From: a virus
Reading direction: 5' to 3' (one strand)
Virus record (IMG/VR): IMGVR_UViG_3300032151_000007
Coordinates: 1-24,780 of that record
Length of the DNA: 24,780 bases
Part shown: piece by piece, positions 1 to 24,780 of the stretch
Numbering within the stretch: the stretch's first letter is position 1
Layout: every line of letters starts with the position of its first letter
Made by a program: the position numbers and the translations under genes
The notes under the pieces: model-generated
Told to the model about the DNA's origin: nothing
What the model saw: the letters and a program-made list of their open reading frames with translations, nothing else
Databases searched by the model: none

Positions 1-13
1 CATAATTTTTTTT

Positions 14-418
14 TTAATTTGATTTATTGAATTCGTCGGATTCGTCTTCCGACTTGACGCCGATTTCGTAAAGATTTAAAATTTTAAGCACCGCACGCGC
101 CATTGAACGTTTTTCGGCCATTTCCAAAACATAATGCGACAAAGTGTTGCCGTCCTTATATGTTGCGCCACGCAACGCCGAACCCGTTGTTTCCAATGTT
201 TGTTCACCTAATATTGACGTTGCTTTAACGGACGCAAAATTTGGTTCACTTCTTATGATTTCATAAGTGACTGAAATTTTAGATTTCGCCATTATTTTTT
301 CGATTCCGGATCGCGTCAAAATAACATAATTTTTGTGTGAAAATACGTCTTCCGGTGTTAATTCGTAATCAATATACATTGTTTTTAATTGTTCGCGATT
401 TTTGTTTTTTTGTTCCAT
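14..418 (-). CDS. Hypothetical phage protein, AEKR-type C-terminus
   Basis: This is a 134-aa soluble protein that I do not recognise with certainty. The C-terminal half has a conserved-looking stretch, TGSAL followed about 18 residues later by EMAEKRSMARAVLKIL and LYEIG. The arrangement of an ME-AEKR helix ending in a small Gly-rich tail recalls single-strand annealing or ERF/Rad52-like phage recombination proteins, but the match is loose and the N-terminus is not diagnostic. The chosen ATG follows an A-rich leader (CCAAAAAAGAAAAAACC) and lies about 20 bases downstream of a very good Bacteroidota promoter (441-470), so this gene probably begins its own transcript. The next gene starts with an ATG at positions 3-1, about 11 bases after this stop, and leaves the window. 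A recombination role is speculative; the gene itself looks real. Confidence 0.75.
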   Translation of the reverse strand: MEQKNKNREQLKTMYIDYELTPEDVFSHKNYVILTRSGIEKIMAKSKISVTYEIIRSEPNFASVKATSILGEQTLETTGSALRGATYKDGNTLSHYVLEMAEKRSMARAVLKILNLYEIGVKSEDESDEFNKSN

Positions 419-440
419 GGTTTTTTCTTTTTTGGTTTTA

Positions 441-470
441 CAAAGTTAATAAATTTTTGACAATATGCAA
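441..470 (-). promoter_or_regulatory. Bacteroidota-type promoter for the 134-aa gene
   Basis: On the minus strand, TTG (470-468) is followed by exactly 19 bases and then TAACTTTG (448-441). This matches the TTG-N19-TAnnTTTG consensus known for Flavobacterium and Bacteroides. The TTG begins immediately after the stop codon of the upstream 87-aa gene. The start codon at 418 lies 22 bases past the -7 box, giving a short leader. Confidence 0.65.
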
Positions 471-734
471 TTATTTTTTATATATATTTCCGCCATAACT
501 AGGCGTCGAATCGGCGTCAATTATACCACCCTTAACAACACGCAATCCGTTGACAATATCGCCACGCGTTGCGTTTTTGATTAATCTTTCCCATTTTGCA
601 AAATTCCGATATCCGGAATCCACGCACGTTCGGAATGATTTTTCGCCGTCGTTAAAAAATAAATAATACATTGTCCCGCCCGTCTTTTGTGACGGAACGG
701 ATTTTTGGTTTTTGTAGTGAAATTTTTTATTCAT
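471..734 (-). CDS. Hypothetical protein (87 aa)
   Basis: This is a basic 87-aa protein without a recognised family. It has an aromatic centre (MYYLFFNDGEKSFRTCVDSGYRNFAKWERL) followed by a predicted beta-rich end (GDIVNGLRVVKGGIID). No signal peptide or membrane segment is seen. The ATG at 734 follows an A-rich leader and lies 12 bases after the stop of the Cys-containing gene upstream, so the two are probably cotranscribed. A promoter for the next gene starts right at its stop codon. Codon use is like the neighbours, and the reading frame is open across the whole interval, supporting a real gene. Confidence 0.7.
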   Translation of the reverse strand: MNKKFHYKNQKSVPSQKTGGTMYYLFFNDGEKSFRTCVDSGYRNFAKWERLIKNATRGDIVNGLRVVKGGIIDADSTPSYGGNIYKK

Positions 735-746
735 TGTTTTATTATT

Positions 747-947
747 TTAAAGGTGTTCGCCGCACGTTGGACAAAGGCCATAATCTTTAACGCATGGCGT
801 GATTTCGTCGTTGCAACACGAAACATTGATCGGTTCTTTGTTTCCTTTTAAATACGTTTCGTGATCAATCACGGTTGTTTTTTGTAGTTTTTGCGCCTTT
901 TGTTGCGCTTTTACTTCTTTTATTAAATTTTCCGTTTGTTTCTTCAT
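747..947 (-). CDS. Small Cys-rich (zinc-ribbon-like) protein (66 aa)
   Basis: This 66-aa protein has a charged, probably helical N-terminus rich in Lys and Gln (MKKQTENLIKEVKAQQKAQ) and a C-terminus with CC, a single Cys and a CPTCGEHL end, which looks like a degenerate zinc ribbon (about residues 43-66). The reading frame is open for another 21 codons upstream. I chose the ATG at 947 because it overlaps by one base the TAA of the 48-aa gene upstream (TAATG), a typical translational coupling arrangement. A zinc-binding role is inferred from the cysteines alone. Confidence 0.6.
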   Translation of the reverse strand: MKKQTENLIKEVKAQQKAQKLQKTTVIDHETYLKGNKEPINVSCCNDEITPCVKDYGLCPTCGEHL

Positions 948-1093
948 TATCTTAATTTTTTTGTTGTGATCGTAATAACACCGCGCCACGCGTCCAACGT
1001 GTGAACACAAACGATTCCGGTTAATAAATGATTGGTTGCGACAACTTGGTGTCGATTAAAAATGTTGTAAATTGAACGAAATAAATTTTTCAT
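947..1093 (-). CDS. Small hypothetical protein (48 aa)
   Basis: A 48-codon gene begins MKNLFRSIYNIFNRH and ends TITTKKLR. It fills the space between the 69-aa gene and the Cys-rich gene. Its ATG at 1093 sits six bases behind AACCAAAAAAACCAA, nearly the same leader found before the 78-aa and 118-aa genes, and its TAA shares one base with the next ATG. Those two signals are the main support, as the protein is too short to judge on its own. It is basic, with a weakly hydrophobic centre (LLTGIVCVHTL). Function unknown. Confidence 0.5.
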   Translation of the reverse strand: MKNLFRSIYNIFNRHQVVATNHLLTGIVCVHTLDAWRGVITITTKKLR

Positions 1094-1112
1094 GATAATT
1101 TGGTTTTTTTGG

Positions 1113-1322
1113 TTAATTAATTTTTTTTATTGTTTTTTCTAAGTCAACGCAAAAATCGTCAAAATCGGCCTTGTGTGTTTTGCCTTCGAAATCAAAATTG
1201 ATTGTGATTTTTTTTGTAAACATGCAAACATAAACTTCATTTATTTGTGCGCCTTGTTTAATCATTTCACGAATTCGAATTCTTAATTTCTTTTGACGTT
1301 CTTGTGTGTGTGGGTTTTCCAT
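1113..1322 (-). CDS. Hypothetical protein (69 aa)
   Basis: This 69-aa protein has a strongly basic N-terminal helix (QERQKKLRIRIREMIKQG) followed by beta-like segments (VYVCMFTKKITINFDF) and an acidic tail (DFDDFCVDLEKTI). It has no recognised family and no membrane segment. The start codon lies only five bases beyond the T-tract of a strong hairpin terminator (1328-1353) and I see no promoter of its own. It is therefore expressed either by readthrough or from a promoter I cannot recognise. Downstream lies the 48-aa gene, probably in the same transcript. Confidence 0.65.
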   Translation of the reverse strand: MENPHTQERQKKLRIRIREMIKQGAQINEVYVCMFTKKITINFDFEGKTHKADFDDFCVDLEKTIKKIN

Positions 1323-1327
1323 AATAT

Positions 1328-1353
1328 AAAAAGGCGGAACATAATGTCCCGCC
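1328..1353 (-). terminator. Intrinsic terminator after the 78-aa gene
   Basis: On the minus strand, GGCGGGACAT pairs with ATGTTCCGCC (1353-1333). This is nearly a perfect palindrome, with one G-T pair, and forms a GC-rich hairpin followed directly by TTTTTATATT. It lies between the stop of the 78-aa gene (1364) and the start of the 69-aa gene (1322), close enough to the latter to act as an attenuator. Confidence 0.8.
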
Positions 1354-1363
1354 CGTGTTTGTT

Positions 1364-1600
1364 TTATCTTGCGATTGCTTTTGCTAAATATGTAAAAAAG
1401 TGCATTATGTCACCGTTTAAAAAATCGATTTTAATTAATGTGTTTTTGATTTGTTTTTGTTGGTGCGTTGGTGCGATTGCAATGTGTTCAACAATTACGC
1501 CCAATGGAATAAAGTTTGTTCCGCTTTGTCCTTCAACTTCGATCATTGTTTCAATGTTGATGTTTTTTTCTGAAATTAGAGTGTTTAAATAGTTTGTCAT
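1364..1600 (-). CDS. Hypothetical protein in a single-gene unit (78 aa)
   Basis: This is a 78-aa acidic to neutral protein (MTNYLNTLISEKNINIETM at the start, LIKIDFLNGDIMHFFTYLAKAI near the end). I do not recognise a family with a known function. The gene has its own Bacteroidota-type promoter (1648-1676), an A-rich leader immediately before the ATG, and its own hairpin terminator (1328-1353), making it a self-contained, moron-like unit. The same promoter layout precedes the 118-aa gene at 10779, so the two are probably coregulated. An opposite-strand open frame over the same bases lacks such signals and is a shadow. A role in the early phase of infection is inference from the promoter type. 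Confidence 0.8.
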   Translation of the reverse strand: MTNYLNTLISEKNINIETMIEVEGQSGTNFIPLGVIVEHIAIAPTHQQKQIKNTLIKIDFLNGDIMHFFTYLAKAIAR

Positions 1601-1605
1601 TTTCT

Positions 1606-1621
1606 TTGGTTTTTTTTGGTT
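1606..1621 (-). repeat. 16-bp A-rich leader element, copy 1
   Basis: AACCAAAAAAAACCAA on the minus strand ends five bases before the ATG of the 78-aa gene. An identical copy lies four bases before the ATG of the 118-aa gene (10784-10799). A copy with one A fewer precedes the 48-aa gene (1100-1114). It occupies the place where a Shine-Dalgarno sequence would be. Confidence 0.65.
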
Positions 1622-1633
1622 GGCAATATTGCC
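1622..1633. promoter_or_regulatory. 12-bp palindrome in the 78-aa gene leader
   Basis: GGCAATATTGCC is a perfect 12-bp palindrome between the -7 box (1655-1648) and the start codon at 1600. It could be an operator for a dimeric repressor or a small hairpin in the leader. The otherwise similar leader of the 118-aa gene lacks it. Confidence 0.4.
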
Positions 1634-1647
1634 GTTGTTTCGTGGTG

Positions 1648-1676
1648 TAAAGATAAACGTTTTTTTATTAAATCAA
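1648..1676 (-). promoter_or_regulatory. Promoter of the 78-aa gene
   Basis: Minus strand TTG (1676-1674), 18 bases, TATCTTTA (1655-1648). This fits the Bacteroidota -33/-7 pattern apart from the last base of the -7 box. The TTG lies inside an 18-bp repeat shared with the promoter at 10831-10859. The leader to the ATG at 1600 is about 40 bases. Confidence 0.6.
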
Positions 1677-1687
1677 ACTTTTTTTCA
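1670..1687 (-). repeat. 18-bp promoter-linked direct repeat, copy 1
   Basis: TGAAAAAAAGTTTGATTT on the minus strand is identical, in the same orientation, to 10865-10882. Both copies lie just upstream of a TATCTTTA box. Here 14 bases separate repeat and box; at the other site it is 26, about one helical turn more. This would suit a shared activator or repressor site. Confidence 0.6.
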
Positions 1688-1732
1688 TTAAATATGCAAA
1701 AAACTTTCATTTACTAGGTTAAAATAAATTCA

Positions 1733-2977
1733 TTATTTAATCAAATTATGTGAAAATTGGCAAATTAAACCTTCGTTTTCGTCCCAAATGAACGCTTCGC
1801 ACGCTTGAATTGCGCCTTTATATCCTTTAAAATTATGCCATGCGTCCGTTCCGCTTAGTGAACGCATGAAACGAATAACAATTCCTTTGTGTTCTTGCGT
1901 TGCCATGAATTTAATTTCCTTTTTATGATGTAAATGTCCAATATGAATTTCGCGAAATTGCGTTGACGCCCATAATTTTGGAACTTCGGACGCCACTAAC
2001 AACGGCAAATCAATAATTTTTTCATTGTTTCCGTGCGTGTAACTGATTAAACAATTTCCAAATTTATAATGTTTCCTTGGTGTTGGTTGATTGTTAACCT
2101 CGACGTTTGGATTGTTGAAATACCAACACGACAACACGTCACCAACGTAAAATGATCTTTCCCAATCGTGATTCCCTTGGACAATAACAACGTCAACCGG
2201 CGCAACCTTGGATAATAAATCAATTCCGGCGATCAACAATTCCCGTCCGGCCTTAAATGTTTTTTGCCAACGAACGTCTTCGTCTTGCGGTGTTCCGGCC
2301 GACGTTTGGTTCAATCTTGTGTCCGAATTAAAAAAATCGTTGCCAACGGGAAAAACAATCCTTTTGATGTCGTAACCTTCCGAACGTTTTATAATGGCGT
2401 GAATCGCCGTTAAAAACCGTTTGGACGCAATTTTCGTGTCGTAATTGTCGCCGGTTTCTAAACCCCAACATAATTTCCCAAAATGTAAATCGAAAATGTT
2501 AATTTCCAACAAATGTCCATTGTCAATTTTTTTATATTCTAATTTTGGATATTTCGGCGCAAATGATTGAACTTCGTTAATTAATTCGTCGCGTAATTTT
2601 TTGATGTTTAAAATGTCCGTGTTCTTTTTTAACCACGCCTTTATTTGAAACAAAGGTTCAACAATAATCGTCCCTTCGACATTTGATCCAACTTCCCATT
2701 TATTAACAACATAACGTTCAATTTCCCAAACGTCCAAATCAATTTCGCAATGTTTAATTAAATCGTCAATGTTTTTGATTCGTGACGATCGTTTGGTTTC
2801 TACGGTTGCGCCTTTTTTGTTTTCGTCAAAAACAATTTCGTTTCCACTATTTGCCGAACGAACCGCCAAATCCAAACAATGTTTTTGGATATGTTTTGGA
2901 AATTTTCGTAATTGTGTGATTAAAGATTGTAAATCCGTTGTCCAATGTGGCCGAAATTGTTTGTGTGTTGGCCGCAC
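1733..2977 (-). CDS. Calcineurin-like metallophosphoesterase
   Basis: This 414-aa protein carries the full set of metallophosphoesterase motifs: DLH (D163, H165), GND (212-214), GNHD (268-271), an isolated H315 in YTHGN, and GHLHH (347-351). It should bind two metal ions and hydrolyse phosphoester bonds; the substrate (nucleic acid, nucleotide or protein) cannot be read from the sequence. An N-terminal domain of about 150 residues, with DVWEIERYVVNKWEVG near residues 82-97, precedes the catalytic domain and resembles the N-terminus of phage phosphoesterases common in Bacteroidota. The start is GTG at 2977, because an in-frame stop lies four codons upstream and no earlier ATG exists. It begins three bases after the spanin stop, so it is cotranscribed with the lysis genes. 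It closes this run of late genes; no clear terminator follows. Confidence 0.85.
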   Translation of the reverse strand: MRPTHKQFRPHWTTDLQSLITQLRKFPKHIQKHCLDLAVRSANSGNEIVFDENKKGATVETKRSSRIKNIDDLIKHCEIDLDVWEIERYVVNKWEVGSNVEGTIIVEPLFQIKAWLKKNTDILNIKKLRDELINEVQSFAPKYPKLEYKKIDNGHLLEINIFDLHFGKLCWGLETGDNYDTKIASKRFLTAIHAIIKRSEGYDIKRIVFPVGNDFFNSDTRLNQTSAGTPQDEDVRWQKTFKAGRELLIAGIDLLSKVAPVDVVIVQGNHDWERSFYVGDVLSCWYFNNPNVEVNNQPTPRKHYKFGNCLISYTHGNNEKIIDLPLLVASEVPKLWASTQFREIHIGHLHHKKEIKFMATQEHKGIVIRFMRSLSGTDAWHNFKGYKGAIQACEAFIWDENEGLICQFSHNLIK

Positions 2978-2979
2978 GA

Positions 2980-3456
2980 TTATTTTTTAAATAAACGTTT
3001 TAACACCAAAAACCCAATCAAAACGGCCGCAATAATAAACGCCCAATTTTTCATTTCTTTTGAAAATGGCGGTTTTTCTGCAATGATTTGTTCAATCGGA
3101 ATTTCGTGTGTAATAAAAACCGTGTCCGCGATACATTCACCGGTTAAATAAACAACCGAATCAATTCGAATGTATTTGATTTTTATTTTATCGCGTTCAA
3201 CAATTATCGTGTCGTTAACATTGCCAAAAACAAAAGACGTGTCAACCGAAACGTTGTTGAAAAATATCGTGTCCGACAATCGGATCGTGTCCGTTGGTTG
3301 TAACAACTCCGGAAATTTCTTTGTTAATACAAATATTTTTTCCTTTGCCTTTTGTTTTTGACATTCGTAACGTTTAACGGGTGATTTTAAAGCACAACAC
3401 CCCGTTAAAACAAACAATAATAAAATTGCTAATATTTTATTTTTTACAATTTTCAT
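2980..3456 (-). CDS. Probable one-piece spanin (u-spanin) lipoprotein
   Basis: This 158-aa protein begins with a lipoprotein signal: a basic start (MKIVKNK), a hydrophobic core and the lipobox LTGC with Cys20 as the likely lipidated residue. It ends in a transmembrane helix (about residues 138-152, WAFIIAAVLIGFLVL) followed by a basic tail KRLFKK. The part between is rich in beta-forming TDTI/DTII/DTVFI segments. A protein anchored to the outer membrane by lipid at one end and to the inner membrane at the other is the layout of phage T1 gp11, which fuses the two membranes at lysis. It directly follows an amidase and a holin-like gene. The frame is open 17 codons further upstream, but the ATG at 3456 is the one that creates the signal peptide, and it overlaps the holin-like gene by 20 bases. 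Confidence 0.7.
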   Translation of the reverse strand: MKIVKNKILAILLLFVLTGCCALKSPVKRYECQKQKAKEKIFVLTKKFPELLQPTDTIRLSDTIFFNNVSVDTSFVFGNVNDTIIVERDKIKIKYIRIDSVVYLTGECIADTVFITHEIPIEQIIAEKPPFSKEMKNWAFIIAAVLIGFLVLKRLFKK

Positions 3457-3661
3457 TTTTATTGCAACAACCGGACGGACGTTTTGTTTCGCCGTAAATG
3501 TAACCAATCACAAACGGTGATAATGCCGCGAAATATGTTGCCAATTCTGTTAAATTCGAACCGTTTTCGATTCCTTTTAAACCGAATATGATCCAACACG
3601 CAATCATTGTTGTTGTCATGATTGCTCTTTTTGATGTGAATAAACCTAATATATTTTTCAT
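3437..3661 (-). CDS. Holin-like small membrane protein
   Basis: This 74-aa protein has two predicted transmembrane segments, one around residues 14-28 (IMTTTMIACWIIFGL) and one around 40-57 (ATYFAALSPFVIGYIYG). A charged C-terminal tail with Cys and Lys follows (CCNKNENCKK). Its size, two-helix topology and place between an amidase and a likely spanin fit a class II holin, which would form holes in the inner membrane and time lysis. The family is not recognised by sequence, so the call rests on topology and neighbours. The ATG at 3661 follows an A-rich leader, about 25 bases after the amidase stop. Confidence 0.6.
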   Translation of the reverse strand: MKNILGLFTSKRAIMTTTMIACWIIFGLKGIENGSNLTELATYFAALSPFVIGYIYGETKRPSGCCNKNENCKK

Positions 3662-3686
3662 TTTTCTATTTTTTAAATTAATTATT

Positions 3687-4172
3687 TTAATTGAAATAAA
3701 TATTTTTCATTGTCAATCCAATGGACGTGCAATAATCGGAAACAATAAAAGACGGACACGCTTTGTTCGAAAACTGATTGTGTCCCGCAACCAAAATGTC
3801 GGGGTGACGCAAAATTTCGTGTTTAATATAAGTTTGCAGCGTGTCGCATTGCTTATTGTTCAACGTGTTTTTGGGCTTCTTTGTCTTTTTATCCAACCCG
3901 CCAACATAACAAACGTGTTTTGATTCGCTGTTTATACCACGAACACCCCATGTCATTTCCGAACTTTCGATTATTTGATCGTTTGGATTTGTTCCTTCTG
4001 CAAAGTGCATATTATGCAACGCACCGTCAATTGTAATCAAATCCGAATATCCAACACGGCTCCAATTTCGCCCATTTTTTCCCATGTGCCAATCCTTGAT
4101 TTGTTCGGGACGTATGTCGACGCCTTCATAAGTTGCCGAACAATGAATAACAAGATATTTCAATTTTGCCAT
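3687..4172 (-). CDS. N-acetylmuramoyl-L-alanine amidase (endolysin)
   Basis: This 161-aa protein belongs to the amidase_2/T7 lysozyme family, which cuts the bond between N-acetylmuramic acid and L-alanine in peptidoglycan. The zinc ligands and catalytic residues are visible: H10 in LVIHCSAT, Y42 in VGYSDL, H131 in AGHNQFS, K137 and C139 in KACPSF. They correspond to H17, Y46, H122, K128 and C130 of T7 lysozyme. There is no signal peptide, so release depends on the neighbouring holin-like protein. The protein is a bare catalytic domain with no cell-wall-binding module, as usual for phages of Gram-negative hosts. I chose the ATG at 4172 over an in-frame TTG two codons upstream. The start lies three bases after a TATTTTTG promoter box, suggesting a nearly leaderless mRNA. 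Confidence 0.93.
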   Translation of the reverse strand: MAKLKYLVIHCSATYEGVDIRPEQIKDWHMGKNGRNWSRVGYSDLITIDGALHNMHFAEGTNPNDQIIESSEMTWGVRGINSESKHVCYVGGLDKKTKKPKNTLNNKQCDTLQTYIKHEILRHPDILVAGHNQFSNKACPSFIVSDYCTSIGLTMKNIYFN

Positions 4173-4175
4173 GGA

Positions 4176-4222
4176 CAAAAATAAATATTTGTTTTATCGT
4201 TTCGTCGCAATTATTGGTTAAC
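4176..4222 (-). promoter_or_regulatory. Phage-type promoter before the amidase
   Basis: Read on the minus strand: GTTAAC (4222-4217), 6 bases, TTGCGACG (4210-4203), 19 bases, TATTTTTG (4183-4176), then 3 bases to the ATG at 4172. The same three blocks with the same 6- and 19-base gaps occur at 23436-23482. TATTTTTG is a perfect Bacteroidota -7 box. The GTTAAC contains the TAA stop of the upstream 55-aa gene. Confidence 0.6.
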
Positions 4223-4385
4223 GACTTGTTTTTAATTTTTGTTGAATTGTTTTTCTTTGCGAAATTAACTTTGATGTTTCGTCTTGATTTTCCCGAACTT
4301 TTTTCTTTTTTAAACGTTTATCAATATGATTGATTTTGTTTAAATTTTCCAAATGCAATTTATTTTTACCGTTTCTTTTGCTCAT
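4218..4385 (-). CDS. Small Lys-rich helical protein (55 aa)
   Basis: A 55-codon gene, MSKRNGKNKLHLENLNKINH to QQKLKTSR, overlaps the end of the upstream membrane-protein gene by 20 bases and stops just before the amidase promoter. The protein is very basic and predicted almost wholly helical, possibly coiled-coil, with no membrane segment. The overlap arrangement and complete filling of the interval support it. The function is unknown; a nucleic-acid-binding or lysis-accessory role would be guesswork. Confidence 0.55.
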   Translation of the reverse strand: MSKRNGKNKLHLENLNKINHIDKRLKKKKVRENQDETSKLISQRKTIQQKLKTSR

Positions 4386-4560
4386 TCCAATTTTTTATTT
4401 CTTTAATAACTTTTATTGTTGTCCAAATTATCGCAACCGAATAAGATATTAATTTTAGTTTCATTTCCATTTCTGACATGCTTATTCCAATTGCGCCAAT
4501 GTTTAAAAAAATCGTCAATGGACAAAATCGTTCAATTATTGTTTGCATTTTTAAAATCAT
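4366..4560 (-). CDS. Small membrane protein next to the lysis genes
   Basis: This 64-aa protein has two hydrophobic segments, about residues 13-28 (CPLTIFLNIGAIGISM) and 38-52 (ISYSVAIIWTTIKVI), then a basic tail (KNWNEQKKR). It could be a second holin, an antiholin or another lysis helper, since the amidase lies just downstream. The start may be the ATG at 4560 or, four codons later, the ATG at 4548. It starts nine bases after the stop of the fibre-like gene and overlaps the 55-aa gene by 20 bases, so it is in the same transcript as both. Confidence 0.6.
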   Translation of the reverse strand: MILKMQTIIERFCPLTIFLNIGAIGISMSEMEMKLKLISYSVAIIWTTIKVIKEIKNWNEQKKR

Positions 4561-4568
4561 TTAATTTA

Positions 4569-5333
4569 TTAACTTTGAATCAATCTTAATGTTGAATTTA
4601 CAATTAAATTTGCGGGCAATTCTGACGTGCAACGAATTATTGGAACAATAATGTCGGTGTTGACAAAAGAATAGGCGGCCGGATTTATTATAAAACATGT
4701 ATATTTGTTTTTATCAATCGGAAACGCCGTAATTGTCGCCGGATCAATAATTAATTCCGAACCTTCCGTTGGTTCTTCGCAATTCGGTTTCCAAACGGCG
4801 AATCCAATTTCACAAATAACGGCTTCGTCTGAATAAACCATTCCTTGATACGAATACAAATCCGGATTTGGTGAATCAACCCAATGCAACGAACCGCCCA
4901 TTGGGATTTGCGTCGGTATGGGCGTAATTGGTGCGGGTGCGCCACCACCTAAATTCATTGTAAAACCCAATTCGTTGTAATCGTGGACTTCGCCGCAACG
5001 TAACCCGCGACAATACCAATTTGTCGTCGATCCGCCTTTGCCGCCTTTTGGTGCGCCTTCGTAACTAAAACAACCACGCAAAGAATGCACGGAATGCGAC
5101 GCACCGCCACCGCCGGTTGAATTAATCGTCACGTCACCCAACCCCGTTGTTGGTGAAATTGTGACATTTGTTCCGGCAATTATTTTTGTAACATTATCGG
5201 ACGGGTGATCGTCAACCGCCCATATTAAAGCGCCGGACGAATCTTTTGTTAATTTTGTATTGTTTGCAGCGCCCGCAAATCCTTTTGGAACGTGGATTTG
5301 TGCGTCGGTTAAATCTTTGTGTAAATTTGACAT
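4569..5333 (-). CDS. Phage fibre or appendage-like structural protein
   Basis: This 254-aa protein opens with NLHKDLTDAQIHVPKGFAGA and continues with NNTKLTKDSSGALIW and a TINSTGGGG linker near residue 70. This N-terminal pattern recurs in Bacteroidota phage virion proteins and looks like a head- or tail-binding region of a fibre or decoration protein. The rest is Pro-, Gly- and Cys-containing and beta-rich, ending in LIVNSTLRLIQS, probably a globular exposed domain. The frame is open 19 codons further upstream, but those codons overlap the 56-aa gene and are Lys/Gln-rich leader-like sequence; I chose the ATG at 5333, preceded by a long A-rich leader. Host-surface binding is plausible but not shown. 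Confidence 0.65.
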   Translation of the reverse strand: MSNLHKDLTDAQIHVPKGFAGAANNTKLTKDSSGALIWAVDDHPSDNVTKIIAGTNVTISPTTGLGDVTINSTGGGGASHSVHSLRGCFSYEGAPKGGKGGSTTNWYCRGLRCGEVHDYNELGFTMNLGGGAPAPITPIPTQIPMGGSLHWVDSPNPDLYSYQGMVYSDEAVICEIGFAVWKPNCEEPTEGSELIIDPATITAFPIDKNKYTCFIINPAAYSFVNTDIIVPIIRCTSELPANLIVNSTLRLIQS

Positions 5334-5334
5334 T

Positions 5335-5505
5335 TTATTTTTTTTTGTTTTTTGTTTTTGGTTTGTTTTTATTATCGAATTGTGAAACACAAACGGCGAT
5401 TCGTTGTGTTAAATTTGGAAAATCTTCGGACATGATTTCCGTTTCAATACAACGCGAAATAAACGCGTCTTTTGGTTCGTCTTTGTTTGGTGTTGGCAAT
5501 GGCAT
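5335..5505 (-). CDS. Small conserved phage protein MPLP..PK (56 aa)
   Basis: A 56-codon gene encodes MPLPTPNKDEPKDAFISRCI, then a segment ending FPNLTQRIAVCVSQF and a Lys-rich tail. The layout MPLP-P-K-E--FISRC ... FP---QRIAVC-SQ is a short module I know from many phages and prophages, either alone or fused to the start of head-maturation proteins. Its two cysteines (19 and 39) are part of the pattern. Function is not established. It lies between the connector gene and the fibre-like gene, three bases after the former and one base before the latter, which suits a head-associated part. A shorter opposite-strand open frame is a shadow. Confidence 0.75.
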   Translation of the reverse strand: MPLPTPNKDEPKDAFISRCIETEIMSEDFPNLTQRIAVCVSQFDNKNKPKTKNKKK

Positions 5506-5508
5506 AAT

Positions 5509-6051
5509 TTAATAAATTATCATGCCATGTTGTTTTGAAACTCCATTTTTTGTGTTTCCGCAATCAACCGTGTTTGCCGATTTATATTCCGGAAAATCCG
5601 TTGCGTTTTCATCTAAAAATTCGATCATTGCTTGCAACATAACATTTCCGCGTCGATATGTGTCTTGTTTATAAACGTTCAATGTTTTGGCGTCAACCGC
5701 TTTTGAAAATTCCGGCATGGCCGTGACGATTCCACTTGACGTTGAATTATCTTGGATTTCGTTAATAACTTCAAATCGAACGAACCATGAAAATGTTGGA
5801 ACCAACCATTCGGCCAAAAATGCCATGTCTTCGGGACTTGGTGAACCAACCGGAACGGCATTAAAAACTTTTTTTAAATGCAAATAATAATCGTCGCCAA
5901 TCGCACTTTTTAAATGTGCGAATTCTGCCATTTGAATTAAATTGTCCGATATTAAAAACGGATCGGTGTTTTGATTTGTGAACGCAAATTGAATTGTTTG
6001 CGCCGCCGTAATCAACGGATCATAAGCCAAATAATTATTTGTAATTGCCAT
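5509..6051 (-). CDS. Head-tail connector (gp6-like adaptor)
   Basis: This 180-aa protein starts directly after the portal stop (TAAATG). The stretch FLISDNLIQMAEFAHLKSAIGDDYYLHLKKV (about residues 32-62) matches the helical pattern of HK97 gp6 / SPP1 gp15-type adaptors, in which an acid-Ile-x-x-AE-x-x-x-L-x-x-x-LG motif begins the domain. A long helical middle (EDMAFLAEWLVPTFSWFVRFEVINEI) follows, as in that family. Such adaptors form a ring on the portal and receive the tail. The identification rests on this motif and on position next to the portal. The start is ATG at 6051 with MAITNNYL. Confidence 0.7.
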   Translation of the reverse strand: MAITNNYLAYDPLITAAQTIQFAFTNQNTDPFLISDNLIQMAEFAHLKSAIGDDYYLHLKKVFNAVPVGSPSPEDMAFLAEWLVPTFSWFVRFEVINEIQDNSTSSGIVTAMPEFSKAVDAKTLNVYKQDTYRRGNVMLQAMIEFLDENATDFPEYKSANTVDCGNTKNGVSKQHGMIIY

Positions 6052-7287
6052 TTATATTTCTTTTTTTGTGGACAACATTTGATCGCCAAATTCCGTTGCT
6101 TCGAAACCTAAAACCAAACGTTGTTCGTTAATTGTTAAAACCGCACTTGGGACAATATCAGATAAAAACGAAACCGGCGGTTCGTAAATGATTTCGAAAT
6201 CGTCAACGTCCAACGCCGTGTTGTCTTTTATTATTTTTTTAATTTTTCCAAAAACCAATCCTTCGACGTCTTTTATTACCGTTCCCATTACCATTTCCCA
6301 CGCAACACGAATTTCGTTTCCGGTTGAACTTAATTTTCCGGAACTAACAATTCCCGACATTGCCGGTTGCCAACGGTGCGCCGTGATTATGTTTTGCGAC
6401 GTTAATTTTTGCAATTCCATAAATGATCCGTCCGATCCGTCGTTTAATACGGTGATATTTGCCGGCGACGTGTCGCCATTTTTAACCAAAAACAAAATCT
6501 TTGAATTATTACCTTTGCCCGTCCATTTTTGTTGTGCTTCTTTTACTAATTTTTCCGCTTCTTCTTCGCCCATGTCGCCGTTGATTTCAACGATTGCCGA
6601 CGGCGTAAAATTATTTTTAAATTTACTTTCGTTATAAGTTTGCAATTCCCAATCGATTGACAACCACGACATTGCAGCCACGAAATCCGGCAACCCGTAA
6701 TAATTAAATGTCGGTTCGTAATCTTTAAATTGAACGATTGACGTATTTTTTTCAAACTCCGGATAAACCGGAACAATCGCCGTGTCTTCTTTTGACGTTC
6801 CGTATTTTTGCCAATCGGGGTGAATGTAAATATATTTTTGATCCTTTGAAACTCGACATTTCGTTGCGTCAATATGAAATAAATTGATTCCGCCTTTATG
6901 CCTAACGATTTGCATGTAAGCATTTCCAAACGAATAATAATCGTCAATAATTCGGCCGTAAACTTCGCGCATTGAATCGCCGGTGTTTACGTCGTCAATA
7001 AAATTTTGGACGTTTGGATTTTCTGAATGAAATTCCTTGCCAATAGATAAAATTTTCTTTTGCCCTAAAATTGAACGGTGCGTTGGCGATTGTCGCGCCA
7101 CTTCGGCCAAAAATTGCGGAAATAAATTGTCTTCGCCAAAAGGAATAAACGGTGTTTTTATAGTTTTTAAATCTACATTTTCACGGATTTTTTCCGGAAC
7201 ACCTACATTAAAAACGTCAAATTTCGTGAATCCAATTTTGTTGGCCGCCGATTTAATCGTTTGGTTCGTTGTTTTCTTTTTGCTCAT
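6052..7287 (-). CDS. Portal protein (HK97/SPP1-type)
   Basis: This 411-aa protein forms the dodecameric ring at the capsid vertex through which DNA is packaged and released. It has the expected length and order for a compact portal. An N-terminal part (FIPFGEDNLFPQFLAEVARQSPTH) is followed by a wing-region segment DDYYSFGNAYMQIVR and a clip-like part around PDFVAAMSWLSIDWELQTYN. Then come a stem helix region and the C-terminal tail with VSSGKLSSTGNEI, typical of phage portals of Bacteroidota. The ATG at 7287 lies inside the last 35 bases of the upstream 66-aa gene. It is followed immediately by the connector gene. Unlike the common order, it lies after the capsid and tail-tube genes instead of before the protease. 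Confidence 0.9.
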   Translation of the reverse strand: MSKKKTTNQTIKSAANKIGFTKFDVFNVGVPEKIRENVDLKTIKTPFIPFGEDNLFPQFLAEVARQSPTHRSILGQKKILSIGKEFHSENPNVQNFIDDVNTGDSMREVYGRIIDDYYSFGNAYMQIVRHKGGINLFHIDATKCRVSKDQKYIYIHPDWQKYGTSKEDTAIVPVYPEFEKNTSIVQFKDYEPTFNYYGLPDFVAAMSWLSIDWELQTYNESKFKNNFTPSAIVEINGDMGEEEAEKLVKEAQQKWTGKGNNSKILFLVKNGDTSPANITVLNDGSDGSFMELQKLTSQNIITAHRWQPAMSGIVSSGKLSSTGNEIRVAWEMVMGTVIKDVEGLVFGKIKKIIKDNTALDVDDFEIIYEPPVSFLSDIVPSAVLTINEQRLVLGFEATEFGDQMLSTKKEI

Positions 7288-7453
7288 TTTTTACGGATTT
7301 TTTGGATTCTTTGGATTCCGTTATAAAAACGCAACCTTCGTTTAATAATCGTTTTAACATTTTTTGATCGCACGAACTCGGCGAATATTTTTTTCCGTTA
7401 AATCTAAATGATTTGGAATTCGCAATGTTTGGAATTAATTTATATTTTGCCAT
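7253..7453 (-). CDS. Small hypothetical protein before the portal (66 aa)
   Basis: This 66-aa protein starts MAKYKLIPNIANSKSFRFNGKKYSPSS. It ends in a highly charged tail (KESKKSVKNEQKENNE), and the last 35 bases overlap the portal start. The middle (CDQKMLKRLLNEGCVFI) looks like a short helix followed by a strand. It is the first gene of the portal transcript, about 33 bases beyond a promoter-like site. Several phages carry such a small protein ahead of the portal or next to the tail tube, but no role is recognised. Confidence 0.7.
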   Translation of the reverse strand: MAKYKLIPNIANSKSFRFNGKKYSPSSCDQKMLKRLLNEGCVFITESKESKKSVKNEQKENNEPND

Positions 7454-7485
7454 TTGTTTTTTTTTAAATGATTAATTTGTTTTTG

Positions 7486-7515
7486 CTAAAATACAAAAAT
7501 TTTGCATGTTGTCAA
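7486..7515 (-). promoter_or_regulatory. Probable promoter of the portal transcript
   Basis: Minus strand TTG (7515-7513), 19 bases, TATTTTAG (7493-7486). This is one or two bases off the TAnnTTTG box, but spacing is ideal. The TTG overlaps the T-tract of the terminator at 7514-7550, so the end of one transcript and the start of the next share bases. Confidence 0.5.
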
Positions 7516-7550
7516 AAAAAATTGGGAACACTTTTGAAAATGTTCCCAAT
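7514..7550 (-). terminator. Intrinsic terminator after the tail-tube gene
   Basis: On the minus strand, ATTGGGAACA (7550-7541), a 10-base loop, then TGTTCCCAAT (7530-7521), followed by a run of T to 7514. This is a perfect 10-bp stem with a T-tract on the minus strand only, about 40 bases after the stop of the tail-tube gene. Confidence 0.85.
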
Positions 7551-7591
7551 CTAATTTCAATTCAAATTTTGAACCTATTTTAAAATATATT

Positions 7592-8179
7592 CTAAACCGG
7601 AAACGGTGCCGACGCCGTGTCGCCGTCGAACTGTCTTGGATATTCACCTTGTTGCGTTGTGATAGTGATAGCCGTTCCGTTTGCGTCTTGTAGTCCAACA
7701 CCGGACGTTTCTTCACCCGTTGCGAATTCCATGTAAGCCGTTTCTTCGAATATTTCGTCCCAACCTAAAACGAATTTATAAGTTAATGCAACCGGTGACG
7801 CCGTTCCGTCGCCGCAATCGTCCGCATAACTTTCAACAACCGCCGTGATTCCGCAACTTGTAACCAATTCCATTAAATCGTGGTTTACAACTCCCGTCAC
7901 TTTTGGAATGTAAAATTCCAATGTCACTTCAATTAGTGTTGATCCGTTTTCCCTTGTTGCACTTGCCGTGAAACCCGCGCTTCCTCTGTCGAATTCCCAT
8001 TTATAAAATAGATCGGTTCCGGGCGCCACCATTGTTACCGCCGTGTAACCGTGCGTTCCGGCCGTTGTGTCCGGCGTAAAAGACGCTATTTCGTCCGTAT
8101 TTGCCAACCAAATTGTTTTTAACCCGCCACGTCTATTTCTATCGCAACAAATTACATTATGTCCTGTTGTTATACTCAT
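7592..8179 (-). CDS. Probable major tail tube protein
   Basis: This 195-aa beta-rich protein starts MSITTGHNVICCDRNRRGGLKTIWLAN. A Gly-Leu-Lys-x-Ile-x-Leu-Ala-Asn segment near the N-terminus and a C-terminal GVGLQDANGTAITITTQQGEYPRQFDG are the pattern I know from tail tube proteins of Bacteroidota phages, whose end has an NG-turn between strands. The length fits a tube subunit. It lies directly after the major capsid gene and before a strong terminator, so it shares the capsid transcript, as expected for a part needed in hundreds of copies. The role is inferred; a head-decoration or stabilisation role would also fit the position. Confidence 0.6.
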   Translation of the reverse strand: MSITTGHNVICCDRNRRGGLKTIWLANTDEIASFTPDTTAGTHGYTAVTMVAPGTDLFYKWEFDRGSAGFTASATRENGSTLIEVTLEFYIPKVTGVVNHDLMELVTSCGITAVVESYADDCGDGTASPVALTYKFVLGWDEIFEETAYMEFATGEETSGVGLQDANGTAITITTQQGEYPRQFDGDTASAPFPV

Positions 8180-8213
8180 GATTTTATTTTTTTAAAGTTT
8201 ATTATTTGTTTTA

Positions 8214-9194
8214 TTAATATCCAATTTGAACCAATGAATCGTGTAAGAATTGAACGCCCAATTTGAAATATGCTCTAACATAAACTTTTTCCGTCAAATC
8301 GTCGTAAAACATTTTCATTTCACCTTCCGGATCGTTCGTGTCCGTTCCAACTGCTAAATTTTGTTTTGCAACATAACACGCGCAAACGTCGTCCGTGATT
8401 CCTAAGTCCGCGATTGCAGCGTCCCAACCATACATTGGAATTACTTCGACACCTCTAAAATAAACTTTCATGCTTCCGTCAACTAATTGTGAAAATCCTT
8501 CCGCATTTCCTAAATCTTCTAACGACGTTAAATAATCGTCATACATTAAACGTGAACAATAAATTCCTTTGTCCCTTGTTTCAACTCCTTGTAATGCGCT
8601 TGGTGCCGCCGTCCACATTGCACGCAATGCAACGATTGCGTCACCCGCCGCCCATGCGCCGGAATTTGCGATCGTTACTTTATTCCCATTAACAGTTGCG
8701 TCCGCTTTTAATAGTGTCCACCAACCGTCGGTTTGGTTGTAACAACTTGCTTTGCCAACCGTTGTGTCAACGTCACCCCACCATGCAATTTTTACAACGT
8801 CATTTGCGATTCCGTTTCTAACATTTTGCAAAATTGTGTCCATTAATGCCGTCCCTTCTAAATTGAAAACGTTAATTCCGTTTCTGAAACTTTCTTCTAA
8901 ATACGTTCCGAAAAATGCGTCTTGACATTGTGAAACCGCCACGCGCATTCTACCCGCCGTAATTACTTTGTCATTTACGTTGAATTCGCCGCTTTCGTCG
9001 CCACCGCATGTTGTGTATTTCTTAACGATACAAGATAATGCGTCCGCCGTGTAAAGATTCATTTTATATTTTACGTTTGGAATAACTCTGAATTGCATTA
9101 AATCCGAATCCCTAAAAATCGGTTCTAAAAACAATTCATTAAAATTTGCGCCACTATAAGTTGCCGCGATATTGTCCATTGCTACATTTGCCAT
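8214..9194 (-). CDS. Major capsid protein
   Basis: This 326-aa protein is the likely HK97-fold shell subunit. It has the length expected for a small major capsid protein. It follows the protease/scaffold gene by about 40 bases. Internal features fit: an N-terminal NELFLEPIFRDSDLMQFRVIPNV, an E-loop-like segment, a helix ALMDTILQNVRNGIANDVVKIAW around residues 115-138, and a C-terminal P-domain/A-domain part with VYFRGVEVIPMYGWD and KVYVRAYFKLGVQF. The sequence has several Cys residues. The ATG at 9194 is preceded by AAAAAATAAAATT, the A-rich context seen before most genes here. It is cotranscribed with the protease upstream and the tube gene downstream. Confidence 0.88.
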   Translation of the reverse strand: MANVAMDNIAATYSGANFNELFLEPIFRDSDLMQFRVIPNVKYKMNLYTADALSCIVKKYTTCGGDESGEFNVNDKVITAGRMRVAVSQCQDAFFGTYLEESFRNGINVFNLEGTALMDTILQNVRNGIANDVVKIAWWGDVDTTVGKASCYNQTDGWWTLLKADATVNGNKVTIANSGAWAAGDAIVALRAMWTAAPSALQGVETRDKGIYCSRLMYDDYLTSLEDLGNAEGFSQLVDGSMKVYFRGVEVIPMYGWDAAIADLGITDDVCACYVAKQNLAVGTDTNDPEGEMKMFYDDLTEKVYVRAYFKLGVQFLHDSLVQIGY

Positions 9195-9233
9195 AATTTT
9201 ATTTTTTTATGATTGATTAATTTGTTTTTATTA

Positions 9234-9692
9234 TTACGCTTTACGCTTTAACGTTGAAACCATTGCGTTAAAAAATGCCGCGTTTGGATCAACCGTTGTG
9301 TTTTCAATTATACTTGGATCGCCGTTTGGTGTTACGTCCGTTTTTCCGGCTTTTATTTTTGAAATTGTCGCCGTCAATTCTTCAATTTCGGAATTTGCAA
9401 TCGCCAACGCTTTTGCTTCTGCGTCCGCTTCTTCTTCTTCTTCTTCTTTTACTTCTTCCGTCATTCCCATTTTTTCTTCAATGTCATGGATTGCGTTTTC
9501 TAAATTGTCAACCCTTGATTTTAATTCTTCATAAGTTAACGCCCAATCCGTGTCTTCTGCGGTTGATTCGTCTTCGTCGCCTTCTGCATTTTTTACAACG
9601 CCCAACATTGATTTGATTTTTCCAATTAAACTTTCGTCGTTCGAAACTTCTTTTGTTTCAACAACATTTTCATTTTGCGTATTTTCCGCCAT
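9234..9692 (-). CDS. Probable nested scaffold protein (internal start)
   Basis: Inside the protease gene an in-frame ATG at 9692 would give a 152-aa protein starting MAENTQNENVVE, equal to residues 210-361 of the full product. The 20-odd bases before it (TTAATAAAACAAAAACAAACG) copy the A-rich leader found before ordinary genes of this phage and read as a poorly conserved linker in the long protein (INKTKTNV). The product is acidic and coiled-coil-forming, as scaffolds are. The arrangement equals phage lambda gpC/Nu3, where the scaffold is made from an internal start in the protease gene. That this start is used is an inference. Confidence 0.5.
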   Translation of the reverse strand: MAENTQNENVVETKEVSNDESLIGKIKSMLGVVKNAEGDEDESTAEDTDWALTYEELKSRVDNLENAIHDIEEKMGMTEEVKEEEEEEADAEAKALAIANSEIEELTATISKIKAGKTDVTPNGDPSIIENTTVDPNAAFFNAMVSTLKRKA

Positions 9693-10319
9693 AACGTTTG
9701 TTTTTGTTTTATTAATTATTTGATTTATTTTTTCGCTTGTAATATTTTCGAATTTTGAAATATCGTAATTGTTTTCCACCTTGATCGATTGCGTGATTCC
9801 GCTAATTAAACCCAATTCCATTGTTTCTTCTGAATTGAACCATGTTTCAACGTCCATTAAATTAATATAATGATCGGAATCATGTTTTGATTTTGACGCA
9901 TATATAGACGCAATTTCATTTCGAATTTTATCCAAAATGTTTGCGGTTTTTCTTAATTCGTTTGCGTCGCCACCGGACATTGCAAATGGATTGTGAATCA
10001 TAAACAAAGAATTTTCCGCCATTTCGATTGTGTCGCCGGCCATTGCAATAACGGACGCAATCGACGCCGCAATTCCTTCGACTTTCGTTGTGACTTTTTT
10101 AGAATGGTTTTTTAATGCGTTGTAAATTGCCAATCCGTCAAAAACCGAACCACCCAATGAATTGATGTGAACGTCAATGTTTTTATCTTTGATCGTTTTT
10201 AATTCGTCAATAAATGATTTTGCGTTTACGTCGTGACTTCCGACTTCCGAATAAATATACACGTCCGCCGTGTCGGATTTTGCGTTGTTTTGAATTTCGA
10301 ACCAATTTGAATTTGCCAT
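9234..10319 (-). CDS. ClpP-type prohead protease with C-terminal scaffold domain
   Basis: This 361-aa protein combines two parts. Residues 1 to about 180 are a ClpP/SppA-like serine protease, with Ser86 in GIAASIASV, His109 in FMIHNPF and a likely acid at Asp156 in MDVETWF. The GGS of INSLGGSVFDG fits the oxyanion region. It should cut capsid assembly proteins during head maturation. Residues about 210-361 are acidic and coiled-coil (a run of Glu after MTEEVK, then IEELTATISKI), as in scaffolds. The frame is open 20 codons further upstream, but that part covers a terminator and promoter; the ATG at 10319 gives the normal start, five bases after a TATTTTTG box. The capsid gene follows. Confidence 0.9.
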   Translation of the reverse strand: MANSNWFEIQNNAKSDTADVYIYSEVGSHDVNAKSFIDELKTIKDKNIDVHINSLGGSVFDGLAIYNALKNHSKKVTTKVEGIAASIASVIAMAGDTIEMAENSLFMIHNPFAMSGGDANELRKTANILDKIRNEIASIYASKSKHDSDHYINLMDVETWFNSEETMELGLISGITQSIKVENNYDISKFENITSEKINQIINKTKTNVMAENTQNENVVETKEVSNDESLIGKIKSMLGVVKNAEGDEDESTAEDTDWALTYEELKSRVDNLENAIHDIEEKMGMTEEVKEEEEEEADAEAKALAIANSEIEELTATISKIKAGKTDVTPNGDPSIIENTTVDPNAAFFNAMVSTLKRKA

Positions 10320-10324
10320 TGCGA

Positions 10325-10332
10325 CAAAAATA
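10325..10332 (-). promoter_or_regulatory. -7 box directly before the prohead protease
   Basis: TATTTTTG on the minus strand ends five bases before the ATG at 10319, the same layout as before the amidase, the 137-aa gene and the 89-aa gene. The upstream octamer at the 19-base distance (10359-10352, TTTCGTAA) matches the TTGCGACG of the two strong sites at four of eight positions. It would start the capsid transcript just after the terminator at 10370-10395. Confidence 0.5.
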
Positions 10333-10369
10333 GAAATGATAAAAATTTCTTTTACGAAATAATAGGAAT

Positions 10370-10395
10370 AAAAAAACACGGGTGTTTGCCCGTGT
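10370..10395 (-). terminator. Intrinsic terminator after the 118-aa gene
   Basis: On the minus strand, ACACGGG (10395-10389), a six-base loop, CCCGTGT (10382-10376) and seven T in a row. It lies between the 118-aa gene and the protease and shows that the longest open frame of the protease gene is not its real start. Confidence 0.85.
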
Positions 10396-10422
10396 CTTTT
10401 AAAGTTTGTTTTTAAACCCTTA

Positions 10423-10779
10423 TTAATTTTGACTTGGGTTTAATGACATGATTGTAATTGATTTGTCGGACGCATTTCTTATTTCCGCGTTTTCTTGTAA
10501 CCAATCAATCAATGAAACTTCGTTTCCGTCTTCATTTGTGAATGTGAATGTTTTTTCGTCAATGTCGATTGTTAATTCGTTCATTTTGTTTTCACTCCAT
10601 TGATCAAACATAAACATTTCGTCCGTTGCCCATTTGTTGTGGATAAAAATTAATTCTAACAAACGATTCATTTGTTGTTTTTGTTCGATTCTAACCGAAT
10701 GTGCTAAATTACTAAAATCAAATTTTGATTCCTTTAAGGTTACGAACGGGTTTCTTGGTGTGATTGGTAAATTTTTCAT
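10423..10779 (-). CDS. Hypothetical protein in a single-gene unit (118 aa)
   Basis: This 118-aa soluble protein starts MKNLPITPRNPFVTLKESKF. The middle is helical and aromatic (EQKQQMNRLLELIFIHNKW, then FMFDQWSENKMNEL), and a beta hairpin follows (LTIDIDEKTFTFTNEDGNEVSL). It ends SLNPSQN. I recognise no family. It has its own promoter (10831-10859), a leader with the 16-bp A-rich element, and its own terminator (10370-10395), although it sits between late structural genes. The promoter unit is shared with the 78-aa gene at 1600. This makes it moron-like, probably expressed at a different time or level from the virion genes on either side. Function unknown; a host-takeover or superinfection role would be speculation. 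Confidence 0.8.
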   Translation of the reverse strand: MKNLPITPRNPFVTLKESKFDFSNLAHSVRIEQKQQMNRLLELIFIHNKWATDEMFMFDQWSENKMNELTIDIDEKTFTFTNEDGNEVSLIDWLQENAEIRNASDKSITIMSLNPSQN

Positions 10780-10783
10780 TTTG

Positions 10784-10799
10784 TTGGTTTTTTTTGGTT
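10784..10799 (-). repeat. 16-bp A-rich leader element, copy 2
   Basis: AACCAAAAAAAACCAA on the minus strand, identical to 1606-1621 and ending four bases before the ATG at 10779. Both leaders also share GAAACAA upstream of it. Confidence 0.65.
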
Positions 10800-10830
10800 T
10801 GTTTCAAAGGTTTGTCCCTTGATTCTGACG

Positions 10831-10859
10831 TAAAGATACAATTAAAACCCGTTTGGCAA
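10831..10859 (-). promoter_or_regulatory. Promoter of the 118-aa gene
   Basis: Minus strand TTG (10859-10857), 18 bases, TATCTTTA (10838-10831), the same boxes and spacing as at 1648-1676. The box is about 50 bases from the ATG at 10779. It lies in the 138-base gap after the 127-aa gene. Confidence 0.6.
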
Positions 10860-10864
10860 TGGAA

Positions 10865-10882
10865 AAATCAAACTTTTTTTCA
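10865..10882 (-). repeat. 18-bp promoter-linked direct repeat, copy 2
   Basis: Identical to 1670-1687 in sequence and orientation. A second AAACTTTTTTT (plus strand) follows 20 bases further on, at 10890-10900, and a shorter AAACTTT lies at 1701-1707 beyond copy 1, so each site may hold two half-sites. Confidence 0.6.
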
Positions 10883-10917
10883 CTTTTTTAAACTTTTTTT
10901 GCTTTTACCCTAGTAAA

Positions 10918-11301
10918 TCAGTAATTAAAAACGCTTTTTTTCTTTGTTTTTTTGTTGTTTTCCTTGATTTTCACCTTATAATCACCCAAAATTGTTTCGT
11001 TTTTGGTGAATTTTGGACGGTATTTGTAGACAATTCCCTGAATTTGACGATCCGACAAATCGTATTTAATAGACAAATCCATGAACGTGTGTGTGACATG
11101 GCCTTTGTTTTGTCTTAATATAGTGTCAAAATCTAATATGATTAAATAATTCCGAATTCGTGTTGGTTCGCATAAACCTTTTTCGGTTAAATGATAAACA
11201 ACGTCTTTTGGTGTTGCGTATTCACCAAAACGCGTTTGGACTTCGTTCCAAATAATATCGATAAAATCGACAACAAATTTTATTTTATTTGGTTTTGCCA
11301 T
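10918..11301 (-). CDS. Possible helix-turn-helix regulator (127 aa)
   Basis: This 127-aa basic protein starts MAKPNKIKFVVDFIDIIWNEV. Near residues 70-95, a segment FMDLSIKYDLSDRQIQGIVYKYRPKF looks like a helix-turn-helix, with DLSDRQIQGIV as turn and recognition helix. The C-terminus is very Lys-rich (KENNKKTKKKS). It resembles small putative DNA-binding proteins of Bacteroidota phages, but no exact family is recognised. It overlaps the upstream 89-aa gene by 22 bases and is followed by the promoter region of the 118-aa gene. Being encoded among late tail genes it could control head or lysis gene expression; that is inference from position. Confidence 0.65.
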   Translation of the reverse strand: MAKPNKIKFVVDFIDIIWNEVQTRFGEYATPKDVVYHLTEKGLCEPTRIRNYLIILDFDTILRQNKGHVTHTFMDLSIKYDLSDRQIQGIVYKYRPKFTKNETILGDYKVKIKENNKKTKKKSVFNY

Positions 11302-11549
11302 AATTTATAAATTCGTTCCATAAACCCAACCATTTTTTTTGCACAACCGCCGCAACCAAAAATATTTGATTTTGCGTTTGGATCAACATGTCGTTGAAAA
11401 TAAACCAACAATTCCATTCCCAATCCATTGGGAATTGTCCACGCACCGCGTGCGTCTTTGTGCGAAATTAATTGTGACATGATTCGACAAATTTCGTCTT
11501 TGTCTTCTTGCGGTATTTTTTCGGCAATTTCTAATTCTCGATTTTTCAT
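11280..11549 (-). CDS. Hypothetical protein (89 aa)
   Basis: This 89-aa protein begins MKNRELEIAEKIPQEDKDEI and ends YKLWQNQIK. It is helical, with HKDARGAWTIPNGLGMELL in the middle and a CGGCAKKM motif near residues 68-75 that could bind a metal or be a redox pair. No family is recognised. The frame is open 13 codons further, but the ATG at 11549 is chosen because it lies five bases after a TATTTTTG box (11562-11555) and the upstream codons read as AT-rich leader. It overlaps the next gene by 22 bases. Confidence 0.65.
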   Translation of the reverse strand: MKNRELEIAEKIPQEDKDEICRIMSQLISHKDARGAWTIPNGLGMELLVYFQRHVDPNAKSNIFGCGGCAKKMVGFMERIYKLWQNQIK

Positions 11550-11554
11550 TGTGT

Positions 11555-11562
11555 CAAAAATA
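11555..11562 (-). promoter_or_regulatory. -7 box directly before the 89-aa gene
   Basis: TATTTTTG on the minus strand, five bases before the ATG at 11549. No convincing TTG lies at the normal -33 distance; an octamer matching TTGCGACG at five of eight positions lies 20 bases upstream. Confidence 0.35.
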
Positions 11563-11623
11563 GTTTTTTTATATATAGGTATCGGCATAAATAAAAGTTT
11601 TTTTTAACAAAGGAATGTTTATT

Positions 11624-11809
11624 TTACCATTTGTTTATTGGACATTTTCCGTCGAATTCTTTTGTGACACTTGTTTTTGCACTTAATAAACATTTGCAAA
11701 GTGAACACGAATCATAATTAAACAACGCCAAAAACTTATTGGAACGTTTATCGCACTTTTTACAAATTGCCATTCTTTTTTGTTGTGTCTTTTTATCAAC
11801 TGTAAACAT
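11624..11809 (-). CDS. Cys-rich zinc-ribbon-like phage protein (61 aa)
   Basis: This 61-aa protein contains a CKKC pair, a CSLCKC pair and a final CPINKW. The order Cys-x2-Cys ... Cys-x2-Cys-x-Cys ... AKT ... CPxxKW is a pattern seen in small zinc-binding proteins near tail and replication genes of many phages. It should bind one zinc ion; the biological role is not known. It starts 11 bases after the tape measure stop, with an A-rich leader and ATG at 11809, so it belongs to the tail transcript. Confidence 0.75.
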   Translation of the reverse strand: MFTVDKKTQQKRMAICKKCDKRSNKFLALFNYDSCSLCKCLLSAKTSVTKEFDGKCPINKW

Positions 11810-11819
11810 AATTTATTTT

Positions 11820-14800
11820 TTAAAATGAAACCCGTGATTGAATTGTTTTGACTGATTCTTGCGATTGTGTGACGTCCGCTTCGACTAACAAAACTTGTTG
11901 ATTGTTTAATTGATCGATTAACGCGTCGGCAATAAAAGATTCCGTCGGTTGATCGTCCGCGTCAAAAGACATGCCACCGTCCGCAAATACCATTCCGCCG
12001 GACGCGAATTTTTTTCCGCCGCCGGCAACATTCATTTTTGACAACATTGGTTTAAACATTGCCGTTGAACGTTTATTGATCACGGCTTCGCCGCCTTCTA
12101 ATTCCGCAACACGTCCGCCAACTTTGAATTTTTCACCGCCGTTTGCGTGTGATTTTCCAACAACCATTCCGCCCGTTGCAAAAAATGAATCGTCCAACAC
12201 GCCACCCAACGCGGCCGTTGGAACCGGTTGCGCGTTTATCGTTGCAATTTGTAACCCCGTCATGACAACCGTTGCGGCAATTAAAACGCCTTTTATTATT
12301 GCGTCGGCCAACGGATTTCCCGTGATATTTCCTTTTAAAATATTCATGATTGCGGTTGCGCCACCTATTACGGCTTGCGCCTTTTGGAATGCTTTGTCTT
12401 TTTTAAATTGCGCAATTTTTAACGCCAACATTTCGTCGTCGTGCTTTTTTGTAATGTCTTCTATTTTTTGCGTTCTAACTTCGTCCGTGTCAATTTCGTA
12501 TTGTGCGGAATCTTTATATAATTTAACTTCGGCGTCCCGTTCTTTTGTCATTACGCCCAATCGCGTGCTTAATTTTTGATTTTGCAATTCATTAAATGAA
12601 GACAATAAATCGCCAACAACTTGCAATCCGATTTGGATTGAATTAATCATGTCTTCGCCGGTGAACCCTTCGCCGTCTTCGTCCGAACCAAATAAAATTT
12701 TATTCATGAAACCACCTTGGACGTCTTGATCTTGCAATTGTTCTTCAAAAACTTCAATTTCACCCTTTAATCTTTTGATGTTGTCGATTTGTGCTTGCGT
12801 TGATATGTCGGACGCTTCGGCGGTTTTTAATGCCAAATCCAATTCGGTTTTTGCAATTCGTAACGCCAACGTGATCCGTTCTTTTGCAACGTCCGCGCCC
12901 GCGTCTTCTAATGCTTGCAACACGTCTAATTGTCGATTGTCCAAATCAATTTGTGATTGTGTTTTTTTCGCCAAATCTTTTAAACTATTAATGTAAACGT
13001 CCGTTTTGGCATTAATTATTTCGTATTGTTCCGCCAACTGATCGTCGACAACTTTTAAATCGGCTTTTGCTTTTTTAATTAAACCCGTCGCAATCGCAAC
13101 CTTTGTGGCCGTCTTGGTTTCGATTTCTGCAATCCTTTTGTTTTTGTCTTCGGCGGACATGGCGGCCGCTTCTTCTGAATTAATAAATTTATTTTTTTCG
13201 ATTTCACCTTCCGTGATTGATTTCTTCAATGCTTTGTCGTAAACGCCAATTTCACCGGCCAACATTTGATATGCCGTTCGTGAAACCTTCGCCGATCCAC
13301 CGCTTGATTTTGTGACATTTGTTAATTTTCCCAATGCCTTTTCACGTTTTGCGTAAATTTCGTTTATTTGCGTTTCTAATTGATCGGATTTTGTTTGCAA
13401 CCCGACTTCGACTTCGTGCAAATTATTGTTCGTTTCTATTACGTTCCCAACCTCACGTCGTAATTTTAAAACGTTTTTGGATTGCGCACTTTCGGCCAAA
13501 CTTTGATCTTCGGTTGCCGTTGTCGCCAATTCGATTGTTGCTAATTCTTGTTCTTTTAAATATATTACGGAACTAATTTGTCCGGCTTCTTGATCGTATA
13601 GTTTCGCGGCCATGTAACCGTCCGATCGTGCGCTAGCGGATAAATTTGCTTGGATTTTTTCGTATTTTTTAAAGGAATTGTCAATGGCGTTTTGATTTTC
13701 TACGACGTCGTTAATTGCACGTTCGTTCATGCTTCCTAATTTTTTCCCGTCTTCGATTAATTGCAACGTGTTCCGCGCGCCGGCGTTTGCTCTTGTTTTT
13801 TCGGCTTCTGCTAATGCTTCCGACGCGGCTTTTGTTGTTAATAGGTTTTCCGCTTGTTTGTCGATTGATTCTTCGATTTGCTGATCCAATCCTAATTGTT
13901 CTTCTAATAAAACTTTTAATTCTTCCGACGAACCGTCTAAAATTATTCTTCTTTTTATTGCGTCAATTGTCGATTCCATTGCCGCCGTCAACACGTCTTG
14001 CAATTTGGCTTCGTTTTTTAAATTTCTAATATTGGTTCCGGCAATCTTGTTGAATTCTTTTAATTTTGTCAACCGTTCGTTTTCCGTTAAATTTTTGTCT
14101 TGGATTTGTTTCGTTAACAATTTTAAATTGGCCAATTCTTTTAATTGTTTCTTTTGATATTTGTCTTGAATTTTTTCCAACTTTGTCATTTCAACGACGG
14201 TTTCTTCTACTGCTTCCGTCACCTTTGATTGTTCACCGGCCGCGTCGCCGGACGCCGAACCCCAATCCATTAATAACGAAATTCCCGTAACTAATAAACC
14301 AATAAACATTCCGATTGGATTTGCATAAATTGATTTACTAAATAAATTTGTTGCTTTCTCGGCAACCCAATTCGCGGCCGCCGTTGCATATAAAGCGATT
14401 TTTTCCGCGATCAATGCGGTTGTTAATGCGCCCGTATTAAATGCCGTGGCCAATACAACCAACCCATAAGCGGCCGCGCCGATCGCAACGTCTTTGAAAT
14501 TTTGAACTAAAAAAGACAATCCACTAAATAACAACCCAACGGCGTCAACAATCAATGTTAATGCCGGTTCTAATGATTCGAATAATTCAATCACAAAACC
14601 GCCCGCCGCGCTTGACGCTTCGTCTAACGAACCCTTTAATGAATCACGCATAACATTGGCCATTTCTTCCGCCGTTCCGGCCGCGTTTTCGAATTCTTTT
14701 GTTAATTTTTGAACTTCCGGCGCGCCGGACGCTAGCGTTGCAAATGCGGCAACCGAACGTTTATCCGTTAAACCCAACATTTCTTGAACGTCCGTTCCGC

Positions 14801-15920
14801 CTTCGTATAATTCATTTAACGCCGGCAACAACTGATCGATTGACGTAACCGAACCGCCCAACCGTTGTGATAATGCCGAATTCGAATCGGCTAATTTTAG
14901 AAAAATTCCTTTTAAAGACGTTCCGGCCGTTGACGCGTCAATTCCGGCGTTGGTTAATTGTCCCAATATTGCCGTTGTCCCTTCTAATGAAAAACCCAAT
15001 TGTTTTGAAATCGCACCGACTTTTGGAAATGCCGTGTTGAATTTTTCCAAATCCAATGCGGTTGACGCGAACGCTTTCGCCAAAATATCCGTAACGTTGG
15101 CCGCTTCGGACGCGTCCATTTTATAAGTATTTAAAACCGACGCAACAACCGTTCCGGTTTCCGCCAAATCTTTATTAAATGCGAACGCTAAATCTAAAAC
15201 ACTTGATGTCATTGCGACAATTTCCGTTGGATCAAATCCTAGTTTCGCCAATTCCGTTTGTAGGCCGGCAACTTCGCCGGCGGTGAATGCGGTTGTCGAT
15301 CCCAAATCTTTTGCGGTGTCCGTTAATATTTGTAATTCAACAGTTGTTGCGCCACTAATAACACCAACTTGTTTCATTTGAAATTGAAAATCCACGAACG
15401 TTCCTAAAACCCGTTGAAACGTTTTGAACGCCATAATCACCGCGCCAATTCCAACGGCAACGCTAGTCAATGATTGTTTATAATTCCCAACATTCCGTTG
15501 ATTTCGTCCCATTGCCGCGTCCATTTTTTTCAATTGATCCGTGTTTGTCTTCATTTTATTTGACAACGACGTGAACGCTTTGTTATTTTTTCCCATTGGA
15601 TCGGCCAATTTCCGCAATTCGGCGGAATATTTCGCGTTTGCTTTTACTAGGGAATTATAGGATTTGGAATTGTCGGCCGCCGCTTTTGCGTTTTTAATTA
15701 ATTCCGTTTTCCCTTTGTTTAATTCGCCGCGTAAACCTTTTAATTTTGTTTCGGCCGTTATTACTTTCGCGTTGTATTGATCTTGCGTTTGTCCGGCTTT
15801 TTTGCCTTCTTTTTGTAATTCCTTTAATTCCGCCGACGTTTTATCAATTTCGGTTTTTAATTTTACCATTTGATCCGTTCCTTCGACTTTGATGTTTATA
15901 ATTGTGTCTAGTGTTGCCAT
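11820..15920 (-). CDS. Tail tape measure protein
   Basis: This 1366-aa protein sets tail length and is threaded through the tail tube. The N-terminus (residues 1-150) is coiled-coil. A TP901-type conserved core (about 170-420) follows, with GSTTAFTAGEVAGLQTELAKLGF and GISLE/GIDAST-type repeats. Hydrophobic segments lie at about 450-560. Then come long Lys/Glu-rich helices (about 570-1130), a hydrophobic helix near 1200 and a Gly-rich end with GGRVAELEGGEAVINKRSTAMF, typical of Bacteroidota phage tape measures. At the usual 0.15 nm per residue the tail would be about 200 nm, so a long flexible tail is likely. The ATG at 15920 follows AAAAATAAATT and lies 13 bases after the tail-tip gene. No slippage or interruption was noticed. 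Confidence 0.93.
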   Translation of the reverse strand: MATLDTIINIKVEGTDQMVKLKTEIDKTSAELKELQKEGKKAGQTQDQYNAKVITAETKLKGLRGELNKGKTELIKNAKAAADNSKSYNSLVKANAKYSAELRKLADPMGKNNKAFTSLSNKMKTNTDQLKKMDAAMGRNQRNVGNYKQSLTSVAVGIGAVIMAFKTFQRVLGTFVDFQFQMKQVGVISGATTVELQILTDTAKDLGSTTAFTAGEVAGLQTELAKLGFDPTEIVAMTSSVLDLAFAFNKDLAETGTVVASVLNTYKMDASEAANVTDILAKAFASTALDLEKFNTAFPKVGAISKQLGFSLEGTTAILGQLTNAGIDASTAGTSLKGIFLKLADSNSALSQRLGGSVTSIDQLLPALNELYEGGTDVQEMLGLTDKRSVAAFATLASGAPEVQKLTKEFENAAGTAEEMANVMRDSLKGSLDEASSAAGGFVIELFESLEPALTLIVDAVGLLFSGLSFLVQNFKDVAIGAAAYGLVVLATAFNTGALTTALIAEKIALYATAAANWVAEKATNLFSKSIYANPIGMFIGLLVTGISLLMDWGSASGDAAGEQSKVTEAVEETVVEMTKLEKIQDKYQKKQLKELANLKLLTKQIQDKNLTENERLTKLKEFNKIAGTNIRNLKNEAKLQDVLTAAMESTIDAIKRRIILDGSSEELKVLLEEQLGLDQQIEESIDKQAENLLTTKAASEALAEAEKTRANAGARNTLQLIEDGKKLGSMNERAINDVVENQNAIDNSFKKYEKIQANLSASARSDGYMAAKLYDQEAGQISSVIYLKEQELATIELATTATEDQSLAESAQSKNVLKLRREVGNVIETNNNLHEVEVGLQTKSDQLETQINEIYAKREKALGKLTNVTKSSGGSAKVSRTAYQMLAGEIGVYDKALKKSITEGEIEKNKFINSEEAAAMSAEDKNKRIAEIETKTATKVAIATGLIKKAKADLKVVDDQLAEQYEIINAKTDVYINSLKDLAKKTQSQIDLDNRQLDVLQALEDAGADVAKERITLALRIAKTELDLALKTAEASDISTQAQIDNIKRLKGEIEVFEEQLQDQDVQGGFMNKILFGSDEDGEGFTGEDMINSIQIGLQVVGDLLSSFNELQNQKLSTRLGVMTKERDAEVKLYKDSAQYEIDTDEVRTQKIEDITKKHDDEMLALKIAQFKKDKAFQKAQAVIGGATAIMNILKGNITGNPLADAIIKGVLIAATVVMTGLQIATINAQPVPTAALGGVLDDSFFATGGMVVGKSHANGGEKFKVGGRVAELEGGEAVINKRSTAMFKPMLSKMNVAGGGKKFASGGMVFADGGMSFDADDQPTESFIADALIDQLNNQQVLLVEADVTQSQESVKTIQSRVSF

Positions 15921-15932
15921 AATTTATTTTTC

Positions 15933-18900
15933 TTATAATGTTTTTTCACTTAGTAAACAACGGACATATTGATAACGCGGCGTTGTTCCGACTTGTATTG
16001 TGTGGAATTTTATTCCCGTCATTACTTCCATAATTTCACCGGCCGGATTTTCATAATAAACAACACCGCCGCCGCCTTCTAACATTAACCCCCCGTTGTT
16101 AATTGCCAACGCCGTTTTCCCGTTGTGTGTCAATCTGATTGGTTGTGATGATTGCGTATAATTACCGGAACCAATAACGATTCCGCTTCCGACTTGAATT
16201 TGTTTTCCAATAGAAATTCCGCCCGTTCCTACATTGTAATTATTTCCAACATTTCCGCCCGTCACCCCTAGTTGTGTTGGAATGCGTGTCCCGTCGCTTG
16301 CGTATTGTGTATTTTCTGCTAAATTACTCGCGGAACGTGACGTGACAACTGTTTTTGAAACCGCATTCGTTGGTGTTGAAATAAATGTTTGGTTCGCAAT
16401 GTCTAGCGACGACGTCAAATATTTTCCGTCAATTTTAATTGCGCCGTCTTTTACTAAACGAACGTTGTAATCCGTCCATTGCGGCGTTAAGTTTGCGCCA
16501 AATCCTTTGTTTATTTTTACCGGTTTAACGGGACGCGTGTTTCTATATTCAAATAATTCAACCTTTGTTGGTTGGTTTGTTCCGGCTTTGTAGTCCGTTA
16601 TTTTATTCATGATCCAATATGTGTCCGCTTGTCCGCCTTCTAAATAAATCAATTTTCGATAATCTAAATTCGCAATGTCGGCGGTTGTCAATTTGAAATA
16701 TGCCATTTTTACAACGGGACGTTTTAATAAACTTAAAATGTGAAATTCCCAAAACATTTCATAAAGGCCATTCGTTTGTTGATATGGCGGCGGCGTTGGA
16801 ACAACGTTAATGTCGGAATTTTCAAAATAAAGTGACGGCGCATTAAATGTGGTTGCGCCTAACGTTAGCGTTCCGCCTAACGAACCAACTTGATCCGAAT
16901 AAATTCCGGCGAACGGATATTCTTTTAAATTTTCGTGCGGTGATGTTAAATCGTTAAAACCCCAACGCCATGTGTTTGCGCTAATTGATCCGTCGGCCTG
17001 ATTTAACGGTTGCATTCCATACCATGTGAAAATTCGTGGATTGAATTCCGTTAATTTGTCCGGCAACCCCGCGTTTAATTGTGTCGCCCAAATTGACGAA
17101 TATTCGCCATGGATCACGGGAATAAATGGTTGTTTGTCGGCCGCCATGTTATTTGAACACGTTTTATCATAAAACATGTAGGTTGGTGAATAATAATCGG
17201 AACCGATTTTTTGATCTTCGTTTAAATATAATTCGCCCAAATCCAACGCATGCGAACCCAATTCACAAATTTGTCCACGACGTCGATTTCGTTCCTCAAC
17301 CATAATGTCGGCCGAATCGTTTTCATAAGTAAAACACAAATCACGTTTTAATGAATTATAAATGTATTTGTTTTGCTGAACTGAATCGTGATCCAATTTG
17401 TCCGTCCAATCGATTGCTTCCGTGTAATCTTTAAAAAATGAATCGCGCGGTTCAACCAAAATTGTTTTTGTCGATTCGTCCGATTGCCAAAATAAATTGA
17501 ACAACCCCGTCAATCCATTAACCCAATCCAATTGCGTTGTGTCGCACGGCAACAACAATTCCAAATCAACGGAACCGCCCGGAATTATTACCGGATCAAT
17601 CGTTCCGGAAAATTCTTGCGCGCGTGCGCGATATTTCATTTGGCATATTTCGTCCGCCGCAAAACCACCCGTTTGTCCGGCTTCCGTTCCAACCATGTTG
17701 ACTTCGCCGTAAAGAAAAACGCGATCTTCGGCGTCAACAATATCAATTTGAATTCCGGAAAATGATAATTTCTTTGTCAAATTTGAGTGTCCAACCAACG
17801 AATAATCGTCGTTGAATAATTGTTGCGTGTTATAACGTGCGTCACTTACGGGATATATTGTTCCCATGTCGTTTTGCGAATTCAAATGCGTAAATCCTTC
17901 GCCGTGAACAACATGTGTTGTTCGTGTCGAATGTTTGTAATGCATTAAATAAACGTTGAAAACATAAGCCGTTCCGCAATAACGATCGTAACCAAATAAA
18001 TTGATTTGCGACGGATATCCAACCCCACCGTCGCCGGTTCCTTGAATTGTCGGAAACATTCCGCCCAACTGATAAGGCGGCCACGGATCGTATTGTTCAA
18101 CCGGATTTGTGATTTCGTATTCGTTATTCATTTCCAACGTCATGGAACCGGAAAATTCGTAAACGCCTAAATATGTTGTTTTAAACATTGACGTGTCCGT
18201 CCATGGAATTTCATTTGAACTTAAAAACGGATAAGGATAAGACAACCCCGCCGCCGGATTGTAATACCACGGTTCGCATTCAACGCAAAAATAATCATGT
18301 CCGATTGTTCGCCATGGATATGCCGTCGAAACGGTTGTTCCGCCAACCAAAAGACACGGATTGTCCATGTAATACCACGGCGTGTTTGCCGATTGTCCGC
18401 TTCCGTTGTTGTTATACATGGAATAATTTGCCCAATACCAACCCGCTAAGAAATAAGGATCGGACAATGTAAAATCGTTAACGTCAAAAGGTGAATTCTG
18501 CATGTTAATAAATGGCGTGATGTCTTCAACCGTCATTTGTCCGGCCGGATCGCATGTTGCGCACGTTAATTGTAAACCATAACTTTGCCCGTGCCAATCG
18601 TTGCCCGGAATTGTGCAATTTAACAATGTTGGCGTTTGGTGATAATAGTCCAACGGCGTTTTCCATGGCGTGACGTCGCCGGTTTCATAGTCGAACGAAT
18701 ATTCTTCAATCACGGCGGCCGTGTTGACAAAATCTTCCATTGGAATATATGAAACCAAACGTTTAAACCACGACGTTTCAAAAAATGTCGATTGCAGCGT
18801 GTAACCTTGTGTTGCAAACATACATTTCAACATGTTGTAAAAATAAAATGCCGGTGACATGTCGGACGGTGTTGGAATACCTTCGCCGGTTGTTAAATCT

Positions 18901-19493
18901 TCGAAATTCCATTTTCCCGTGTTAACCAATGGATAAACCATGTGCGTTTGTGTTGGAACCCCGCCTTGTGTTAATATTTCGCCGGCTTCGCCAAACGCCC
19001 ATGTGTCTTGAATGTTTTCCCTTTCCCATGTTGCAATTACGGGCGCATGCGGAAAAAAGTTTCCGGCCGAAAAATCAATATCGCATAAATTTAATTCGGA
19101 CAATGCGTTCACCCATTTAAAGTTTTCGCCAAACACTTGACATTCATAAGATTTCGGAACTCCTTTATATTTTGTTCCTTTGATTTGAAATTTTCCGGCC
19201 AACACCGACATGCCGTCAATGAAAATAAATGCGTCGTAATTTTCGACGTAAAGGTGTGAATCATAAAGTGATTCGGAAAATAAATTTTTTAAAACCGTGT
19301 TGTTGTGTCCGGTTGCCGGAATTGAAAATGTTTTTGAATACGAACCTTTTGACGATTGCGGATCTTGAACGTCTTTGATTGAATAAGTTAATGCCAACGG
19401 AAAATCCGTCACCTTTTCAACGTCTAAATTATAACGTTCTAATGTGTTGACGTTAAATATTTGGAATTCAATGTTTGGTGTATATTGCGCCAT
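15933..19493 (-). CDS. Large tail-tip / hub-like structural protein
   Basis: This 1186-aa protein lies between a tail structural gene and the tape measure. The N-terminus (SIKDVQDPQSSKGSYSKTFSIPAT, then FIFIDGMSVLAGKFQIKG and YECQVFGENFKWVNALSELNLCDI, residues about 35-140) is a beta-rich region known to me from large tail proteins of Bacteroidota phages. Near residues 690-760 the TKTILVEPRDSFFKDYTEAIDWTDKLD segment and, near 980-1010, YWIMNKITDYKAGTNQPTKVELFEYR resemble tail hub domains. The C-terminus (about 1070-1186) is Gly/Asn-rich with predicted short strands, as in receptor-binding or adhesive ends. It probably forms the distal tail tip and touches the host. The 3' half lies directly before the tape measure gene, reversing the common order. 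Confidence 0.7.
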   Translation of the reverse strand: MAQYTPNIEFQIFNVNTLERYNLDVEKVTDFPLALTYSIKDVQDPQSSKGSYSKTFSIPATGHNNTVLKNLFSESLYDSHLYVENYDAFIFIDGMSVLAGKFQIKGTKYKGVPKSYECQVFGENFKWVNALSELNLCDIDFSAGNFFPHAPVIATWERENIQDTWAFGEAGEILTQGGVPTQTHMVYPLVNTGKWNFEDLTTGEGIPTPSDMSPAFYFYNMLKCMFATQGYTLQSTFFETSWFKRLVSYIPMEDFVNTAAVIEEYSFDYETGDVTPWKTPLDYYHQTPTLLNCTIPGNDWHGQSYGLQLTCATCDPAGQMTVEDITPFINMQNSPFDVNDFTLSDPYFLAGWYWANYSMYNNNGSGQSANTPWYYMDNPCLLVGGTTVSTAYPWRTIGHDYFCVECEPWYYNPAAGLSYPYPFLSSNEIPWTDTSMFKTTYLGVYEFSGSMTLEMNNEYEITNPVEQYDPWPPYQLGGMFPTIQGTGDGGVGYPSQINLFGYDRYCGTAYVFNVYLMHYKHSTRTTHVVHGEGFTHLNSQNDMGTIYPVSDARYNTQQLFNDDYSLVGHSNLTKKLSFSGIQIDIVDAEDRVFLYGEVNMVGTEAGQTGGFAADEICQMKYRARAQEFSGTIDPVIIPGGSVDLELLLPCDTTQLDWVNGLTGLFNLFWQSDESTKTILVEPRDSFFKDYTEAIDWTDKLDHDSVQQNKYIYNSLKRDLCFTYENDSADIMVEERNRRRGQICELGSHALDLGELYLNEDQKIGSDYYSPTYMFYDKTCSNNMAADKQPFIPVIHGEYSSIWATQLNAGLPDKLTEFNPRIFTWYGMQPLNQADGSISANTWRWGFNDLTSPHENLKEYPFAGIYSDQVGSLGGTLTLGATTFNAPSLYFENSDINVVPTPPPYQQTNGLYEMFWEFHILSLLKRPVVKMAYFKLTTADIANLDYRKLIYLEGGQADTYWIMNKITDYKAGTNQPTKVELFEYRNTRPVKPVKINKGFGANLTPQWTDYNVRLVKDGAIKIDGKYLTSSLDIANQTFISTPTNAVSKTVVTSRSASNLAENTQYASDGTRIPTQLGVTGGNVGNNYNVGTGGISIGKQIQVGSGIVIGSGNYTQSSQPIRLTHNGKTALAINNGGLMLEGGGGVVYYENPAGEIMEVMTGIKFHTIQVGTTPRYQYVRCLLSEKTL

Positions 19494-19505
19494 TTGGTTT
19501 TGTTT

Positions 19506-20924
19506 TTAATATCTTGGATTTCTTTGGTTTACGGCCATTTCAAATTGGAATTTCAACGACGCGTAATTGTCTTGTGTTTTTGAAACATTTACGTTTCCGC
19601 TTTTTATTACTATCGGATAAAACACATAGGGGTGTTCGTATGCGTCCATTCCTAAGTCGGCGCCCATAACCCTTAATTGTGCAACTTCCGTGTGTTTCAA
19701 ATAAACTTGTGTTGACGATAACATTTCCGCAAAGTGTGTCGCCAAATCTTTACGCATTAATTGTGTGCTAACTGTATAACGTTCAATATTTTGATTACTC
19801 CAATTTGATTTTCCAAACGCCATTGTTTCTTTCCAATCGTGATATCCTAACGTTTTTTCAAAATCTTCAAATTTGTTTTTTACTTTTTTTGTAAATTTTC
19901 CGTTACTTGTCACCATGTCGTAACCGCCCAACATATTTTTAAAAACAAATCGCATGTAACCGCCGTTTTTAATACACGATCGATCAACTTTAAAACGATA
20001 TTCCGTCAACGCCTTGTGCATGCTACACGCGCTTGTTGAACTTGTATTGTGCATTAAATTAACCGTATAATGATCGACAAATCCGAATTCATATCCGGCA
20101 TAATTTCCTTCTAAACCGTTTGGTGTTAAATTGTTCACCATGTCCCAAAAACCAACCATGATTGATTGGACATTATTCGTTTCGGTTAATGGCGGCGTTT
20201 GGTGCGTGTTCAACAAATTATTTCCGGCGTCGTATGTTTTCGTTTCGAAATAATACGGACAACCACTAGTGAAATTTGTTCGCGGTGATTGATACGTCAA
20301 CATGTATTGTTCCGATTCGTGAATTGTGACGTTGCTAAACCGTTGATGTCCGATCGCTTTAATTGGATAGTTTGTGAAATAACGTTTGGATTGTTCTTCG
20401 CTATTATATGCAGCCGTGAACCAATTAAATGCACCCGCGTTTGTTCCGTTGTCGGCAACGGCTTGTAATAAAAACGGTTTGTCCGGACACCCTTCTAAAA
20501 TATAAATCCAACTTGACGCAACCGCCGTTGGATCGACAATAATCAATCCGGTTGCCGGATCGATATATTCACGATAAAAGTTGACATTAACATAAAATGT
20601 TGATTCGTCTTGCCAATTGTAAATTGCATTTTGAAACCCCGACTTCGAACCCAATGTGTTTTTAATAAATGCCAACGTTGATTTTGTTACGGTGTTAAAA
20701 ATTTCCGAACCGTCGAATCTATAAAGTCCGGCAACCGTTAAATGTGGCGCCAATCTATACGATCCGCCAACTTGCGTTTGTATTGCCGTCACTTGATCCA
20801 TTACATTGCATTTTGCAATTATGTTTGTTGTTCCGGTTCCGGTGTCCATTACTTGATATGCAATTGGCAAAAGTGTTGAACACAATCGCCCACTTTTTGG
20901 TTGCATGTTTATTGTTGTTGCCAT
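19506..20924 (-). CDS. Tail structural protein, function uncertain (472 aa)
   Basis: This 472-aa protein is rich in aromatic and beta-type segments. The stretch YMRFVFKNMLGGYDMVTSNGKF (about residues 322-343) and the later LATHFAEMLSSTQVYL with YPIVIKSGNVNVSK (about 398-450) form a pattern I know from Bacteroidota phage virion proteins thought to lie at the distal tail. It starts one base after the neck protein stop and ends 12 bases before the tail-tip gene. Candidates are a distal tail protein or an additional tube or collar protein; sequence alone does not decide. No membrane segment or signal is seen. Confidence 0.6.
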   Translation of the reverse strand: MATTINMQPKSGRLCSTLLPIAYQVMDTGTGTTNIIAKCNVMDQVTAIQTQVGGSYRLAPHLTVAGLYRFDGSEIFNTVTKSTLAFIKNTLGSKSGFQNAIYNWQDESTFYVNVNFYREYIDPATGLIIVDPTAVASSWIYILEGCPDKPFLLQAVADNGTNAGAFNWFTAAYNSEEQSKRYFTNYPIKAIGHQRFSNVTIHESEQYMLTYQSPRTNFTSGCPYYFETKTYDAGNNLLNTHQTPPLTETNNVQSIMVGFWDMVNNLTPNGLEGNYAGYEFGFVDHYTVNLMHNTSSTSACSMHKALTEYRFKVDRSCIKNGGYMRFVFKNMLGGYDMVTSNGKFTKKVKNKFEDFEKTLGYHDWKETMAFGKSNWSNQNIERYTVSTQLMRKDLATHFAEMLSSTQVYLKHTEVAQLRVMGADLGMDAYEHPYVFYPIVIKSGNVNVSKTQDNYASLKFQFEMAVNQRNPRY

Positions 20925-20925
20925 G

Positions 20926-21456
20926 TTAAATAATTATTTCGATTTGATTCGGAATTGCGTTTCCAATAATTTTCAAAACTTCCGATTGATAAATTTTAGA
21001 TATTTTTTTAATTTCATTGTTGATTGGTGATTCTGATTTTTTAACAAAACCCAATTTGTTTTTATTCATTGGATTTCCCATTCCAAAACCACCGCGATTC
21101 GTTGCCGTTTGTTTTGTTGCGATTGCAAAGGCAATGGCGCGAATTACTTCTTTGCTCGATCCCATTCCTTTTGTTTTAACCCAATTCATTAAACCTTCAA
21201 TGTATTTTGAATTTCCCGCGCCGCTTCGCTTCTTTGCATTAAACGGAATGTTGGCCGCCGGAACGCCGTATTCAACAACGCGCCAATAATCGTTTGCCAT
21301 GATTTTTAAATCCAACCCATAATTTCCGATCGGCGTCAATACATGTTGCAAAGAATTAATCAACGCGCCGGACGCACTTCGATTTAACGCAATTAATTGT
21401 TGCCCTAAAATTGATTCAATTTGAACCGCTATTGGATTGACTTTGTTAATGTCCAT
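20926..21456 (-). CDS. HK97 gp10-like neck / tail-completion protein
   Basis: This 176-aa protein fits the HK97 gp10 family. It has an N-terminal helix and strand (SGALINSLQHVLTPIGNYGLDLKIMANDYWRVVEYG, residues about 29-64), then a Pro-containing loop (VPAANIPF). Next comes YIEGLMNWVKTKGM with AIAFAIATKQ (residues about 85-115), the characteristic helix bearing the WV-KG motif, and a Gly-rich loop. Members of the family sit at the neck between head connector and tail tube. It follows the probable tail-completion gene by one base and precedes the 472-aa gene by one base, so all three are tightly coupled. Confidence 0.7.
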   Translation of the reverse strand: MDINKVNPIAVQIESILGQQLIALNRSASGALINSLQHVLTPIGNYGLDLKIMANDYWRVVEYGVPAANIPFNAKKRSGAGNSKYIEGLMNWVKTKGMGSSKEVIRAIAFAIATKQTATNRGGFGMGNPMNKNKLGFVKKSESPINNEIKKISKIYQSEVLKIIGNAIPNQIEIII

Positions 21457-21457
21457 T

Positions 21458-21967
21458 TTACGTTGCTTCTATATTTGGAAAATTTTGTGTGTTTGCGCAT
21501 AATCTATAAAAGTCAAAACCAAACGAAATTTGTAACGCCAACAATCGATCGTTGGACGCTTCTTTTGTTCGAACAATTTTTATTGGTGACGTTAATACAA
21601 ATTCAATTCCTAAAATGTTTTCGTAATAATACCACCAATTGTAAATCCAATTTAATGCGCCGTCTTCCATGGCGTCCCAAAAATCCAAAATTCGTAAATC
21701 GTCCGTGACATTGTATGCCGACGGAATCACGTCGTAAATTGTCAACGTCCAATTTGAGTTTGTTAAAATTGTGTTGGACATAAACGATTTTGTGCTAACT
21801 GTTATTTCCGGCGGATTTAAAATTAACGCCGGCAAATTCTTTGCGTGTATATTGTCAACCTCTTGCGGCCAACCAAAATAAAATGTTGGCGGTTTTGGCG
21901 CCGGCATGTTAACCCAATAAAATTTCATTTGATCGACGATTTCGTTTGTTCTGATTGCTATACTCAT
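21458..21967 (-). CDS. Probable tail-completion (terminator) protein
   Basis: This 169-aa protein begins MSIAIRTNEIVDQMKFYWVNM. Its middle holds SNWTLTIYDVIPSAYNVTDDLRILDFWDAMEDGALNWIYNW, and it ends with a segment of alternating strands (ALQISFGFDFYRLC). Size, alpha/beta pattern and position just before a gp10-like protein fit the tail terminator that caps the tube, though the family is not certain by sequence. The start overlaps the upstream 43-aa gene by ATGA, a classical coupling signal. Confidence 0.55.
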   Translation of the reverse strand: MSIAIRTNEIVDQMKFYWVNMPAPKPPTFYFGWPQEVDNIHAKNLPALILNPPEITVSTKSFMSNTILTNSNWTLTIYDVIPSAYNVTDDLRILDFWDAMEDGALNWIYNWWYYYENILGIEFVLTSPIKIVRTKEASNDRLLALQISFGFDFYRLCANTQNFPNIEAT

Positions 21968-22095
21968 TTTTTTATATTTTCATTAATTGATTTTTGGATT
22001 TGACTTGAAACATAAATTCCAATCGTTATTCCCAACCCTAACAAAACAACGGAATAAATTCCGATTGTATATCCAACCCATTCAATAATTATCAT
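21964..22095 (-). CDS. Tiny single-pass membrane protein (43 aa)
   Basis: A 43-codon gene encodes MIIIEWVGYTIGIYSVVLLG and ends QKSINENIKK. One membrane helix (about residues 8-29, Gly- and Ile-rich) is followed by a charged tail. It fills the gap between the chaperone frame (stop two bases upstream) and the tail-completion gene, with which it shares ATGA. These junctions are good evidence for translation. Its role inside the tail gene cluster is unknown. Confidence 0.6.
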   Translation of the reverse strand: MIIIEWVGYTIGIYSVVLLGLGITIGIYVSSQIQKSINENIKK

Positions 22096-22097
22096 TT

Positions 22098-22442
22098 TTA
22101 TTTTTTTCTATTTTGTCGTGACTTTTGTTTTTGTTCCGCTTCGTCGTGCATTGCTTTTTTTACTTCGTTTTCGTATTCGTTCGCCGCCGCCTTCCAACTT
22201 AAATAGGTGAACACCGCGTAAAGATTTTGCGCCTTTACTGAATCAATCGCGTTCAACGGTTGTGTTGTGAACAACCCCGTGTTGGCAACGTCGTATAATG
22301 TATTCAACCACCCGTATGGCTTCACGATTTCCCAATTATTTGTTGCGTGTCGATTTTCGTTTCGATTCCCGTTTTTGAACACGTTTGGATATGTCGATTT
22401 GATGTGTTCGCTTGTATTGTCAAAAAAAAAATAAAGTCCCAA
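22098..22442 (-). CDS. Tail-assembly chaperone, C-terminal (T) part in the -1 frame
   Basis: This frame has no ATG near its start; the only start-like codon is a TTG at 22442 inside the upstream gene. It is most likely reached by a -1 ribosomal slip at 22427-22421 from the upstream G-like gene, giving a fusion of about 308 residues. The residues after the slip (WEIVKPYGWLNTLYDVANTGLF, then LYAVFTYLSWKAAANEYE) look like the T domain of phage tail chaperones, which binds the tape measure. The protein ends in a Lys/Gln-rich tail. A sequencing or replication error in the T10 run would give the same picture. Confidence 0.7.
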   Translation of the reverse strand: MGLYFFFDNTSEHIKSTYPNVFKNGNRNENRHATNNWEIVKPYGWLNTLYDVANTGLFTTQPLNAIDSVKAQNLYAVFTYLSWKAAANEYENEVKKAMHDEAEQKQKSRQNRKK

Positions 22443-23023
22443 ACAATGTCCATTGTCAATGCACTAAACATTTTCGTTTTCTTTGCGACAATTTCTTCGT
22501 CGTAAACTTCGCCACGTTCACGGCATAACACGGCCATTTGTTCCGCAATAACGCCGAACCTTCCGGCCTTGTGTTTTTCTGCTAACATGTCTAATTGTGA
22601 CGCTTCGATATAATCACCAAACGTTGATGTTTGCATTTCTGAAATTGGAAAAAAATATTCTTTGCCTTTTAATGTGAACGACATTTTTTGATTTGGTTCT
22701 AATGATTTCGTCGTTACTTCTGAATTTAAAAAATTCGACATTATCATTAATGTGTCCGACATTTCGTTGCCGTCAACTTGATTGATTGTTTGTTTATCAA
22801 TTCCCGTGAATTCGGAAAACACTTCGCGATTCGTTCGGACATTGTGCAACGCGCGTTCCGTTTGTATTGCATTCAAATGATCCGGTGACACGTCCGTTGT
22901 GTCCGGTTCAACAAATTCATTTGCTTTGATAATTGAATAAATTTTCGTGTAATCTTTTAAATTGATTTCGTTCCATGATTGTGGAATTTTGCATTGTTGA
23001 TCGCCGACGGTTAAATTAATCAT
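22322..23023 (-). CDS. Tail-assembly chaperone, G-like part
   Basis: This 233-aa protein starts MINLTVGDQQCKIPQSWNEI. It is helical in its second half, with TFGDYIEASQLDMLAEKHKAG and an acidic ERGEVYDEEIV. The N-terminal pattern (a beta strand, KIP-SW-EI, then TL-KY-I-like helix) fits tail chaperones of Bacteroidota phages. The open frame begins 14 codons upstream, but the ATG at 23023 is chosen because it lies eight bases inside the end of the 137-aa gene and follows an A-rich leader. The reading frame runs through T10 (22431-22422) at codons 198-201, where a -1 slip would give the longer gpGT-like form. Without the slip 32 further residues follow, to the stop at 22322. Confidence 0.7.
   Translation of the reverse strand: MINLTVGDQQCKIPQSWNEINLKDYTKIYSIIKANEFVEPDTTDVSPDHLNAIQTERALHNVRTNREVFSEFTGIDKQTINQVDGNEMSDTLMIMSNFLNSEVTTKSLEPNQKMSFTLKGKEYFFPISEMQTSTFGDYIEASQLDMLAEKHKAGRFGVIAEQMAVLCRERGEVYDEEIVAKKTKMFSALTMDIVWDFIFFLTIQANTSNRHIQTCSKTGIETKIDTQQIIGKS
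22421..22427 (-). other. Probable -1 ribosomal frameshift site
   Basis: The minus strand reads ATT TTT TTT TTG ACA in the G frame, giving the slippery heptamer T_TTT_TTG at the end of a T10 run (22431-22422). A -1 slip joins the G frame to the T frame at GAC (22421-22419). The overlap between the two open frames is 121 bases. Confidence 0.6.
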
Positions 23024-23429
23024 TTTGTTTTTTTGTTTTGGTTTTTTTATTTTGGTTTTTAACAACCCGTTTATTATTCATAAATTCCAAATCGTTAATT
23101 GTTTCGCGTATTAATTCAAATAACATTTCGGTTTCGTCTTCAATAAATTGTGCGTTGTCTTGATTCTTTACGCCGGCCGCAAATCCAATTCCGGCAAACA
23201 ACAAATAATTCGGAAACATATAAATCCAATCGTCTTCTTTGATGTCCATTTGTTTTAATTCTTTGCCAATGTTATTGTGCAACGTCTTCGCGTTTGTGAT
23301 CACCGGTTTAAAATGTCGAAACGCTTTGTGGTTTTGATCGTCCGTGATCCTATAAATAAAACCTTCGACGTCGTTTGTGAAATTAATTAAAATTTCTTCA
23401 TGCTCAATATTTAAGGTTTTGAATTTCAT
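23016..23429 (-). CDS. Hypothetical protein after the terminase (137 aa)
   Basis: This 137-aa protein starts MKFKTLNIEHEEILINFTND. It contains a short hydrophobic segment (YLLFAGIGFAAGV) near the middle, long helices with acidic residues (FIEDETEMLFELIRETINDLEF) and a Lys/Asn-rich end. No family is recognised. It lies between the terminase and tail chaperone genes and starts six bases after a TATTTTTG box belonging to the module at 23436-23482. It is therefore probably the first gene of the tail transcript. Its end overlaps the chaperone start by eight bases. Confidence 0.7.
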   Translation of the reverse strand: MKFKTLNIEHEEILINFTNDVEGFIYRITDDQNHKAFRHFKPVITNAKTLHNNIGKELKQMDIKEDDWIYMFPNYLLFAGIGFAAGVKNQDNAQFIEDETEMLFELIRETINDLEFMNNKRVVKNQNKKTKTKKQND

Positions 23430-23435
23430 AATTCA

Positions 23436-23482
23436 CAAAAATAAAAAAATCTTTTATATAAGCGTCGCAATTTTAAGTTAAC
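23436..23482 (-). promoter_or_regulatory. Phage-type promoter before the tail module
   Basis: Minus strand: GTTAAC (23482-23477), 6 bases, TTGCGACG (23470-23463), 19 bases, TATTTTTG (23443-23436), 6 bases to the ATG at 23429. This is the same arrangement as at 4176-4222. The GTTAAC holds the terminase stop codon TAA, so the module begins exactly where the terminase gene ends. Confidence 0.6.
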
Positions 23483-24779
23483 CGAAATATAAAATTTTTG
23501 TTTTGTTTAATTCAAAATAAATTCGCATAATTAACGCGTCGGCAATATCCGGTGAACGTCCCAATAATTGTTTGATTTTATCTTTTGGCGTAATCATTAA
23601 TTTATTGTCTTTGTCGACGTCGTGTTGTTTAACCATTTCAAATTCCATGATTATGTTTTGTTGCAATGTTTTGTCGTTTGTGTTAATAAAGATTTGGCCG
23701 TTCGTTACCTTTTGCGCAAACTTATAATAACATTGTGTTTTTAAGTTTCGGAAATTTTCATTGTCCATTGCCTTTGCATTATTGACAAAGGATTTGCAGC
23801 CCTTCAATATATCAACGAACCCGCCACCAACACCGTCCGAATCGGCGACAATATTTGAACGTTGAACGTTGTTGTCTTTTGCTATTTGATCCACGATCGT
23901 TGCCAATTCGTCAATGGAATTTTTATCCAATGTTTTAATTGATTCAACACGCCAACCGTTCCATAAACAAATCACCGACATGTCGCGTCCGAATCTTGCA
24001 ACGTCAACGGAAATAAATTTAACGCCAACACTTGAAACAAAATTATTTGTAAACATATCGTTCAACGCGTCAATGGAAAATAATTGTGTGTCTTCGTCCG
24101 AATATTCCCAATCGCCAAACAACAAACGTTTTTGATTCAACACGTCCAATTGCTGCAATTGTTTAATGTAGTGTTTTGAAATATTTGGATTGTCCGTCAC
24201 TAAGGATTGAACAAATTGTTTATTATCGTCCAACGTTCCGTCCTTAAATTTTTTGTAGAATTCCGAATAAATCCAACCCTTCGACGGATTGCATGTCATT
24301 AATAGTTTTGGAATTAAATTGTTTTCGTCCAACTTGTAACGCATTCGTGATTGAATTACATTGAACGCCATTGGTGTGATTTCCGTTGCTTCGTCAATGA
24401 ATGCGCCGGTGATATTCATTGAACCCAACGAATCGAAATTCGGATCACTTGGATAATGAAACAAATCCTTTAATATTATTTCGGATTTCGTTTGGTGAAT
24501 TGTGATTAACGATTTGGTTTCGTTATAAGTAAAATCAACATTGGCCGTCAATCCTTGGATTTCGCAAACTTCGAATAACGAACGCAATGTTGTTTCCTTT
24601 AAATTTTTTAATCTTGATCGGCCAATTACATAACGCGTGTTCGGAAATTTTAAACATTGTTTCAAAACCCAATATGCGCCCAACATTGATTTTCCGCCAC
24701 CCGCACCGCCGCCGTATAAAATAACGTTGGTGTTTGCGTCTTCTAAATAATCAATCGCAATCGTTTGTTTTATTGACAA
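23478..24779 (-). CDS. terL: Terminase large subunit (possibly cut at the 5' end)
   Basis: At least 433 aa are present. This is the packaging motor and nuclease that pumps DNA into the capsid. The Walker A motif GGGAGGGKS lies at residues 23-31 and the Walker B AFIDE at 126-130 (D129, E130), followed by the coupling region MTCNP (161-165). The nuclease domain has FISVDVARFGRD with D259, IVADSDGVGGG with D313/D315, and SPDIADAL near the end with D411/D414. All parts are in order and complete. The first codon visible is TTG at 24779, at the very edge of the window, so the true start may be a few codons upstream. The small subunit is not in the window. The stop is fused into the GTTAAC of the promoter module downstream. 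Confidence 0.93.
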   Translation of the reverse strand: MSIKQTIAIDYLEDANTNVILYGGGAGGGKSMLGAYWVLKQCLKFPNTRYVIGRSRLKNLKETTLRSLFEVCEIQGLTANVDFTYNETKSLITIHQTKSEIILKDLFHYPSDPNFDSLGSMNITGAFIDEATEITPMAFNVIQSRMRYKLDENNLIPKLLMTCNPSKGWIYSEFYKKFKDGTLDDNKQFVQSLVTDNPNISKHYIKQLQQLDVLNQKRLLFGDWEYSDEDTQLFSIDALNDMFTNNFVSSVGVKFISVDVARFGRDMSVICLWNGWRVESIKTLDKNSIDELATIVDQIAKDNNVQRSNIVADSDGVGGGFVDILKGCKSFVNNAKAMDNENFRNLKTQCYYKFAQKVTNGQIFINTNDKTLQQNIIMEFEMVKQHDVDKDNKLMITPKDKIKQLLGRSPDIADALIMRIYFELNKTKILYFG

Positions 24780-24780
24780 T

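Follow-up and report, generated by a model that had tools for sequence, protein, structure and literature searches.

The window analysed here is a whole IMG/VR record, from a marine virus, of 24,780 bases with its genes on the minus strand, and it is probably a fragment of the virus. The genes include those for a terminase, large virion proteins, a head protease, a portal, an amidase, and an exonuclease. The terminase is 47% identical to that of Flavobacterium phage 11b and 45% to that of Cellulophaga phage phi10:1, its best neighbours, and a host belonging to Flavobacteriia is therefore likely. Scanning with the portal led to a large family of environmental contigs, from which 19 contigs were assembled by joining pieces; several of these circularise at about 30-32 kb and some may be incomplete. 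A fragment with 100% identity to the window (G001) was used in addition to these 19 joined contigs, and the gene slots described below were compared among 20 related contigs from phages of about 31 kb.

Two short genes of the window, coding for 78 and 118 amino acids, had been proposed to form twin moron-like units under one regulatory cassette. All the strings, genes, and end hairpins on which this proposal was based were recovered by exact search, every string on the minus strand. The features of the two units and of their borders are as follows.

1328-1353, minus: hairpin resembling a terminator, downstream of the 78-aa gene; its T-run is not kept in relatives
1364-1600, minus: 78-aa gene of the phrog_6004 family (unit 1, slot 2), from PHROG match and homologues
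1606-1621 (unit 1) and 10784-10799 (unit 2), minus: A-rich leader AACCAAAAAAAACCAA before the ATG, exact search
1622-1633, minus: 5'UTR hairpin of unit 1, short variant GGCA-ATAT-TGCC, from fold and covariance model
1648-1655 (unit 1) and 10831-10838 (unit 2), minus: -7 element TATCTTTA, exact search
1670-1687 and 10865-10882, minus: 18-mer TGAAAAAAAGTTTGATTT, exact search
1674-1676, minus: -33 TTG of unit 1, inside the 18-mer at 1670-1687
1709-1718 and 10909-10918, opposite orientations: 10-mer CCTAGTAAAT/ATTTACTAGG, exact search
1710-1723, no strand assigned: dyad TTTAACCTAGTAAA of unit 1, centre 61.5 bp before the -7 element
1733-2977, minus: exonuclease gene, upstream border of slot 2
9234-10319, minus: head maturation protease gene, downstream border of slot 1
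10325-10332, minus: TATTTTTG, -7 element in the promoter of the protease itself; mRNA predicted to be leaderless
10370-10395, minus: terminator closing slot 1, GACACGGGC hairpin and T-run, conserved in relatives
10423-10779, minus: 118-aa gene, putative moron (unit 2, slot 1); no relatives found
10804-10822, minus: 5'UTR hairpin of unit 2, TCAAGGG-ACAAA-CCTTTGA, from fold, covariation, and covariance model
10857-10859, minus: -33 TTG of unit 2
10904-10917, no strand assigned: dyad TTTACTAGGGTAAA of unit 2, centre 72.5 bp before the -7 element
10918-11301, minus: conserved 127-aa gene, upstream border of slot 1

Signals shared by the two units

In both units, the TTG stands 18 nt ahead of TATCTTTA. 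The identical 18-mer, cited in the original prediction as a mark of common regulation, is present at both sites but by itself does not exceed the chance level: a direct repeat of at least 18 nt arose in 39 of 200 dinucleotide shuffles (about 20%), and two further 18-nt repeats exist within the window. It is also out of register with the promoter. The TTTG of the 18-mer serves as the -33 element in unit 1, and the copy in unit 2 is located 11 bp further upstream, 26 bp before the -7 element, where a different TTG is used. The evidence for a shared cassette thus consists of the joint arrangement of the signals and its recurrence in relatives. The 10-mer described as occurring in opposite orientations does so, but it actually represents one half of TTTAC-N4-GTAAA, an inverted repeat whose spacer is asymmetric. 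In addition, a hairpin in the 5'UTR, lying between promoter and leader, is present in both units and had been overlooked. The order of the cassette is the dyad TTTAC-N4-GTAAA, the promoter TTG-N18-TATCTTTA, the 5'UTR hairpin, the A-rich leader, and the gene, and the conservation of the dyad, promoter, hairpin, and leader supports shared regulation of the two units as proposed.

The cassette promoter TTG-N18-TATCTTTR is close to the Flavobacterium sigma-A consensus, of which the -7 box TAnnTTTG is located at -12 to -5 (PMC9723704). The -33 TTG and the -7 TATCTTTR are the same as in the promoters of Flavobacteria and at the expected spacing (PMC9723704), with either TATCTTTA or TATCTTTG preceded by a TTG at N18 or near. 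The differences are that the phage box, as in the window, ends in A at the position of G in the consensus, and that a dyad is added upstream and a hairpin downstream. The assignment of these promoters to a host sigma factor agrees with the consensus of Flavobacteria, and host sigma-A would transcribe the cassettes early or independently of the late genes. The transcription starts used below were inferred from the same Flavobacterium paper (PMC9723704); the literature was also searched for promoters of related phages and yielded nothing useful.

The A-rich leader recurs ahead of many non-virion genes in the relatives, and all 41 cassettes of the leader type are oriented on the gene strand. In F. 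johnsoniae, where Shine-Dalgarno sequences are lacking, translation is favoured by upstream adenines (PMC6847099), and the leader of the cassette would likewise drive translation without a Shine-Dalgarno sequence.

Gene content of the two slots

Slot 1, located between the 127-aa gene and the head protease gene, is empty in 12 of the 20 contigs, where the two border genes adjoin and the protease is preceded by its own promoter; G048 carries no cargo but has a terminator between the border genes. In the remaining eight contigs the slot is filled, behind promoters, with unrelated cargo: 118 aa in the window, 72 aa in G031, 132+56 aa in G002 and G003, 178 aa in G032 and G034, 59+51+60 aa in G036, and 94 aa plus a C5 DNA methyltransferase (PF00145, 2.4e-48) in G047. 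The window, G031, G002, and G003 have almost the same regulatory block despite the unrelated cargo, and the promoters of G036 and G047 are without parts of the cassette. The closing terminator, a GC-rich hairpin followed by a T-run, is common to six of the eight filled contigs (the window, G031, G002, G003, G032, and G034). On the portal tree, at least two changes of occupancy are forced at this slot. As a side observation, an AAG trinucleotide tract lies inside the neighbouring head protease gene (window 9428-9448).

The 118-aa gene is thus inserted between genes that adjoin in relatives, is followed by its own terminator, and is preceded by its own promoter, TTG-N18-TATCTTTA, which is recognised by sequence only and is kept with other cargo. 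Its base composition (31.7% GC) is not shifted from that of the upstream gene (31.8%), an unusual composition being a usual but not obligatory trait of morons. Given the filled and empty sites, the swapped cargo, and the kept regulatory block, the 118-aa unit fits the working definition of a moron and, as judged from these comparisons, is a genuine moron-type insertion, an exchangeable gene with its own terminator.

No homologue of the 118-aa protein was found by pattern scan, tblastn, PHROGs, or NCBIfam. Weak matches to DrmMII and Endonuc_Holl were not credible, and a match in G017 was rejected, since part of its alignment falls on the N-terminal extension of a phrog_6004 homologue. The structure model of this protein is poor (pLDDT 52).

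Slot 2, after the exonuclease gene, gave a different pattern. A promoter of the same class directly follows the exonuclease in nearly every relative and is succeeded by variable genes, and a clear empty site was not seen among the relatives. The 78-aa gene occupies the slot in the window, G002, G003, G032, and G034, genes of 215+146 aa are present in G031, and in G049 and G035 the genes that follow include methyltransferases. Both of the proposed end hairpins exist, but the T-run after the 78-aa gene is confined to the window and the identical G001; relatives with this gene keep the GGGCGGG hairpin without the T-run, so that in these relatives unit 1 is unlikely to be transcribed in isolation. 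In relatives that reach past the window end, the same module goes on with a replication initiator gene and a gene resembling those of Holliday junction resolvases, and in complete relatives the cassette promoter and leader also precede genes of this module past the window end. Based on the presence of these two genes, slot 2 is better seen, at the level of gene order, as the head of an early module rather than as an insertion in late genes. The twin-moron proposal therefore holds for the 118-aa unit and only in part for the 78-aa unit, which is better described as the lead gene of an early or accessory module with a promoter of the same class. Methyltransferase-like genes are found in this module in G035, G049, and G048, with products matching PF01555 and PF00145 and an NPPY-motif protein without a Pfam match.

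The 78-aa protein matches the phrog_6004 profile over its full length (residues 2-77 of 78, E=1.5e-20), with no difference seen from the family. Homologues of phrog_6004, found in phages of hosts as different as Mycobacterium, Methylophilales, Vibrio, Leptospira, Tenacibaculum, and Escherichia, share an invariant E11 K12 and a KIDF-NG motif. The AlphaFold model of the 78-aa protein is confident (pLDDT 93); its fold had no match in PDB, and a search of BFVD returned one phage protein of 225 aa.

The 5'UTR hairpin and the upstream dyad

A typical cassette hairpin is composed of an 8 bp stem and a 5-nt loop. Of 29 UTRs, 21 form more stable folds than shuffled sequences (p<=0.05), including those of unit 1 (p=0.013, with an identical copy in G001) and unit 2 (p=0.017). 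In the alignment of hairpins from 20 cassettes, 91.3% of cells are paired, a percentage biased upward by the choice of these hairpins after the folds had been seen. Changes on both sides were found for all eight pairs. The covariation score was reached by none of 500 shuffles, a count that is not a probability since the aligned sequences are related; controls in which the partner was slid by one to three columns keep the relatedness and still fail, the covariation being at most 0.14 versus 0.58. A covariance model trained without unit 1 matched unit 1 at 1609-1655 (E=8e-4), and the match to unit 2 at 10787-10838 (E=7e-10) was obtained with unit 2 in the training set. A search of Rfam gave no match. 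Assuming a start 12 nt after the beginning of the -7 box, the stem begins at about +3 to +5, and the covariation argues for a real RNA stem near the 5' end; the variant of unit 1 is shorter and sits at about +11, at a greater distance from the predicted 5' end.

The position just downstream of the promoter could also be that of a DNA operator palindrome, bound by a repressor over the transcription start, and the GGCAATATTGCC form is indeed a perfect palindrome. An operator should keep its sequence, however, whereas here only the pairing is kept, with compensatory changes in all eight pairs and different stem sequences inside one genome, and an operator is therefore an unlikely account of the region. 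Within the interpretation as an RNA element, stem-loops at the 5' terminus that stabilise mRNA are known for ompA and papA (reviewed in PMC3997798), and the cassette hairpin resembles these in its closeness to the predicted 5' end, only a few nucleotides away. The likeness of the cassette hairpin concerns its predicted position; the hairpin would protect the mRNA. A mainly regulatory role, as the site of an RNA-binding protein or in the timing of translation, agrees with the ACRAA-like loop, for the most part conserved together with the geometry of the stem, but some cassettes carry a quite different hairpin, GGCA-ATNT-TGCC, instead, and we regard such a role as doubtful though deserving consideration beside mRNA protection.

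The dyad of unit 2 is located one helical turn further out than that of unit 1. Among non-redundant promoters, the dyad centre was found at -61.5/-62.5 in four (0.04 expected) and at -71.5 to -73.5 in three (0.05 expected), the cases being few and their relatedness controlled only partly; a dyad at fixed spacing is recognisable in part of the cassettes only. The clustering at positions one helical turn apart points to a protein acting from one DNA face, and suggests that a regulator acts at the dyad. A dimeric regulator would bind TTTAC-N4-GTAAA. A stricter scan with ACTCTAGTAAA detected promoters bearing the -33 element mostly at spacers of 53-57, with a few at 45 and 66-67, and is suggestive only, as related contigs repeat and some matches fall in coding DNA. 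The result hints at a regulator that a number of phage lineages have in common or that the host provides. ACTCTAGTAAA is present 53-57 bp before TATCTTTR promoters in contigs L317, L334, L342, L345, L360, and others. In the more distant phage contigs L006-L009, the phrog_6004 homologue is also preceded by the dyad of the cassettes (TTTACTAGAGTAAA, TTTACTCTAGTAAA, and close variants).

A broad scan of viral contigs for the dyad plus the -7 element was dominated by chance-like spacing. This outcome, the frequency of long repeats in shuffled sequences, and the commonness of A-rich leaders in this phylum would all be expected if the cassette were a chance product of AT-rich intergenic DNA and a common promoter of Flavobacteria, the genes being co-transcribed with their neighbours. 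Such an ordinary similarity is very improbable in view of the combined architecture conserved across the relatives, the fixed spacing of the dyad, the covarying hairpin, and the pattern of slot occupancy.

Late genes and a cassette class for accessory genes

Four genes of the window, among them those for the head protease and the amidase, are preceded by TATTTTTG, located 3-6 nt before the ATG and conserved in several relatives, which puts the predicted mRNA start within about two bases of the ATG. Besides the protease gene, these are the 137-aa gene (start at reverse-complement position 1352), the 89-aa gene (13232), and the amidase gene (20609). Leaderless mRNAs represent only 5.5% in F. psychrophilum (PMC9723704). 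The predicted difference in mRNA start supports, and does not prove, that the cassette units and the late genes are expressed by different rules.

The two units had also been proposed as possibly lysogenic genes. Classical morons occur in temperate phages, and the presence of an own promoter and terminator is in line with lysogenic-conversion morons expressed from a prophage. Neither a tyrosine integrase (PF00589) nor a serine recombinase (PF00239) was found in the 19 family contigs, some of which may be incomplete, although control genomes gave matches, and neither an integrase nor a repressor was found among ten early-region proteins of G031. The lysogenic reading is thus unsupported and quite improbable, even though lysogeny may also be reached by other routes, and early or independent accessory expression fits better.

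Altogether, we consider it rather likely that both units belong to one phage-wide class of cassette, set apart from the virion genes, through which accessory and early genes are expressed; the evidence, all at the sequence level, includes the architecture, the empty and filled sites, the swapping of cargo, the covariation of the hairpin, and the position of the dyad. The slot genes are probably exchangeable extra genes, predicted to be switched on apart from the genes for the virus particle. The DNA methyltransferases in the same slots of relatives lend indirect support to the proposal of cargo linked to host takeover or defence, and the cargo would help against host defences or in takeover.

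A wider model is offered tentatively, as possible rather than probable: an accessory-gene regulon of marine Bacteroidota phages, in which a dimeric regulator would act at helically phased dyads upstream of sigma-A promoters, the transcripts would carry a covarying hairpin at their 5' end followed by an A-rich leader, any cargo of a slot would receive the same early and stabilised expression, and some late genes would be leaderless. To our knowledge, little is known of gene regulation in uncultured marine Bacteroidota phages. If the model is true, the cassette would be a signature for accessory, probably counter-defence, genes in these phages, and any gene following a cassette in a slot would be a candidate accessory gene. 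The model predicts a hairpin at the 5' end of the mRNA and a regulator, and suggests that accessory genes and some late genes are split by the type of mRNA 5' end, leadered with a hairpin versus leaderless.

With respect to known systems, slot 1 is similar to phage morons of the lambdoid type, as defined in PMC4378225, in that one or a few genes with their own promoter and terminator are located between genes adjoining in relatives. It differs in that no integrase was found in the family and no clear shift in base composition was detected, and in that the promoter, hairpin, and leader are family-wide and also serve a second module at its lead gene. A moron block, ORFs 8-10, is likewise known among the late genes of SPP1, a lytic phage of Bacillus, in which accessory genes bracketed by transcription signals interrupt the head and packaging genes (PMC6316719), but the phage, host, and genes are unrelated and the SPP1 block also holds a replication origin. 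Morons are a known kind of element, and the shared regulatory cassette with an RNA hairpin is the new part.
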